This document shows positions 1-64,000 of a DNA stretch of 64,000 nucleotides, piece by piece. The stretch's first letter is position 1. Each line of letters starts with the position of its first letter. Source of the DNA: Phocaeicola massiliensis B84634 = Timone 84634 = DSM 17679 = JCM 13223 (GTDB taxonomy: Bacteria > Bacteroidota > Bacteroidia > Bacteroidales > Bacteroidaceae); assembly GCF_000382445.1 (NCBI RefSeq), contig NZ_KB905475.1, positions 62,001 through 126,000 of the forward strand, written 5' to 3'. The position numbers were made by a program, and so were the translations under genes. Under the pieces are notes generated by a model. It was not told where the DNA came from and did no database searches. It worked only from the letters and a program-made list of their open reading frames with translations.

Positions 1-1873
1 CAATGGTAAGAACTCTTTCATCCCGGAGGACGGAGGAGAGACCATCTTTATAGCCGAAAGAAACTCGGCACACGCCATGAACAACGACAAAGTCAAAATT
101 GCCTTGTTTGCAAAACGCAAGAACCGCAACCCCGAAGGAGAAGTAATTGAAATCATCGAACGGGCAAACGATACATTCGTCGGAACATTGAAAGTCGACA
201 AATTCTATGCTTTCCTTGTTACCGAAAACCGTACGCTGGCAAATGACATTTTCATTCCCAAAGATAAATTGAAAGGAGGGAAAAATGGCGATAAAGCTGT
301 CGTAAAAATAATAGAATGGCCGAAAGAAGCCAAAAACCCAATCGGGCAAGTTATGGACATCTTGGGCAAGGCAGGCGAAAACACCACTGAGATGCATGCC
401 ATTCTAGCAGAATACGGACTGCCGTATGTATATCCCAAAAACGTAGAGGCCGCCGCCGAAAAGATTCCGGCCGAGATAACGGAAGCCGACTATGCCGAAC
501 GGGAAGATTTCCGGGCCGTAACGACCTTTACCATCGACCCCAAAGATGCAAAAGACTTTGACGATGCTCTATCCATCCGGCTTATCAAACCGGGACTGTG
601 GGAAGTCGGAGTACATATTGCCGATGTTACACACTATGTAAAAGAAGGAAGTACAATAGACAAAGAAGCAGAAAAACGTGCAACTTCCGTTTACTTGGTA
701 GACCGCACCATTCCAATGTTGCCCGAACGCCTGTGTAACTTCATCTGCTCTCTCCGCCCCAATGAGGAAAAGCTGGCATTCTCTGTCATTTTCGATATGA
801 ACGAAAAAGGTGAAGTGAAGAATTCACGCATCAAACATACAGTGATTAAGAGTGACCGCCGTTTTACCTATGAGGAAGCACAGCAAGTCATCGAGACCGG
901 TGAAGGTGATTACAAGGAAGAAATTCTGGAATTGAACAAGTTAGCTCAAATCCTGCGCAAACAACGATTGGCGGCAGGCGCCATCGACTTTGACCGCATT
1001 GAAGTAAAATTTGAGATTGACGAAACAGGGAAACCGTTAAGTGTTTATTTCAAAGAGTCCAAAGAAGCCAACAAGCTGATTGAAGAGTTTATGCTTCTTG
1101 CCAACCGTACCGTGGCTGAAACAATCGGCAAAGTGCCCAAAAATAAAAAAGCAAAAGTATTCCCCTATCGTATCCATGACCTTCCCGACCCCGACAAACT
1201 GGAAAACCTGAATTGGTTTATTAACCGCTTCGGTTATAAAATACGCACTTCGGGCTCAAAGTCAGAGGTTTCCAAATCCATCAACCGCCTGCTGGATGAC
1301 ATAAAGGACAAGAAAGAACAAAACCTGATAGAAACTGTTTCTTTGCGTGCCATGCAGAAAGCACGTTATTCAACAGTTAATATAGGCCATTATGGATTAG
1401 CTTTTGATTTCTATACCCACTTTACATCTCCCATCCGCCGTTTCCCGGACATGATGGTACATCGCTTGCTCACCCGCTATCTGGCAGGAGGACGAACGGC
1501 ACAAAAGGATAAATACGAAGATTTGTGTGACCATAGTTCTGAAATGGAGCAAATTGCATCAAACGCAGAACGCGCTTCGGTGAAGTATAAACAAGTAGAG
1601 TTCATGAGTGAACGTGTGGGCTTGGAGTTTGAAGGAGTTATTTCGGGAGTAACGGAATGGGGACTCTATGTTGAAATCAATGAGAATAAGTGCGAAGGCA
1701 TGGTTCCTATGCGCGACTTAGGCGATGATTATTATGACTTTGACGAAAAGAACTATTGCTTAATAGGGCGACGTCATCATAAGAAATTCAGCCTGGGTGA
1801 CCCTGTCACCATTAAAGTGGCACGTGCCAACCTGGAGAAGAAACAGCTGGACTTTGCATTGGTGGAGAAATAA
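1..1873 (+). CDS. rnr: Ribonuclease R (5' end outside window)
   Basis: This is a 3'-5' exoribonuclease that degrades structured RNA. The reading frame is open from base 2, so the gene enters from the left. About 623 residues are visible against a usual length near 710. Visible parts are the end of the N-terminal cold-shock/OB region (IPEDGGETIF, then NSAHAM), the RNB catalytic domain with the acidic signature DPKDAKDFDDAL whose Asp residues bind magnesium, the downstream HFTSPIRRFPD segment typical of RNase II/R, and a C-terminal S1 domain starting near GVISGVTEWGLYVEI. A 140-bp repeat element follows 23 bp after the stop. The ATG at 77 is internal and not the start. Confidence 0.95.
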   Translation, partial: NGKNSFIPEDGGETIFIAERNSAHAMNNDKVKIALFAKRKNRNPEGEVIEIIERANDTFVGTLKVDKFYAFLVTENRTLANDIFIPKDKLKGGKNGDKAVVKIIEWPKEAKNPIGQVMDILGKAGENTTEMHAILAEYGLPYVYPKNVEAAAEKIPAEITEADYAEREDFRAVTTFTIDPKDAKDFDDALSIRLIKPGLWEVGVHIADVTHYVKEGSTIDKEAEKRATSVYLVDRTIPMLPERLCNFICSLRPNEEKLAFSVIFDMNEKGEVKNSRIKHTVIKSDRRFTYEEAQQVIETGEGDYKEEILELNKLAQILRKQRLAAGAIDFDRIEVKFEIDETGKPLSVYFKESKEANKLIEEFMLLANRTVAETIGKVPKNKKAKVFPYRIHDLPDPDKLENLNWFINRFGYKIRTSGSKSEVSKSINRLLDDIKDKKEQNLIETVSLRAMQKARYSTVNIGHYGLAFDFYTHFTSPIRRFPDMMVHRLLTRYLAGGRTAQKDKYEDLCDHSSEMEQIASNAERASVKYKQVEFMSERVGLEFEGVISGVTEWGLYVEINENKCEGMVPMRDLGDDYYDFDEKNYCLIGRRHHKKFSLGDPVTIKVARANLEKKQLDFALVEK

Positions 1874-1896
1874 GGAGAGTCACTCCGTTCGTGAGG

Positions 1897-2036
1897 GTGC
1901 CAAAACAAAACCGGCCTATCCCATCGTCAGCTGTAGAGGCAGGGTTTGCCTGCCCGAAGACACAAAACAAACTGTTTTCGGGCGAGCAAACCTCGCCCCT
2001 ACGAACTAAACGACAGCATTATCCACGTTTTGACAC
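1897..2036. repeat. 140-bp dispersed inverted-repeat element, copy A
   Basis: The element is bounded by GTGCCAAAAC on the left and GTTTTGACAC on the right, which form a near-perfect terminal inverted repeat. Inside are two hairpins built on GGCAGG/CCTGCC and GGGCGAG/CTCGCCC, themselves arranged as inverted halves around CGAAGACACAAAAC. A second copy of the same length, closely similar throughout, lies at 51603-51742, and a 32-bp internal-deletion form at 44679-44710. It carries no credible gene; the frame across it is an accident. Confidence 0.85.
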
Positions 2037-2082
2037 ACCCCCATAAGAAACGAAAACGCTCTTCCACATCATAAATGAACGC

Positions 2083-2211
2083 TTATTTTACCCGTCTATT
2101 CAACTGATTATTCGCTTTATCCGGTTTTGACTTCCCAATCCGTTTGCCACTCGGCTTTTTTTTATTCCCTTGCTTTACCTTGCCTGCGAAAGGATTCTTC
2201 TTATTTGCCAT
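2083..2211 (-). CDS. Small basic protein of 42 residues, function unknown
   Basis: Reading leftward from the ATG at 2211, a 42-codon frame ends in TAA at 2083. The product is extremely basic (MANKKNPFAGKVKQGNKKK at the N-terminus, ending LNRRVK) and has no hydrophobic segment, so it is probably cytoplasmic and could bind RNA or DNA. A TAnnTTTG box (TATTTTTG on the - strand, 2232-2239) lies 20 bp upstream, which supports expression. I do not recognise a family. It is divergent from the serine acetyltransferase gene, with both promoters inside 2230-2300. Because it is short, chance cannot be excluded. Confidence 0.5.
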   Translation of the reverse strand: MANKKNPFAGKVKQGNKKKPSGKRIGKSKPDKANNQLNRRVK

Positions 2212-2231
2212 AAAACATCTTCTTTTTTCTG

Positions 2232-2239
2232 CAAAAATA
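2232..2239 (-). promoter_or_regulatory. -7 box of a leftward promoter for the 42-aa ORF
   Basis: On the - strand the sequence reads TATTTTTG, matching the Bacteroides -7 consensus TAnnTTTG, 20 bp upstream of the ATG. No good -33 TTTG at the usual 19-21 bp spacing is visible. Confidence 0.4.
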
Positions 2240-2269
2240 AACTATAAAACCCAATATTCCTTCCATTTA

Positions 2270-2300
2270 TTGGCAATGATATAGAATTTCTTTACTTTTG
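2270..2300 (+). promoter_or_regulatory. Promoter of serine acetyltransferase
   Basis: A TTG at 2270-2272 is followed after 20 bp by TACTTTTG at 2293-2300, the Bacteroides -33/-7 arrangement. The box overlaps the TTG at 2298 that would otherwise look like a start codon, so translation must begin at the ATG at 2313 or 2322. Confidence 0.7.
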
Positions 2301-2321
2301 TCCTCATTAACAATGATATAT

Positions 2322-3242
2322 ATGACTTCATTCGACTATACCGGCATATTGACCCAAGCAGTAGATGAACTTTCCGACAGCCAATCTTATAAAGGACTGT
2401 TTCATCAACACAAAGACGGAGACCCTCTGCCTTCCGCTAAATCACTATATAAAATTGTAGAGTTAGCCCGTTCCATCCTCTTCCCCGGATATTTTGGTAA
2501 TTCTACTATCAACAGTCATACCATTACTTATCACATAGGAGTAAATGTAGAAAACCTATTCGACCTGTTGACGGACCAAATACAAGCCGGTTTGTGTTTC
2601 GGGCAAGAAAATAATAACAACGAAAACACGAACAACAATGAACCGTGCCGTGAAACAGCAGCATTGCTTGCCGCTCGTTTTATAAGTAAGTTGCCCGAAA
2701 TGCGCCGCATTCTGGCTACCGATGTAGAAGCAGCCTATTACGGAGACCCTGCCGCTACCTGTTTTGGTGAAATAATCAGCTGCTATCCTGCCATCCGTGC
2801 CATCAGTAACTACCGAATAGCCCATGAATTGTTGATATTAGGTGTACCTCTGATTCCCAGATACATTACAGAAATGGCACACTCGGAAACCGGAATAGAT
2901 ATCCACCCGGGAGCAAAAATAGGACATCATTTCACAATAGACCACGGAACAGGCGTGGTGATTGGTGCAACCAGTATCATTGGCAATAACGTAAAACTCT
3001 ATCAAGGTGTCACGCTGGGAGCCAAAAGCTTCCCGTTGGACAACAATGGCAATCCCATCAAAGGTATTCCCCGACACCCTATTCTGGAAGATGATGTAAT
3101 CGTTTATTCCAATGCTACCATTTTGGGACGCGTGACCATAGGTAAGGGTGCAACCGTAGGAGGAAATATATGGGTGACCGAAAATGTTCCTGCCGGAGCA
3201 CGCATCGTGCAACGCAAAACAAAAGAAGGAGAGAAAATTTAA
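2322..3242 (+). CDS. cysE: Serine O-acetyltransferase
   Basis: The enzyme transfers acetyl from acetyl-CoA to L-serine to give O-acetylserine for cysteine synthesis. An alpha-helical N-terminal domain (to about residue 170) is followed by a left-handed parallel beta-helix of hexapeptide repeats: GIDIHPGAKIGHHFTIDHG, then GVVIGATSIIG and LYQGVTLGAKSF. The His-Asp-His active-site pattern of the family (DHGTGVVIG, and HP in IPRHP) is present. At 306 residues it is longer than E. coli CysE and fits the Bacteroides type with an extended N-terminus. The start at 2322 is chosen because upstream candidates overlap or crowd the promoter; 2313 is the alternative. The stop overlaps the convergent histidine kinase stop by 4 bp. 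Confidence 0.9.
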   Translation: MTSFDYTGILTQAVDELSDSQSYKGLFHQHKDGDPLPSAKSLYKIVELARSILFPGYFGNSTINSHTITYHIGVNVENLFDLLTDQIQAGLCFGQENNNNENTNNNEPCRETAALLAARFISKLPEMRRILATDVEAAYYGDPAATCFGEIISCYPAIRAISNYRIAHELLILGVPLIPRYITEMAHSETGIDIHPGAKIGHHFTIDHGTGVVIGATSIIGNNVKLYQGVTLGAKSFPLDNNGNPIKGIPRHPILEDDVIVYSNATILGRVTIGKGATVGGNIWVTENVPAGARIVQRKTKEGEKI

Positions 3243-5236
3243 ACCTCAATCAGCGGGAGAGTCAGAATAAAACGGCAGCCCACTGTATATTCTTTATCAA
3301 TAACCAGTGTTCCACCCAGCTTTTCAGCAATCAACCGGCAGATAGGAAGCCCCAACCCTGTTCCCTGAGTAAAGTCATCCAACTTGGTGAAACGTTCAAA
3401 AACATATTCCTGCTTATCTGCCGGAATACCTTTTCCTGTATCCGTAATGCGATAAATGATTTCCCGCTCATTTCTGTTTAGTTCATAATCTAACACAATA
3501 GAACCTTTATCGGTAAACTTAGCCGCATTTTGCAAAAGATGAATCAATATTTGTGAGACCCTACCCGGATTGGTCTTAATCAAACACCTCTCTACCGAAG
3601 GACGAAATTCCAATTCTACCCCCTCATGCACCAACGTCCGAACAGCTTCTATCCCCGACAGGCAACTTACATTGATATCTTCCACCTTATCATAAGACAC
3701 TTCTTCAGACTGGTCAAGAAAAGAGATATCAAGCACATCATTAATCAGCCTCAACAAATTGGCACTATTGACTTCGATAATTGAAACAAACTCTTTTGTT
3801 TCCTGATTATCCTGATATATATCCACCAATAGCTGAGAAAAGCCCACTATGGAATTCAACGGTGTACGAATCTCATGAGACATATTCTGAATAAAGGTTG
3901 TTTTCATCATACTTGCATATTCAGCCCGTTCTTTGGCCTTCATCAACTCATCGGCAAAAATCTTTAAGTCCTTATTCTGTTTGTTAACAATGAGCTCCGA
4001 CGCTTTCAAGCGTTTATTGAGTTTATAAATCCGAAAGAACAGAATTCCACTCATTATCCAAAACAAGACAACGAATATCAAAACCAAATAAACGGTATGC
4101 AATTGATCTTTCTGAACACTTAACTGAAGCTCATTCCTTTCATTCTTCAGCTGCTCCAACTCCAAAATAGAAGAAAACTCGGTGGCAGAATTCTGCAACT
4201 CTTTTGTACGGACAGAGTCGGTAGCCGCAATATAATCATAGTAAAACTCGGCAGCCTTCAGCTTGTCACCCATCTTCCAATAAATATTCCCCTGTTCCCT
4301 TACCAATTTATAATCCATATATTTAGAACGGATGGGAGTTGAGTCATTCATCATTGCATCCACCATTTTCAGCGCCTCACTATATTGTCCGGCAACACTA
4401 TAATAGGTTTCCTTGAGATAATAAAGCCCCATAATATATGTGACCATATTCTTATTCTGTATAAATAACTTCTCAATATCCTGTATATATTTCCATGCCT
4501 CATTCAACTGCCCCTTCTTTATATAATATAATGCATACGCTTTACGGGTCGTAAAAGACTGGTAATCCGTTTGTGCCAAAAGTATTCCTTTTTCCAGAGC
4601 TTCTTTTGCTTCATCCCATCTTTTCAACTCCACAGCCGCTTGAGCAAGCGAAGCATAATAAGACGGGATATTGATATCTGCAATATTATTCTCCTCTACT
4701 ATCTCTATCGTCTTCTTAAAATTATCATAAGCTAACCGGTAATTATCCTGCGTAAGATAAATGTTCGCCATACAACGGTAACACTCCGCAACTCCCCGCA
4801 TATAATTATCCTTCCGGGCTTCCTGAAGCATTTTCTTTACTTCATACAAAGCGATATTTGCTTTATTTTGCTTAAGATAGTAGATTATCAGCCGACTCCC
4901 CCATGCAAAATAATAATATTTCAATTGATTATATTTCCGGCTGATCAGCTTTGCCTCCTTCACACTCTTCAGAATATTCTCCTCATCATTCTTGTAGTAA
5001 TAATAATCCAGTTTCAAACATTTTGCAATAGCCATCAACCGTCTGTTACCCGCTTTCTCGCTCCGCACGAACAGAGTATCACACATATCCAAAGCAATGG
5101 GAGAGTCCAGATTCGCCTTACATTTTTTATAATATGCCATCAATATGCTGTCGTTTTCCACAGCAACCTCATTTTGCCCTTTGCCGCAACAGCAACATAA
5201 AACAAATAGAATTGTCAGACAAAGCTTAAGACACAT
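3239..5236 (-). CDS. TPR-containing sensor histidine kinase
   Basis: This is a membrane-bound orphan histidine kinase of 665 residues. The N-terminus (MCLKLCLTILFVLCCCCGKG) is hydrophobic and Cys-rich and probably a lipoprotein-like or uncleaved signal. Residues about 40-370 are helical repeats of TPR type, expected in the periplasm, followed by a membrane helix near 378-402 (VLIFVVLFWIMSGILFF). A short coiled coil leads to HisKA with the phosphoacceptor His about 454 in MSHEIRTPLNSIVGF. The ATPase domain has an N box (HLLQNAAKFTDKG) and G boxes (DTGKGIP, GTGLGLPICRLIAEKLGG). No receiver or DNA-binding domain is attached and no response regulator is adjacent. A longer frame runs to 5344, but a TAnnTTTG box at 5256-5263 lies inside it, so I start at 5236. 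Confidence 0.85.
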   Translation of the reverse strand: MCLKLCLTILFVLCCCCGKGQNEVAVENDSILMAYYKKCKANLDSPIALDMCDTLFVRSEKAGNRRLMAIAKCLKLDYYYYKNDEENILKSVKEAKLISRKYNQLKYYYFAWGSRLIIYYLKQNKANIALYEVKKMLQEARKDNYMRGVAECYRCMANIYLTQDNYRLAYDNFKKTIEIVEENNIADINIPSYYASLAQAAVELKRWDEAKEALEKGILLAQTDYQSFTTRKAYALYYIKKGQLNEAWKYIQDIEKLFIQNKNMVTYIMGLYYLKETYYSVAGQYSEALKMVDAMMNDSTPIRSKYMDYKLVREQGNIYWKMGDKLKAAEFYYDYIAATDSVRTKELQNSATEFSSILELEQLKNERNELQLSVQKDQLHTVYLVLIFVVLFWIMSGILFFRIYKLNKRLKASELIVNKQNKDLKIFADELMKAKERAEYASMMKTTFIQNMSHEIRTPLNSIVGFSQLLVDIYQDNQETKEFVSIIEVNSANLLRLINDVLDISFLDQSEEVSYDKVEDINVSCLSGIEAVRTLVHEGVELEFRPSVERCLIKTNPGRVSQILIHLLQNAAKFTDKGSIVLDYELNRNEREIIYRITDTGKGIPADKQEYVFERFTKLDDFTQGTGLGLPICRLIAEKLGGTLVIDKEYTVGCRFILTLPLIEV

Positions 5237-5255
5237 CAAGGTGAGTAATTTTTCA

Positions 5256-5263
5256 CAAAGATA
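5256..5263 (-). promoter_or_regulatory. -7 box for the TPR histidine kinase
   Basis: The - strand reads TATCTTTG, 19 bp upstream of the chosen ATG. It decides the start because it lies inside the longest possible frame. The -33 element is weak. Confidence 0.6.
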
Positions 5264-5344
5264 ACATAATATTTTAAGACGAAAACGAAATGTGATAAAA
5301 AACGAAATGAAATATAAAAAGAAGGAGCACCGGTACTCCTCCAT

Positions 5345-5668
5345 CCCAAACTAAAGCCAACCTGTTTAAAACATAAGCTACCGACATCCAAACCATCTTT
5401 TTCTGTCCTTTCAATTAATCACATCAGAATACGTTCTGCCGGTCAGCCCGATACCTTGTTCTTATTCCCTAACCGGGAGAAAGTAATCGATGCTCTTTAT
5501 GGTTCTGACGGACTGGAACTCACTTTCTGAGAGACAGATATTTCCTCATCATTCTAAAGAAGCCGATCAATACAACTTCGACATACAGGCAGATATAGGT
5601 AAACTACAACAGTAACAGAGAAACAAAGAGATTCCCCCATATTTTACACAATATTCAAAGAAATCATT
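5345..5668 (+). pseudogene. Gap with a possible gene remnant at 5423-5615
   Basis: No intact gene is visible between the kinase and the hybrid regulator. A 36-codon frame from 5423 (IRIRSAGQPDTLFLFPNREK...) stops at 5530. After a +1 shift a second frame continues to TAA at 5615 (ERQIFPHHSKEADQYNFDIQ...). Codon use and amino-acid composition look protein-like across both pieces, so this may be the tail of a decayed gene. I cannot assign a family. Confidence 0.25.
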
Positions 5669-5676
5669 TATCTTTG
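5669..5676 (+). promoter_or_regulatory. -7 box upstream of the hybrid regulator
   Basis: TATCTTTG matches TAnnTTTG, 29 bp upstream of the ATG at 5706. No clear -33 element. Confidence 0.55.
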
Positions 5677-5705
5677 CCCATGAGAGAGTGATATAAATAT
5701 CTGAT

Positions 5706-8700
5706 ATGAAAAAATATACCATCTATATAATTATATATATGCTTCTTTGCTTTACATCCGTTTTCGGGCAGCAAGCAAACTATCAGATTTTTGAGAATAT
5801 CAATCTTAGCACAGAGGCATCCGTTACTAATTGCTTTTTACAAGACGAACAAGGCATGATATGGATTGGCTCAAATAAAGGATTATTCAGTTATAACGGG
5901 TATTCCGTACAATCGCATCCTGCCCCCGACGAACAAAGCAATGCATGGATTTACTGCGGACAAATCATCAATGATACCTTTTTATATTTGGGAACAGACA
6001 ATGGAATGTTAGTCTATAACTATAAAACAGACCTATACGAAACACCACCAATCACCTTCCCCGCCGATATACGTTCATTAGCATTACAAGGAGAAACACT
6101 TTGGATAGGAACGCTGAATGGGCTTTATAATTACACACTGAGCAGCCGAACTCTTAAACGTTTCGACACTCAAACATATAAAGGACTTCCCCATACTATT
6201 GTTTACTCTGTTATCCGTTCACAGGACAATCATATTTATGTAGGAACTTACAACGGACTTTCCCAATATACATCTACAAACGATAGTTTTAAATACATTC
6301 CACTGCCCGTTTCCCAACATAAAAATAATCAGTTTATCAATTCCCTGCTGGAAGACACTATCCGAAAATGTATTTGGATTGGAACGGAAGGAAGTCTCTT
6401 TAAATATACTCCTGCCAATGGAGACATAGAACAGATAGAAACAGTTCATGCCAACTCTGTCAAGTCGTTGGCACTAGATGGAAAACAACGTCTATTAATA
6501 GGCACAGACAATGGCCTTTACATCTACAAAGAAAATGAGCCATTATTGCATACCCGACATGACTCGCGAAATTTGCAATCGCTTGCCGACAATATCATAT
6601 GGAATATTTTCACAGACCGCGAACGAAATGTATGGTTAGGCACCAATTATGGCATTTCTCTGTCACACAACAATAATGCCTTCCAGTATATACCGATTTC
6701 TCAAATGACAGGAACAGGAGAAGGCAACCAATTTTTCTCCATTTTCAAAGATACTCGTAACAACTATTGGTTTGGCGGAAGCAACGGTATCATCCGTTCC
6801 AAGCGGTCAATAAAAGATACTTCTGATGCCATCTGGTATAAAATGGGAGATTCCAGGCATAACTTAGCCCACAACCGCATCCGTCATATCACCGAAGACC
6901 ATAATCATGAATTATGGATTGCTACAGACGGAAGCGTAAACCGTTATAATTATACTACCCAACAATTCATACATTATAATATAGTAGACAGCACAGGAAA
7001 AAATAATGCAAACTGGGCTTACCATCTGATGGAAGACTCGGAAGGAAAATTATGGATAGCCACTTGTTTGGGAGGAATCTTTGTAGTGGACAAGCAGAAA
7101 ATGATGAAAAGTAACTCGGAGTATTACACTGCCGACTATAACTTTTCTATAAAAGACGGACTATCGGGTATGTTTATCAACCAACTCATTCCCGATCACA
7201 AAGGTAATGTATGGGTGCTTGTCTATAACAACGGCATCGACAAAATAAATCCCCATACTCACCAAATCACTCATCTACAAACCGACTCCATAACAGGAAA
7301 CCAAAAGCCAAATTTCATTTTATGCGATGATCAAGGTTATATCTGGGCAGGATTCCGAGGTGGAATACTTCGCATTAACCCTCAAAACAATGAGATCACC
7401 ACCATTCGTTTCGGTAGTTTCAGCAGCAATGAAGTTTTTTCTATGCTGGAAGTCGAAGATCATATATGGATATCCACTTCAAATGGTTTTTGGGTAATCA
7501 ATAAAAAAACATCGGACACCCGCAGACTCCCTCTTACCAACAAACGTTTTACAAGTATGTATTACGACAGAACCACACGTGAAATCTATTTGGGAGACGT
7601 GGACGGATACGCCATTACTTCACCGGATATATTAAATCTTTCTCCCAATAACCGTCCCCTGATAGTGACTGCCCTATATATTAATGGAAAATTAACAGAG
7701 AACAACGGAAAAAGTATCCGTTATACCAATCATATCGAATTAAATCATAACCAAAACAATTTTGCCATCGAATTCTCCGATCTGCCTTATTCATTAGAAG
7801 AAAAAAATAAATTTGTATACCGCATGGAAGGAGTAGACCGAGAATGGAATCTACTGAGCCCTAATACCAACCGAATTTCTTATAACAATCTGGACTATGA
7901 GAATTATACACTGAGAATCAGCAAACTGAATATAAACGGAAAGCCTTCGGAAGATGCCTATACATTGGAAATCCGTATCAGCCCACCCTGGTATTACACA
8001 CTTTGGGCTAAAATTATTTATTCCCTTTTATTGGCAGGACTGACCGCATGGATTATCAACTTCTTCCGTATGAAAAATCGCCTGCATATAGAACGTATAG
8101 AGAAAAAGCAAATTATGGAACAATCACGTCAAAAAATAGATTTTTTCACCAATCTGTCCCATGATTTTAAGACTCCACTCAGCCTGATTCTTGCTCCGGT
8201 CAGTAAACTATTGCCGGAAATCAAAAATCCACAAGAAAAAAAATTGCTTGAAGGGGTACAGCGTAATGCTATTAAACTTAATTCACTGATTCATCAAGTG
8301 TTAAACTTCAATCGTTTAGACAGTGACTCCAATACCTTACTTATTCTCTCACATACGGAAATGGTAGAATTTGCCCGTTCGCAGTTTCAATCTTATGAAG
8401 AGGTGGCAAAGGAAAAGAATATTCTTACCCAATTCAAAACCAACCAAGAAAAAATTTATCTAGATATCGACCTCGTCAAATGGGAGTCAATCCTCAACAA
8501 TATACTTTCCAATGCACTGAAATACACTCAAGATGGAGGAAGCATTACTCTTTCCCTATCATACAAAGAGAAAGAATTGTCCGTCAGCGTATCAGATACA
8601 GGACAAGGTATTCCGGCCCAAGACCTGCCCTATATTTTTCAACGTTTTTTTCAGTCTTCACGCACTAAAGGAAAGAAAGAGGGTACAGGTATCGGCCTTT

Positions 8701-9626
8701 ATCTGGTAAAGACCTACACTGAGCTGCATGGAGGACAAGTCAACCTTGTTTCGGAAGAGAATAAAGGAACCACCGTAACAATTACTCTCCCAATATTTCA
8801 AGAAGCTGAAACATTTCCATCCAAAGTACAGCCTGAAAATCATAAAAAAGAAACATGCGAAAGCACCGATACCCTTCCGTCTGTTTTAATTGTAGACGAT
8901 AATCCCGAAATTATCAACTTTATCCACGACATTCTTCATTCCCATTACCATTGCCTGACTGCCCCGGAAGGAAAAACAGGGCTGAAACGCTGTATGGAAT
9001 CACTTCCCGACTTGATTATCACTGACCTGATGATGCCTGTGATGGATGGAATGGAGATGTGCCGGCATATTAAAAAACATGTCCCCACCTCTACCATTCC
9101 CATTATCTTATTAACGGGTAAAGACGATAAACATACTGAATTGGAGAGCATCCAATTAAATATTGATGCCTTTATCACCAAACCCTTCGAAGCCGAAATT
9201 CTGTTATCACGCGTAGAACAGTTAATCAGTAAAAGACGAACACTGGAAGCTGTGGCACGCATTGAGACCATCAGTACACCCAAAAAGATTGAGGCTGTAT
9301 CTTATGATGAAAAATTCCTTGCAGATATTACACGTATTATCGAAGATCATATAGCAGACTCTGAACTGAATGTCAATGCACTCTGCGAGTTATCAGGAAT
9401 CGGCAACAAACAAGTCTATCGAAAAGTAAAACAACTGACCGGACTTTCACCGGTAGAATATATTAAAAATATCCGCATGAAAAAAGCCGCCATGCTATTG
9501 GAACAGAAAAAGTTTTCAGTAGCTGAAGTAATGTACATGGTCGGCTTCTCCAGTTCTTCCTACTTCTCCAAATGTTTTCAAAATGAATTTGGGGTGACAC
9601 CAAAACAATTTATAGAAAAAGAATAA
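5706..9626 (+). CDS. Hybrid two-component system sensor-regulator (HTCS)
   Basis: This 1306-residue inner-membrane protein is the PUL regulator. It has a signal peptide (1-22), about 650 residues of periplasmic two-propeller sensor with repeated blade motifs such as MIWIGSNKGLFSYNG and LWIATDGSVNRY, a Y_Y_Y domain (about 690-755), a membrane helix near 767-787, HisKA with phosphoacceptor His about 819 (NLSHDFKTPLS), an ATPase domain (DTGQGIPA, GTGIGLYLVKTY), a receiver with Asp about 1107 (LIITDLMMPVMDG), and a C-terminal AraC-type HTH pair (about 1200-1306). Known HTCS proteins bind an oligosaccharide between the propellers and activate the adjacent sus genes. Position just upstream of a GH53-containing PUL suggests a galactan fragment as ligand. 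Confidence 0.95.
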   Translation: MKKYTIYIIIYMLLCFTSVFGQQANYQIFENINLSTEASVTNCFLQDEQGMIWIGSNKGLFSYNGYSVQSHPAPDEQSNAWIYCGQIINDTFLYLGTDNGMLVYNYKTDLYETPPITFPADIRSLALQGETLWIGTLNGLYNYTLSSRTLKRFDTQTYKGLPHTIVYSVIRSQDNHIYVGTYNGLSQYTSTNDSFKYIPLPVSQHKNNQFINSLLEDTIRKCIWIGTEGSLFKYTPANGDIEQIETVHANSVKSLALDGKQRLLIGTDNGLYIYKENEPLLHTRHDSRNLQSLADNIIWNIFTDRERNVWLGTNYGISLSHNNNAFQYIPISQMTGTGEGNQFFSIFKDTRNNYWFGGSNGIIRSKRSIKDTSDAIWYKMGDSRHNLAHNRIRHITEDHNHELWIATDGSVNRYNYTTQQFIHYNIVDSTGKNNANWAYHLMEDSEGKLWIATCLGGIFVVDKQKMMKSNSEYYTADYNFSIKDGLSGMFINQLIPDHKGNVWVLVYNNGIDKINPHTHQITHLQTDSITGNQKPNFILCDDQGYIWAGFRGGILRINPQNNEITTIRFGSFSSNEVFSMLEVEDHIWISTSNGFWVINKKTSDTRRLPLTNKRFTSMYYDRTTREIYLGDVDGYAITSPDILNLSPNNRPLIVTALYINGKLTENNGKSIRYTNHIELNHNQNNFAIEFSDLPYSLEEKNKFVYRMEGVDREWNLLSPNTNRISYNNLDYENYTLRISKLNINGKPSEDAYTLEIRISPPWYYTLWAKIIYSLLLAGLTAWIINFFRMKNRLHIERIEKKQIMEQSRQKIDFFTNLSHDFKTPLSLILAPVSKLLPEIKNPQEKKLLEGVQRNAIKLNSLIHQVLNFNRLDSDSNTLLILSHTEMVEFARSQFQSYEEVAKEKNILTQFKTNQEKIYLDIDLVKWESILNNILSNALKYTQDGGSITLSLSYKEKELSVSVSDTGQGIPAQDLPYIFQRFFQSSRTKGKKEGTGIGLYLVKTYTELHGGQVNLVSEENKGTTVTITLPIFQEAETFPSKVQPENHKKETCESTDTLPSVLIVDDNPEIINFIHDILHSHYHCLTAPEGKTGLKRCMESLPDLIITDLMMPVMDGMEMCRHIKKHVPTSTIPIILLTGKDDKHTELESIQLNIDAFITKPFEAEILLSRVEQLISKRRTLEAVARIETISTPKKIEAVSYDEKFLADITRIIEDHIADSELNVNALCELSGIGNKQVYRKVKQLTGLSPVEYIKNIRMKKAAMLLEQKKFSVAEVMYMVGFSSSSYFSKCFQNEFGVTPKQFIEKE

Positions 9627-9662
9627 AAAAAATCCTCCATTTCATCGATATTTTTTCCTCTT

Positions 9663-9727
9663 GTCCGACTTTTGTCCTTTTATGTCCAATCTCTGCTTTT
9701 TTCTAAAGCAGCCCTCCACTACTTTTG
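9663..9727 (+). promoter_or_regulatory. Candidate HTCS operator and PUL promoter
   Basis: Three GTCC motifs start at 9663, 9674 and 9684, i.e. 11 and 10 bp apart, on one face of the helix; the last two sit in TTTTGTCC and TTTATGTCC. A -7 box TACTTTTG follows at 9720-9727 with only a poor -33 (TTTT), as expected for an activator-dependent promoter. The TTG in this box at 9725 is not a start codon. Confidence 0.45.
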
Positions 9728-9760
9728 TTTCCATCAAAACGAAACCATAAATTTAATTAT

Positions 9761-12223
9761 ATGATGAAACACTTTCTTATCTTTGTTTTCTGTATATTTA
9801 CTTTGGCAGGCTACGCAAAAAAAATCCCTACCGTTTATATTGATGGAAAAGGAGTAATGCGTTGGAGTGACACCCGGAAAGAAGCTTCTTTCTATGGAGT
9901 GAATTACACATTGCCTTTTGCTCATGCCTATCGTGCCATGAACTATCTAAGCATAGACCATAAAAATGCCATAGACCGTGATGTATACCATATAGCACGC
10001 CTGGGTTTAAACGCCTACCGTATTCACATCTGGGATGTCGAAATCAGCGATGCCAAAGGCAACTTGATAGACAACGAGCATCTGGAGTTACTCGATTACC
10101 TGCTGATGCGTCTAAGAGAACGGGACATTCGTATTGTTATTACTTCACAAACCAACTTTGGTAATGGATATCCTGAACATAACAAACCAACCGGAGGATA
10201 TTCCTATAATTATGATAAGTGCGACATACACCGGAATCCTGAAGCCATTGCTGCCCAAGAGAAATATATTAGCGCCTTGATTAACCATATCAATCCCAAT
10301 ACCGGATTGGCTTATAAAGACGATCCATATATTATCGGTTTTGAAATAAACAATGAACCCTGTCATCCAGGGACAAAAGAAGAAACAAAAAATTATATAG
10401 ACCGGATGCTGACAGCTTTAAAGAAAGCAGGTAATCAGAAACCGGTATTCTATAATGTAAGCCATAACCAACATGTAACAGAAGCCTACTATGACACAGC
10501 CATCCAGGGAACAACCTATCAATGGTATCCCATCGGACTTGTAGCAGGTTACACTCGCAAAGGTAATTTCCTGCCTCATGTAGATTCCTACAACATTCCA
10601 TTCTCACATATAAAAGGATTCGACAAAAAAGCACGTCTTGTCTATGAGTTCGACCCGGCAGATATCATGTATTCTTATATGTATCCCGTCATAGCACGCA
10701 GCTTCCGCACTGCCGGTTTTCAATGGATTACCCAATTTTCCTATGACCCCATTGATATAGCATACGCCAATACCGAATATCAGACTCACTTTTTAAATCT
10801 GGCATATACTCCACATAAAGCAATCAGCATGAAAATAGCTGCAGAGGTTGCCCGCAACATAAAGAGAGGTGAATCTTTCGGCACTTACCCCAATGATACA
10901 GTCTTTACGAATGTACATGTCAGCTATAAGCAAGATTTAAGTGAATTAAATCGACCGGATGCGTTCTTCTATTCTAATACCACCCACAGCCATCCAGTTG
11001 CTATCGAACATTTACAGGCTATAGCCGGATGTGGTAGTTCTCCCATTATCAAATATGAAGGAACCGGAGCTTACTTTGTCGACCGATTGGAAAATGGTAT
11101 ATGGAGACTGGAAGTATTACCAGATGCCATACAAGTCAGTGACCCTTTTGCCAAACCCTCTTTGAAGAAGGAAACAGTGACAATAGTAAACAATGCTTGG
11201 GACATGACACTCCGCCTTCCCGACTTAGGGGAAGATTTTATTGCTACTGCACTAAATGACGGAAATTCTCTGGATATAGAAGCAATCAACAGTACACTTC
11301 CATGTTTAAGACCGGGTGTTTACCTACTGAAACGTAAGGACTATAATCCGGTTAATAAATGGAACAAAGATACCCGATGGCAGAATATCCGATTAGGTGA
11401 ATATGTACAGCCAAACATCCGACAACGCAAAGACTTCACTGTTATCCATCAACCTACCAAGACCGTTGATGCTGGAAAAGATTTGGTTATAGAGGCACAG
11501 ATAATCGGGCCTTCACACCCCGACTCCATCATTATCTATACAGACAAGGTTTCTTTCTGGAACGAAACAAATCCCTACATCAAAATGACACATACGCATG
11601 GCTATACTTATCGAGCCATCGTGCCAGGCACAGAGGTAAAAAAAGGATTTTTCAGGTATAATGTAATCGTATGCCGGGGCGGTAAACAACAAACTTTTCC
11701 CAGTGGAACAGAAGGTAGCCCATTAGATTGGGACTATATTGACAAGCAATACTGGGAAAGCAAAGTCACCGCCCCCGACAATGCGATTGAACTGGTATCC
11801 TCTTCAGTTTGTGAAGAATGGAACGGAATGGAACACTATACATTGCCCGAAGGCAGTAACCACCATTTTTTTAAGAAATATATCCGTCAGGAGATAGAAG
11901 GAAAAAAATTACGGTTGCCACAGATTAAATACCTCTGTTTGGAACTGGATGGCAAGGTAATGAAAACAAAGGCCGGTTTCATTACTTCAGACGGTTACAC
12001 CTATAAAGCTCCCTGTTCCTGCGGTCAGGATGGTATAATTCGGATACCGCTCAGGGAATTGAAACAAAGTGCAACCGCACTGCTACCTCATGCCTATCCC
12101 ACATTTTTAACAGAATACTTTGAGCCGGTAACAGACATTCCGTTTCAGATAGAAAAAATAGAAACTCTGGAAGTTTCCAATGACGGAGAAGAGATAAGAA
12201 TAAAAAAGGCATGGCTGGAATAA
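9761..12223 (+). CDS. Clan GH-A glycoside hydrolase, probable beta-galactosidase/galactanase
   Basis: A secreted 820-residue enzyme (signal peptide about 1-19, ending AGYA). The first 400 residues read as a TIM barrel of clan GH-A: the acid/base Glu about 199 sits in GFEINNEPCHPG and the nucleophile Glu about 296 in ARLVYEFDPAD. The remaining 400 residues look like beta-rich accessory domains. It is first in the PUL after the regulator. Its place beside GH53 suggests action on beta-1,4-galactan. Family GH147, described from a Bacteroides ovatus pectic galactan locus, is a reasonable candidate, but I cannot prove the family by eye; a GH5-like family is the alternative. The start at 9761 is downstream of the promoter box; 9764 is also possible. 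Confidence 0.7.
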   Translation: MMKHFLIFVFCIFTLAGYAKKIPTVYIDGKGVMRWSDTRKEASFYGVNYTLPFAHAYRAMNYLSIDHKNAIDRDVYHIARLGLNAYRIHIWDVEISDAKGNLIDNEHLELLDYLLMRLRERDIRIVITSQTNFGNGYPEHNKPTGGYSYNYDKCDIHRNPEAIAAQEKYISALINHINPNTGLAYKDDPYIIGFEINNEPCHPGTKEETKNYIDRMLTALKKAGNQKPVFYNVSHNQHVTEAYYDTAIQGTTYQWYPIGLVAGYTRKGNFLPHVDSYNIPFSHIKGFDKKARLVYEFDPADIMYSYMYPVIARSFRTAGFQWITQFSYDPIDIAYANTEYQTHFLNLAYTPHKAISMKIAAEVARNIKRGESFGTYPNDTVFTNVHVSYKQDLSELNRPDAFFYSNTTHSHPVAIEHLQAIAGCGSSPIIKYEGTGAYFVDRLENGIWRLEVLPDAIQVSDPFAKPSLKKETVTIVNNAWDMTLRLPDLGEDFIATALNDGNSLDIEAINSTLPCLRPGVYLLKRKDYNPVNKWNKDTRWQNIRLGEYVQPNIRQRKDFTVIHQPTKTVDAGKDLVIEAQIIGPSHPDSIIIYTDKVSFWNETNPYIKMTHTHGYTYRAIVPGTEVKKGFFRYNVIVCRGGKQQTFPSGTEGSPLDWDYIDKQYWESKVTAPDNAIELVSSSVCEEWNGMEHYTLPEGSNHHFFKKYIRQEIEGKKLRLPQIKYLCLELDGKVMKTKAGFITSDGYTYKAPCSCGQDGIIRIPLRELKQSATALLPHAYPTFLTEYFEPVTDIPFQIEKIETLEVSNDGEEIRIKKAWLE

Positions 12224-12255
12224 ATAAACAATAATACCATAAAAAACAAAACCTC

Positions 12256-15231
12256 ATGAAAAACAAAATCTTAAATCTGCGCGGCACAGTAACACTGTTG
12301 TTACTATGCACGTTGTTAGGCATCTCTCCTGTCCTCGCACAACAGACAGGAGAAACAAGAACCCTCACCGGACAAGTGACAGATGAAGCCAACGAAACGC
12401 TCATCGGCGCCAGTATTGTGGTAAAAGGAACAACAATCGGCACAGTGACAGACTTTAATGGCAACTATTCCCTCACTGTTCCTTCAGATGCCAGCGAACT
12501 CCTTTTCTCTTATGTAGGTTACAACTCTAAGAGTGTCACTATTCCTAAAGGAACCAATATATTGAACGTACAGCTAAACAGTGACACACAAATATTGACC
12601 GATGTGGTGGTTATCGGTTACGGAACTACCCGCAAAAGCGACCTCACCGGTTCTGTATCCAATGTCAGCAGCAAAGACTTCAACTCAGGACTGATATCCT
12701 CTCCCGAACAATTAATCAATGGTAAAGTTTCGGGTGTGCAAATCATGTCTGCCAGTGGTTCACCCACTTCAGGCAGTACCATCCGTATCCGTGGAGGAGC
12801 CTCATTAAACGCTAGTAATGACCCACTCATCGTACTTGACGGTGTTCCCCTCGAAAGCGGTGGTATCAGCGGAAACAATGGTAACTTCCTAAGCCTCATC
12901 AACCCAAGCGATATCGAAAGCATGACGATATTAAAAGATGCCTCCTCTACTGCTATTTATGGTTCACGCGCCTCCAATGGTGTAATTATTATCACTACCA
13001 AAAAAGGAAACAGTGATAAGATAAAGGTTAGTTTCAATACCACCAACTCCATACAAACACGCACAAAAATGGCAGATATGTTGTCACACAATGAATTTGT
13101 AGACGTTATTAAGAGTCACGGTACTGTGGCCCAACAAGCCCTGCTCGGAAATGACAACACAGACTGGAACAACCAAATTTACCATACCGCTTTCGGTACA
13201 GACAACAACCTGAGCATCGCCGGACGCCTGGCAAAGAATCTGCCTATCCGCGTATCTTTGGGCTACTACAACCAAAACGGTATCCTAAAAACCGACAACG
13301 CAGAACGCTTTACAGGAAGCCTTTCACTGTCACCTTCTTTCTTTAATGACTATCTGAAGCTCAATATCAATGCTAAAGGCTCGGTCAACAATAACCGTTT
13401 TGCCGAAACCGGAGCTATTTGGGCAGCTTCTACCTTCAACCCTACTCTGCCTGTCTATTCGGGAAACTCAAACTTCGGCGGCTATAACGAAGCGCTCGAC
13501 AATACCGGCGCACCGGTCAATGCAGCCGTTCTGAACCCATTGGGAAGAATTGAACAAAACAACTCTACCAGCAAAGTACAACGTTTTATCGGCAACTTCG
13601 ATATAGACTATAAAATGCATTTCCTTCCCGAACTTAAATTCCATGCCACATTGGGTTATGATTATGCCGAAGGAAAAGGGAATGTATATGTACCGGCCGA
13701 AGCCATGCAATATTACACCACTGCCGGCCGGGATTACGAATATGGCCCGCAAAACAACGAAAACCATCTGCTCACTACTTACCTGAACTACAATAAATAT
13801 ATAGATTCATGGAAAAGCAGTATCGATGCTACTGTTGGATATGACTATCAGTACTGGAAAAGCACCAGTCCGGCTTATGCCGAACTGAATACAAAGGGAG
13901 AAATACAGACCAGCATTGCTGCCAGCGACCAGCGCCACACACTGATATCTTATTATGCCCGTTTGAACTATACCTTCGACTCACGCTATATGGTCACAGC
14001 TACCGTTCGCCGCGATGGTACTTCCCGTTTTGATTCGGATACTCGCTGGGGAACATTCCCATCCGTAGCTTTAGGCTGGAGAGTGACCGAAGAATCATTT
14101 CTGAAAGACAATCCGGTGCTAAGTAACCTGAAAATCCGAACCAGCTATGGTGTCACCGGTCAGCAAGACGGTATCGGCAACTATGGCTATATGCCCATTT
14201 ATACCACCGGTCAGGACGGCGCACAATATCGGTTCGGTGATGAGTACTATTATACTTATCGCCCCGAGTCATACAACAAACTACTGAAATGGGAAACCAC
14301 TACCTCATGGAACACCGGTTTCGATTTTGGCTTCTTGAAAGACCGCATTACCGGTAGTTTCGATTTCTATACCCGCCAAACCAAAGACTTAATTGCCACC
14401 GTCCCCGCACCTGCCGGAACTACTTTCGACAAAACCATTACCACCAATGTGGGAAATGTAGACAGTCACGGTATTGAGTTCACCTTAAACGCCAGCCCTA
14501 TACAAGCCAAAGACTGGGGATGGGATTTGAGTTTTAACATGACCTGGCAAAATATGAAAGTAAAAAATCTATCTCTCACACCAAGTTCGACAACCACCAA
14601 CACTGCCGTAGGTCCATCTATTGACGGATATCAGTTCCAAGTATTAAGCGAAGGATATGAGCCCTATATGTTCTATGTCTACCATCAATTATATGATGAA
14701 CAAACAGGCAAACCCATCGAAGGAGCTTACGCCGACCTGAATGGTGACGATGAAATCAACTCTTCCGACCTTTACCGCTACCATTCACCCGCCCCCGAAT
14801 TCATATTCGGTTTAAGTACCTCCCTCCGCTATAAAAAATGGAATTTAGGTATGAGTTTCCGTGCCAATGTAGGTAACTATGTATACAATGGCATGTCTAT
14901 GAATACCGGTGCATGGAGCACAGTGAGTTACAACTCTTATCAGTTGAACAACCTGAACCGCAGTTTCCTGAAGACAGAATTTCAAAACCGCCAATATCTG
15001 TCGGATTACTATGTAGAGAATGCCTCTTTTCTGAAAATGGATAACCTGACGTTGGGTTACAATTTTGGCCGCATATGTAAATGGTTCAATCTGAATGCCA
15101 GTGCCATGGTTCAAAACGTGTTCTGCATCACCAAATACAGTGGCGTAGATCCGGAAGTACCCAATGGCATGGATGTATCTTTTTATCCGCGCCCACGCAC
15201 TTTCTCATTGAGCTTGGGACTTGAATTTTAA
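12256..15231 (+). CDS. SusC-like TonB-dependent outer-membrane transporter
   Basis: This 991-residue outer-membrane porin imports oligosaccharides captured by the SusD partner. Order: signal peptide (to about 30, VLAQQ), a carboxypeptidase regulatory-like domain (LTGQVTDEANETLIGASIVV to about 110), a plug domain with VVIGYGTTRKSDLTGSV and the SusC-type TIYGSRASNGVIIITTKKG, and a 22-strand barrel ending in an aromatic (SLSLGLEF). Length is typical for SusC homologues. The next gene starts 22 bp past the stop. No anti-sigma-type extension is present, so control is expected from the HTCS. Confidence 0.95.
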   Translation: MKNKILNLRGTVTLLLLCTLLGISPVLAQQTGETRTLTGQVTDEANETLIGASIVVKGTTIGTVTDFNGNYSLTVPSDASELLFSYVGYNSKSVTIPKGTNILNVQLNSDTQILTDVVVIGYGTTRKSDLTGSVSNVSSKDFNSGLISSPEQLINGKVSGVQIMSASGSPTSGSTIRIRGGASLNASNDPLIVLDGVPLESGGISGNNGNFLSLINPSDIESMTILKDASSTAIYGSRASNGVIIITTKKGNSDKIKVSFNTTNSIQTRTKMADMLSHNEFVDVIKSHGTVAQQALLGNDNTDWNNQIYHTAFGTDNNLSIAGRLAKNLPIRVSLGYYNQNGILKTDNAERFTGSLSLSPSFFNDYLKLNINAKGSVNNNRFAETGAIWAASTFNPTLPVYSGNSNFGGYNEALDNTGAPVNAAVLNPLGRIEQNNSTSKVQRFIGNFDIDYKMHFLPELKFHATLGYDYAEGKGNVYVPAEAMQYYTTAGRDYEYGPQNNENHLLTTYLNYNKYIDSWKSSIDATVGYDYQYWKSTSPAYAELNTKGEIQTSIAASDQRHTLISYYARLNYTFDSRYMVTATVRRDGTSRFDSDTRWGTFPSVALGWRVTEESFLKDNPVLSNLKIRTSYGVTGQQDGIGNYGYMPIYTTGQDGAQYRFGDEYYYTYRPESYNKLLKWETTTSWNTGFDFGFLKDRITGSFDFYTRQTKDLIATVPAPAGTTFDKTITTNVGNVDSHGIEFTLNASPIQAKDWGWDLSFNMTWQNMKVKNLSLTPSSTTTNTAVGPSIDGYQFQVLSEGYEPYMFYVYHQLYDEQTGKPIEGAYADLNGDDEINSSDLYRYHSPAPEFIFGLSTSLRYKKWNLGMSFRANVGNYVYNGMSMNTGAWSTVSYNSYQLNNLNRSFLKTEFQNRQYLSDYYVENASFLKMDNLTLGYNFGRICKWFNLNASAMVQNVFCITKYSGVDPEVPNGMDVSFYPRPRTFSLSLGLEF

Positions 15232-15253
15232 TCACCTTCAAATGAATATCACA

Positions 15254-16828
15254 ATGAAAAAATTAATATATGCCGCACTGCTTGCCGGTGCATTGACTCT
15301 TTCTTCTTCGTGTACGGACGATCTGAATCAGACACCACACATCGAAACCACTTCAGGCAACGTTTATAACGAACCGAGCAATTACAAACAGGTATTGGCT
15401 AAATTATATGCTTCCTTTGTCATCAACGGACAAGAAAAAGGAGGCGGTAATGCCGACCTGAACAGCAACAATGGGCAAGACTATATGCGTTGTTATTTCA
15501 ACCTTCAGGAATGTGGAACAGACGAAGTGGCTTCTACATGGCTGGAAGGAGACAAAGTGGGTGACCTGACATATCTGAGTTGGGATGCCAACGACACCTG
15601 GGTGTCGGATATGTATTACCATATCTACTATACCATTGCACTTTGCAATGAATTTCTGCGTAATGCCGGTGATGAACAGATTGCCGGATTTTCAGAAGAT
15701 GACCAGACAAACATTCGTCATTACCGTGCTGAGGCACGTTTTATTCGTGCATTGACCTATTTTCATGCACTCGATTTATTCCGGAATATTCCTTTTGTCA
15801 CCGAAAATGACCCCATAGGTTCCTTTATCCCGCCCCGCTACACAGGCAAGCAAGTCTTTGAGTATATAGAATCGGAGCTGAAAGAGATTGATAATGACCT
15901 CCTCTCACGCACTGAAGCCGAATACGGACGCGCCTCAAAAGCAGCTGCTTATACGCTTTTGGCAAAACTTTATCTGAATGCGAAAATTTACACAGGTACA
16001 GAACGATACACCGATTGTATCACTGCCTGCAATCAAGTTATAGCCGAAGGTTACTCATTAGAGCCGGAATATGCCAAATTATTTAATGCCGACAATCATA
16101 AGCGTACTAATGAAATCATCTTTCCACTGGCTGTAGATGCCGAACATACTGTATCATGGGGTTCTACTACCTATATTATATGTGGCGAAGTGAGTAATAC
16201 CTCCGACTATCAGAAACCGGAAAAATACGGAGTGACACAAGGTTGGGGTATGTTTCGTGTCCGTGGCGAAGTGCCTGCACTTTTCGGAGAAGGAGACGGA
16301 CGCGCTATGTTCTTCACCGAAGGACAAACACAATACCTAGATGCCATTGACAGTCAAAACAACGGTTACTTTGTAGAAAAATGGACAAACCTAACCGATG
16401 AAGGTAAAGCTGCATCAAACACGGTAGACGGTGGTGTAAATACGGACTATCCGATGTTCCGCTTGGCAGATGTATACTTGATGTTGGCAGAAGCAGTGGT
16501 TCGCGGCGGACAAGGAAGTAATACTGCCACTGCATTGGGATACATCAACCAGCTGCGTGAACGTGCTTTCGGCAGTGACGCCGGAAACATTACAAACGGT
16601 GAACTCACACCAGACTTCATTTTGGACGAACGCGCACGCGAGCTATATTGGGAATGCACCCGCCGCACTGATCTCATACGCTATGACAAGTTTACTACCT
16701 CAACTTATCTGTGGCAATGGAAAGGTGGTGTCAAAGATGGCATGGCGGTAGACAATAAGTACAATATTTACCCCATTCCACAAACAGACCTGACTGCCAA
16801 CCCAAACTTATATAACGAAAACTATTAA
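15254..16828 (+). CDS. SusD-like surface glycan-binding lipoprotein
   Basis: A 524-residue lipoprotein that caps the SusC transporter and binds glycan. The signal MKKLIYAALLAGALTLSSSC gives a lipobox Cys at residue 20. The SusD/RagB fold is indicated by RHYRAEARFIRALTYFHALD (TPR-like helices), KAAAYTLLAKLYLNAKIY, and the C-terminal LDERARELYWECTRRTDLIRY and NIYPIPQTDLTANPNL, both typical. An ATG at 15221 lies inside the end of susC and would give a longer N-terminus; the start at 15254 places the lipoprotein signal correctly. Confidence 0.95.
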   Translation: MKKLIYAALLAGALTLSSSCTDDLNQTPHIETTSGNVYNEPSNYKQVLAKLYASFVINGQEKGGGNADLNSNNGQDYMRCYFNLQECGTDEVASTWLEGDKVGDLTYLSWDANDTWVSDMYYHIYYTIALCNEFLRNAGDEQIAGFSEDDQTNIRHYRAEARFIRALTYFHALDLFRNIPFVTENDPIGSFIPPRYTGKQVFEYIESELKEIDNDLLSRTEAEYGRASKAAAYTLLAKLYLNAKIYTGTERYTDCITACNQVIAEGYSLEPEYAKLFNADNHKRTNEIIFPLAVDAEHTVSWGSTTYIICGEVSNTSDYQKPEKYGVTQGWGMFRVRGEVPALFGEGDGRAMFFTEGQTQYLDAIDSQNNGYFVEKWTNLTDEGKAASNTVDGGVNTDYPMFRLADVYLMLAEAVVRGGQGSNTATALGYINQLRERAFGSDAGNITNGELTPDFILDERARELYWECTRRTDLIRYDKFTTSTYLWQWKGGVKDGMAVDNKYNIYPIPQTDLTANPNLYNENY

Positions 16829-16843
16829 AACAATATACATAAT

Positions 16844-18553
16844 ATGAAAACAATAAAGAATTTCTTTCTGACACTGGCGGCAATTACTTGTTTTACCGCT
16901 TGTGAAAAAGACGGAGAAAAAATATATCTGAACAGTCTTGAGCCGGGTGACTTGATAGCCTCTGAAAACACAGTAATGCTGACTCAAAAAAATAGTAAGC
17001 AAATTGTGCTATCACTGGCATGGACAAAAGATGCCCTGACTGTGAGCGACCCTGATATGCAAGCCCCTGACCTGACCGACATGACCATGCAAGTTTCTAC
17101 CTCCGAAGATTTCTCGAACAGTATAACGGAATCAGTTGAAACATCTCTGTCAAAAGCATATACGGGTGCAGAACTAAACACGATAGCCAAAAACCTGGGA
17201 GCCACACCAAACGTAGCAAACTCTCTCTATTTTCGTGTGAAATCCTCCACCGGAAACAATATGAAACCGGTGTATACCAATACAACGGTCGTATCCGTAA
17301 CTCCCTACAGCATCGACATGAGTGTCGGATATATACTCGACTCCAAACAGGAAGAAACAGGTAACAGCCTCTATTCTGCCACTTCCAACGGAGAATATAT
17401 AGGATTTATGGGTGCAACCTCGTGGTATAACTATTACCTACGCGAAGGTGATGGTACTATTTGGGGCAACGATGGTGTATCCGGCACAGCCTTCCTTCTC
17501 TCATCCGAAAATACGAAATGGAACTTCTGGTTCCCTGCCCTCAGCGGTTGCTACTATGTAAATGTCAATACCAACAAAAAAGTATGGTCGGCACTTTATA
17601 TCTCCAACCTGACCGTAAACGGAGATATCGAAGGCGAAATGACTTTCGACCGTCCGAATATGAGATGGACAATGACTTTCAACGCTGCACAAGCCGGTAA
17701 CCTCACCATCCGCACTTCAGGAACCGGACAACTCTATGACTATTCTACCGGAACAGACAATTCGGATTCTGATACAAATCCGGGAATTGCTACCTCCATT
17801 GCCTTCGCCCAAAATGGAGAAACCCTTACCTTCGGGCAACAACCAGGAGATATCATCATCAATGCACCTGCTGCAGGAGAATGTACACTAATCCTCGATC
17901 TGAGTAACCCGAAAGCATGGAAAGTCGAAGTTGAAAGCGGAAATGAAAAACCGACCGAAATCAACCCATATGTCTACCTTCCTGGAGTCGATGACGCCAT
18001 CAATGAAGGACAAAATTGGACCTTCGATAATAAACTGTCACTCTATGACGAAGATAATCTGAGTTATGCCGGAGCTGTAAACACCGGTTCACAATGGGGT
18101 TATCAGATAGCCATAGAAGACGGCAACTGGGAAGATGTCTATACTTTGGCAAGCGGAGATGCCTATCAAGGTACACTGGCATTCCAAAGCGGAACAAACT
18201 TGCCCGCACCGGCAGAAGGCCTTTACTTCTTCGACATTTCGCTGAAAGCACAGACTTACCAACTGACCGCCATTGGCAATGAAATCTACTACTCGGGAGC
18301 AAATGACGACTGGACACTGCACACACTCACAGCAACAGCAGACAAAGGTGTATTCAGCGGAAATGTTACCATTGAAAAAGCTTCGGAATATGGAATCCAA
18401 ATTATTCTAGACACTGCCTGGACTTATAAATTTGGCGGTACTGACGGTGTACTTTATTACAAAGGAACAAATATAACTGAGGATGCCGTCCTCGCTCCCG
18501 GCACTTATACACTGACAGTAGATTTAATAAACAGAACATATACCCTAAAATAA
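16844..18553 (+). CDS. SusE/SusF-like surface glycan-binding protein
   Basis: A 569-residue outer-membrane lipoprotein (MKTIKNFFLTLAAITCFTAC, Cys 20). The N-terminal 120 residues match the SusE-type Ig-like domain (LSLAWTKDALTVSDPD... YFRVKSSTG), followed by three or more tandem beta-sandwich modules with repeated endings such as PGTYTLTVDLINRTYTLK. Such proteins bind the PUL polysaccharide at the cell surface. Family members diverge fast, so ligand assignment (galactan) rests on neighbours only. The gap to susD is 15 bp and to the GH53 gene 7 bp, consistent with one operon. Confidence 0.85.
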   Translation: MKTIKNFFLTLAAITCFTACEKDGEKIYLNSLEPGDLIASENTVMLTQKNSKQIVLSLAWTKDALTVSDPDMQAPDLTDMTMQVSTSEDFSNSITESVETSLSKAYTGAELNTIAKNLGATPNVANSLYFRVKSSTGNNMKPVYTNTTVVSVTPYSIDMSVGYILDSKQEETGNSLYSATSNGEYIGFMGATSWYNYYLREGDGTIWGNDGVSGTAFLLSSENTKWNFWFPALSGCYYVNVNTNKKVWSALYISNLTVNGDIEGEMTFDRPNMRWTMTFNAAQAGNLTIRTSGTGQLYDYSTGTDNSDSDTNPGIATSIAFAQNGETLTFGQQPGDIIINAPAAGECTLILDLSNPKAWKVEVESGNEKPTEINPYVYLPGVDDAINEGQNWTFDNKLSLYDEDNLSYAGAVNTGSQWGYQIAIEDGNWEDVYTLASGDAYQGTLAFQSGTNLPAPAEGLYFFDISLKAQTYQLTAIGNEIYYSGANDDWTLHTLTATADKGVFSGNVTIEKASEYGIQIILDTAWTYKFGGTDGVLYYKGTNITEDAVLAPGTYTLTVDLINRTYTLK

Positions 18554-18560
18554 AGAAGAA

Positions 18561-19604
18561 ATGATGAAATTAAGAAATATACTATTTGCCGGACTGCTCC
18601 TTTTAGGAGCAGCTGCTTGCAGTGATAATGACAAACCGATTTTCCCCAAAACACCGACTTATGACATGAGTGGATTTGCCAAAGGAGCCGATGTAAGCTG
18701 GCTCACCGAAATGGAAAAAGCCGGAACCAAGTTCTATACCTCTGCCGGACGCGAAACGGAATGTATAACTTTGCTCCGCGAATTGGGAATGAATTCCATC
18801 CGACTGCGTGTATGGGTGAATCCCACCAACGGTTGGTGTAATAAAAGCGATGTACTGGTAAAAGCCTGGCGTGCTCATCAATTGGGTATGCGACTGATGA
18901 TTGATTTTCATTACAGCGACAGTTGGGCAGATCCGGGACAACAAACTAAACCGGCTGCATGGAATACATATTCTTTGGACGAACTCCAAAATGCCGTAGC
19001 CGAACATACCAGCGATGTACTTACTGCACTGAAAGAAAAAGGCATCACCCCCGAATGGGTACAAGTAGGAAACGAGACCGGAAACGGTATGTTGTGGAAC
19101 GAAGGAAAAGCCTCGGAACACATGGCACAATATGCTGCCCTCACCACTGCCGGATACAATGCCGTGAAATCAGTATTCAATGAAACCAAAGTCATTGTAC
19201 ATTTACAGGCAGGCGATGATAATTCACTCTACCGCTGGTTATTTGACGGACTGAAAGCGAATGGTGGCAAATGGGACGTTATCGGAATGTCTCTCTACCC
19301 AAAAGCCGACACTTGGCAAAGCATGACAGACAACTGTATAGCTAACATGAGAGACATGATTGACCGTTATGGCTCCGAAGTTATGCTTTGTGAAGTAGGT
19401 ATGCCATGGGATGAAGCCGAAGAATGTTACCAATTTTTATCCAGTCTCATCACCAAATCAAAAGAGATTACCCAATGTCTGGGTGTCTTTTATTGGGAGC
19501 CACAAGCTTATGGTAATTGGAATGCATATACACTTGGTGCTTTTGACAACAATGGGCAACCAACCATCGCTCTTGAAGCTTTCAAATCCTCGTCGTCATT
19601 CTAA
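18561..19604 (+). CDS. GH53 endo-beta-1,4-galactanase lipoprotein
   Basis: The 347-residue enzyme cleaves beta-1,4-galactan side chains of pectin. It has a lipoprotein signal (Cys about 20 in GAAACSDND), so it is probably outer-membrane anchored and, as known for surface endo-enzymes of PULs, may make the oligosaccharides imported by SusC. The GH53 core is clear: MSGFAKGADVSWLTEME, RLRVWVNP, LMIDFHYSDSWADPG, acid/base Glu about 172 in QVGNETGNGMLW, and nucleophile Glu about 278 in MLCEVGMPW. Fifth gene of the probable operon starting at 9761. Start could be 18561 or 18564. No GH2 beta-galactosidase follows, unlike some related galactan loci. Confidence 0.93.
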   Translation: MMKLRNILFAGLLLLGAAACSDNDKPIFPKTPTYDMSGFAKGADVSWLTEMEKAGTKFYTSAGRETECITLLRELGMNSIRLRVWVNPTNGWCNKSDVLVKAWRAHQLGMRLMIDFHYSDSWADPGQQTKPAAWNTYSLDELQNAVAEHTSDVLTALKEKGITPEWVQVGNETGNGMLWNEGKASEHMAQYAALTTAGYNAVKSVFNETKVIVHLQAGDDNSLYRWLFDGLKANGGKWDVIGMSLYPKADTWQSMTDNCIANMRDMIDRYGSEVMLCEVGMPWDEAEECYQFLSSLITKSKEITQCLGVFYWEPQAYGNWNAYTLGAFDNNGQPTIALEAFKSSSSF

Positions 19605-19650
19605 GAACCAATTTTCAGAATTGCCGGAATCGCAATATCAGAAATAAAAT

Positions 19651-19694
19651 AAAGTATGCATACTTTTAGGAACATTCGAAAGTATGCGTACTTT
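19651..19694. promoter_or_regulatory. Two 16-bp palindromes in tandem
   Basis: AAAGTATGCATACTTT (19651-19666) is a perfect palindrome. AAAGTATGCGTACTTT (19679-19694) differs at one base. Their centres are 28 bp apart. This looks like a paired operator for a dimeric regulator; a terminator is less likely, because no GC-rich stem with a T-run follows. Confidence 0.5.
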
Positions 19695-19855
19695 CAATTT
19701 TAATATATCATCTTCAGGCAACTAATCAGTAAAGAGCAATCCATCATCCTGCTAAAATGAATGGCACCCATCATCCATTTGACATATAAAAACACGTTTT
19801 CTATATGAATGAATTGCAATACAAATCACATCAGAATAATACATCTGACCAAAAA

Positions 19856-19959
19856 ATCTAAGTATTTTGAGAAAAGACTTTGAGCTTTTAAAAAAGACTT
19901 AAATGTTTTCAAAAAACACTTAAGTCTTTTTCAGAAACTCCTTGGTCTTTTTTGAAAAC
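19856..19959. repeat. 21-bp-period degenerate repeat, locus 1 (5 units)
   Basis: Five units of 21, 20, 21, 21 and 21 bp. Each has a short variable start, a GTCTTTT or similar T-run in the middle and AAAAG/AAAAC at the end. The same period and pattern recur at 50855-50938 and 51469-51594. The period equals two helical turns. Confidence 0.75.
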
Positions 19960-20089
19960 CTCAAAATCTCTCCATTATGATACGTTGACATCCGTTAAGA
20001 TTTACGGAACAGAAGTAAAACAAACACTTAATGATGCTTAATCTGTTGGGAACGTGGTGAATAAGATTTCAGGAGAGAGAAGAAAAAAA

Positions 20090-20297
20090 GTGCATCTCTT
20101 AGTAAGAGATACACTTTTCGCTGCAAATTTACACAAAGTTTTGATAATTAAAACTTTTTGAGAAGAAAAATCACAAGGCAAGTGCAAAAATATCTTTAGT
20201 CTTAAGTTATAGGACACTTTTTTATCGGCTTAAACTATTAATAATAAAGCGGTTATGTGCGTTCGGTGTATCTCTTACTAAGAGATGCACCGAACGC
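20090..20297. repeat. Inverted pair of 25-bp palindromic sites around a leftward promoter
   Basis: A 25-bp site at 20090-20114 recurs as an exact reverse complement at 20266-20290; each is itself a near palindrome with core ATCTCTTA/TAAGAGAT. The right copy extends into a 41-bp hairpin with arms ending TGCGTTCG/CGAACGCA, then CCCTTTTTT. The left copy is flanked by A7 and T4. Between them, on the - strand, TAAATTTG (20124-20131) is a perfect -7 box that points away from the downstream genes. An invertible promoter or a pair of terminators would both fit. Confidence 0.5.
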
Positions 20298-20363
20298 AAC
20301 CCTTTTTTAAGGGTTTGAAAGATGTGTATTTATTTGAAATAGAGACGATAAAAAGAGAGTACA

Positions 20364-20861
20364 ATGGACTACCTGTTTCTACACCGCGACAAGCGCACTT
20401 TTACTTCCGAAAGGCAGAAGAATCTGCTTTTCAGGGCTGCCCGGCTTTATTGGGAGCAGAAGTATGCGGACAGCGAAGTGATTCCGAAAAGGAAAGTCGA
20501 TTGTGAGCTATATAAATATGTATTGTATTATTTGGAAGTGCGCCAAGTGTTTCTTGACCCGAAGCTCTCACTGAAAAAACTGAGCGAGATGATTGAAACG
20601 AACCAGACTTATCTGTCGAACGTGGTCAACCGCTACTTCGGTTGCCATCTGAAAGAGTTGGTGAACACGTATCGGGTGGAATATGCCAAGGAACTGCTCC
20701 GTTCGGGCAAGTGTCTGCCGGAGGAGCTGCCCCAACGCTGCGGGTTTCTGTCGCGAAGTGCGTTTTATGCTGCTTTTAAAAAGGTGACGGGTGTTTCTCC
20801 CAAACGTTATATGAAATATGAAAAGAGAGAAAAGCTCTCGGAATCAATAGATTATGTATAA
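20364..20861 (+). CDS. Stand-alone AraC-type HTH regulator
   Basis: A 165-residue cytoplasmic protein. Residues about 55-155 form the two helix-turn-helix motifs of the AraC family: LSLKKLSEMIETNQTYLSNV and LPEELPQRCGFLSRSAFYAA, ending in the signature FKKVTGVSPKRYMK. The N-terminal 50 residues are basic and too short for a sugar-binding domain, so this looks like the output half of a HTCS or a minimal regulator. The large lipoprotein gene starts 44 bp after its stop and is a likely target or operon partner. The inverted-repeat promoter structure upstream may control it. Confidence 0.8.
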   Translation: MDYLFLHRDKRTFTSERQKNLLFRAARLYWEQKYADSEVIPKRKVDCELYKYVLYYLEVRQVFLDPKLSLKKLSEMIETNQTYLSNVVNRYFGCHLKELVNTYRVEYAKELLRSGKCLPEELPQRCGFLSRSAFYAAFKKVTGVSPKRYMKYEKREKLSESIDYV

Positions 20862-20875
20862 CCAATTTTAGTTTT

Positions 20876-20893
20876 TTAAATTTATAAATTTAA
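20876..20893. promoter_or_regulatory. AT-only palindrome in the leader of the surface lipoprotein
   Basis: TTAAATTTATAAATTTAA is a perfect 18-bp palindrome 12 bp before the ATG at 20906. AT-rich, unstructured leaders favour ribosome binding in Bacteroidota, where Shine-Dalgarno pairing is little used. It could also be a protein-binding site. Confidence 0.35.
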
Positions 20894-20905
20894 AGTTTTT
20901 CTATT

Positions 20906-23530
20906 ATGAACAAAAAGTTTTTAAGTGCAATCCTGTTCGGAGCCTTGATGGTTACCTCGACAGGAACATTTGTGTCTTGTAAGGATTACGACGATGATAT
21001 CGACGAAATCAACAGCAAGATTGACAAGATTGAAACCACACTGTCTGAATTGGAGTCAAAGATTGGCGACAAGGGTGTGACCAGTGTGACTTTCGACGAA
21101 AAGACAGGTGTATTGACTGTAGTTGACGGTACGGGTACAAAAACGTATACCATTAAAACAACAGCTCCTGATGTAGACGAACTAACCATTACTATTGAAG
21201 GCAAAGACCTTAAAGTAGACGGAAAAGTGATAGGTCAGGTAGGTGACACAGTCGCAGTGAAAAACGGTGAGTTGACAATCAATGGTACAGCTACCGGCAT
21301 CAAGGTTGGTCAATATGCTATTTTGGACAATCAAAGCGCAGGTACCGTAACCATCACTCTGCCCGATGCAGACGGCAAATTGCAAACTGTTGAGTTGATG
21401 AAAGCATCTGCTGCATTGACTTCTGTACAGTTCCAAAAAGAGAATCCTGAATTCGTTGATATTGAAGGAACTGCCACTGCATTTCAATGGGGTACTGCCC
21501 GTATCGCATTCCCTAACTGGGGAGGTAAAAAAGGTGCTATCACCAGAAATCAGTTGATGGTAGGTCAGACTAACGTCGTAAAGGTTCAGGTTACTCCTGC
21601 CGGCTATGACTTAGGAGCACAGACACTGACTTTGGTCGATTCAAGAGGCAATGTAGCTCCGGCAAATATAACTGCTGTTGCAAACAACAGATTAATGTCT
21701 CGTGCTGCATCGGCTAACGGCAGCTGGGATTTGTCTATCGAAATGACAGACGACGTTACTGCAACCAACATTGCAAAGATATTCGATTACGATCCTGTTA
21801 CCGGTACCGGACATATGGCATACACATTATGTGTAAACGGTATTCCTTATACTACTTATGAATTGGCTGTTAAACCCAGCGATAATAAGTCTTCTGTTTC
21901 CGCAGCCATTGCAGGTCTAACCAATACTGATATAAAATATGTAGCTGCAGACGGACGAGTAGCAGATTTATCATCTGGTAAATTCCCCACCGGAAGCACA
22001 GAACTGTTTATCGAAGAGAATGATTTGTATGATTCATACATCACTTTTGAAGGTACAAACAAATCTTTGGCAGAACAATACGGAATCACTGTTGACGGTA
22101 TGACTATCAATGTTCCTGCTTCTGCTACAGGTGTAACTATCAAGGGTATTGTACATACAATGGCTATCAACGGTTACGAATCTGCAATTACCGACAACGA
22201 AGTTACATTCAATATCATCGGTAGCACAGTAACCGCTCAGAGTATCGCTGCTACAACCCATCAGATTGCACCCGCCGCAACTGCTGCCGATGTTCTGAAA
22301 AAAGTACGCATCGATTTAGGTGATGTATTCAAGAATATTCCTGCCGCAACTCGTGAAGCAGCACGTGAAACAGCTCAGTTCTATGTAGTAGAAGAAAAGA
22401 GTCAGACCGGCTTCTTGATAGGAGATAATACTGCATTGAGTAACTCTACTTACAATAAGTTCAATACTGTTTCATATCTGAAAGCTGACGAAACACAATG
22501 GACAGATGATACAGACGATATTCTTGACTTGCGTTATATTGATTTGGAAGTAACAGGTAAAGTAGCTGCTGATGCTCAACCGGGTGACTATCAATTGTCA
22601 TTTGTTGTAATGGATGAGAATTATGTAACAGGTAGCGGAAATATCAAAGGCAATGAAATCATTAAGATTAATATGCCGGTCAATGTGACTGTTCCTTCAT
22701 TCGCTGATATGTTTGAAAAGACTGCTACCGAATGGAATGCTGCCAAGACTGAATTCAATGCTAGAATTTATGTTGAACCTACAAATGATGCTCAACTGAG
22801 ATTTGGCGAAGCCTTTAATAAGACTGCCAACTATGCAGATGCAGAGTATTCACAAGTTGTATATGACGTGAAATATATTGATTCTAAATCTCCGATAGCT
22901 ACCTCAAGTAATGTTGAACTTTCAACAGAGAACGGAATAGCAAGAATCAGCGGCAGAGGAGGATTAGCAATTCTGGATAAGACAGTGGTATACAATGCTA
23001 CAGGAGATGCTCTGAAAGAAAATACGTTCGCAAACATGACAGCATATTATCCGTTGTTCTATCAGGCTCAAATTTCTGATCTAAACTCAACCTTGACTAG
23101 TGATGAGTTCGATGCTTTGCAGGAAGCATTTACAGTAGCATCTGATTCTTATACATCGAAACTTGTTACTCCTCTTGCAGGTGTAGCTATCAGTACCGGT
23201 GATATTATCTTAGATGCCTCAGGAAAAGCAACCGGCATCGAATTGGAATTGGATGAATCAACATTAGCTGTAAACAATACTAACATTACTACCGCTCCAA
23301 CAGCAGGATTAACTAACTCTAATGAAGCAACTTACAAACTAGTAACAGGTACTGCAACAGGTAATGATGTCAAAGCTGAATTTACAATTGAATCCGGTGC
23401 AACCGTAACTTTGACAGCTACTGGTATTCAAGTTACCGGTTTAACAGGTATGTCAACATTAAAAGTTACTTTGACTGATGCTACAGGCATTGTCTATACA
23501 TCTACCGTACAGATTCAGCCCGCCAAATAA
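20906..23530 (+). CDS. Large surface lipoprotein with N-terminal coiled coil
   Basis: An 874-residue exported lipoprotein (signal to Cys 25 in TFVSCKDYDDD). A short coiled coil (residues about 31-55, DEINSKIDKIETTLSELESK) is followed by a beta-hairpin motif (VTSVTFDEKTGVLTVVDGTG) and then long beta-rich sequence high in Thr, Ala, Asn and Asp. This plan is seen in DUF4988-type Bacteroides surface proteins; the function is unknown. The composition, A-rich leader and strong terminator suggest high expression. A decayed copy of its 3' end plus terminator lies at 24565-24735, so the locus once held a second paralogue. Confidence 0.7.
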   Translation: MNKKFLSAILFGALMVTSTGTFVSCKDYDDDIDEINSKIDKIETTLSELESKIGDKGVTSVTFDEKTGVLTVVDGTGTKTYTIKTTAPDVDELTITIEGKDLKVDGKVIGQVGDTVAVKNGELTINGTATGIKVGQYAILDNQSAGTVTITLPDADGKLQTVELMKASAALTSVQFQKENPEFVDIEGTATAFQWGTARIAFPNWGGKKGAITRNQLMVGQTNVVKVQVTPAGYDLGAQTLTLVDSRGNVAPANITAVANNRLMSRAASANGSWDLSIEMTDDVTATNIAKIFDYDPVTGTGHMAYTLCVNGIPYTTYELAVKPSDNKSSVSAAIAGLTNTDIKYVAADGRVADLSSGKFPTGSTELFIEENDLYDSYITFEGTNKSLAEQYGITVDGMTINVPASATGVTIKGIVHTMAINGYESAITDNEVTFNIIGSTVTAQSIAATTHQIAPAATAADVLKKVRIDLGDVFKNIPAATREAARETAQFYVVEEKSQTGFLIGDNTALSNSTYNKFNTVSYLKADETQWTDDTDDILDLRYIDLEVTGKVAADAQPGDYQLSFVVMDENYVTGSGNIKGNEIIKINMPVNVTVPSFADMFEKTATEWNAAKTEFNARIYVEPTNDAQLRFGEAFNKTANYADAEYSQVVYDVKYIDSKSPIATSSNVELSTENGIARISGRGGLAILDKTVVYNATGDALKENTFANMTAYYPLFYQAQISDLNSTLTSDEFDALQEAFTVASDSYTSKLVTPLAGVAISTGDIILDASGKATGIELELDESTLAVNNTNITTAPTAGLTNSNEATYKLVTGTATGNDVKAEFTIESGATVTLTATGIQVTGLTGMSTLKVTLTDATGIVYTSTVQIQPAK

Positions 23531-23556
23531 TGAAGTAGTATAAACCCTACTTATAA

Positions 23557-23660
23557 ATAACTCAAAAGACCGCCTCAATCACTGTGTTGGGACGGTCTTT
23601 TTCAATATTCCACACCTTTAACAAACATTGCCAATCTTATTTTCTGTCCTCTTTTACGCC
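23557..23660. repeat. 104-bp direct repeat, copy 1
   Basis: This stretch, from ATAACTCAAAAGACC onward, matches 24632-24735 with only two differences. It contains the terminator of the surface lipoprotein gene. Confidence 0.9.
23564..23602 (+). terminator. Intrinsic terminator of the surface lipoprotein gene
   Basis: AAAAGACCG pairs with CGGTCTTTTT; the inner stem CTCAA/TTGGG is separated by a single c.a mismatch. The A-run and T-run allow function in both directions. Confidence 0.85.
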
Positions 23661-23815
23661 CTGACTTCGTCAATGTGTCCCCCCAAAAAATCCTCATCAA
23701 ACAACAGAGCGACGCGCTTGTGTCGTTTTATAATCATTGTTCTGCTGATTTGAAGAGAGAAAGTTATAATATTATAAGGTTCTACAAAAGAATCTGATTC
23801 TCAACAAAAAGTATT

Positions 23816-23823
23816 ATCTTTGC
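23816..23823 (+). promoter_or_regulatory. -7 box for the small two-gene unit
   Basis: TATCTTTG matches TAnnTTTG, 20 bp before the ATG at 23844. No clear -33. Confidence 0.55.
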
Positions 23824-23843
23824 CAAAGGAAAGGATAGATATT

Positions 23844-23999
23844 ATGGTAAAAACAAAAGCAACAAAAGAAGAAACTTTAGCCAAATTTAAAGCAGCAAGA
23901 GAAAAGAAACGTACTTGTCTGGCTAATTTGGAAAAGTCAATGAAGGAAGCCTATAAAAAACGTACAGGTAAGGAGGCTGAAACCTTTTTTGCATTATGA
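23844..23999 (+). CDS. Small charged protein of 51 residues, unknown
   Basis: A short frame starting MVKTKATKEETLAKFKAARE and ending EAETFFAL. It is Lys/Glu-rich, helical and has no signal, so probably cytoplasmic. A TAnnTTTG box precedes it. Its stop overlaps an ATG (ATGA at 23996-23999), the usual sign of translational coupling to the next gene. From memory, short proteins of this kind sit before DUF6169-type genes in Bacteroides; the function is unknown. Confidence 0.65.
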   Translation: MVKTKATKEETLAKFKAAREKKRTCLANLEKSMKEAYKKRTGKEAETFFAL

Positions 24000-24488
24000 A
24001 ACAGCTTCTTTCACGAAAATTCTTCATATCCGGTAGAAACGACCGGAGAAGATGGATTTTATCAGTTCTTTACAGACGGGGGAGTACATTATTCTGTAGG
24101 GTTTATGGAAGATGATATTTTACTGTCACAGAACTCATATCAATTGATTATAGCCAATATCAATAACCATAAATCTCCCCGTGACCATAAAGTACGTGAT
24201 ACGATTATTGCTATCGTTGATGAATTTTTCAGGAACAACAACTCAACATTGCTCTATATTTGTGAGACCGGTGACAGCAAGCAAAGTATGCGTAGCCGAT
24301 TGTTTGAGTATTGGTTCTCCACTTATAATCGGAAGGCTCTTTTTACAATGATTTCATCTTCAATTGTTGATGAAGAAGGTGTCGTAAACTTTGCAACGAT
24401 AATTCTTCGTAATGACAATCCAAATTTATCGGAGATTATAGCTGAATTTACCGAATCAATCCAATTACTTAGTCAAAAACCTGAATGA
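23996..24488 (+). pseudogene. DUF6169-like protein gene with disrupted 5' end
   Basis: From the ATG at 24105 a 127-residue frame reads GFMEDDILLSQNSYQL, NNHKSPRDHKVRDTI and YICETGDSKQSMRSRLFEYW, a pattern I associate with DUF6169 proteins of Bacteroides. Protein-like sequence in the same frame extends upstream (ENSSYPVETTGEDGFYQFF, then TDGGVHYSV) to the TGA at 23997, with no start codon. The coupled ATG at 23996 is in another frame and ends after about 39 codons. A single-base deletion or insertion between 23999 and about 24020 would join the two. The gene may be broken, or translated from 24105 as a shortened form. Confidence 0.6.
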
Positions 24489-24564
24489 TAGGATAAGTGC
24501 CGATTTCAGGAACTTTAAACCCTTTGCTTACCAATAGCCAATATAATCTATTTCACTCCGGAAC

Positions 24565-24632
24565 ACGGTTGCTAACAGTATTACTGTTACCGGTTTGACA
24601 GGCATGTCTACATTAAAGGTAACATTTACCGA
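24565..24632 (+). pseudogene. 3' remnant of a second surface lipoprotein gene
   Basis: Bases 24583-24633 encode TVTGLTGMSTLKVTFTD, nearly the same as the C-terminal VTGLTGMSTLKVTLTD of the lipoprotein at 20906. The remnant runs straight into the second terminator copy. It is the only recognisable part of the former paralogue. Confidence 0.75.
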
Positions 24633-24735
24633 TAACTCAAAAGACCGCCTCAATCACTGTGTTGGGACGGTCTTTTTCAATATTCCACACCTTTAACAAA
24701 CATTGCCAATCTTATTTTCTGCCCTCTTTTATGCC
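24632..24735. repeat. 104-bp direct repeat, copy 2
   Basis: Matches 23557-23660 except at two positions. Together with the remnant before it, this marks a duplicated gene end. Confidence 0.9.
24639..24677 (+). terminator. Duplicated intrinsic terminator
   Basis: Identical 39-nt hairpin and T-run to 23564-23602. It now isolates the methyltransferase gene from upstream transcription. Confidence 0.8.
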
Positions 24736-24773
24736 TTATTTAACTACTCAAAAACAGATAATCTTCTAAATAA

Positions 24774-24804
24774 TTGAATAGCAAAGAGAAAATCACTAAA
24801 TTTG
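24774..24804 (+). promoter_or_regulatory. Promoter of the THUMP methyltransferase gene
   Basis: TTG (24774-24776), 20-bp spacer, then TAAATTTG (24797-24804). The TTG at 24802 is part of this box and not a start codon. Confidence 0.7.
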
Positions 24805-24840
24805 TCGCATCAATTGAAATTACGTAATTATCATTTTAAA

Positions 24841-26199
24841 ATGAAGGAAGAATTCGAGCTAATCGCCAAGACTTTCCAGGGACTGGAAGAGGTTCTGGCA
24901 AAAGAACTCACCGAGCTGGGAGCCAGCAATATAGAAATAGGAAGACGCATGGTATCTTTTACCGGCGACAAGGAGATGATGTATAAGGCTAACTTCTATC
25001 TGCGTACAGCCATCCGTATCCTGAAACCCATTAAACACTTTGAAGCCAAAAATGCTGATGAAGTGTACGAAGCTATTAAATCCATCGCATGGGAAGAGTA
25101 TTTAGACACCAACAAGAGCTTTGCAGTAGATGCAGTAGTATTCTCGAATGAATTCCGCCATTCAAAGTTCGTAGCCTATAAGGTGAAAGACGCCATCGTA
25201 GACTACTTCCGCGAGAAGAACGGCGAACGCCCTTCCATACGCATCAATAACCCTGATGTAGCACTGAACATACACATTGCCGAAGACAAATGTACTTTGT
25301 CACTCGATAGTTCCGGCGAATCATTACATCGCCGCGGTTATCGCCAGGAGGCAGTAGAAGCTCCGTTGAACGAAGTACTGGCAGCCGGTATGATTTTAAT
25401 GACCGGCTGGAGAGGCGAATGTGACCTGATAGACCCGATGTGCGGTTCGGGAACTATTCCTATCGAAGCAGCCTTGATTGCACGTAATATCGCTCCGGGC
25501 GTATTCCGCAAAGAATTTGCTTTCGAAAAATGGAATGACTTCGACCAAGAATTATTCGATACGATTTATAACGATGATTCACAAGAACGTGAATTCACAC
25601 ACAAAGTATACGGATATGACAATAACCCGAAAGCCAATGAAATTGCAACACATAATGTGAAAGCAGCAGGACTGAGCAAAGAGGTAATCTTAAAAATACA
25701 ACCGTTCCAGCAATTCGAACAACCGAAAGAAAAGAGTATTATCATCACCAACCCTCCTTACGGTGAACGTATTTCGACAAACGATTTATTAGGTTTATAC
25801 CAAATGATTGGCGAACGACTGAAACATGCATTTGCCGGAAATGATGCATGGATATTGAGTTATCGTGAAGAATGCTTCGATCAGATCGGATTGAAACCAT
25901 CAGTCAAAGTACCGCTGTTTAATGGTGCTTTGGAATGTGAATTCCGCAAATATCAATTGTTTGACGGCAAATATAAAGAGTTCCGCACTGAAAATAAAGA
26001 CAGAGATTTCAAACCACGACGCGAAGATACTCGTCCCCGTCGCAACAGTGAAAGAGTGGAATACGGAGAACGGCGCGAACGACGCAACTTTGACGACAAA
26101 CGCGAAGGACGTGGAGATTTCAAGAACAGAGACAGAAAAGACAGAGGAAACGAAGAAAGAAAAGAATTCAAGCCACGCTTTAAAAGAGAGGAAAAATAG
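24841..26199 (+). CDS. THUMP-domain class I RNA methyltransferase (RlmL-type)
   Basis: A 452-residue SAM-dependent methyltransferase related to the RlmL half that makes m2G2445 in 23S rRNA. A THUMP RNA-binding domain (about 40-155) precedes the Rossmann MTase. Motif I is DLIDPMCGSGTIPIEAALIA, motif IV is the catalytic IITNPPYGERI. The last 70 residues are a low-complexity tail of Arg, Glu, Asp and Lys (repeats like RRERRNFDDKREGRGDFKNR), probably a disordered RNA-binding extension. There is no second RlmK domain. Start moved from 24802 to 24841 because of the promoter box. Confidence 0.88.
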   Translation: MKEEFELIAKTFQGLEEVLAKELTELGASNIEIGRRMVSFTGDKEMMYKANFYLRTAIRILKPIKHFEAKNADEVYEAIKSIAWEEYLDTNKSFAVDAVVFSNEFRHSKFVAYKVKDAIVDYFREKNGERPSIRINNPDVALNIHIAEDKCTLSLDSSGESLHRRGYRQEAVEAPLNEVLAAGMILMTGWRGECDLIDPMCGSGTIPIEAALIARNIAPGVFRKEFAFEKWNDFDQELFDTIYNDDSQEREFTHKVYGYDNNPKANEIATHNVKAAGLSKEVILKIQPFQQFEQPKEKSIIITNPPYGERISTNDLLGLYQMIGERLKHAFAGNDAWILSYREECFDQIGLKPSVKVPLFNGALECEFRKYQLFDGKYKEFRTENKDRDFKPRREDTRPRRNSERVEYGERRERRNFDDKREGRGDFKNRDRKDRGNEERKEFKPRFKREEK

Positions 26200-26210
26200 T
26201 AAAAAAATAA

Positions 26211-26245
26211 CCAACCTGAGATTCTGATTCAGAAATTCAGGTTGG
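26211..26245. other. Long stem-loop between methyltransferase and peptidase genes
   Basis: CCAACCTGA (26211-26219) pairs with TCAGGTTGG (26237-26245), and inside it TTCTGA pairs with TCAGAA. No T-run follows on the + strand (GAAAAAA); on the - strand it is followed by a T-run. It may stabilise the 3' end of the upstream message. Confidence 0.5.
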
Positions 26246-26261
26246 GAAAAAATAAGAAGCT

Positions 26262-28481
26262 ATGAAGAATATTATACTAAAAAGTCTACTTATATTAATG
26301 ACATCATGTATCTCTACTATGAATGTTATAGCGCAAGATAAGAAAAGTTTTACTCTCGAAGATTTGATGCCGGGAGGAAACAATTATTTCAATCTGCAAC
26401 CCAAGAATCTGCATGGACTGAAATGGTGGGGAGACGTATGTGTCAACGCCGACATAGAAGAGGTAAAAGCGGTGAACCCGACCAACGGAAAAGAGACTGT
26501 TCTCTTCACCTTACAAGACACAAATGACTTACTGGCAGCCAAGGAACTGGGAAAGATGAATCATTTATACAATGTATCTTTTCCATATGCCGAAAAGTGG
26601 ATGCTGGTAAACACATCTACCCACAAAGTGCTGATTGACTGTGACAAAAAAGAAATAATATGGAGCCAGCCCATCGCTGCCAAAGCAGCCAACCAAGACT
26701 GGAACAAAAACAGCCGTTCGCTGGCTTATACCATTGCCAATAATTTGTTTGTAACCACAGCAGACGGTAAAACCCACCAAGTAACCGATGAACCCAAAGG
26801 CATCGTATGCGGTCAAAGTGTACACCGTCAGGAATTCGGTATTTATAAAGGTACATTCTGGAGTCCGAAAGGAAACCTGCTCGCTTTTTACCGCATGGAT
26901 GAAACAATGGTAACGGATTACCCGCAAGTGAATACCACTACCCGTATCGCCACCCTCGAACCGGACAAGTATCCGATGGCAGGAATGACCAGCCATAAAG
27001 TTACCGTGGGAGTTTACAATCCTGCAACCGAAAAAACTGTTTACCTGAAAGTCGGTGACCCGACCGACCGCTATTTCACTAACATCAGCTGGAGCCCGGA
27101 CGAAAAAAGCGTTTATGTGATAGAATTGAACCGTGACCAAAATCATGCAGAACTAGTGCGGTACAATGCAGAAAACGGAGAAAAAGATGCCGTGCTCTAT
27201 GTAGAAGAACATCCCAAATATGTAGAGCCGCAACATATACTCACGTTCCTACCCTGGGATGAAACAAAATTTCTCTACCAAAGCCAACGTGACGGATATA
27301 ACCATCTGTATCTGATGGATACACAATTGAAAGCAGAACCGACCTCATTCCGTACCGAAACAGATGGAACTTGCTATGAATATACTCATGTGAAGCAACT
27401 CACCCAAGGCACATGGTTAGTGAAAAACATTTTAGGTTTTAACCCTAAAGCCAAAGAAATCATCATCATAAGCACCGAGGTTTCTCCGTTACAGAGCAAC
27501 GCATACGCCGTGAATGTAAAAACCGGAAAGCGCCGTCTCATCGGAAATAAGGATGGGATGCACAATGTACAACTGTCGGCAAGCGGTAAATATGTGATAG
27601 ACAACTATACTTCTTCCACAGTCCCTCGTAATATCGACATTGTTCCTACTTCGGGTAAAGGAAAAAATATCAATTTGCTGACTGCTGCCAATCCGATGGA
27701 TGCTTACAATATGCCCGAAATCACCCTTGGCACCATTAAAGCGGCCGACGGCAAGACAGATCTTTATTATCGTTTGATAAAACCGGTAAACTATGACCCC
27801 AACAAGAAATATCCGGCAGTCATCTATGTTTATGGCGGTCCTCATGCACAGATGATACACAATGTACGCAACTATGGTGCAGGAGGATGGGATATTTACA
27901 TGGCCCAGCTGGGTTATGTAATGCTGACTGTCGACAGCCGCGGCAGTGACAATCGCGGACTGGAGTTTGAGAACTGCACCTTCCGCCAATTGGGTACAGA
28001 AGAAATGAAAGATCAGGTAAAAGGAGTGGAATTTCTGAAATCACTCGGTTATGTAGACGAAAACCGCATCGGTGTACATGGTTGGAGCTTCGGCGGCTTC
28101 ATGACCACCAATCTCATGCTGACCTATAATGATATCTTTAAGGTAGGTGTAGCCGGTGGTCCGGTTATCGATTGGGGGTATTATGAAGTAATGTATGGCG
28201 AACGCTATATGGACAGTCCGCTCAGCAACCCGGAAGGCTATAATAAAGCAAATCTGAAATTGAGAGCCGGCGACCTGAAGGGACGGCTGATGCTGATTCA
28301 TGGTGGTGAAGACCCCACCTGTGTACCACAACACAGCTACACCTTCTTGCGTGCATGCATTGATGCAGGTACACATCCCGACTTCTTCATCTACCCGGAA
28401 GACGGACACAATATGTTCGGCCGTGACCGTGTTCACTTATACGAACACATTACCCGCTATTTTGAAGACCATCTAAAATAA
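26262..28481 (+). CDS. Dipeptidyl peptidase IV family serine peptidase (S9)
   Basis: A 739-residue exported enzyme that removes N-terminal X-Pro or X-Ala dipeptides. A signal peptide (about 1-25, NVIAQ) is followed by the eight-bladed propeller domain and, from about residue 510, an alpha/beta hydrolase. The catalytic triad is visible: Ser about 609 in GWSFGGFMTTN, Asp about 684 in HGGEDPTCVPQ, His about 716 in PEDGHNMFGRD. Length and order fit Bacteroides DPP4. It would act in the periplasm, feeding dipeptides to the cell. Gap of 62 bp from the upstream gene contains the stem-loop. Confidence 0.92.
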   Translation: MKNIILKSLLILMTSCISTMNVIAQDKKSFTLEDLMPGGNNYFNLQPKNLHGLKWWGDVCVNADIEEVKAVNPTNGKETVLFTLQDTNDLLAAKELGKMNHLYNVSFPYAEKWMLVNTSTHKVLIDCDKKEIIWSQPIAAKAANQDWNKNSRSLAYTIANNLFVTTADGKTHQVTDEPKGIVCGQSVHRQEFGIYKGTFWSPKGNLLAFYRMDETMVTDYPQVNTTTRIATLEPDKYPMAGMTSHKVTVGVYNPATEKTVYLKVGDPTDRYFTNISWSPDEKSVYVIELNRDQNHAELVRYNAENGEKDAVLYVEEHPKYVEPQHILTFLPWDETKFLYQSQRDGYNHLYLMDTQLKAEPTSFRTETDGTCYEYTHVKQLTQGTWLVKNILGFNPKAKEIIIISTEVSPLQSNAYAVNVKTGKRRLIGNKDGMHNVQLSASGKYVIDNYTSSTVPRNIDIVPTSGKGKNINLLTAANPMDAYNMPEITLGTIKAADGKTDLYYRLIKPVNYDPNKKYPAVIYVYGGPHAQMIHNVRNYGAGGWDIYMAQLGYVMLTVDSRGSDNRGLEFENCTFRQLGTEEMKDQVKGVEFLKSLGYVDENRIGVHGWSFGGFMTTNLMLTYNDIFKVGVAGGPVIDWGYYEVMYGERYMDSPLSNPEGYNKANLKLRAGDLKGRLMLIHGGEDPTCVPQHSYTFLRACIDAGTHPDFFIYPEDGHNMFGRDRVHLYEHITRYFEDHLK

Positions 28482-28499
28482 TAAATTCAATATCAGAAT

Positions 28500-29768
28500 A
28501 TGAAACTGTTACTATTAGGCTCAGGCGGACGCGAACACGCCCTGGCATGGAAGATTGCCCAAAGCCCCAAGATTGAGAAACTGTATATAGCTCCGGGAAA
28601 TGCCGGAACAAGCGAGGTAGGCGAAAATGTAGCTATCAAAGCCGACGACTTTGCAGCCATCAAAGAGTTTGTAGTAAAAAACGATATAAACATGGTAGTG
28701 GTAGGTCCCGAAGACCCACTGGTTAAAGGAATATACGATTACTTCAAGAATGACGAAGCACTGAAAAACGTACCTGTTATCGGTCCGTCAAAGGCGGGTG
28801 CCGTACTGGAAGGAAGCAAAGAATTTGCAAAAGGATTCATGCAGCGTCATCACATTCCGACTGCCGGTTATAAGAGCATTACTGCCGCTAATCTGGAAGA
28901 AGGTTTGGCATTTCTCGAAACACTGGAAGCTCCGTATGTACTGAAAGCCGACGGACTGTGTGCAGGCAAGGGGGTATTGATTCTGCCTACACTGGAAGAA
29001 GCCAAGAAAGAATTAAAAGAAATGCTGAGCGGTATGTTCGGTGATGCTTCCGCCACTGTAGTCATTGAAGAGTTTCTGAGTGGCATCGAATGTTCCGTAT
29101 TCGTTCTGACAGACGGAAAGAACTACAAGATTCTGCCCGAAGCAAAGGACTACAAACGCATAGGTGAAGGCGACAAAGGTTTGAATACCGGTGGCATGGG
29201 TAGCATTTCTCCTGTTCCGTTTGCCGATAAGGAATGGATGCAAAAGGTAGAAGACCGCATCATCCGTCCCACTGTGGAAGGACTGGCTGCCGAAGGCATC
29301 GAATACAAAGGTTTCATCTTCTTCGGTCTTATCAATGTAAAAGGTGAACCGATGGTGATTGAATATAATGTCCGCATGGGCGACCCTGAAACAGAAAGTG
29401 TGATGCTTCGCATCAAGAGTGATTTGGTAGAACTCTTTGAAGGAGTGGCTGCCGGCAACCTGAATGAGAAGACATTGGAAATAGACCCGCGTTCTGCCGT
29501 ATGTGTCATGCTGGTATCGGGCGGATATCCCGAGCACTACGACAAAGGCTTTGTCATCAACGGGCTGGATGCTGTTGAAGACAGTATCGTATTTCATGCC
29601 GGAACCGCATTGAAAGACGGAAAGGTAGTAACTAGCGGCGGACGTGTCATTGCAGTCAGCTCATACGGTGCCGATAAATCAGAGGCATTGGCCCGGTCTT
29701 TTGCCAATGCCAAGAAGATTGATTTCGAAAAGAAGTATTTCCGCTCGGATATCGGATTCGACCTTTAA
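28500..29768 (+). CDS. purD: Phosphoribosylamine--glycine ligase
   Basis: The ATP-grasp enzyme that makes glycinamide ribonucleotide in purine synthesis. The 422-residue sequence begins [20 protein letters not shown] and includes [12 protein letters not shown], the Gly-rich ATP loop [13 protein letters not shown], and [16 protein letters not shown], all hallmarks of PurD. It starts 18 bp after the peptidase stop and is followed 26 bp later by a membrane protein gene, so the cluster to 33535 may be cotranscribed. Confidence 0.97.
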
Positions 29769-29794
29769 TGGTGTCATAGTTGAAAAGATAATGC

Positions 29795-30730
29795 ATGACA
29801 GGCTATAATAAACTCCAGACAGAGATAGCGACGGGAAGGTTAACCCTTCCCGTTGTTATCCTTATATGCCTGTTTTTATGGGGAGTCAGCATTCATTCAT
29901 GGAATGAATTGATTAGTTTTATATCGTGTGCATTGACCGGATACATGATGATTGAAATAAATACAGCCTTCACCCTGATACGAACCCGGACGATGCTGCA
30001 CGTCAGCCTGTTTGGGTTTATCATATCGGCATGTATGTTTCTTCATCCATTCCATATCTCCAATCTCGTTCCACCGGCATTTATCATTGCTCTGTTCCAA
30101 TTATTTCGCAGCTACGAATCCGGACAGGCATCGGGGAACATCTTTCATTCCTTTTTCTTTATCGGACTCGGTAGTCTGGCTTTTCCACAACTATTGTATT
30201 TCGCTCCTTTGTTCTATATCAGTATGATCAGTTTTCGTTCTTTGTCGGCAAAAACATTCTTTGCCGGACTGGTTGGGCTGATAGTTCCCTATTGGTTTCT
30301 CTTCGGCTATGCCTTTTATAACGGTAAAATAGAACTGTTTTACAGCCCATTGCAGTCATTAATACAATTCCAGCCTATCCACTATACCGGTTTTACTCCC
30401 GATCAAATTATTTCGTGGGGAGGCATTACATTGATATCACTGACATGCAGCGTGCACTATTTTATAGTTTCCTATTTAGACAAGACGCGTACACGTTTAT
30501 TCCTCTCATTCCTGATAGCCGTCGAAGCATGGATTTATGCACTAGGTTTGTTACAACCTCAGCACTTCAATGTGTTGTTGCAATTACAAATCATTATGAT
30601 GTCCATTTTAACAGGACATTTATTTACTTTAACCCGTAATCGCTTTTCCGGCATCTTTTTCATCATTACATTTGTTACCTTAATAACATTAGCTATTTAT
30701 AATTTATGGATGCAATTCTTCAATTCCTGA
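29795..30730 (+). CDS. Polytopic membrane protein, function unknown
   Basis: A 311-residue integral membrane protein with about nine hydrophobic segments (for example LPVVILICLFLWGVSI and IFFIITFVTLITLAIYNLW) and few charged residues. It may belong to the DUF6427 group of Bacteroidota membrane proteins, but I cannot confirm that. Its last 25 bases overlap the start of the next gene, which suggests coupling with the DedA-like protein. No catalytic motif is recognisable. Confidence 0.65.
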   Translation: MTGYNKLQTEIATGRLTLPVVILICLFLWGVSIHSWNELISFISCALTGYMMIEINTAFTLIRTRTMLHVSLFGFIISACMFLHPFHISNLVPPAFIIALFQLFRSYESGQASGNIFHSFFFIGLGSLAFPQLLYFAPLFYISMISFRSLSAKTFFAGLVGLIVPYWFLFGYAFYNGKIELFYSPLQSLIQFQPIHYTGFTPDQIISWGGITLISLTCSVHYFIVSYLDKTRTRLFLSFLIAVEAWIYALGLLQPQHFNVLLQLQIIMMSILTGHLFTLTRNRFSGIFFIITFVTLITLAIYNLWMQFFNS

Positions 30731-31173
30731 TAGACTGGGGGTATTGGGGGCTATTTCTCGGCTCTTTTATTGCCGGCAGTGTTCTTCCTTTCAGTTCGGA
30801 AGCTGTACTGGCAGCTTGTGTCGGTCCGCTGGGACTGGACCCGGTAATAAGTATTGCCGCAGCCACAGCCGGAAACGTATCCGGAGGCATGACCTGCTAC
30901 TGGATGGGACATTTGGGTAACATGGAATGGATAGAGAAATATTTCCATGTCAAAAAAGAAAAAATGGACCGTGCCGAGAAGTTCGTACACGGACGGGGAG
31001 CATGGATGGCATTCTTTGCTTTTATTCCCATTTTGGGAAGTGCCATTTCCATCGTACTGGGCATGATGCGTGCCAATATATGGATTGTCATTCTGGCCAT
31101 GACAATCGGAAAGGTACTTCGATATGCATTGTTGGTTTGGGGAGTGCTGGAAGCCTCCGCTTTAATGAAGTAA
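30706..31173 (+). CDS. YqaA/DedA-family inner-membrane protein
   Basis: A 155-residue protein of the SNARE-associated/DedA superfamily, YqaA type. Features are the N-terminal reentrant segment with GSFIAGSVLPFSSEAVLAA, the GNVSGGMTCYWMGHLG motif, the basic loop YFHVKKEKMDRAEKFVHGRG, and FIPILGSAISIVLGMMR. DedA proteins act in membrane phospholipid handling and proton balance; YqaA members are not characterised. The gene overlaps the preceding one by 25 bp and is 4 bp from mnmD. Confidence 0.85.
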   Translation: MDAILQFLIDWGYWGLFLGSFIAGSVLPFSSEAVLAACVGPLGLDPVISIAAATAGNVSGGMTCYWMGHLGNMEWIEKYFHVKKEKMDRAEKFVHGRGAWMAFFAFIPILGSAISIVLGMMRANIWIVILAMTIGKVLRYALLVWGVLEASALMK

Positions 31174-31177
31174 TTTT

Positions 31178-31855
31178 ATGGAACTGGAACAGACAGCAGA
31201 CGGCAGTTATACACTCTATGTACCTGAGCTGGATGAGCATTATCATTCGGTAAAAGGAGCATTGACGGAGTCACAGCATATATTCATCGAAATGGGACTG
31301 AAGCATTCTCCGGTTGCCGAACCGCGTATTCTCGAAATAGGACTGGGCACAGGCCTGAATGCTTTCCTCACCCTGCTTACCGCAGAAGAGATTCGGAAGA
31401 AAGTATATTATACAGGCATCGAACGGTATCCGCTAAGCGAAGATACCGTACATAAATTGAATTATCCCGGCCTTATAGGAAAAGGACACGAAGACGATTA
31501 CTACGCCATTCACCGTGCCGGATGGGAAACGGACGAGGTACTCTCTCCGTGGTTCACACTCCATAAGATAGAAGGGGATTTTACCCGCCTTTTTCATTCG
31601 GAAGAAGCAAGACAGACCTCTCTATCCGGTTATGACATTATCTATTTTGATGCATTTGCACCCGAAAAGCAGCCGGAAATGTGGGAACAGTCTCTATTCA
31701 ACTCTCTATATGAAATATTAAACAAAGGAGGTATCCTGACCACCTACTGCGCCAAAGGGATAGTAAGAAGAATGTTGCAGGCAGCCGGGTTTACAGTGGA
31801 ACGTCTTCCGGGACCTCCGGGTGGAAAACGTGAAATATTACGTGCCACAAAATAA
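31178..31855 (+). CDS. mnmD: tRNA 5-methylaminomethyl-2-thiouridine methyltransferase MnmD
   Basis: A 225-residue stand-alone version of the MnmC C-terminal-product methyltransferase domain, which methylates nm5U34 in tRNA with SAM. Seen are the N-terminal DGSYTLYVPELDEHYHSVKGA, TESQHIFIEMGL, SAM loop ILEIGLGTGLNAFL, and the catalytic segment YDIIYFDAFAPEKQPEMW. The C-terminus GPPGGKREILRA is typical. No FAD oxidase domain is fused, as is usual in Bacteroidota. Its end overlaps the long frame of the next gene, whose true start is 31875. Confidence 0.93.
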   Translation: MELEQTADGSYTLYVPELDEHYHSVKGALTESQHIFIEMGLKHSPVAEPRILEIGLGTGLNAFLTLLTAEEIRKKVYYTGIERYPLSEDTVHKLNYPGLIGKGHEDDYYAIHRAGWETDEVLSPWFTLHKIEGDFTRLFHSEEARQTSLSGYDIIYFDAFAPEKQPEMWEQSLFNSLYEILNKGGILTTYCAKGIVRRMLQAAGFTVERLPGPPGGKREILRATK

Positions 31856-31874
31856 ACGCTCAATAAATGAAAAT

Positions 31875-32732
31875 ATGAAACGAATCGCTCTCTTTCTCGT
31901 CACTCTGCTTTGCCTGAGTGCTTGCGGCTCCAAGCAGCAACAGTCCGGCAAAGAGACATTAACCGTTACACTCGAGCCGTTGCGATACTTCACGGAAGTC
32001 ATTGCCGGAGATAAATATAATGTAGTCAGTATGGTTCCTAAGGGCAGCAGCCCGGAGACTTACGACCCTACTCCGCAACAGTTGGTCAATCTGGACAAAA
32101 GTACTGCCTACTTACGCATCGGTTACATTGGATTCGAACAAGCATGGATGGATAAATTGACTTCCAACGCCCCGCACCTCAAAGTATTCGATACTTCTAA
32201 AGGTATAGACCCTATCTATGAGGAAGAACACAACCATGGTGACCATCATCATGGAGGAGGCATCGAGCCACACATTTGGAACTCAACCCGGAATGCTGCT
32301 ATAATAGCTGATAACATCTATGCTGCCCTGTGCCGGTTGGACAGTACCAATGCACCCTATTACAAACATCGTCTGGATAGTTTGCAAGGCATTATCACCC
32401 GGACAGACAATGAACTTCGCGGACTACTGCAACATGCAGATACCACTTTTCTTATTTATCACCCGGCATTAAGCTATTTCGCCCGCGATTACGGATTAAA
32501 ACAAATCAGCATCGAAGAAGGAGGAAAAGAACCCTCGCCTGCTCATCTCAAAAATTTAATCGAGACCTGCCGCCGTGACAATGCTCACGTCATCTTTGTA
32601 CAGCAGGAGTTTGATACGCGTAACGCCAAATTGATAGCCGATGAACTGGGAGTAGATGTTATCCCGATTAATCCGCTGAGCTATGATTGGCAGGAAGAAA
32701 TGATAAATATAGCAAAGGCCCTTACCAAATAA
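31875..32732 (+). CDS. znuA: Zinc-type ABC transporter substrate-binding lipoprotein
   Basis: A 285-residue cluster A-I metal-binding protein. Lipoprotein signal MKRIALFLVTLLCLSACGS (Cys 17). Family marks are TVTLEPLRYFTEVIAGD, VPKGSSPETYDPTPQQL, the His-rich loop EEEHNHGDHHHGGGIEPHIW that supplies metal ligands, and IYHPALSYFARDYGL. The His-rich loop favours zinc over manganese. The start was moved from 31821 (inside mnmD) to place the signal correctly. It is 8 bp from the ATPase gene. No permease gene is adjacent. Confidence 0.88.
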   Translation: MKRIALFLVTLLCLSACGSKQQQSGKETLTVTLEPLRYFTEVIAGDKYNVVSMVPKGSSPETYDPTPQQLVNLDKSTAYLRIGYIGFEQAWMDKLTSNAPHLKVFDTSKGIDPIYEEEHNHGDHHHGGGIEPHIWNSTRNAAIIADNIYAALCRLDSTNAPYYKHRLDSLQGIITRTDNELRGLLQHADTTFLIYHPALSYFARDYGLKQISIEEGGKEPSPAHLKNLIETCRRDNAHVIFVQQEFDTRNAKLIADELGVDVIPINPLSYDWQEEMINIAKALTK

Positions 32733-32740
32733 AAGTGCTT

Positions 32741-33535
32741 ATGACAAACCATCCTATTATACAACTAAACGATATCTCTGCCGCTTATGATGGAAAGACC
32801 GTACTCAGCCGTGTCAACCTGAACGTATATGAGCATGATTTTCTAGGTGTTATCGGCCCTAACGGAGGCGGAAAAACGACACTGATTAAATTAATCCTTG
32901 GACTGCTGAAACCGGTATCAGGCACCATCCGTTTTTATAAGAACGGCAAAGAAGTGCCGGAAATAACCATGGGATACCTGCCTCAGTACAACAGCATTGA
33001 TAAGAAGTTTCCTATCTCGATATACGAAGTTGTATTGTCCGGACTCAGCAAACAGAAATCATTGTTGCACCGCTATTCCCCGGAACAGCATGAACAGGTC
33101 AGGAGAATCATTTCCCGCATGGGACTGGAAGGACTGGAAGGACGTGCTATCGGTGAGCTGAGTGGCGGACAACTGCAACGGGCACTTCTGGGACGGGCAC
33201 TTGTATCCAACCCGGAAGTGGTGATACTGGACGAACCTAACACATACATAGACAAACGCTTTGAAGCAAAATTATACTCTTTGCTGGAAGAAATCAATAA
33301 AGAACGGGCGATTATCCTGGTAAGCCACGATATCGGCACTGTCTTGCAGAACGTGAAGACAATAGCCTGTGTCAACGAAACACTGGATTATCACCCCGAT
33401 ACAGAAGTTCCCACCGAATGGCTGGAAGAGCACTTCGGATGCCCCATTGAACTGTTGGGACACGGCAATTTCCCCCATCGCATACTGAAATGTCACTGCC
33501 ACGAAGACGGGCAGACTGAAAACAAAGATAAATAA
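32741..33535 (+). CDS. znuC: Zinc-type ABC transporter ATP-binding protein
   Basis: A 264-residue ABC ATPase. Walker A is GPNGGGKTTLIK, the Q-loop is GYLPQYN, the signature is LSGGQLQRALLGRAL, Walker B is VVILDEP, and the switch His is in ILVSHDIG. The sequence resembles ZnuC/MntB-type metal importers, and the C-terminus carries CHCHEDG, possibly metal-binding. The start at 32741 replaces 32687, which overlaps the binding-protein gene. The expected membrane permease is missing from the window, so it must be encoded elsewhere. Confidence 0.88.
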   Translation: MTNHPIIQLNDISAAYDGKTVLSRVNLNVYEHDFLGVIGPNGGGKTTLIKLILGLLKPVSGTIRFYKNGKEVPEITMGYLPQYNSIDKKFPISIYEVVLSGLSKQKSLLHRYSPEQHEQVRRIISRMGLEGLEGRAIGELSGGQLQRALLGRALVSNPEVVILDEPNTYIDKRFEAKLYSLLEEINKERAIILVSHDIGTVLQNVKTIACVNETLDYHPDTEVPTEWLEEHFGCPIELLGHGNFPHRILKCHCHEDGQTENKDK

Positions 33536-33633
33536 TTATCTACCGTAAGAGGCTGACCCCAAAAGTATATTGCACTCAGAATGACAGAATGAGCTGCCAA
33601 ACTTTTCAGCCGGCCTCCTACAGTGGATAATTA
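33533..33633. repeat. 101-bp imperfect inverted repeat between convergent genes
   Basis: The left arm TAATTATCTACCGTAAGAGG (from 33533) and the right arm ending at 33633, read on the - strand as TAATTATCCACTGTAGGAGG, form a 20-bp imperfect inverted repeat continuing into GGCTGA/GGCCGG. It fills the gap between znuC and the GH3 gene. It is probably a bidirectional transcription end or a small non-coding mobile repeat. Confidence 0.6.
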
Positions 33634-33639
33634 TGTTTA

Positions 33640-36297
33640 TCACATCTTTACTTTCGTTTTCAAACGGATATCCTTGGAAGAAGCACCTACCCATATCTCA
33701 AACTCCCCGGATTCAAACACCCAGTCGGATTTCTTCTCACTGAAATACTGAAAAGCATCTCTGTCCAATGTCACCGAAACATGCTTTGTCTCACCGGGAC
33801 GAAGGAATACTTTTTGGAAACCTTTCAACTCCTTCAACGGACGTGCTTCCTTCGAAGCAATATCACGCACATATACCTGAGCCACTTCCGCTCCTTCATA
33901 GCCTCCCGTATTCGTTATATTGAAAGAGAGTGCAACCGACTTGTTCTTCTTGTCTATTTCCGTCAACTGCAAATCCGAATACTCGAACGAAGTATAAGAC
34001 AAACCGTATCCAAACGGATAAAGCGGCTCAACCTGTTTCCGGTCATATCCACGATAACCCACGAATATTCCTTCATTATAATACACCTTCCGTTCTTTAC
34101 GTGTCTCATCATAATTGCCACAAGCCGGAGAATCTTCCCATCTCTTTTCTATGGTAAAAGGCAACTTGGCTGAAGGAACCACCTTTCCCGACAGCATTTC
34201 GGCAAACGCTCGTCCTCCTGCCTGTCCCGGATACAGCAAATGCACCACTGCCTTTACCCGGTCAATCCACGGGCTCATTCTCACACCGCCTCCGGCATGC
34301 AGGCTGACAATAAGATTCGGATTTACCTCAGCCAGTTGATTTATCAATATATCCTGACCGTAAGGCAGTTCAAACGGACGGTCACGTCCTTCCAACTCAA
34401 TGCTGCCGTCCAGACCGCCACAGAATATCACCACATCTGCCTGACGTGCCAACCGCAAAGCTTCCGAAAAATCAAGATTGCCTTTATAATCATATCCCAA
34501 ACGAATCTCTGCCGGCAAACTTCGCTGGTTAAGGTATTCCAACTTCACATGCAGCCGTGCCCCCTTCTGACCGTCCACTGCCACTTGCCTGCAATCAAAA
34601 GACTGAGAAGCAGAGGCATCCAAGCACAACTTTCCGTCAATCCACAAACGGTATCCTCCTTGTGCGTCAACAAAGAACAGAAGACTGTCATTCCGTTCCA
34701 CGGGAACATAGCCTTCCCATTCCACACGATAATCCTCGCCCAAACCTTCCTTCGGAGTTCCCCACCAAGAGAAATCCACATGCCGGTCGATTCTTTCCAT
34801 CACCGGCTCCTTGTCCGAACTTTTTGCAGAGACAGAAGACGAAACAGCAGAAACACCATTATCACTATCTTCCGTTCTTCCCGCCGCCTTCGCCTGTTGC
34901 TGCATCAGCTTATCGGGCAAAGCACTGCCGTCACCTTGCCCCATTTTATAATATTTTGCTCTCAGTCCTTGTTTTCCATCCTCGGTATAAAACTTAGCAG
35001 AACGGAACAATCTCGGCTTATATGCATTGGATATTCCTTCCGCATACCACACTTCCGCATCGGGATATTCCGCCTCTATCCCTTGCAGAACAGAAGTAAC
35101 ATGCCAAGGATGTACCTTAGAACTGCCACCACCCCCATAAGTAGTGCCGTTTACATTATTCTGCCTGTCCGTCACCAGGTTATAACAAGCATTGGGTCCG
35201 ATTACTGCAATCTTAGTCACCCGCTTCAACGGCAACAGGTTATCTTCATTCTTCAGAAGAATCATTCCCTCCTTGGCTGCCTCGTATGCCATTCGGTTGG
35301 CTTTCGGGTTATAAACAGGAATAGTCGTATCCAACTGCGGGCGGTCAAAAAATCCCATTTCGATGCAGGTTCCGTAAATCCTCCGTACCTTCTCGTTAAT
35401 AGTCTCCTCCGTCACCACTCCCTGTTCAATGAGAGGTAACAATTTCTCTCTGACAAACCAGTCGTTACTGCCCATCTCAAGGTCAAGTCCATGGTTAGCA
35501 GCCTTGTCTGCCGAATAGGTACATGCCCAGTCGGACATCAGCATTCCTTTAAATCCCCATTCCTTCTTCAATATATCGATAAGATATTTATTTTCCGTAC
35601 AATATACGCCGTTCAACAAGTTATAGCCGGTCATCACAGCTTTCACCCCCGCCTTTTGCACTGCTGCCTTAAATGCCGGCAAGTATATCTCTCGCAACGC
35701 ACGCTCGGACACTTCCGAACTGACCCTATAACGGTCGTACTCCTGGTCATTGGCTGCAAAATGTTTCACGGTGGCTATCACACCCCTTTCCTGCACCCCC
35801 TTGATGAAAGGAACAACCATCTCCGAAGACAGATAAGGGTCTTCACCCATGTATTCAAAGTTCCGGGCCCCCTTTGAAGCTCTGTAAGTGTTCACTCCCG
35901 GCGCCAAAAGGAAGTGAATGCCCCGGGCACGCCATTCCTGTCCGTAGCAGTCGCCTACCCGGGCTGCCAAGTCCCTATTCCATGATGCCGCCAAAGACAA
36001 TGCCGACGGAAAGGCTGTCGCCTTGCCGAACAATCCCCATGAAGCAAGCCCCAAAGGTCCGTCCGCCAATTTGAAAGCAGGTATACCCAATCGTTCGCAA
36101 GGATGAAGATAGAAATCCTGATAACCTGCCAACAAGTCTATCTTTTCTTCCAGTGTCATCCGACGGACTAAATCTTCCACTCTCTCCTCCACCGGCAAGT
36201 CTGCCCGGCGGAAAGGATAATCCTGAGCACTTATCTTCCATACAGAAGTACATAACAAAATGCAACAAGCGACAATTACTCTATTCATGAAATTCAT
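33640..36297 (-). CDS. GH3 beta-glycosidase with PA14 insert
   Basis: An 885-residue exported glycosidase (signal about 1-24, ISAQD). The GH3 N-terminal barrel shows RMTLEEKIDLLAGYQ, FEYMGEDPYLSSEMV, ATVKHFAANDQE and the nucleophile Asp about 254 in GMLMSDWACTYS. The second GH3 domain begins AYEAAKEGMILLKNEDNLLPL and is interrupted by a PA14-like domain (about 430-570, GLRAKYYKMGQGDGS... SLLFFVDAQGGYRLWIDGK). A fibronectin-III-like domain ends the protein. Substrate is probably beta-glucoside or another beta-linked sugar; PA14-bearing GH3 enzymes also include xylosidases. The gene is monocistronic and convergent to znuC. ATG 36288 is an alternative start. Confidence 0.88.
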   Translation of the reverse strand: MNFMNRVIVACCILLCTSVWKISAQDYPFRRADLPVEERVEDLVRRMTLEEKIDLLAGYQDFYLHPCERLGIPAFKLADGPLGLASWGLFGKATAFPSALSLAASWNRDLAARVGDCYGQEWRARGIHFLLAPGVNTYRASKGARNFEYMGEDPYLSSEMVVPFIKGVQERGVIATVKHFAANDQEYDRYRVSSEVSERALREIYLPAFKAAVQKAGVKAVMTGYNLLNGVYCTENKYLIDILKKEWGFKGMLMSDWACTYSADKAANHGLDLEMGSNDWFVREKLLPLIEQGVVTEETINEKVRRIYGTCIEMGFFDRPQLDTTIPVYNPKANRMAYEAAKEGMILLKNEDNLLPLKRVTKIAVIGPNACYNLVTDRQNNVNGTTYGGGGSSKVHPWHVTSVLQGIEAEYPDAEVWYAEGISNAYKPRLFRSAKFYTEDGKQGLRAKYYKMGQGDGSALPDKLMQQQAKAAGRTEDSDNGVSAVSSSVSAKSSDKEPVMERIDRHVDFSWWGTPKEGLGEDYRVEWEGYVPVERNDSLLFFVDAQGGYRLWIDGKLCLDASASQSFDCRQVAVDGQKGARLHVKLEYLNQRSLPAEIRLGYDYKGNLDFSEALRLARQADVVIFCGGLDGSIELEGRDRPFELPYGQDILINQLAEVNPNLIVSLHAGGGVRMSPWIDRVKAVVHLLYPGQAGGRAFAEMLSGKVVPSAKLPFTIEKRWEDSPACGNYDETRKERKVYYNEGIFVGYRGYDRKQVEPLYPFGYGLSYTSFEYSDLQLTEIDKKNKSVALSFNITNTGGYEGAEVAQVYVRDIASKEARPLKELKGFQKVFLRPGETKHVSVTLDRDAFQYFSEKKSDWVFESGEFEIWVGASSKDIRLKTKVKM

Positions 36298-36403
36298 ATT
36301 CTTTAGATTTAATAAGTGAGGCGAAATTACAAAAAAAACTCTAAGACTAACAGTCGTAACACTAAATAACAGACATTCAGACGGTAAATAACTATTTCTT
36401 TAC

Positions 36404-36411
36404 TATCTTTG
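36404..36411 (+). promoter_or_regulatory. -7 box for the DUF2723 gene
   Basis: TATCTTTG matches TAnnTTTG, 35 bp upstream of the ATG at 36447. Confidence 0.55.
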
Positions 36412-36446
36412 TGCCCATCGAATGTTAACGAAACAAATATAATTTC

Positions 36447-39400
36447 ATGAAACAGTACAAATTAGTAAACAATCTGGTTGGTTGGGTTACTTTTGTCATC
36501 GCAGCAATTACCTATTGCATGACTATTGAACCGACTGCCAGCTTCTGGGATTGCCCGGAATTTATCACTACCGGCTACAAACTTGAGGTAGGACACCCCC
36601 CCGGCGCACCTTTCTTTATGCTTACCGCCAACTTATTCAGCCAGTTCACAAGCGACCCCGGCCAAGTGGCCCGGATGGTAAACACCATGAGTGCCCTGAT
36701 GAGTGCGGCGTGTATCTTATTCCTGTTTTGGAGTATCACACACCTCGTAAAAAAACTGGTATGCCCCGACGATAACGAAATGACATTGGGCAAACTCATT
36801 ACTATAATGGGTTCGGGTCTTGTGGGAGCTTTGGCTTACACATGGAGCGACACCTTCTGGTTCAGTGCCGTAGAAGGTGAAGTATATGCCTATTCCAGCC
36901 TGTTCACAGCAGTGGTATTCTGGCTTATCCTGAAGTGGGAAAGCGTGGCAAACGAACCTCACAGTGACCGTTGGCTCATTCTGATAGCCTATCTGACAGG
37001 ACTTTCCATTGGTGTGCACTTGCTTAACTTACTGTGTATCCCCGCCATTGTATTGGTTTACTATTACAAAAAGAACCCCGATGCCAACCTGAAAGGCAGC
37101 CTGCTTGCCTTAGCCGGCTCGATGGTGCTGGTGGCTGCTGTGCTTTATGGCATCGTACCGGGCGTAGTGAAAGTGGGCGGATGGTTTGAACTACTGTTTG
37201 TCAACGGATTAGGAATGCCTTTCAACAGCGGATTGATTGTTTACATCATCCTGTTGGCCGCCTCCATCATTTGGGGAGTATATGAAAGTTATGTGGAAAA
37301 GAGCCGCAAACGCATGAACATCTCCTTCCTTGTCACCATTGCCATGCTGGGCATCCCATTCTACGGACACGGATGGAGCAGCACGTTCATCGGCATCATT
37401 GTCTTGGCAGCATTAGGTATCTACCTGTTTGCCAAGCTGGACAAAAAATACCAAATCAGTGCACGCACGCTCAATACCTCTTTGCTTTGCATCATGATGA
37501 TTATGGTAGGTTATTCATCCTACGCGCTCATCGTGATTCGTTCCACAGCCAATACACCGATGGATCAGAACTCACCGGAAGATATCTTCACGCTGGGTGA
37601 ATATCTTGGCCGCGAACAATACGGAACCCGTCCTTTGTTCTACGGACAGGCTTACACCTCAAAACCGGCACTGAAGGAAGTGGACGGCGGATGCGTGTAT
37701 GATGTGACAGAAGGAGCTCCGGTATATCAACGGAAAGAAAAAGCTACTCCCGACGAAAAAGACAGCTACGAAGTGGTTCGCCATAAAACAGAATATAAGT
37801 ATGCACAGAATATGCTGTTCCCGCGTATGTACAGCGATGCACCCGGTCACCGGCAAGCCTACGAAGACTGGCTGGGCGGCGTGGAAGGTACACAAGTGCC
37901 TTACGACCAATGCGGACAGATGATGATGGTAAAGGTTCCTACCCAATGGGAGAACATCAAGTTCTTTTTCTCTTATCAAGTGAACTTCATGTATTGGAGA
38001 TACTTTATGTGGAACTTTGCCGGACGTCAGAATGACATTCAGGGACAAGGAGAAATAGAACACGGAAACTGGATTACCGGCATTCCGGTCATTGACAAAT
38101 TCCTGGTAGGTGACCAAAGCCTGCTCCCCTCCGACCTGAAGAACAATAAAGGGCATAATGTATTCTACTGTCTGCCTCTTTTACTCGGACTTATCGGTCT
38201 GTTCTGGCAGGCTTACAAAGTGAGACGCATCACCACACCGGACGGAAAAATAATCTATGAACCGATTGGTATCCAACAGTTCTGGATTGTATTCTTCCTG
38301 TTCTTTATGACCGGTCTTGCCATTGTGCTTTACCTGAACCAGACACCTCTTCAACCCCGTGAACGCGACTATGCTTATGCCGGTTCGTTCTATGCTTTCG
38401 CAATCTGGATTGGTATGGGTGTGGCAGGTATCTCAGAATGGTTACAGAAGAAAATCGGTGAAAAACCGGCATCCATTCTTGCAACAGTTGTTTGCCTGTT
38501 GGTTCCCATCCAAATGGTAAGCCAGACTTGGGATGACCACGACCGCAGCAACCGCTATGTGGCACGCGACTTCGGACAAAACTATTTGAGCACTGTTCAG
38601 GAAGAAGGCAATCCGATTATCTTCACCAATGGTGACAACGATACATTCCCCTTGTGGTATAATCAGGAGACAGAAGGCTTCCGCACCGACGTGCGTGTGT
38701 GCAACCTGAGTTACCTGCAGACAGACTGGTATATTGACCAGATGAAGCGTCAGGCATACGATTCACCTGCCGTACCTATCGACTGGAGTCGCCTGGAATA
38801 TGTGCAGGGACATAACGAAGCCGTTGCCATCCGTCCCGAAGTAATGGAAAGCATCAAGAACTTCTATAAACAAAACCCCGAAGATGCTGTGAGAGAGTTC
38901 GGAGAGAATCCTTATGAACTGAAGAATATCCTGAAATACTGGGTACGCTCTCCGAAAGAAGGTCTGCAGATGATTCCTACAGACAGTATCGTCATCAAGC
39001 TGGACAAAGAAGCCATCAAACGCTCGGGCATGATGATTCCCGACTCATTGCACGGTGAGATACCCGAGTATATGAATATCTCACTGAAAGGCAAGCGTAT
39101 GCTTTACAAGAGTGAACTGATGATGCTCGAAATGCTGGCAAACACCAACTGGGAACGTCCGTTGTACATGGCCATCACCGTGGGCAGCGACAATCACCTG
39201 AACTTAGGCAACAACTTCATTCAGGAAGGTCTTGCCTACCGCATCACTCCGTTCAATACCACAGCACTCAACGCACGCATCGATTCGGAAAAAATGTATG
39301 ACAACCTGATGAACAAGTTTAAGTTCGGAGGCATTGACAATCCGAATATCTATATTGACGAGACAGTCATGCGCATGTGCCTGACACACCGCCGTATGTT

Positions 39401-39851
39401 TATCCAACTTGCCAGCCAACTGATAAAGGAAGGCAAGAAAGACAAAGCACTGGAAGTTCTCGACTATAGTCTGAAAGTAATTCCCAGCACAACCGTGCCC
39501 CATGATTATATCATGAGCAGCTCGAAAGAAATGGCAGACGATTATCTGGCTTTGGGCGAGACGGAAAAAGCAGAAGCCATCCTGAGCGACCTGGCAAACA
39601 AGGCAGTGGAATATATCAGCTGGTATCTGAGCCTTGACGACCAGCGCTTGGCCAATTCGTATGAAGAGTGTGTCCGCAATTTCTATATTCTGGACGAACT
39701 CAACAAGACTTTGGCACGTTGCAATACCGCAAGCGGTGTGGAAAGCGAAAGCGAACAGAAACCGAAATCGGATATGTCGGCACACTATGTCAAGAAGTTT
39801 GAAGAACTTTATGAAGTATTCAACAACCGCGTAGGCGGAAAAAGAAAATAA
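36447..39851 (+). CDS. DUF2723 polytopic membrane protein, putative GT-C glycosyltransferase
   Basis: A 1134-residue inner-membrane protein. The N-terminus carries the DUF2723 signature TIEPTASFWDCPEFITTGYK followed by LEVGHPPGAPFFML, which resembles the acidic first loop of protein O-mannosyl-transferase-like GT-C enzymes. About a dozen membrane segments reach to residue 720 or so, with a second conserved loop NQTPLQPRERDYAYAGSFYA. The C-terminal 400 residues are soluble and include helical TPR-like sequence (QLIKEGKKDKALEVLDYSL). The family is common in Bacteroidota. A role in glycosylation of exported proteins is inferred, not shown. The NodB gene starts 15 bp later. Confidence 0.8.
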   Translation: MKQYKLVNNLVGWVTFVIAAITYCMTIEPTASFWDCPEFITTGYKLEVGHPPGAPFFMLTANLFSQFTSDPGQVARMVNTMSALMSAACILFLFWSITHLVKKLVCPDDNEMTLGKLITIMGSGLVGALAYTWSDTFWFSAVEGEVYAYSSLFTAVVFWLILKWESVANEPHSDRWLILIAYLTGLSIGVHLLNLLCIPAIVLVYYYKKNPDANLKGSLLALAGSMVLVAAVLYGIVPGVVKVGGWFELLFVNGLGMPFNSGLIVYIILLAASIIWGVYESYVEKSRKRMNISFLVTIAMLGIPFYGHGWSSTFIGIIVLAALGIYLFAKLDKKYQISARTLNTSLLCIMMIMVGYSSYALIVIRSTANTPMDQNSPEDIFTLGEYLGREQYGTRPLFYGQAYTSKPALKEVDGGCVYDVTEGAPVYQRKEKATPDEKDSYEVVRHKTEYKYAQNMLFPRMYSDAPGHRQAYEDWLGGVEGTQVPYDQCGQMMMVKVPTQWENIKFFFSYQVNFMYWRYFMWNFAGRQNDIQGQGEIEHGNWITGIPVIDKFLVGDQSLLPSDLKNNKGHNVFYCLPLLLGLIGLFWQAYKVRRITTPDGKIIYEPIGIQQFWIVFFLFFMTGLAIVLYLNQTPLQPRERDYAYAGSFYAFAIWIGMGVAGISEWLQKKIGEKPASILATVVCLLVPIQMVSQTWDDHDRSNRYVARDFGQNYLSTVQEEGNPIIFTNGDNDTFPLWYNQETEGFRTDVRVCNLSYLQTDWYIDQMKRQAYDSPAVPIDWSRLEYVQGHNEAVAIRPEVMESIKNFYKQNPEDAVREFGENPYELKNILKYWVRSPKEGLQMIPTDSIVIKLDKEAIKRSGMMIPDSLHGEIPEYMNISLKGKRMLYKSELMMLEMLANTNWERPLYMAITVGSDNHLNLGNNFIQEGLAYRITPFNTTALNARIDSEKMYDNLMNKFKFGGIDNPNIYIDETVMRMCLTHRRMFIQLASQLIKEGKKDKALEVLDYSLKVIPSTTVPHDYIMSSSKEMADDYLALGETEKAEAILSDLANKAVEYISWYLSLDDQRLANSYEECVRNFYILDELNKTLARCNTASGVESESEQKPKSDMSAHYVKKFEELYEVFNNRVGGKRK

Positions 39852-39866
39852 AAAGCACGCACGCTT

Positions 39867-40478
39867 ATGTTAATAGAACAACCGCCACTGATACTCCGCA
39901 TGCTCTATCCACGCGCCTTCTGGCGCATGGATAAGCATGTCAAAGCGGTCTATCTTACATTTGATGACGGACCTATTCCCGAAATCACGCCATGGGTGCT
40001 CGATTTGCTGGATAAATACAATATCAAAGCCACCTTCTTTTTGGTGGGCGACAATGTACGCAAGCATCCCGAAGAATTCAAGATGATAGTAGACCGCGGA
40101 CATCGGCTGGGCAACCATACTTTTAACCATATTCGCGGATTCGAATACCGGAGCGATAATTATCTGGCCAACACCGATAAGGCAAACGAACTGATTCACA
40201 CCAACCTCTTCCGACCGCCACACGGACACATGCGCTGGATGCAATATATGGTGCTCCGCCACAAATACCAGATAGTAATGTGGGACCTCGTCACCCGCGA
40301 CTACAGCAAACGACTGAACGGGCGGCAAGTGCTACGCAAGGTCAAGCACTATGTGCGCAACGGCTCCATCATCACCTTCCACGACTCGCTTAAAGCAGAA
40401 AAAAACATGAAATATGCATTGCCGAGAGCCATTGAATGGTTACTGGAACAAGGATATGAATTCAAGGTGTTCGACTAA
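39867..40478 (+). CDS. NodB-type polysaccharide deacetylase
   Basis: A 203-residue carbohydrate esterase family 4-like protein. Motif 1 is VYLTFDDGPIPEI (catalytic and metal Asp), motif 2 is HRLGNHTFNHIRG (metal His pair), motif 3 is LFRPPHGHMRW, and the late motifs are MWDLVTRDY and IITFHDSLKAEKN. All metal ligands are present, so it should be active. There is no signal peptide, which is odd for an enzyme acting on cell-wall or surface polymers; cytoplasmic or membrane-associated substrates are possible. It is 15 bp downstream of the DUF2723 gene. Confidence 0.88.
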   Translation: MLIEQPPLILRMLYPRAFWRMDKHVKAVYLTFDDGPIPEITPWVLDLLDKYNIKATFFLVGDNVRKHPEEFKMIVDRGHRLGNHTFNHIRGFEYRSDNYLANTDKANELIHTNLFRPPHGHMRWMQYMVLRHKYQIVMWDLVTRDYSKRLNGRQVLRKVKHYVRNGSIITFHDSLKAEKNMKYALPRAIEWLLEQGYEFKVFD

Positions 40479-40518
40479 TCACAGCCGGATAACCATTCAA
40501 ATAAAAACACACAAAACC

Positions 40519-42087
40519 ATGATGAAAAGAAAAACACTTCAATTACTGACCGGCGCATTGCTTTGCCAACCACTGTCGGCAGGAGAGCTCCAAGCGCAAG
40601 AACAAGACAAAGAACGCCCCAATATCCTATTCATTCTATCGGATGACCACACCTCACAGTCATGGGGCATTTACGGAGGTATACTGGCTCCGTATGTAAA
40701 GAACGACAATATCAAACGCCTTGCCGATGAAGGATGCGTGCTGGACAACTGCTTTTGCACCAATTCCATCTCTGCTCCCAGTCGCGCCACCATCCTGACA
40801 GGTGCCTACAGCCACCTCAACGGTGTAAGAACATTGGAAGACAGCTTCGACCGCGACCAGGACAATATTGCCAAACAAATGCAGGCAGGCGGCTATCAGA
40901 CAGCCCTTTTCGGTAAATGGCACCTCAAGACACAACCCTCCGGCTTCGACACCTTCAGCGTGTTTCACGACCAGGGAGAATACATTAACCCGGTTTTCAA
41001 AACAGCCGAAAACTGGAAAGATGATACCGAAGGACGATACGGCACAGAAGAAAAAGGATTCTCCACCGACTTGGTGACAGACAAATGTATCCAATGGATG
41101 GAAGAACGCAACACCGATAAACCGTTCATGCTCTGCTGCCACTTTAAGGCAACCCATGAGCCGTGGGATTTCCCCGAACGCATGAAACATCTATATGATG
41201 ACGTAACCTTTCCCGAACCCGACACCATGATGGAGTTCGATACCATTGCTTCGGGACGCACCTTCACCGGACGTCAGCTTGAGAACATGGGATGGCGATG
41301 GGAACAGGCATCCAAAGGCCCCTGGTGGTGCCAATATCCCGAACTCCCCTTCAGCACCGAAGGCATGGACAGTATCTCCGCCCGAAAGAAGATATATCAG
41401 AAAATGATAAAAGATTATCTGCGCTGCGGTGCCACCATCGACGATAATATCGGCCGACTGCTCCGCTATCTGGACGAAAAAGGATTGGCAAAGAATACCA
41501 TCGTCATTTATGTATCAGACCAAGGATACTTCCTGGGAGAACATGGATTCTTTGATAAACGAATGATGTATGAGGAACCACTCCGCATGCCGTTTGTCAT
41601 CCGCTATCCCAAAGAGATACCTGCCGGCACACGCAACAAGGATATTATTCTGAACACAGACTTTGCAGCCATGCTTGCCGACTATGCCCACGTAAAGACT
41701 CCAAACAAATCGCAAGGACAAAGTTTCCGGGACAACCTTGCCGGAAACACACCCGAAAATTGGCGCAAAGATATGTATTACCGTTACTGGACACACCACA
41801 CCATTCGTCCGGCACACATCGGCATCCGCAATGAACGCTATAAGCTGATGTTCCTTTACGGCAATAAGCTGGATGCCACCGGTTCGGACGATACTCCGAC
41901 TGCTCCGGCTTGGGAGTTCTATGACTTGCAGAAAGACCCGCACGAAAATCACAACGCATATAAAGATGCCGAGTATGCTCCGGTTATCAAAGAGATGAAG
42001 GCACGCTTGCTGGAACTGAGAAAAGAAGCGAATGACGAAGACAGGAACTCGGAAGTAATGCAGGAAATCATCAAAAAGAACTTTTAA
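40519..42087 (+). CDS. Sulfatase, family S1, Ser-type
   Basis: A 522-residue exported sulfatase (signal about 1-25, with AGELQAQ). The modification motif is SAPSRATILTG, with Ser about 85 converted to formylglycine, so it depends on a radical-SAM anaerobic maturase encoded elsewhere. Other family marks are NILFILSDDHTSQSWG (metal Asp pair), GKWHLKT, and VSDQGYFLGEHGFFDKRMMYEE. Substrate is not evident; S1 sulfatases of Bacteroides act on host mucin, glycosaminoglycans or marine glycans. The start at 40519 replaces one inside the NodB gene. A uronate gene cluster is convergent to it. Confidence 0.9.
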   Translation: MMKRKTLQLLTGALLCQPLSAGELQAQEQDKERPNILFILSDDHTSQSWGIYGGILAPYVKNDNIKRLADEGCVLDNCFCTNSISAPSRATILTGAYSHLNGVRTLEDSFDRDQDNIAKQMQAGGYQTALFGKWHLKTQPSGFDTFSVFHDQGEYINPVFKTAENWKDDTEGRYGTEEKGFSTDLVTDKCIQWMEERNTDKPFMLCCHFKATHEPWDFPERMKHLYDDVTFPEPDTMMEFDTIASGRTFTGRQLENMGWRWEQASKGPWWCQYPELPFSTEGMDSISARKKIYQKMIKDYLRCGATIDDNIGRLLRYLDEKGLAKNTIVIYVSDQGYFLGEHGFFDKRMMYEEPLRMPFVIRYPKEIPAGTRNKDIILNTDFAAMLADYAHVKTPNKSQGQSFRDNLAGNTPENWRKDMYYRYWTHHTIRPAHIGIRNERYKLMFLYGNKLDATGSDDTPTAPAWEFYDLQKDPHENHNAYKDAEYAPVIKEMKARLLELRKEANDEDRNSEVMQEIIKKNF

Positions 42088-42206
42088 GGCGCAACAAGGG
42101 AAAGAAAGGGAGTGTGGCAACTCCCCAATGGCCCATCAAATCGTCTGCTGTAGGAGGATGTGTCAAAAGAAGAAAACGCTTAGGGCAGCTGACAAACAGC
42201 TTTCAT

Positions 42207-43385
42207 TTATTTGGCAGGGATTACAATCGTATCTACCGGCTTCCCCTGCAGATCTTTCACCTCAAGCACCAGCTGATTGCTCTCTGCCACTGCCTTAATA
42301 ACTGTCTTATGTGCATTATCAATGACAGGGAACTTCACCTTATCGGTCGGTTTGTTGTTAAAATAACGATGTAAATGTCCCGAAAGCATAACATCCACAC
42401 CGGCCTGATTCAATATAGGAACAAACTTTTCAAGCACTTCCATTTGCCCATGCCACAAGTTTTTATCGGGTAAAGGAGGCATGTGCGCAATGACAATCTT
42501 GTACTTTGCCTGCTTGAAATCATCCGACTGCACTGCCCGTGCCAACCATTGCGCCTGTTCCGTGCGATAACGGTCATAATCCGTAATACCACTATATTCA
42601 ATGTCGGAATCCGGTTTATCTTCGCCTGTATCCAAAAAGATAAAACAAACAGGCCCCTGTCTCACCAGATAATACAAATGAGGTTCTTTAGGCGAAAAAT
42701 AGCGCTGAAAAGAAGTGGCAAACAGTCCGCGGGTTTCATGGTTGCCACGTGCATAATACATCGGTTTTTCTTTTGCAAACAAATCTATGGCAACATCCAT
42801 AAATCCGCTGAACAACCCTGACTCATCTTTTAGCTGAGTCAACATATCCCCATTAAAGATAATCATATCCATCTTTTTGTAGTCTGCAACCTCCAGCAAT
42901 TTCGGAATATCGTCTGTACGACCATGAATATCATTAATCATTGCAAAAGAAGTCTCCGGCTTATGACGGTCGTTTGTAGTGAATACAAGCGGTTTGGCAC
43001 CATATACATCCGTTGCCGCTACTTTTCCGTAAGTCACTTCCACACCTTGATGGTCCAAAACTTCCTGTGCGTATACCCGGTAACGATAACCGGTACCCGG
43101 TTTTAGTCCGCTAATCTTCACCACATGCAACAAGGAAGTGTTCTTCACACCGTTTGTTGTATCAAAAAACTTCTCCCGTTCTTTTTGATAATATGTACTA
43201 CCGTCATCGGGAGCTAATTCCACCCAACCGACAGACGGCTTGCTGGCCATCCATACAATGGTTGTCTCCGTTTCTTTCAAATTCTGCAAATAAGGTCCAT
43301 GTTCAATACGGATACGCTCCTGAGCAAAAGCCATACTTGCCAGACAAATACATAAGAAACCAATAATTATTCTTTGTTTCATCAT
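42207..43385 (-). CDS. Exported metallophosphoesterase
   Basis: A 392-residue calcineurin-type phosphoesterase with a signal peptide (MMKQRIIIGFLCICLASMAFAQ). An N-terminal Ig/fibronectin-like domain, as in purple acid phosphatases, precedes the catalytic domain. Dimetal motifs are in order MINDIHGRT, FNGDMLTQ, ARGNHETRG, VIAHMPPL and MLSGHLHRY. It is the last gene of the leftward kduI-kduD-DUF4861 group (87-bp gap), so it may dephosphorylate a sugar-derived compound, but that is inference. Start moved from 43430 to 43385 so that the signal peptide is N-terminal. Confidence 0.85.
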   Translation of the reverse strand: MMKQRIIIGFLCICLASMAFAQERIRIEHGPYLQNLKETETTIVWMASKPSVGWVELAPDDGSTYYQKEREKFFDTTNGVKNTSLLHVVKISGLKPGTGYRYRVYAQEVLDHQGVEVTYGKVAATDVYGAKPLVFTTNDRHKPETSFAMINDIHGRTDDIPKLLEVADYKKMDMIIFNGDMLTQLKDESGLFSGFMDVAIDLFAKEKPMYYARGNHETRGLFATSFQRYFSPKEPHLYYLVRQGPVCFIFLDTGEDKPDSDIEYSGITDYDRYRTEQAQWLARAVQSDDFKQAKYKIVIAHMPPLPDKNLWHGQMEVLEKFVPILNQAGVDVMLSGHLHRYFNNKPTDKVKFPVIDNAHKTVIKAVAESNQLVLEVKDLQGKPVDTIVIPAK

Positions 43386-43472
43386 CGTATTCCAGTTATT
43401 CAATAAAAAGAAAAAGTTACCTTGAAGCACACGGCTTTTTCAGGTAACTTTTTAATCATCCACTATATTCTT

Positions 43473-44645
43473 TTATTTCACAGTCACTGTCAATGGGTTA
43501 CGTACCTGTTGGGCAAAATTCTCCAAATATTTCGTCCATTCGGTATCGGCGGCAAAACCATATTTGCTCCATCCGGAACCCCAATAGTAAACATATTCGG
43601 TTCCCGGTTCATAGTCGCTGATGCCCAACACATGTCCAAGGGCGCCACCATGTTCTTTTCGTTCTGCTTCGGGGAAGAGCTGGGCTTTTGCAGCATTCAG
43701 ACTGGCAGGAAATACAGCACCCACATAAATAACGCCATTATTATTTCGCGGATTCTGAGTAGAATCGGCATAAGCAATATACCCGGCATTGGAATCGAAA
43801 GAATATCCTGTCGGATTTTCTTTATGGATAACGATACCGGCTACAATAGGAGTCACTTCTTTCAAATCAGTATAAGAAATCACTGTTTTGTTCAACTGTG
43901 AACCTTTATCCAGCGAAATAACACGAGTTTCCACTACATTGCTATCTCCTTTTATAACCAATGGATTATAAACCAATTTTGCCGTGAAACGAAGCGGACC
44001 ATTATCCAACACTTCACATTCTTTCCAACAATACGGATAAGCAATGGTGCTGTCGGGGAACAAAGCTGCCGCACCGCCACCCAATGTAGGTCCTACTGCA
44101 TATACATCCATACCGTTACCGTGATCTACGTGATAAGAGATATTCCTATTCAACTCGCCGTCATAGCGGTCTTCCACCACCGGTTCGGGAACACGTTTGG
44201 TAAATACGTCATAACCGTAAGCCTTTTCTCCGGTTGCCTGCAGTGCAGGACCATAAGCGCGATAAGCCGCACGGTCGTTTTCCCAAGCAATATCATCTAC
44301 ACGTTCGGGATAAACACGACCGCAGGAAATGACATCCACCGGTTTCGGATTACCCGGTTTAATAGTATAAGTGGCTGTGGAAGATGACTTTACCGAGGTG
44401 GGGAAAATAAGCATATCATTATAAGTGACCTGATAAGGAACTTCCAGGTCGTTTTCATCCAATACAATCACTTGCGCCGTATCCGGCAATTGCAACTTAG
44501 ATGAAATTTCCGCCATGGATACTTCCACCATCTCGCCGCTGCGGTCTATAGCCAAAGGATTGGTAACAGTTACAGTAACCGGCTGCTGTTGCGAACAAGA
44601 ACACAACGAACATGCCGCTGCCACTGCTAAAAAGATTTTCTTCAT
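43473..44645 (-). CDS. DUF4861 lipoprotein of the uronate group
   Basis: A 390-residue lipoprotein (MKKIFLAVAAACSLCSCSQ, Cys about 17). The body matches my memory of DUF4861: N-terminal Ig-like VTVTVTNPLAIDRSGEMVEV, then YPERVDDIAWENDRAAYRAYGP, YHVDHGNGMDVYAVGPTLGGG and EYVYYWGSGWSKYGF. DUF4861 proteins often accompany pectin or glycosaminoglycan degradation genes. A beta-sandwich fold with an enzyme or binding role toward unsaturated uronides is inferred from context. It lies 108 bp after kduD, with the 32-bp mini-repeat in the gap. Confidence 0.75.
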   Translation of the reverse strand: MKKIFLAVAAACSLCSCSQQQPVTVTVTNPLAIDRSGEMVEVSMAEISSKLQLPDTAQVIVLDENDLEVPYQVTYNDMLIFPTSVKSSSTATYTIKPGNPKPVDVISCGRVYPERVDDIAWENDRAAYRAYGPALQATGEKAYGYDVFTKRVPEPVVEDRYDGELNRNISYHVDHGNGMDVYAVGPTLGGGAAALFPDSTIAYPYCWKECEVLDNGPLRFTAKLVYNPLVIKGDSNVVETRVISLDKGSQLNKTVISYTDLKEVTPIVAGIVIHKENPTGYSFDSNAGYIAYADSTQNPRNNNGVIYVGAVFPASLNAAKAQLFPEAERKEHGGALGHVLGISDYEPGTEYVYYWGSGWSKYGFAADTEWTKYLENFAQQVRNPLTVTVK

Positions 44646-44678
44646 ATTATCTATAATTAATGAAAGGAGAATGGGGTT

Positions 44679-44710
44679 GTGTCAAAACATGGATAATGCT
44701 GTTTTGACAC
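44679..44710. repeat. 32-bp mini form of the 140-bp element
   Basis: GTGTCAAAAC and GTTTTGACAC (44679-44688 and 44701-44710) enclose only ATGGATAATGCT. On the opposite strand this reads AGCATTATCCAT, the sequence at the right end of copies A and B. It therefore looks like an internally deleted copy in inverse orientation. Confidence 0.75.
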
Positions 44711-44753
44711 ATCCCCCATCCGTACCTGAAAATAACCCTTTCCGGGCTTTATA

Positions 44754-45548
44754 TTATTTGGGTTGTTTACCGATATAAGCCAAAATACCGCCGTCAACGT
44801 AAAGCACATGACCGTTGACGAAATCAGAAGCATCTGATGCCAGGAACACAGCAGGACCCTGCAAATCTTCAGGAGTTCCCCAACGTGCAGCCGGAGTCTT
44901 GGCAATGATGAACTGGTCGAACGGATGGCGTGAACCATCAGCCTGAAGTTCACGCAACGGAGCTGTCTGAGGAGTAGCGATATAACCCGGACCGATACCG
45001 TTACACTGAATATTGTATTCACCATATTCAGAAGCAATATTACGGGTCAGCATCTTCAAACCACCCTTGGCAGCTGCATAAGCAGATACAGTTTCACGTC
45101 CCAGCTCACTCATCATAGAACAGATATTGATAATCTTTCCATGACCTTTCTTAATCATGCCGGGGATAACGGCTTTAGACACGATAAACGGAGCATTCAA
45201 GTCAACGTCGATAACCTGACGGAATTCTGCCGCACTCATGTCGCACATCGGAATACGTTTGATAATACCTGCATTGTTTACAAGGATATCGATAACACCT
45301 ACCTCTTTTTCTACCTGTGCAACCAAAGCGTTCACTTGTTCTTCGCTGGTAACGTCACAAACATAACCGAAAGCCTTGATACCTTTTTCCTGATAAGCAG
45401 CCAAGCCTTTGTCTACCAATTCCTGCTTGATATCGTTGAAAACAATAGTGGCACCTGCTGCAGCAAAAGCCGATGCAATAGCAAAACCAATTCCGTAAGA
45501 AGCACCTGTTACAAGAGCTACCTTACCTTCCAATGAAAAATTCACCAT
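44754..45548 (-). CDS. kduD: 2-dehydro-3-deoxy-D-gluconate 5-dehydrogenase-type SDR
   Basis: A 264-residue short-chain dehydrogenase. The NAD-binding TGASYGIGFAIASAF, the NNAG motif, and the catalytic Ser/Tyr/Lys (SMMSELGRETVSAYAAAKGG) are intact; NGHVLYVDGG ends the fold. In pectin and glycosaminoglycan catabolism KduD converts the KduI product to 2-keto-3-deoxygluconate. The neighbouring kduI supports this assignment over gluconate 5-dehydrogenase. A TAnnTTTG box at 45615-45622 gives it its own promoter. Start moved from 45647 to 45548. Confidence 0.9.
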   Translation of the reverse strand: MVNFSLEGKVALVTGASYGIGFAIASAFAAAGATIVFNDIKQELVDKGLAAYQEKGIKAFGYVCDVTSEEQVNALVAQVEKEVGVIDILVNNAGIIKRIPMCDMSAAEFRQVIDVDLNAPFIVSKAVIPGMIKKGHGKIINICSMMSELGRETVSAYAAAKGGLKMLTRNIASEYGEYNIQCNGIGPGYIATPQTAPLRELQADGSRHPFDQFIIAKTPAARWGTPEDLQGPAVFLASDASDFVNGHVLYVDGGILAYIGKQPK

Positions 45549-45614
45549 AGTAATTAATTTAATGTTATTAGTATAATAATTTATTTCTTGTATTTTCTTA
45601 TCCATTACGATGCC

Positions 45615-45622
45615 CAAAGGTA
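45615..45622 (-). promoter_or_regulatory. -7 box for kduD
   Basis: The - strand reads TACCTTTG, 66 bp upstream of the kduD ATG. It lies inside a longer frame and so rejects the start at 45647. Confidence 0.5.
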
Positions 45623-45686
45623 ATAAAAATCTTCCGTTATCGTACACAAAACATTTAATAAAACTCTTTTTTACATCGCATTTTTA

Positions 45687-46529
45687 TTATTTCAAGTCTG
45701 TTATCAGACAGAAATCTTGGTCTCCATAGTCAAGATTTTCACCACCCATTCCCCAGATAAAGGTATAATTATGCGTAGCAGCGGCACTGTGAACAGACCA
45801 TTCGGGAGACAGGACAGCCTGCTCTCCTTTCATCCACACATGCCGTGTCTCGTCCACTTCTCCCATAAAATGGCAGACAGCATGTTCCTCGGGAACCTCA
45901 AAATAAAAATAGGCTTCCATGCGGCGGCTGTGCACATGTGCAGGCATGGTATTCCACACGCTTCCCGGCTTCAGCTCCGTCATTCCCATCTGCAACTGAC
46001 AAGTAGGCAACACCTGACTTACCAACATCTTATTAATGCAACGATGGTTAGAGCCTTCCAACGAGCCCGTTTCGGCAACGATGGCATCTGCCTTGGTAAT
46101 CTTTTTATCGGGATAATTACGATGTGCGGTAGTGGAATTGAAATAAAACTTGGCGGGCAGGCAGGCATCTTTGCTTTCAAAAGTCACTTCACGGTCTCCC
46201 GCTCCCAAATAAAGAGCTTCCTTATAATCCAATTCAAACACGGCATCACCGGCTCTTACCATACCGGGACCTCCCACATTGAATATACCCATTTCGCGAC
46301 GGGTCAAAAAATAAGGAGCTTTCAAAGGCTCGATGGCTTCGAGCTTCAGTACTTCACCTACGGGCCGGGCTCCCCCTACCACCATACGGTCGTACATAGA
46401 ATACACTATATTAACCTCATTGTCCGAAAAAACCTTTTCTATCAGAAAGTCGCGGCGTATCCTTGCAGTATCATAATGCTTGGCATCTTCGGGATGAGCG
46501 GCATAGCGAATTTCATAATTTGTTTTCAT
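45687..46529 (-). CDS. kduI: 5-dehydro-4-deoxy-D-glucuronate isomerase
   Basis: A 280-residue cupin enzyme that isomerises 5-keto-4-deoxyuronate from unsaturated uronic acids. N-terminal YEIRYAAHPEDAKHYDTARI, GGPGMVRAGDAVFELDYKEALYLGAG, and the zinc-binding MPAHVHSRRMEAYFYF with HFMGEVDETRHVWM are typical, and the C-terminal WGMGGENLDYGDQD is conserved. The gene is first of the leftward uronate group, with a -7 box upstream and a 138-bp gap to kduD. Confidence 0.96.
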   Translation of the reverse strand: MKTNYEIRYAAHPEDAKHYDTARIRRDFLIEKVFSDNEVNIVYSMYDRMVVGGARPVGEVLKLEAIEPLKAPYFLTRREMGIFNVGGPGMVRAGDAVFELDYKEALYLGAGDREVTFESKDACLPAKFYFNSTTAHRNYPDKKITKADAIVAETGSLEGSNHRCINKMLVSQVLPTCQLQMGMTELKPGSVWNTMPAHVHSRRMEAYFYFEVPEEHAVCHFMGEVDETRHVWMKGEQAVLSPEWSVHSAAATHNYTFIWGMGGENLDYGDQDFCLITDLK

Positions 46530-46575
46530 ACGCTATTTATTGTGTTTGATGGTATTCATTTGATTTTCTGTTCGG

Positions 46576-46583
46576 GCAAAATT
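46576..46583 (-). promoter_or_regulatory. -7 box for kduI
   Basis: The - strand reads TAATTTTG, fitting TAnnTTTG, 46 bp upstream of the ATG. A TTG lies 17 bp further upstream, slightly short of the usual spacing. Confidence 0.5.
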
Positions 46584-46706
46584 ACAAAACATCCACCACT
46601 TCAAGATACAGTAATCGTTCAGAAAAGGTGTAAATTTTGTCCAGTTTACAGCAAAATCACTTTCACTTATTCCCAAATACGTCACACTCCGGGCGACTCA
46701 TCGCCG

Positions 46707-48113
46707 CTATCGGGAAAGGATGTCGCAAACCTTATCTTGGAAAACACGCGCACGGCTTAATTTCAGCACGTTCTGATTAATGATGACAAAAGCCAGCTGA
46801 TGCCCGTCGGCCCCTTTCACATATCCCGCCAACGAACTTACTCCTGTCACCGAACCGGTCTTGGCACGGACGTTCCCCCGCGCCTTGGTTTGCTTCATGC
46901 GATATTGCAACGTGCCGTCCACTCCGGCAATGGGAAGGGCATCATACAGCGGCAAAAAGATATCCCGGTGATAATAGGCATACTTCAAATACTCCAGCAA
47001 CAATCGCGGAGAGATATAATTATATAAGGAAACGCCGCTGCCGTCTACAATTTTATAGTTATCGGGATTAAAACCGAGCACGGTCTTCATAAAATCGGCG
47101 ATGGCATCCGTCCCGTCATCGGCAGTCACCCGATGGTGTGGGGCATGTTGCGCGGCAAGGTGATAAAACATGGATTCGGCACACAGGTTATCACTCTTCT
47201 TCAAGGCACGTTCCAATACCTGTCTGATGGGTCTTCTGATGGTGCAAAAGGTTGCAATGCTGTCATGGATGACGGGGCAATCTGCATAAGTATGCACACC
47301 GGAGGTAATTCCCTTCTCTTTCAACCGTTGGATAAACGTATGGAAGAAAAAGTCTTTGGAAGTATAAATATTCACCTGTCCTGTATAGGGTCGGGACACA
47401 TTGCCCGAAACCGTTATTACATTGCCATTGGAAAGCCAATTGCGGGTGATTTCCAATTTCCCTGCCTGCGGGTTACGGCTCACTGCCCGATTACAAACCC
47501 GGTAATAATCTGAAACCGGAGTACAACGCACTGTCGGCAAAGAATCTTTCTGAGCAGGTGAAACGGACACATCCACACAACCGCGATTCAGCATCAGAGG
47601 AGAAAGATAAGGCTGGAATGAATAAGGAGTATCATCCCACGACCACCCCGGTCCCCAATATACGGAATCCGTCATCGATACATCGGCAGCAATGGTATCC
47701 GTCACATACCGGATACCCTGCGCTTCCACCGCCGCCACGAGGCTATCCAGGTCTTCATCCATCAGCTCCGGGTCAAAGCCCCCTATCAGATAAAGATTCC
47801 CTTTCAGTGTATCATTCTCTATTTTCCCGGTATAGCGAAGATGGGTATCCATTGTATAATCTGCCCCAAGACGGGCAAGCGCTGTGACAGAAGTAATCAC
47901 CTTCTCAATGGAAGCAGGGCGATACAGTTTCTCATCCTGATACCGATAAAGAGATTCACCCGTGGTCAGGTCGAAGACCGTGATACCAACTTCGGAAGTT
48001 TTCAGGATTTCGTCGTTCAGCAAAGCATCCAGCCTTTGGGAAACAGGTTGGCTCTGGGCATAAATAGCACAAATAGTCAAGTTCAGTAATAAAAATAATA
48101 CGGCTCGTTTCAT
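46707..48113 (-). CDS. dacB: D-alanyl-D-alanine carboxypeptidase, PBP4/DacB type
   Basis: A 468-residue periplasmic peptidase family S13 enzyme that trims peptidoglycan peptides. Signal peptide MKRAVLFLLLNLTICAIYAQ. The SxxK motif is PASIEKVIT (Ser about 68, Lys about 71), the SxN motif is KKSDNLCAE, and the KTG motif is RAKTGSVTGVSSLAG. The long insert between SxxK and SxN is characteristic of PBP4. The start at 48113 is preferred to 48131. It is separated from kduI by 178 bp that include the kduI promoter, so it belongs to a different unit. Confidence 0.93.
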   Translation of the reverse strand: MKRAVLFLLLNLTICAIYAQSQPVSQRLDALLNDEILKTSEVGITVFDLTTGESLYRYQDEKLYRPASIEKVITSVTALARLGADYTMDTHLRYTGKIENDTLKGNLYLIGGFDPELMDEDLDSLVAAVEAQGIRYVTDTIAADVSMTDSVYWGPGWSWDDTPYSFQPYLSPLMLNRGCVDVSVSPAQKDSLPTVRCTPVSDYYRVCNRAVSRNPQAGKLEITRNWLSNGNVITVSGNVSRPYTGQVNIYTSKDFFFHTFIQRLKEKGITSGVHTYADCPVIHDSIATFCTIRRPIRQVLERALKKSDNLCAESMFYHLAAQHAPHHRVTADDGTDAIADFMKTVLGFNPDNYKIVDGSGVSLYNYISPRLLLEYLKYAYYHRDIFLPLYDALPIAGVDGTLQYRMKQTKARGNVRAKTGSVTGVSSLAGYVKGADGHQLAFVIINQNVLKLSRARVFQDKVCDILSR

Positions 48114-48131
48114 TGATAGATGTATTTCCAA

Positions 48132-48473
48132 GAATAAAATTCATTCTAAGCCTGTTTAAAACAGGGTGGCAATATATAACAAAAGCATGGAACCTGCAAG
48201 AAAGAAAGCGAAAATCTGTTTCTCCCTTCCTCCTTTCATTAGTCGTTGAAACGCCCTGTTAATGGGGCTTCCGGTAGTGAATGGACATTCCGTATTGTCG
48301 TTTCAGCCTCCTTTCATCTGTAATACTTCTTCCGGCTTTTGAACTTTTTCGATAATACTTTACGGTAGGGGCGGACCCATGTGTCCGCCCAATGACCCCA
48401 ATAACTTATTTGACACAACCCCTTTTGACTTATGAGAGTTTCGAGACACCTTCTTTATTGTGTTGGTATGTTT
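48132..48473. other. Intergenic region with a degenerate repeat half-element
   Basis: No gene is visible. The region contains the hairpin and terminal motif at 48369-48424, listed separately. Confidence 0.6.
48369..48424. repeat. Hairpin plus terminal motif related to the 140-bp element
   Basis: GGGCGGAC (48369-48376) pairs with GTCCGCCC (48383-48390) and TTTGACACAACCCC follows about 18 bp later. The terminal part matches the flank of the mini copy at 44679 (GGGGTTGTGTCAAAAC reversed). I read it as a decayed or half element. Confidence 0.5.
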
Positions 48474-50230
48474 TTATGGAATCATTATTTTCTGATGCCG
48501 CACTTCCGTTCCGTTCGAAATGCTTAAGTGATAAACTCCCGAAGCCCATGAGACTGCATCTATCTTTATTTCAGAAACTCCCATGGCGTATTCTTTGGAA
48601 TAAAGCACTTGCCGGTTTTCTGTGTAAACTACTACCGATTTGATTTTGACATCTGTTGCTGCATTAAAGACAACAGCTTGTTTTGCTTTTTGGGCAGTCA
48701 AAATGGCGTTTACTTCTGCATTGTCGGTTTTCACTACACCAATGGCAACTTCACCCAAAGCTACATTGACATCATAATAATAGTTCGTCACTTGGCAAGG
48801 AATGACGAAAAACGATTCTGCCGTGCCACAGGCATCTTTGGCCCGAATATACAAATCCCTTTCGCAGTCGGCGGGTGTCAACGAAAATGTTTTGCCACGC
48901 ACAAGGCGATTACTTGCTGTGGTACACATAAAGTCAGCTCCCGGAAGAGCATCCGATGTGTTTCCTGCCTTGTCTCTATATTCCAGGCTCAGGTTGATGT
49001 TTCCGGATACATAGAGGGTTCGCCATAGTTTGTGGCATCGGTAATGCTGTATTGCCCTTGGTTGGTTTCCCAATACAAGCTTCCGATGTAGGGAGATGGT
49101 TCATTGCAAGTGGCATGGGTTGTGACAGACTTGGTTCCGGCAGGCGATGTGATGGAAGCCACGATACTGTAATAGGTTGGCTGGGTGGAAGACAAAGTCA
49201 ATGTAGAAGTGGTATAGGTGGTTTTGGTAGAACCGTTTTCACTGTAGGCCGTTACTTCCCATCTCACGCTTTCATCGGCATTTAATACACTCAGCGAGTA
49301 GGTACCGCTGTTGGAGAAATGTTTGGGACCGATAATCTGTTTTTGATGAATAGTGGGGCTTACTTCTTCTCTTTGGCTAATGATGCTGCGCATTTTGGCT
49401 ATTTGCTCTGCAGAGAATTTGTGTCTATAATAACCATTATAACTCATTAGATTTTTTGGATCCGGGTTATAAAAGTCACCATTGGCATCTGTTCCTGTGC
49501 CTATGTATTCTCCAAAAATATTCCATTCACAAGGATCGGCGGGAGTATCGGTCATATAATCGCCGGCTGTTGCCGAATTACTTCCATTTACAAGTTCTGC
49601 TTTTCCTCCCTCAGAATCTTTTGCAGTACCATGGTGCGTGTGGTATAATCCGAAGCAGTGGCCTAGTTCATGTGGTACAGTAGTTTCTGTATAGTAAGTT
49701 GATTGTATAACACAGGCAGAACTTACAATCCCATTTGCTATTCCTGTAGTATTGTTCCAATTTTTCCCACTTGATAACACATAAATATCAATAGCATTGT
49801 TATGTGAATTCTGTTTGCAAATTTCTTTATAGATAGATAATGTTGAATTATTATATCGGTCAGAATCAATATAGTCACTTCCTAATAAATAGAAATTGAT
49901 TTTTGCAGAAGCGTAATAACCATTTAAATTAGTTATGACTGTTTGCGCTACTTCCTCTTTATTAAATCCCACTCCGCTAGAACTTCTAATGACATGGATA
50001 TAAATATTTAAGGTATAAATGCTATTGTTATTAAAAACGCGAGGAGTATTGAAATACCATGCCGGTGGGTCTGTTTCTATCGTTCCACAAGAAAAACTTT
50101 CAGGGATTGAACGGCTGACAATGTTTGAAGGAGATTCTTCTGTAGAAGTCATTTCCTCTAGTTCTTCACTGCAACCATATAGACAAGTAGCCGTGCATAA
50201 TGCAAGCAGATAAGTAAAAAGTTTGTTCAT
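48474..50230 (-). pseudogene. M43-type zinc metalloprotease, frameshifted near 49006-49033
   Basis: Starting at 50230, a lipoprotein signal (MNKLFTYLLALCTATCLYGC) precedes a pappalysin/ulilysin-like M43 catalytic domain: zinc motif HELGHCFGLYHTHHG (first His about 187) and Met-turn NLMSYNGYYRHKFS (about 262). The frame then runs through Ig-like sequence and stops at 48989 after NYGEPSMYPETST. In the -1 frame coding continues (TLYVSGNINLSLEYRDKAGN...) to 48474, ending VYHLSISNGTEVRHQKIMIP, which looks like a T9SS type A sorting domain. One missing base in the overlap explains both halves. It may be a broken gene, a phase-variable one, or a sequencing error. The protease domain itself is intact. 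A small lipoprotein gene lies 36 bp upstream. Confidence 0.8.
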
Positions 50231-50266
50231 AGTATTATGCATTTAAAATTAATTGTTTCGTATCAA

Positions 50267-50680
50267 TTAGTAGGGACTTTCTGCCGGTTCTCTTTTCTGA
50301 ATGTCTTTTAGATGGAGAGAGTAAATGTAAGTACCACCATGGCAACCTGTTATAGGCAATCTCGCTTCATAATATAAATATAAAAGGGTGCCACTGAAGG
50401 TAACATCACCTTCATAAGCCTTGTATTCATCCTTCATGTTTTCAATTAAAAAAGATATACTATCTTCATCTCCTGTTCGGAATTCCGGTTCGTCAACAGG
50501 ATAGATTATCCATCTTTTAAGGGAATTATCATACCTTAAATATCCTTTCAAATTCTCTCTTTCAAAAGGTTCTTGTTTTTCCTCCGGATAAATCCGTTTT
50601 ACATCTCTGTCATCATCGCTGCAACCGTATGCTCCAACGAGCAGGCATAACACGAATAAATAATTTAAAATCTTCTTCAT
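50267..50680 (-). CDS. Small lipoprotein beside the M43 protease, possible inhibitor
   Basis: A 137-residue lipoprotein (MKKILNYLFVLCLLVGAYGC, Cys 20). The mature part is acidic at first (SDDDRDVKRIYPEEKQE) and then beta-rich: GYLRYDNSLKRWIIYPV, AYEGDVTFSGTLLYLYY, and GTYIYSLHLKDIQK. It precedes the protease gene by 36 bp on the same strand, so the two are probably one operon. Small beta-barrel lipoproteins next to secreted proteases are known inhibitors in relatives (potempins with KLIKK proteases of Tannerella, Spi-like inhibitors with C10 proteases of Bacteroides). That role is inferred here. The start at 50680 replaces 50872, which lacks a signal peptide. Confidence 0.65.
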   Translation of the reverse strand: MKKILNYLFVLCLLVGAYGCSDDDRDVKRIYPEEKQEPFERENLKGYLRYDNSLKRWIIYPVDEPEFRTGDEDSISFLIENMKDEYKAYEGDVTFSGTLLYLYYEARLPITGCHGGTYIYSLHLKDIQKREPAESPY

Positions 50681-50854
50681 AAAGGTGGTGATTAAAAGGT
50701 TAATAATGGTTTTCTTGTATTTTATATAATGCAGCAGAATGTAAAATACTGCGTCTGGTTGTATGATTTTTTTAAATGCATTGATAATAAATGATTTATA
50801 AAGTAGCACCAAAATTAAAGAGCTTTCGAATGAAACTTGAACAGGCTCTAAAAG

Positions 50855-50938
50855 ACTAAAGTGTTTTATCAAAAGATTAAGGAGTTTTTAGCAAATACCT
50901 TAGTCTTTTTTTTAAACTCCAAGGCCTTTTGGGAGGGG
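50855..50938. repeat. 21-bp-period degenerate repeat, locus 2 (4 units)
   Basis: Four consecutive units of exactly 21 bp (50855-50875, 50876-50896, 50897-50917, 50918-50938), for example ending ATCAAAAG, AGCAAAT and TTTAAAC. Same pattern and orientation as loci 1 and 3. It lies in the upstream region of the small lipoprotein. Confidence 0.75.
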
Positions 50939-51468
50939 CGTTATAGTGCTGAAAAACGAACTTAATATGTTGATAAGCAATGCTTTGGATACTTGTTTCT
51001 GTCTAGTTGGAAAATGGTGCTGGGTTTGCAAAGTGGTGATGTAGTCAAAGTGTTGAATAACAGTGTGTTGACTGTCTTATTTAGGCTCACTAGGTCCAGG
51101 GACCACCTTTATGCTTTTGTGACCCCGAATTTGTGCTCTTGAAAGAGGTTATTTTGTTGTTTATCAGTGTTTTTTCTTTGTTAAAAGCGGACAAACCATA
51201 GTCTTTATGAGAAATAAGTATACATTTCAATCATATTGTCACGTTTCTTGCATTTTGCTTGTAGGGGCAGGCTGAAAAGAGGTGTAGAAAGTACACAAGG
51301 GATTGTGAAGGGACTCGGGAAGCGCGGCTGAAGGGAGGATGAGGGGATGTGCTGTCATTCTTAACCGACTGATTATGTGAGTATTTTAATTAAAATGTAA
51401 GGATGAACGGAAAAGAAGGATGACCGGCTTAATGAGGGGATGATGCAATCTGCCCCTACATGAAAAAC

Positions 51469-51594
51469 ATACCGAGCTTTATTAAAAAGATGCCGAGCTT
51501 TTCTGAAAACACAACGACCTTTTTTAAAAAGACTTTGAGGCTTTTTTTAAACATCAAGGTCTTTTTGGAAAACATCAAAGTCTTTTTTGCAGCA
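51469..51594. repeat. 21-bp-period degenerate repeat, locus 3 (6 units)
   Basis: Six consecutive units of exactly 21 bp: 51469-51489, 51490-51510, 51511-51531, 51532-51552, 51553-51573, 51574-51594. The units share a 5' ATCAAGG or ATGCCGAG-like head, a central TCTTTTTT and a final GAAAAC. Because 21 is divisible by 3, a heptad-like frame appears (IPSFIKK, MPSFSEN, IKVFLEN), which is probably not a gene. A 140-bp element starts 8 bp later. Confidence 0.85.
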
Positions 51595-51602
51595 TGGGAA
51601 GT

Positions 51603-51742
51603 GTGTCAAAACGAAACCGGGCTATCCCATCGTCAGTTGTAGGGGCAGGGTTCGCCTGCCCGAAGACACAAAACAAACCGTTTTCGGGCGAGCAAACCTC
51701 GCCCCTACGCACGAAACGACAGCATTATCCACATTTTGACCC
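51603..51742. repeat. 140-bp dispersed inverted-repeat element, copy B
   Basis: Bounded by GTGTCAAAAC and ATTTTGACCC. It has the same two hairpins as copy A (GGGGCAGG.. CCTGCCCG and CGGGCGAG.. CTCGCCCC) and the same total length, with only scattered substitutions. Confidence 0.85.
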
Positions 51743-51748
51743 CCGTAG

Positions 51749-51836
51749 GCATCGGTCTACACATACGGTGGCATAAGCCCACACGTACGTACGCATCGGC
51801 CTACACGTACGTACGCATGAGCCTGCACGTATATAT
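51749..51836. repeat. 22-bp tandem repeat, 4 units
   Basis: Four units of exactly 22 bp begin GCATCGGTCTAC, GCATAAGCCCAC, GCATCGGCCTAC and GCATGAGCCTGC. The last half of each is CACGTACGTAC or a variant, itself rich in the self-complementary ACGTACGT. It is adjacent to copy B. Confidence 0.8.
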
Positions 51837-51954
51837 GTCATTGTGTCAGGCTCCGTCATATTCTGTGCCGGGATTGGATTAGTTTGTCTTCCCTCTTGAC
51901 AAACACTTTTTCATGTTTTATATTTGTAGTTCGTCAAATCTAAAAAAGTGTCTC

Positions 51955-53056
51955 ATGAATGTATTTGCCACCCTCAAAACAGTCTTCTTCGGAAGCAAAT
52001 TCCTGTCAGCTCCTGTTCCCTCCGACGGAACACCACGCCGTGACCTCGTATCCGCCCTCAACGGACTGATGCCGCTTTGTCGGACCATCCCCGGCACCCA
52101 CCTGCGCTACACCAAAGTGGACGAACGATGGATGAACACACTCAGCATAGAAGCCATCGAAACAGGCATAGACTGCTGAGACAGGGATATCCAACGCTTT
52201 GTGCGCTCGCGCCGCATCAGCAAATACCATCCCTTTACAGCCTACTTTGAACAACTTCCCGAATGGGACGGCAAGGACCGCGTATCCGCACTTGCCCGCC
52301 GGGTGTCCGACGACCCGGTATGGGTGAACGGTTTCCACCGCCGGATGTTGGGACTCTCCGCCCAATGGATGCAGTTCCGGTCGGATACCAACAGTACCAA
52401 CAGCGTGGCTCCCCTGCTGGTGAGCAGCCGCCAAGGATTAGGGAAAAGTACGTTCTGCCGCCTACGGCCTGATCAATCTGGATGAATTCGACAAGTTGGG
52501 TGCATCCAAAATGCCCCTGCTGAAGAACCTGATGCAGGCTTCCGCACTGAATATCCGCAAGGCCTACAAACGCAGTGCCTCGGCACTTCCCCGCATCGCC
52601 TCGTTTATCGGCACCAGCAACCGGGAGGACCTGTTGGTGGACCGCACCGGCTCACGCCGCTTTCTCTGTGTCAGCTTGGAGCACGCCATTGACTGCGTCA
52701 CGCCTGTAGAGCATGAGCAACTGTACGCCCAGCTCAAGGCGGAACTTCTGTCCGGTGAACGCGGCTGGTTTAACAAGGAAGAGGAACAGGCCATACAGCA
52801 ACACAACGCCCTGTTCTACAAACATATACCCGAAGAAGAGGTGTTCCGCCTTTGCTTCCGCTTTGCCACCCAAGAGGACCATCCGCAGGAAGTGCTGACC
52901 CTTTCCGCCACCCAATTATTCGAACGCATGAAAGCCACCCACCCTTCGGTCATGAGGGGCATGACCGTCTACAGCCTGAGCCGCATCCTGTCCCGGCTGG
53001 GCGAGCGGGTGCATACTGCCAAGGGGAATGTGTACCGGGTAGTGGAATCGTATTAG
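51955..53056 (+). pseudogene. Decayed VapE/VirE-type P-loop ATPase gene
   Basis: Starting MNVFATLKTVFFGSKF, the sequence follows the Bacteroides VirE/VapE-like helicase-domain proteins (with a C-terminal DUF3874-type region). A TGA at 52177-52179 interrupts the frame. Walker A is visible (SSRQGLGKSTFC), but near 52460 the frame changes and the stretch normally between Walker A and Walker B is gone, continuing at GLINLDEFDKLGASKMPLLK. The C-terminal part (SFIGTSNREDLLVDRTGSRR, GNVYRVVESY) is intact. Such proteins are linked to mobile elements and plasmids. Two independent lesions show that it is no longer functional. Its last 48 bp are repeated at 58762. Confidence 0.85.
53001..53048. repeat. 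48-bp direct repeat flanking the cassette, left copy
   Basis: Starts GCGAGCGGGTGCATACTGCC and continues AAGGGGAATGTGTACCGGGT. It is the 3' end of the VapE-like gene. The right copy is at 58762-58809 with about five differences. Confidence 0.75.
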
Positions 53057-53254
53057 CAATAGTGGAAGCTTTATCAGCGGTTCGTTAGGCTTGTTCATGC
53101 CGGATAAATGCCTGATAAACAACGTAAAATCAATGGGTAACCAGGCTTTGCGGACTTGCCAGTCACCGTAGTAGTATAAAATAGTTTAACAATACATAAT
53201 TGATGGTAAGATAAAAATACCCGGTCTTTAAAAGGCATATCTTTATTAAAGATT
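53057..53254. other. Gap before the peptide gene
   Basis: No gene is seen. TATCTTTA at 53239-53246 resembles the -7 box with one change (final A for G) and would place transcription start close to the ATG at 53255. Confidence 0.35.
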
Positions 53255-53443
53255 ATGAGGAACACAGCAAACATAAATAATATCTCTGGAAGTAACCGAT
53301 TTTTCATGTCTTTACTGTCCCTTGTCTTCTTTTTGTTTGCCATTGCTTGCCGTCCTTTGGCTGCCCGGACTTTTGAGGGAGGAAGACTGACTTCTGCTCT
53401 TTATAATTTGGAGAAACTATTAAAACAACAGCATAAAGAGTAA
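53255..53443 (+). CDS. Short membrane-anchored or secreted peptide, 62 residues
   Basis: The predicted peptide has a polar N-terminus (MRNTANINNISGSNR), one hydrophobic helix (residues about 17-33, FFMSLLSLVFFLFAIAC) and a polar tail (RPLAARTFEGGRLTSALYNL, then EKLLKQQHKE). An internal start at 53306 (MSLLSL) would make a classic leader plus a 30-residue tail. I do not recognise a family. It is 19 bp before the MG2-domain gene and belongs to the same unit. Its shape suggests an exported peptide that the cassette signal peptidase could process; that is inference. Small size keeps confidence modest. Confidence 0.55.
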   Translation: MRNTANINNISGSNRFFMSLLSLVFFLFAIACRPLAARTFEGGRLTSALYNLEKLLKQQHKE

Positions 53444-53462
53444 TCTTTATCATAAAAAAATA

Positions 53463-55781
53463 ATGGAAATGCGGCTTTATAATATAAGGTTATTATTATT
53501 TTTTCTCCTGTATTTGTTTGTTGGTCATACGTTTACTTGCCATTCGCAGGAAGAAACGCCTTCGGAGTGCAGGGAACTTCTATACCTCCAGACAGACAAG
53601 GGGATTTATGAGACCGGTGAAGACCTTTGGTTCAAGACCTACACTTTGGACGCTCAGAGCCTTGCCCTCTCCGACCGAAGCAAGACGCTGTTTGTGGAAA
53701 TGCTCAATGCCAAGGACAGCATCGTGTGGCAGGAGAAATACCCCATCCTTTCCGGCATTACCGAGGGGCACGTCTATGTGGACAAGGACTTGAAGGAGGG
53801 CGATTACCGCATCCATGCCTATACCCGCTTTTCTTTTCTGAATGACACGTTGCGTCCGGTCTATCCCAAGAAGATACGTGTTATAAAGAGCATAGCCTAC
53901 AAAGGAACGAATCCCCCGCAGGAAAAAGACCAACCTGTTGCCCGGTTTTCCTTCTTTCCCGAAGGTGGTTATCTGATTGACGGAATTCCCACCAAGGTGG
54001 CTTTCAAAGTACTGGATGTCAAAGGAATGCCGGCAAAAGTGGCAGGCCGGTTGCTGGAGAATGGTAAGGACATTGCTAAATTAGAGTCCGTGCACGACGG
54101 TATGGGTTTTGTGTTTATCCTTCCGATAAAAGGAGCTTCATATAAGGCGGTGTTGTCCGATGGAAGGGAGTTCCCATTTGCGGAAGTGGTATCTTCGGGG
54201 TTGTCCGTCCATTTGCGTAAACAGACGGATGAGTATCTGGAGTTTCTTCTTTCCCAACCGAAAGGGGCAGCGGCGCAGGCAATCAAGCTGGAAGGCAAAA
54301 TGCGCGGCGGGCTTTGCTGCACGGCAACAGGCACCTTGAGCGAGAGATTGAAAATCCGAATCCCATTGAAAGAGTTTCCGATGCAGGGCATTGCCGAGTT
54401 TACTTTATACAATGCCGATGGTCAGCCCATGGCGGAACGCTTGGTGTATGTCCATCCCGAACGGAAATTGCACATCGAGTTGAACACGGACAGTGCGCGC
54501 TACTTTACCCGTGGCAAGGGCAAACTGAACGTAAAGGTAACGGACGAGAAGGGCAATCCTGTACAGGCGCATCTGGGGCTGAGCATTTTCGACCGTGCTT
54601 ATCAGAATGAACTGAATCCTGAGAATATGCTTTCGTATTGCTACCTTTCCACCGAGATAAAGGGTAATATCCATAATCCGGCGTATTACTTTGATAGCAA
54701 CAACAAAGACCGCCAGGCTGCTCTCGACCTGTTGCTGCTTACCCAAGGGTGGCGCAGGTATGTATGGGAAAAAGCTGATACGGCAATGTTGGCGGACTGT
54801 TTCCTTTCGGATGAAATCAGAGGAAGGCAGATTATCGGTAAGAAAAAGAAGCAGAAAGAGTTGGGAAATGGAGAGCAGTTGCTACAAGTTTCCGGTCCGA
54901 ACACTGAAAACCGTTTTGTGTTTATAGACTCTTTGGGAAAGTTCGTGGTGCCGACGGACTTGATGCTCGGATTGCGAGGCGGATATGTTTATTTGAAGCC
55001 GATGCTGGATAAAGATGAATACAAGCCTTCCATTGTGATAGAAGAATCTTTCAGTAAGGTGGATAGCTTGCGGAAGTCTTGTCAGTCTTATTTCCCATAT
55101 ATGAATCCTTCGCAAGTGTTTTCGGAATTGCAGCTTGATTATCCTGTTATTAGTCAGGATAATAGTATCCTTTTATCCGAGATAACAGTTACAGGTAAGA
55201 AAGGAAGAGTATTTCGGGATAAGATGATGGGAAGGTTAGATAGCTTGGCACAAATGAAGGTTGGAGCAGCATGGGTATGCTCTGGGTGTATATCGGGGGG
55301 AGGTAATATAGAGTACCTTAATGATTATAAAGGTTATTCACATCATCCTATAGGATGTCCGGTACCTCCTCCTGGAAAAATAAGCTCCCCCGTTATCGGT
55401 CGGAAATATTATCTCATAAAATATGAGCCAAAAGGAGAGAATAACAAATGGATTCTAACGAAACTAGACGAGATTATTTGGAAAGGTGAGGAATTTACCG
55501 AAGAAGAACTTCTCCGCATGAACAACCTGTGGCGTGTGAAAGGCTATTACGGCACGCGTGAGTTCTACCAACCCGATGAGCTGGACGTGCAAAGTCCGCT
55601 ACCGGATGCGCGGAACGTCTTGCTGTGGAAACCGGACATTGTCACCGATGAGAAAGGAATAGCCGAAGTAGAATTCTTCTGTTCGGACATCAATACAAGC
55701 TTTGTGGGCGTGGTAGAAGGAACGGATGGCTTAGGAAACTTAGGCACATCTCAGTGCGAGTTTAGGGTACTAAAACCATAA
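53463..55781 (+). CDS. MG2 (macroglobulin-like) domain exported protein
   Basis: A 772-residue exported protein (signal ends about 28, TFTCHSQ). The first domain reads LYLQTDKGIYETGEDLWFKTY, the MG2 beta-sandwich signature of alpha-2-macroglobulin-like proteins, followed by more macroglobulin-type beta domains (RFSFFPEGGYLIDGIPTKVA, MAERLVYVHPERKLHIEL). Residues around 600-650 have CSGCISGGG. No thioester motif is seen. The C-terminal WKPDIVTDEKGIAEVEFFCSD is a further macroglobulin-like segment. Such proteins in Bacteroidota are surface or periplasmic and of unknown role, possibly protease traps or exporter partners. Second gene of the cassette; 11 bp to the next. ATG 53469 is an alternative start. 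Confidence 0.75.
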   Translation: MEMRLYNIRLLLFFLLYLFVGHTFTCHSQEETPSECRELLYLQTDKGIYETGEDLWFKTYTLDAQSLALSDRSKTLFVEMLNAKDSIVWQEKYPILSGITEGHVYVDKDLKEGDYRIHAYTRFSFLNDTLRPVYPKKIRVIKSIAYKGTNPPQEKDQPVARFSFFPEGGYLIDGIPTKVAFKVLDVKGMPAKVAGRLLENGKDIAKLESVHDGMGFVFILPIKGASYKAVLSDGREFPFAEVVSSGLSVHLRKQTDEYLEFLLSQPKGAAAQAIKLEGKMRGGLCCTATGTLSERLKIRIPLKEFPMQGIAEFTLYNADGQPMAERLVYVHPERKLHIELNTDSARYFTRGKGKLNVKVTDEKGNPVQAHLGLSIFDRAYQNELNPENMLSYCYLSTEIKGNIHNPAYYFDSNNKDRQAALDLLLLTQGWRRYVWEKADTAMLADCFLSDEIRGRQIIGKKKKQKELGNGEQLLQVSGPNTENRFVFIDSLGKFVVPTDLMLGLRGGYVYLKPMLDKDEYKPSIVIEESFSKVDSLRKSCQSYFPYMNPSQVFSELQLDYPVISQDNSILLSEITVTGKKGRVFRDKMMGRLDSLAQMKVGAAWVCSGCISGGGNIEYLNDYKGYSHHPIGCPVPPPGKISSPVIGRKYYLIKYEPKGENNKWILTKLDEIIWKGEEFTEEELLRMNNLWRVKGYYGTREFYQPDELDVQSPLPDARNVLLWKPDIVTDEKGIAEVEFFCSDINTSFVGVVEGTDGLGNLGTSQCEFRVLKP

Positions 55782-55792
55782 AAAATGATAGG

Positions 55793-56326
55793 ATGACAAA
55801 ATTAAAAAATAGATGGCTCTTGTGGATATTGCCTTTGGCTTTCTTCGTTTCCTGCAAATCGAATGAAGGACAATGGGAAAACAAGCAAATTTCCTTTCCT
55901 GAAAATATTGTATTTACAAAAGCCGGAAAGGATACGATTTATTTTGATTTTGACAAGTCGAAATGGAAGTTCTTTATTTATGCAGATACAACAGACTGCA
56001 TGGGGTGTAAATTGTATCTGGACAGATGGAGCGATTTGATTGCTAAAATCAAGGCGGACGAGTCATTAAGCAAATCAGTTTCATTTGCTTTCTTCTTGTT
56101 TCCTAATGACGTGGAAGAGATGAAATTTATGCTGGACTGTGATTTACCCGACTATCCGGTCTGTATTGATGCAGATAATCGAATTGGTAGATTGAATGAA
56201 TTTTCTTCTGATAAATATTTTCTATTGGATGAGCATAACCGGGTTGTTTTAGTCGGCAATCCTGTCTCCAGCCCTCAGATGGAAAAATCTTATTGGGATG
56301 AAATTATAGATAAACCTGTCAAATAA
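55793..56326 (+). CDS. Thioredoxin-fold lipoprotein with CxxC
   Basis: A 177-residue lipoprotein (MTKLKNRWLLWILPLAFFVSC, Cys 21). The sequence FFIYADTTDCMGCKLYLDRW (Cys about 69 and 72) resembles a redox-active site on a thioredoxin-like fold, and KYFLLDEHNRVVLVGNPVSS matches the later strands of TlpA/AhpC-type folds. The lipobox at 18-21 places it in the periplasm. It could handle disulfides of the secreted peptide or the Cys-containing MG2 protein. It is 11 bp from the MG2 gene and 8 bp before the signal peptidase gene. Confidence 0.7.
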   Translation: MTKLKNRWLLWILPLAFFVSCKSNEGQWENKQISFPENIVFTKAGKDTIYFDFDKSKWKFFIYADTTDCMGCKLYLDRWSDLIAKIKADESLSKSVSFAFFLFPNDVEEMKFMLDCDLPDYPVCIDADNRIGRLNEFSSDKYFLLDEHNRVVLVGNPVSSPQMEKSYWDEIIDKPVK

Positions 56327-56334
56327 CTATAACC

Positions 56335-57216
56335 ATGAAGAGGGCTCGAAAATGGATGAATAAGGCAGTTAATGCTATCTTTGGTTTGGCCGCGCTGTTG
56401 GTGCTGTATGTTTTGGCGCAAATATTATTGTTCGCTACATTCAAAATTCCCAGTGACTCGATGGAGCCTACATTGATAGAAGGGGATGTCATATCTGTCT
56501 GTAAACCGGCTTTAGGCGCACGGATATTTAACATTTGGACTGCTCTGAAAGGCGAAGAGGTTGACGTATACAGATTGTCTGGCTTTTCTAAGGTCAGAAG
56601 GGATGATATCTTGGTTTTTAATTTTCCTTATTCGGAGTGGAATCAATGGGATGAGAATATGAAAATGAACATATCAAACTATTATGTAAAGCGTTGTGTG
56701 GCTGTCCCCGGAGATACTCTGTTTATCCATGACGGAATCTATATGATTGGTGATGGGAATGTATTGGCCGGCAATATTGAATCTCAAAAGCGAATCATGA
56801 AATTTAATCCTGATAATATTCCTGACGACCAATATTACACGCTTCCTTTCGACAGCATTGTCCGATGGAACATCAGAGAGTTCGGTCCTTTTTATATACC
56901 GGGAAAGAACGATTCCATTCCAATGAACAGAACAAACTACCTTCTGTACAAAAAAATAATAGTGTGGGAACAGGGTGAGGAAGTGCTGTTTCAGGATGAG
57001 AAAGTTTATTTGGGCAATAAAGAATTGGACGGATATCGTTTTAAGAGCAATTATTATTTCATGAGTGGGGACAATAGCATGAATTCCGTAGATTCGCGTT
57101 TTTGGGGATTGATACCTGAAGACTTTATTGTGGGAAAGGCCACCCTGGTCATTACTTCGCGCAGCCGTGATACGGGAAAGATACGTTGGAACAGAGTATT
57201 TAAAAGAATAGAGTAG
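56335..57216 (+). CDS. lepB: Accessory signal peptidase I
   Basis: A 293-residue S26 leader peptidase with one N-terminal membrane helix (about 13-35). The catalytic Ser about 42 is in KIPSDSMEPTLIEGD and the general-base Lys about 119 in YYVKRCVAVPGDTLF. The box E region is FMSGDNSMNSVDSRFWGLIP. Its place inside a cassette with an exported peptide and other secreted proteins suggests a dedicated processing enzyme in addition to the housekeeping copy. It is 8 bp after the thioredoxin-fold gene, and the next gene starts almost at once. Confidence 0.9.
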   Translation: MKRARKWMNKAVNAIFGLAALLVLYVLAQILLFATFKIPSDSMEPTLIEGDVISVCKPALGARIFNIWTALKGEEVDVYRLSGFSKVRRDDILVFNFPYSEWNQWDENMKMNISNYYVKRCVAVPGDTLFIHDGIYMIGDGNVLAGNIESQKRIMKFNPDNIPDDQYYTLPFDSIVRWNIREFGPFYIPGKNDSIPMNRTNYLLYKKIIVWEQGEEVLFQDEKVYLGNKELDGYRFKSNYYFMSGDNSMNSVDSRFWGLIPEDFIVGKATLVITSRSRDTGKIRWNRVFKRIE

Positions 57217-57220
57217 TGTG

Positions 57221-58717
57221 ATGAGAATTATAACCTATATAATATTGTCGTGCTTTATAGCTGCTTGTTCGCAAAGCCGTAGCGGTGGTGAACTCGAGCA
57301 AGCCTTGAAGCTGTCTGGAGAAAACCGCAATGCGTTAGAGGCAGTTCTTGGCCATTACAAGCACGATTCTTTAAAATACCGGGCATCCTGCTTCCTTATC
57401 AAGAATATGCCTTATCATTATTCGCAGGAAGACTATTATTTATCGCCGGAAGGGGAAAAATATAGGCCTGATATATGCAAGTTCAAGAACAAGGAAGAAC
57501 TGGGAATGCATTGCGACTCATTGACACGGTGTGGGTATCTGGAAAAACATGATATGATATATGATGTCCTCTCTGTTAACAGTTCTTTTCTGATTAAGAA
57601 TATAGATTTGGCTTTCATGGCATGGGAAAAGCCTTGGGCAAGGGATGTGCCTTTTGAAGTGTTTTGCGCATATATACTTCCTTACAGGGTGCAAACGGAG
57701 CAAATATCTTTCTTGCGTGAAGAGATGATGAAGCGGTTCTTGCCTTTGTTGGATTCCGCAGGAGTAAAGACACCGCTGGAAGCTTGCGTGGCATTGAATG
57801 AACATTTAAAATCGGTTGTAAGATACCAAGATACCGGCCTGCCTTTCTATCCGACCATCGAAGAGACTTATCAGTCCGGAATTAGCCGCTGTGACGGCAT
57901 TTGCAATTTGGGTACATTTATAATGCGTGCGATAGGTATACCTGTTGCCGTTGATTTTACCATTTGGCCGAAAATGGATTTGGGGCATAGCTGGTGCGCG
58001 GTTTGGAATGACGGACGATTTTATAGCTTTGGTCCCGGAGAAGACCAGCCGGAAGTCCATGCAAGAATGTTTTCTCAAAAACGGCACAGAAGGCCTGCCA
58101 AGGTTTACCGTTACCAATTCAATCCTTTGCATTACGGCAAGATTTCTTCGACAGGCGGTTATCAGACATTCCTCAATACTCCTTTATGGCGTGATGTAAC
58201 CCATGAATATCTTGATAAAACAACCGAATTTGAAGTACCTATCTTGGACAAGGAAAAAAACAATCTTCACGACAAGGCCTATTTGTGCGTACATAATTAT
58301 TATGAATGGAAACCATTGGCTGTTGGCTCATATTTAGAAAACGGGATGTGTTCTTTTAAAAATGTGGTGGGTGATAATATCTTTATGGTAGCTGACGTAA
58401 CAGACAATGGTGCTTTACGTTACCTGACCGCTCCTTTTTATGTGAGTTCAAATGGTGAAGTGCATTTGTTTATACCCCGGTCAGACCAAAAGTTCAGTTA
58501 TACATTCGATAAGAAAAAAAGAAGTAGGAATTATACATTGCACTATTGGGATGTTGATAGGGAATCCTTTGTATCCATTCCTTGCAAAAGCTCAACAGAT
58601 TCTACGCAAACATACGAACAGATACCAGAAAATGCATTATATTGGTTGACTTTGCCCGAACGGATAGTGAACCAAAGAGTGTTTTTTATAGAGCAGGATA
58701 CCATAAGAAGGTATTAA
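57221..58717 (+). CDS. Transglutaminase-like lipoprotein
   Basis: A 498-residue lipoprotein (MRIITYIILSCFIAACSQS, Cys 16). A papain-like transglutaminase core is visible: RCDGICNLGTFIMRAIGIPV (catalytic Cys probably about 228, with another at 224), MDLGHSWCAVW (His), and the acidic SFGPGEDQPE. The N-terminal 180 residues are helical; the C-terminal 200 are beta-rich. Bacterial members are peptidases or cross-linking enzymes of the periplasm. In this cassette it may process or cross-link the peptide or MG2 protein. A GTG at 57218 is an alternative start. It is the last gene before the right-hand direct repeat. Confidence 0.78.
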   Translation: MRIITYIILSCFIAACSQSRSGGELEQALKLSGENRNALEAVLGHYKHDSLKYRASCFLIKNMPYHYSQEDYYLSPEGEKYRPDICKFKNKEELGMHCDSLTRCGYLEKHDMIYDVLSVNSSFLIKNIDLAFMAWEKPWARDVPFEVFCAYILPYRVQTEQISFLREEMMKRFLPLLDSAGVKTPLEACVALNEHLKSVVRYQDTGLPFYPTIEETYQSGISRCDGICNLGTFIMRAIGIPVAVDFTIWPKMDLGHSWCAVWNDGRFYSFGPGEDQPEVHARMFSQKRHRRPAKVYRYQFNPLHYGKISSTGGYQTFLNTPLWRDVTHEYLDKTTEFEVPILDKEKNNLHDKAYLCVHNYYEWKPLAVGSYLENGMCSFKNVVGDNIFMVADVTDNGALRYLTAPFYVSSNGEVHLFIPRSDQKFSYTFDKKKRSRNYTLHYWDVDRESFVSIPCKSSTDSTQTYEQIPENALYWLTLPERIVNQRVFFIEQDTIRRY

Positions 58718-58748
58718 ACAGTTGAGAACCTCAGGAGGTGCAGAGCCT

Positions 58749-58808
58749 TTCCACCACCCGGCCGAGCGGGTACATACCGCTAAGGGGAATGTGTACCGGG
58801 TGGTGGAA
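58749..58808. other. 13-bp inverted repeat around the right junction
   Basis: TTCCACCACCCGG (58749-58761) pairs perfectly with CCGGGTGGTGGAA (58796-58808), looping out 34 bases that belong to the VapE-derived repeat. It may be a terminator-like structure or a recombination site. Confidence 0.55.
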
Positions 58809-58809
58809 T
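58762..58809. repeat. 48-bp direct repeat flanking the cassette, right copy
   Basis: CCGAGCGGGTACATACCGCT then AAGGGGAATGTGTACCGGGT, matching 53001-53048 with about five changes. It is in no gene here. Confidence 0.75.
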
Positions 58810-58836
58810 GCTAGGCAGGATACTCTTTGAGAATGT

Positions 58837-60177
58837 TTACAGTTCTCTGAAGATTTCTCCTACTGTGGGGTGAGGGAACACATATCGTTTCCAATCATCC
58901 ACTTTCTTGCGGTCTTCGATAGCCATGCCCGCCAACACAATCAACTCGGAAGCAGGATTACCCAGCATGTGGGCACCCAATACCGTTCCGTCGTCGGCAG
59001 TCAATACTTTGCAAACCCCGTTTACTCCTTCATTTTCCGCCACAAAGCGACCGGAATATGCCATCGGTAGTTTTATGGTATGATAAGTAATGCCGGCAGC
59101 CTGCAGAGCTTCTTCACTCATGCCTGCACCCGCTATCTCAGGATTGGTATAGACTACGCCCGGAATGGCACGGTAACTCATCGCATCTTCTTTTCCAAGA
59201 ATATGATGAACAGCCACTTCCGCTTCGCGCACGGCCGTATGTGCCAACAATGAGACACCGTTCAAGTCTCCGCACACATAGACACCGGGAACCGAGGACT
59301 GCATGTGTTCGTCCACCTTGACGCACTTACGTTCCGTCAATTCCAAATTCAGATTCTCCAATCCGAAACCTTTCATTACGGGGTGACGGCCTACACTCAT
59401 CAGTAACTTTTCGGCTGAAACACTTCCCGCCCCTTCTGCATTTTCGTAAGAGACCGTTACTCCGTTCTCCTCTTTTGCCACTCCTACCACCTTGGTACTC
59501 AGCAGGAACTTAATTCCTTTCTTGGCATACTCGGCACGCAACATTGCCGAAAGCTCCTTATCCATTCCACCGAGGATTTCATCCATCATCTCGACCACAG
59601 TAACCTGTACGCCCAAACTATTGAAGAAAGAAGCAAATTCCATTCCGATTACGCCACCTCCGACAATGGCCAGTGAAGCAGGCACTTCCTTATTGTCCAA
59701 TGCATCACGGTGTGTCCAATAATCCACGCCATCCACTCCCGGAATGGGAGGAATAAATGTATCGCTACCGGTACAAAGCAACAGGTTCTCGCATTCGTAA
59801 ATCTCCTCGCCGCATTTCACCGTATTCTTGTCTATGACAGTAGCCTCTCCCGTCACTATATTCACCTGATGGGCAGTCAGTTTCGCCTTGATGCCCAACA
59901 CCAGCTTACGCACCACCTTTGATTTCCGGGCAACAATCTTGCCCAAGTCAAAAGAAGCTTCGGGCACAGTGACCGCATATTTGGAAGCGTGCTTGGCATA
60001 ATCATACACTTTGGCGGAATAGAGCAATGTCTTTGTGGGAATGCAACCTTCATTCAGGCACACGCCCCCCAGACTCCTCTTTTCAAACAACACAACACTG
60101 AGGCCGGCTTTTCCGGCAACTTCGGCAGCAGTATAGCCGGCAGGCCCTCCACCGATAATCGCAATTTGATATTTCAT
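58837..60177 (-). CDS. lpdA: Dihydrolipoamide dehydrogenase
   Basis: A 446-residue FAD-dependent disulfide oxidoreductase (E3). FAD motif AIIGGGPAGYTAAEVAGKAG, redox pair GGVCLNEGCIPTK, NAD motif SLAIVGGGVIGMEFASFFNSLG, second FAD motif GVYVCGDLNGVSLLAHTA, and C-terminal catalytic HPTVGEIFREL. It is slightly shorter than many E3 proteins. No E1 or E2 subunit is adjacent, so it may serve several complexes or the glycine cleavage system. The PH-like genes upstream are 18 bp away on the same strand. Confidence 0.93.
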   Translation of the reverse strand: MKYQIAIIGGGPAGYTAAEVAGKAGLSVVLFEKRSLGGVCLNEGCIPTKTLLYSAKVYDYAKHASKYAVTVPEASFDLGKIVARKSKVVRKLVLGIKAKLTAHQVNIVTGEATVIDKNTVKCGEEIYECENLLLCTGSDTFIPPIPGVDGVDYWTHRDALDNKEVPASLAIVGGGVIGMEFASFFNSLGVQVTVVEMMDEILGGMDKELSAMLRAEYAKKGIKFLLSTKVVGVAKEENGVTVSYENAEGAGSVSAEKLLMSVGRHPVMKGFGLENLNLELTERKCVKVDEHMQSSVPGVYVCGDLNGVSLLAHTAVREAEVAVHHILGKEDAMSYRAIPGVVYTNPEIAGAGMSEEALQAAGITYHTIKLPMAYSGRFVAENEGVNGVCKVLTADDGTVLGAHMLGNPASELIVLAGMAIEDRKKVDDWKRYVFPHPTVGEIFREL

Positions 60178-60195
60178 GGTATTTATTAAAATTAA

Positions 60196-60600
60196 TCAGT
60201 TCTTTATCAATTCAAAACCTTCGACCGCCAGGCCGGGACATACCTTCTTCAAAGCTTCCACAAACTCCAAAGGCCTGTCGGGACTTATCATCACAAATCC
60301 TTGTGCATGTTCAACTTTTATCTTTTGCATCCCAAGGACATGAGGCTGGTAAGTAATTTTCCTGATGCCATCCACACAGAATCTTTTGCCCCATACCGAT
60401 TTAACTTCCAGCACACCGCTATCTTTAATCGTATAAATAGTCTTCGACTGAGAATAAAACAGCATGAGAGGTACAATTAAACCACCCAAAGCCGTCCATT
60501 CCTGCAGCCAAAAAAAGATAACAATCACGACCAATATGGCGACCCCCATTTCTACATATTGCCAATCGGGAACCCATTTTGTCTTAAATACTTGTTCCAT
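60196..60600 (-). CDS. Small membrane protein with PH-like fold, copy 2
   Basis: A 134-residue protein with two close membrane helices near residues 17-50 (VAILVVIVIFFWLQEW, ALGGLIVPLMLFYS) and a cytosolic C-terminal domain with beta strands SKTIYTIKDSGVLEVKSVWG and PLEFVEALKKV. The layout matches the bacterial PH-type (YdbS/DUF304-like) proteins. The neighbour at 60670 has the same architecture, so they are probably old paralogues that could form one complex. Function unknown. It ends 18 bp before lpdA. Confidence 0.6.
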   Translation of the reverse strand: MEQVFKTKWVPDWQYVEMGVAILVVIVIFFWLQEWTALGGLIVPLMLFYSQSKTIYTIKDSGVLEVKSVWGKRFCVDGIRKITYQPHVLGMQKIKVEHAQGFVMISPDRPLEFVEALKKVCPGLAVEGFELIKN

Positions 60601-60669
60601 GTTTTCCGATTTTAAAGGTTGTATGTCCGAAAGATACTAAAATAACCGGTTTCCTGCTACATATTTTCT

Positions 60670-61095
60670 TCAAAAAGTATCTTCATCCTCTTCTTTATGT
60701 TCCAACCGCCTGACCAATGCATTCATAAATTCCTCAGGCTTCTCCGGCAGAAGGTCTATCACCTTATCATTGTCATAATGCACCAATACATATCGGGTGA
60801 ATCTCAGGTGTTTCAATCCGAAGAGACGTTTCAGTTCTACATCCGTAATCCGTGAAAGCGGAATGTTTTTCTCCTTCTGGAAACGTCCGTTATAAATCAC
60901 CAAGTTTCCGTCTGCCGTCAGTGTATAGGTGGAATGAATGATACGCTCTATATTGATAATGACAATCATAGCGAAAAACATTCCTATCAGTGCCGCCCCT
61001 TTGTACCAAAAGGCAACCAGCATGATCAAAGTAAACAAAATAAGAAACAAATGAGTTGTTCCTGAAATCTTTACATGGAAAGTCCGATTCATCAT
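60670..61095 (-). CDS. Small membrane protein with PH-like fold, copy 1
   Basis: A 141-residue protein: two membrane helices (about 15-50), then the PH-like STYTLTADGNLVIYNGRFQK, IPLSRITDVELKR and VIDLLPEKPEEFMNAL. The last part resembles the PLEFVEAL segment of the next gene. No enzymatic motif. A 69-bp gap separates them. Confidence 0.65.
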   Translation of the reverse strand: MMNRTFHVKISGTTHLFLILFTLIMLVAFWYKGAALIGMFFAMIVIINIERIIHSTYTLTADGNLVIYNGRFQKEKNIPLSRITDVELKRLFGLKHLRFTRYVLVHYDNDKVIDLLPEKPEEFMNALVRRLEHKEEDEDTF

Positions 61096-61326
61096 AATTT
61101 TAAATTTTGGCGCAAGTTAATCATTTGTTCTCAATTATTTTAAAAGAGCTGATTGTTTTTCTTCCATCCCCACAATCACGGAACAAGATTCCCACGACCA
61201 TAAAACAACAAACGAATCCATTTTAAACGAAAAGAAGAACACCAATAAAATACATATCATACCGTATCTTTCAAAAAAAGGCAGCAAATAACAGCATTAA
61301 AATGTACAATGAAAAAAGGTTTTCTT

Positions 61327-61334
61327 TACCTTTG
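61327..61334 (+). promoter_or_regulatory. -7 box for nadB
   Basis: TACCTTTG matches TAnnTTTG, 20 bp before the ATG at 61355. The -33 is weak. The rest of 61096-61326 is AT-rich with no gene seen. Confidence 0.6.
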
Positions 61335-61354
61335 CAACCATAAATCACATTATC

Positions 61355-62935
61355 ATGGTTAGAAAATTCGATTTCCTTGTGATCGGCTCCGGAATTGCCG
61401 GAATGAGCTTCGCACTGAAAGTGGCTCACAAAGGCAAGGTTGCCCTCATTTGTAAAGCCGGGCTGGAAGAAGCCAATACCTATTTTGCTCAGGGAGGTAT
61501 CTCATCTGTTACCAACCTGAAAGTAGACAATTTCGAAAAGCACATTGAAGATACAATGATTGCCGGTGACTGGATTAGTGACCGTGCAGCCGTGGAAAAA
61601 GTTGTGCGCGAAGCTCCATCGCAGATTCAAGAATTAATAAAATGGGGAGTAGAGTTTGACAAGAAAGAAAACGGAGAGTTTGACTTACATAAAGAAGGAG
61701 GACATTCCGAGTTCCGTATCCTGCACCATAAAGACAATACCGGCGCAGAAATACAGACAAGCCTCATCAAAACTGTAAAAGCCCACCCCAATATTACGGT
61801 TTTTACCGATCATTATGCAGTAGAAATCATTACTCAACACCATTTGGGTATCATCGTCACCCGTCATACTCCGGGCATCAAATGTTTTGGCGCGTATGTG
61901 CTGAACGAAAGCACCGGAGAAGTAGATACTTTCTTATCCAAAGTGACTATTATGGCCACAGGAGGCTGTGAAGCCGTTTATCGCAATACCACCAATCCGC
62001 TGGTAGCCACCGGTGACGGTATTGCCATGGTATATCGTGCCAAAGGCGCAGTGAAAGATATGGAGTTCATTCAGTTCCATCCCACTGCCCTCTTTCATCC
62101 GGGCGACCGTCCCAGCTTCCTCATCACTGAAGCCATGCGCGGTTACGGTGCCGTGTTGAAAAACCAGAGTGGTGAGGAGTTTATGCAAAAATACGATCCG
62201 CGTCTGTCTCTTGCTCCGCGTGATATCGTGGCACGTGCCATCGACAGTGAAATGAAACAGCGCGGTGAAGACCATGTTTATCTGGATGTCACTCATAAAG
62301 ACCCGGAAGAAACCAAGAAGCATTTCCCTAATATATATAAGAAATGTCTCAGTCTGGGTATCGATATCACCAAAGATTATATTCCTGTTGCTCCGGCAGC
62401 TCACTATCTGTGCGGAGGCATTAAGGTGGATTTGGACGGACAGTCCAGTATCAACCGCCTGTACGCCATCGGCGAGTGTTCCTGCACGGGACTGCACGGC
62501 GGCAACCGTCTGGCATCCAACTCACTGATTGAAGCAGTGGTTTACGCCGATGCTGCGGCCAAACATGCTTTGAGTGTGCTCGACCGGTATGATTACAATG
62601 AGGACATTCCCGAATGGAACGATGACGGCACCATGAATAATGAAGAACGTGTGCTGATTACACAGAGCATGAAAGAAGTGAACCAAATCATGGAAGCCTA
62701 TGTGGGTATCGTGCGCAGTAATACGCGCCTGATTCGTGCCTGGAACCGTTTGGACATCCTGTATGAAGAAACCGAACGACTGTTTAAACGCTGCAAGGCA
62801 TCACGCGAACTGTGTGAATTGCGCAACATGATTAACATCGGATATCTGATTACGCGTCAGGCAATGGAACGCAAAGAAAGCCGCGGCCTGCACTACACGA
62901 TTGATTATCCGCATGCTAACGCAGAAAATAAATAA
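61355..62935 (+). CDS. nadB: L-aspartate oxidase
   Basis: A 526-residue FAD enzyme making iminoaspartate for NAD synthesis. FAD motif FLVIGSGIAGMSFALKVA, the substrate-gating NTYFAQGGISSV, HKEGGHSEFRILHH, EFIQFHPTALFHPG, and the catalytic Arg segment in APRDIVARAID match NadB and separate it from fumarate reductase flavoproteins. GLHGGNRLASNSLIEAVV is conserved. Neither nadA nor nadC is adjacent in the window. The following gene starts 4 bp after the stop. Confidence 0.95.
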   Translation: MVRKFDFLVIGSGIAGMSFALKVAHKGKVALICKAGLEEANTYFAQGGISSVTNLKVDNFEKHIEDTMIAGDWISDRAAVEKVVREAPSQIQELIKWGVEFDKKENGEFDLHKEGGHSEFRILHHKDNTGAEIQTSLIKTVKAHPNITVFTDHYAVEIITQHHLGIIVTRHTPGIKCFGAYVLNESTGEVDTFLSKVTIMATGGCEAVYRNTTNPLVATGDGIAMVYRAKGAVKDMEFIQFHPTALFHPGDRPSFLITEAMRGYGAVLKNQSGEEFMQKYDPRLSLAPRDIVARAIDSEMKQRGEDHVYLDVTHKDPEETKKHFPNIYKKCLSLGIDITKDYIPVAPAAHYLCGGIKVDLDGQSSINRLYAIGECSCTGLHGGNRLASNSLIEAVVYADAAAKHALSVLDRYDYNEDIPEWNDDGTMNNEERVLITQSMKEVNQIMEAYVGIVRSNTRLIRAWNRLDILYEETERLFKRCKASRELCELRNMINIGYLITRQAMERKESRGLHYTIDYPHANAENK

Positions 62936-62939
62936 TAGA

Positions 62940-64000
62940 ATGAAACGAAGCATTTTGACTCTATGCCTGCTGGGACAAGTATTGTTCCTGTGGGCACAGA
63001 ATCAGTATTATGTGGCTCCCAATGGAAATGACAATCACGACGGAAGTTTTCAGAAACCTTTCCAAACCATTGAACGGGCACAATTGGAAGCTCGAAAAGC
63101 TCAGGGAGAAACAACCATCTATTTGCGTAAAGGTATCTATCGGCTGGAACGCCCTTTAATCTTCACCCCCGAAGACGGTGGAAAAGAGAAACCATTATCC
63201 ATACGTGCCTTCCGCAATGAACAAGTAACGCTATCCGGCGGAAAAGTATTACACCCTGTGTGGAAGCCTTATAAAAAAGGTATCCTGACAGCTGTTCTCC
63301 AAGATGACATACGTCACCCGGATATGCTGTTGAGTAACGGAAACATCCGCCACATGGCACGTTATCCCAATTTCGATTCCACAGCAGTGCGTTTCAACGG
63401 TACCTCAGCCGATGCCACCGCTCCCCGGAGGGTAAAGAGCTGGAAACATCCCGAAGGAGGATACCTCCATGCCATGCACATAAGCGACTGGGGTGATTTT
63501 CACTACCGCATCACCGGTAAAGACAAAGCCGGAAAACTGATACTGGAAGGCGGATGGCAGAACAACCGCCAATCAGGATTACACGCCAAAAACCGGATGG
63601 TGGAAAATATATTCGAAGAATTGGACGCTCCGGGTGAATGGTTCTATCAGGCGGAATCTTCCACCTTATATTATTATCCCATGCCGGACGAAGACGCAGA
63701 AACAGCCGTCTTCGAGACTCCCATACTCAAGCATCTGATTGAATTCCGCGGTTCGGAACAACAGCCGGTCACTCACATTACTATACAGGGAATCGAACTG
63801 ACACAAACATTGCGTACTTTTATGAATAAATACGAACCGTTGCTCCGCTCGGACTGGATGGTCTATCGGGGTGGTGCCGTGGTGTTTGAAGGTACGGAAG
63901 ATTGCTCGCTGAAAGATTGCTATCTTCATAATTTGGGAGGAAACGCAGTCTTCTTCTCCTGTTATAACCGCCGCTCCACCGTATCGGGTTCTCATTTTAC
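62940..64000 (+). CDS. Exported right-handed parallel beta-helix protein (3' end outside window)
   Basis: An open frame from ATG 62940 to the window end (over 350 residues) starts with a signal peptide (MKRSILTLCLLGQVLFLWAQ) and then YYVAPNGNDNHDGSFQKPFQ, the typical entry of parallel beta-helix carbohydrate-active proteins, followed by QVTLSGGKVL, ARYPNFDSTAV and WFYQAESSTLYYYPMPDED. It is probably a glycoside hydrolase or lyase acting in the periplasm or at the surface. The family (GH110, GH120 and others share this opening) cannot be settled from this part. Four bases separate it from nadB, which could mean cotranscription. Confidence 0.8.
   Translation, partial: MKRSILTLCLLGQVLFLWAQNQYYVAPNGNDNHDGSFQKPFQTIERAQLEARKAQGETTIYLRKGIYRLERPLIFTPEDGGKEKPLSIRAFRNEQVTLSGGKVLHPVWKPYKKGILTAVLQDDIRHPDMLLSNGNIRHMARYPNFDSTAVRFNGTSADATAPRRVKSWKHPEGGYLHAMHISDWGDFHYRITGKDKAGKLILEGGWQNNRQSGLHAKNRMVENIFEELDAPGEWFYQAESSTLYYYPMPDEDAETAVFETPILKHLIEFRGSEQQPVTHITIQGIELTQTLRTFMNKYEPLLRSDWMVYRGGAVVFEGTEDCSLKDCYLHNLGGNAVFFSCYNRRSTVSGSHF

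Follow-up and report, generated by a model that had tools for sequence, protein, structure and literature searches.

The five-gene cassette in the window (the whole 64,000-nt stretch of Phocaeicola massiliensis DNA analyzed here) can be read, with an even chance of being right in our judgment, as a pared-down version, carried on an island, of a cell-envelope operon that recurs in Bacteroidales and acts on peptides, the island being derived from two vapE copies. Under this reading, the operon would combine two lipoproteins, one with a CxxC motif and one transglutaminase-like, with a private signal peptidase I and a macroglobulin core that lacks the thioester; some of its relatives adjoin DUF4221 proteins and cysteine-rich propeptides. 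The reading builds on the gene set, its synteny, the conserved catalytic residues, a predicted macroglobulin fold and a swapped module.

All five genes lie on the plus strand: a 62-aa hydrophobic ORF (53255-53443), present in the ORF list and with 9 homologues found; a predicted thioester-less macroglobulin-core protein of 772 aa (53463-55781) with a signal-peptide-like N-terminus; a CxxC thioredoxin-like lipoprotein of 177 aa (55793-56326); a short, dedicated signal peptidase I of 293 aa (56335-57216); and a transglutaminase-like lipoprotein of 499 aa (57218-58717). A first-pass annotation had placed five same-strand genes between two copies of a vapE gene end, and the ORF list, Pfam and the repeat search confirm this. 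The internal gaps, given there as 2-19 bp, are indeed short but measure, in order, 19, 11, 8 and 1 bp; between the vapE stop and the 62-aa ORF lie 198 bp. The five genes look like one operon.

The three enzyme-like products retain the residues expected to matter. The signal peptidase matches Peptidase_S26 (94.6 bits) and TIGR02227 (101.2 bits against a cut-off of 47), and its S42 and K119, which we take to be the Ser/Lys dyad, are invariant in 6 of 6 aligned sequences. The 499-aa protein matches Transglut_core (32.6 bits) and has a Cys-His pair, with Cys225 invariant and His257 nearly invariant in an alignment of 10. The 177-aa protein has no Pfam match; we call it thioredoxin-like because of its CxxC motif (C69/C72, invariant in 6 of 6 aligned sequences) and the weak NCBIfam StoA_CxxC match of its homologue in locus L048 (E 0.0012), and a lipoprotein from a lipobox judged by eye.

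These three genes keep company far beyond the window, and they do so independently of MG2. When the window locus and its counterpart in P. faecalis are included, 40 of 42 matches to the thioredoxin-like gene lie within 15 kb of a signal peptidase, transglutaminase or NVEALA match, and all three enzyme genes occur within 15 kb of each other at 18 places in 17 genomes. Among the best 40 signal peptidase matches, on which the neighborhood counts are based, the dedicated type lies near the thioredoxin-like gene in 24 and near the transglutaminase gene in 26, compared with 1 of 60 in each case for housekeeping-type signal peptidases. This control set of 60 leaves out nine partial matches (G059:C68, G064:C109, G062:C59, G060:C165, G008:C69, G015:C27, G015:C14, G057:C67 and G054:C30), some of which are fragments of the dedicated type. 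As a further control, lpdA lies near any of the three genes in 2 of 56 cases, namely, the window locus and its P. faecalis counterpart.

The macroglobulin gene (MG2) is more sparsely distributed at close range (E 1e-60 or better in 3 of 61 genomes of the genus, P. massiliensis included), and a scan of named genomes yielded 28 MG2 loci, five of them from P. faecalis. The search for the five-gene order in other Bacteroidota, proposed in the first-pass annotation, turned up the order of the four larger genes: MG2, thioredoxin-like, signal peptidase and transglutaminase genes follow one another in an uncultured Bacteroides (L134) and in Bacteroides oleiciplenus (L136), in both preceded by DUF4221 and a small CHGC-motif gene; in L136, an O-antigen-ligase-like gene and a small gene additionally lie between the signal peptidase and the transglutaminase. 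Locus L133 retains MG2, thioredoxin-like and signal peptidase genes, and in Parabacteroides (L144) a DUF4221-MG2 pair is preceded upstream by transglutaminase and signal peptidase genes. A signal peptidase of the dedicated kind was present in the fetched stretch, which for some contigs was short, at 5 of the 25 loci L133-L157, one of these being P. faecalis; at the remaining loci, the MG2 gene is either solitary or accompanied just by DUF4221. On three contigs of P. faecalis there are five close MG2 copies, of which one is broken; two are at this locus, and two form a tandem separated by a DUF4221 gene. A further copy (51%) lies on a fourth contig. The operon is a variant of a common locus type, for which no description was found in the literature searched; the family names NVEALA and DUF4221 were likewise absent from the open literature searched.

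The 772-aa product was annotated as an MG2-domain protein. The MG2 match is real but, at 30.4 bits, just below the 32.8 cut-off, and the fold match supports a better description: over residues 27-772, the predicted fold matches bacterial and eukaryotic A2M, C3 and C5, as a chain of macroglobulin domains in the key-ring order that defines the A2M superfamily. The match stops before the CUB, TED and C-terminal MG region, the ~770-aa protein ending where bacterial A2M structures reach residue 1012-1020, and the CxEQ thioester motif is present in none of 27 sequences. On these model-based grounds, the protein is a predicted thioester-less macroglobulin core. Near its C-terminal end, a low-confidence stretch (541-600) is followed by a swappable variable module (residues 596-680; 55248-55502, plus strand), which is 32% identical between flanks that are 91% and 98% identical. 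In bacterial A2M, MG8 contains the BRD, according to the available part of PMC4498604.

The peptides that the relatives of the cassette adjoin follow a common plan. NVEALA (PF14055) occurs in at least 34 of the 61 genomes of the genus, and the P. massiliensis genome has 17 matches, 15 of which are among the matches listed; two of its NVEALA loci are L047 and L048, the latter also with a radical SAM gene. In 50 NVEALA peptides, chosen from the fetched loci by motif and length and thus not an independent sample, 19-28 residues (median 24) separate the hydrophobic core from the end of the motif's A-L-A, 44 have Glu at +3, and the tail of 30-64 residues contains at least two Cys in all 50 and an even number in 41. 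In a second class, ANA-C stands at the equivalent position, upstream of DUF4221 (L048, L134, L136, L144), and L090 has an intermediate form, also upstream of DUF4221. By hand count, a Cys-rich propeptide lies just upstream of DUF4221 at 5 of 11 places and is lacking at the other 6; a script had flagged 7 of the 11, of which L043 and L149 were dropped by hand as parts of other genes. This plan would fit cleavage by the signal peptidase well away from the membrane segment and disulfide formation by the CxxC protein. At complete loci, Sec would export the propeptide, the dedicated signal peptidase would cut it after the A-x-A motif, the CxxC lipoprotein would oxidize it, and the transglutaminase-like protein would trim or link it; the macroglobulin core, by means of its variable module, would bind or sense a peptide or a protease.

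The cassette had been interpreted as a system for the export and maturation of a peptide, with the 62-aa ORF as the substrate. The first part finds support in the recurrence of the gene order and in the genus-wide proximity of three of its members to genes for putative secreted peptides, but the second is not supported. The 62-aa ORF matches none of the Pfam families, lacks an NVEALA-type tail and scores 0.0 bits with a profile of the 50 NVEALA peptides, a score equaled by 1934 of 2000 tail shuffles and 76 of 2000 fuller shuffles. It is 96.8% conserved in P. faecalis, compared with 88.4% for the preceding 198 bp; because the codon changes (4 non-synonymous, 2 synonymous) show no protein-level selection, we treat it as a putative coding gene only. 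A search of 48-59 kb by motif and Cys count yielded no candidate ORF of the NVEALA or ANA-C type. With this negative result for the cassette itself, the substrates of the set would be peptides from other loci, for which the 17 NVEALA matches in the genome are candidates.

The cassette occupies the right part of a larger insertion between dacB and lpdA (48114-58836, no strand assigned, limits set at the dacB ATG and the lpdA stop), genes that are adjacent elsewhere in the genus. Among 55 genomes with both genes on one contig and the same strand, the gap is -3 to 160 bp in 54 and 10,708 bp in P. massiliensis, the sole exception; P. faecalis (G015), in which lpdA and dacB are on different contigs, is not part of this count and has both ends of the island, on two contigs. 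A ~50-kb stretch separates two of the macroglobulin genes of P. faecalis (L041 from about 5343 to L042:6657) and includes a gene that, from a reading of the sequence, we labeled integrase-like. In the window, the island begins with the left end of a vapE element (approximately 48203-48355, plus strand, placed by DNA matches to the left ends of other vapE elements), separated by a 2.9-kb inner insertion from the remainder of this element (51266-53056, plus strand), in which vapE is broken. The inner insertion (approximately 48356-51265, minus strand; the vapE element that it interrupts here is contiguous in L061/L062) contains an M43-type metalloprotease gene (48989-50242, Peptidase_M43) and, at 50267-50872, another gene, which is lipoprotein-like. 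P. faecalis has the first vapE as one uninterrupted frame (611 aa), with the 62-aa ORF and MG2 after it.

The cassette lies between direct repeats (52999-53048 and 58760-58809) that are identical at 45 of 50 bases, a match with about 5e-13 expected by chance within 9.5 kb. The repeat is the 3' end of a vapE/DUF3874 gene: VapE-like and DUF3874 Pfam matches cover 52496-53056, the left copy (plus strand) is the end of the first vapE, and the frame is disrupted upstream of it. The first-pass annotation had two 48-bp copies flank the genes; the repeat is real, but the right copy does not stand by itself. Its 31 preceding bases (58729-58759) correspond to vapE sequence from ~90 bp further upstream in other copies, so that, by vapE alignment, 58729-58818 (plus strand) is the remnant of a second vapE with an internal deletion rather than a lone 50-mer. 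The same 15-contig genome has the repeat at six further sites, five near-complete and one partial (at G000:C2, overlapping the last 22 bases only), each of them where another vapE gene or remnant ends. These vapE genes (14 matching pieces in P. massiliensis, 13 in P. faecalis) belong to a common unit of ~2.3-2.6 kb with a conserved left end; for most units, homology runs to the vapE stop or ends no more than about ten bases from it, whereas the C2 remnant and the right copy are alike for some 25 bases past the stop. No second gene of the unit is seen in the ORF lists. The repeats are an ordinary outcome of a multi-copy vapE unit and, judged by sequence comparison, paralogous ends of two vapE elements. 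A long hairpin predicted at the right copy (58735-58835; -44.3 kcal/mol, z -3.34) may terminate transcription between the convergent transglutaminase and lpdA genes.

Several observations concern the surroundings of other vapE copies. The vapE/DUF3874 units at L058-L062, L041 and 48203-53056 of the window represent a possible mobile unit. A protein encoded near a vapE remnant (L063:1614-3821) resembles, as we presume, a peptidase-containing ABC exporter, and of the ORFs downstream of another vapE copy (L059:6152-8482), the third is of the RhuM/Fic type.

Comparison with P. faecalis shows a patchwork. Per 400 bp, identity is 99.75% at 56001-56400 (the thioredoxin-like gene and the start of the signal peptidase gene), 97-98% over 55201-56000, and only 77-91% within the macroglobulin gene (53601-55200), while lpdA is at 95-96%; on this mosaic of identity, the locus has been reshuffled in pieces by recombination. 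At the same spot, P. faecalis has a nucleotidyltransferase/HEPN pair (L042:11215-11876) between two vapE remnants, which is absent from this spot in the window. The vapE copy at this spot in the window matches the first of these remnants on its left side and the second on its right side, as would be expected if recombination between the remnants had deleted the pair; alternatively, the pair arrived later in P. faecalis.

That a single composite segment of 5.8 kb (53.0-58.8 kb) was inserted together with, and bounded by, the 48-bp duplication, as originally proposed, appears very improbable. Two direct copies do flank the five genes, but the single copy predicted for the empty site is found at none of nine empty dacB-lpdA junctions (two with a 2-bp gap), where the best matches are 11 bases long, the very outcome that the first-pass annotation had named as refuting its proposal; insertion with target-site duplication of the repeat was accordingly rejected. 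Moreover, the genome has seven near-complete copies and one partial copy, and the two copies at this locus derive from different vapE genes. Empty sites without the repeat, together with a long gap in P. massiliensis only, indicate that what was inserted is the entire 10.7 kb between dacB and lpdA, and the island would have been assembled from two copies of the vapE element inserted between lpdA and dacB. Less easily dismissed, although still unlikely, is a decaying passenger, in which remains of an operon, dispersed as vapE copies recombined, have little present function. The broken vapE, the mosaic identity, an MG2 fragment elsewhere in the genome (G000:C1:1081007), and, in P. faecalis, the deletion that has left the transglutaminase gene decayed and the broken MG2 copy on contig C24 all fit such a history, the two P. 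faecalis losses also counting against the cell-envelope operon that we favor. That reading further has against it the lack of NVEALA or ANA-C type ORFs in 48-59 kb, the small share of MG2 loci with a dedicated signal peptidase (5 of 25), the restriction of close MG2 homologues to 3 of 61 genomes and the 6 of 11 DUF4221 places that lack a propeptide. However, the four large ORFs are intact, with their catalytic residues, and the best-matching MG2 cluster has 1499 member sequences (best 120 of 1911 matches; the 7998 candidates sharing the most words were scored).

A somewhat better, if doubtful, case can be made for the macroglobulin as the effector, a periplasmic or surface protease trap or sensor that the other three genes only mature; it would be a trap of the Type II A2M kind, with the variable module as a putative bait. 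The predicted fold match to A2M, C3 and C5 and the position of the low-confidence stretch and module, close to where the aligned core ends on its C-terminal side, are compatible with such a role, as is the lack of CxEQ, shared with the protease-trapping Type II A2M described in the part of PMC5764988 at hand. Against this role, the fold match does not extend into the CUB, TED and C-terminal MG region, the module, with its conserved C and H, is a domain and not a simple loop, and several relatives adjoin peptide genes.

The cell-envelope operon that we favor differs from each known system with which we compared it. NVEALA-type loci share the combination of a thioredoxin-like lipoprotein, a dedicated signal peptidase I and a transglutaminase-like lipoprotein; unlike them, the cassette lacks an NVEALA peptide (by motif and Cys count) and a DUF4221 gene, has a macroglobulin core, and its thioredoxin-like protein is without the DUF1573 tail of the L047 and L048 homologues. 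According to the consulted part of PMC5764988, the Type II A2M MagD of the Pseudomonas aeruginosa mag operon, like the window protein, has macroglobulin domains, no CxEQ thioester and an operon setting, and it still traps protease. The window protein, at ~770 aa, leaves no room for CUB, TED and C-terminal MG, and its neighbors are annotated as thioredoxin-like, signal peptidase and transglutaminase genes, the partners in the mag operon being magA, magB, magC, magE and magF. From Type I A2M (E. coli YfhM/ECAM, Salmonella SaA2M), it differs by the absence of CxEQ in 27 of 27 sequences and of TED. Bacteroidetocins are likewise Bacteroidales peptides with cysteines, but have GG leaders and a peptidase-ABC exporter, as far as the accessible text of PMC6671954 goes; the main text of that paper contains none of the strings "signal peptid-", "thioredoxin" and "transglutaminase", and the same holds for PMC10352776, a survey of RiPPs.

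Loci of this class are frequent in the gut genus studied here, and to them the present locus adds a predicted macroglobulin core that bears a swapped module. We consider this its most interesting part; it hints at an arms race or at partner specificity. The peptides of the class offer a testable substrate rule, A-x-A placed 19-28 residues past the hydrophobic core, tied to named enzymes. More speculatively, and rather improbably as we see it, minimal Bacteroidales macroglobulins with a swapped module and helper enzymes could be a bacterial counterpart of complement/A2M logic. If so, a ring without the thioester arm, with a recombination-swapped module at the bait or anaphylatoxin position, would work with a dedicated signal peptidase and with CxxC and transglutaminase-like lipoproteins on disulfide-rich peptides, maturing or sensing them, and would diversify rapidly between neighbors while spreading with vapE elements.
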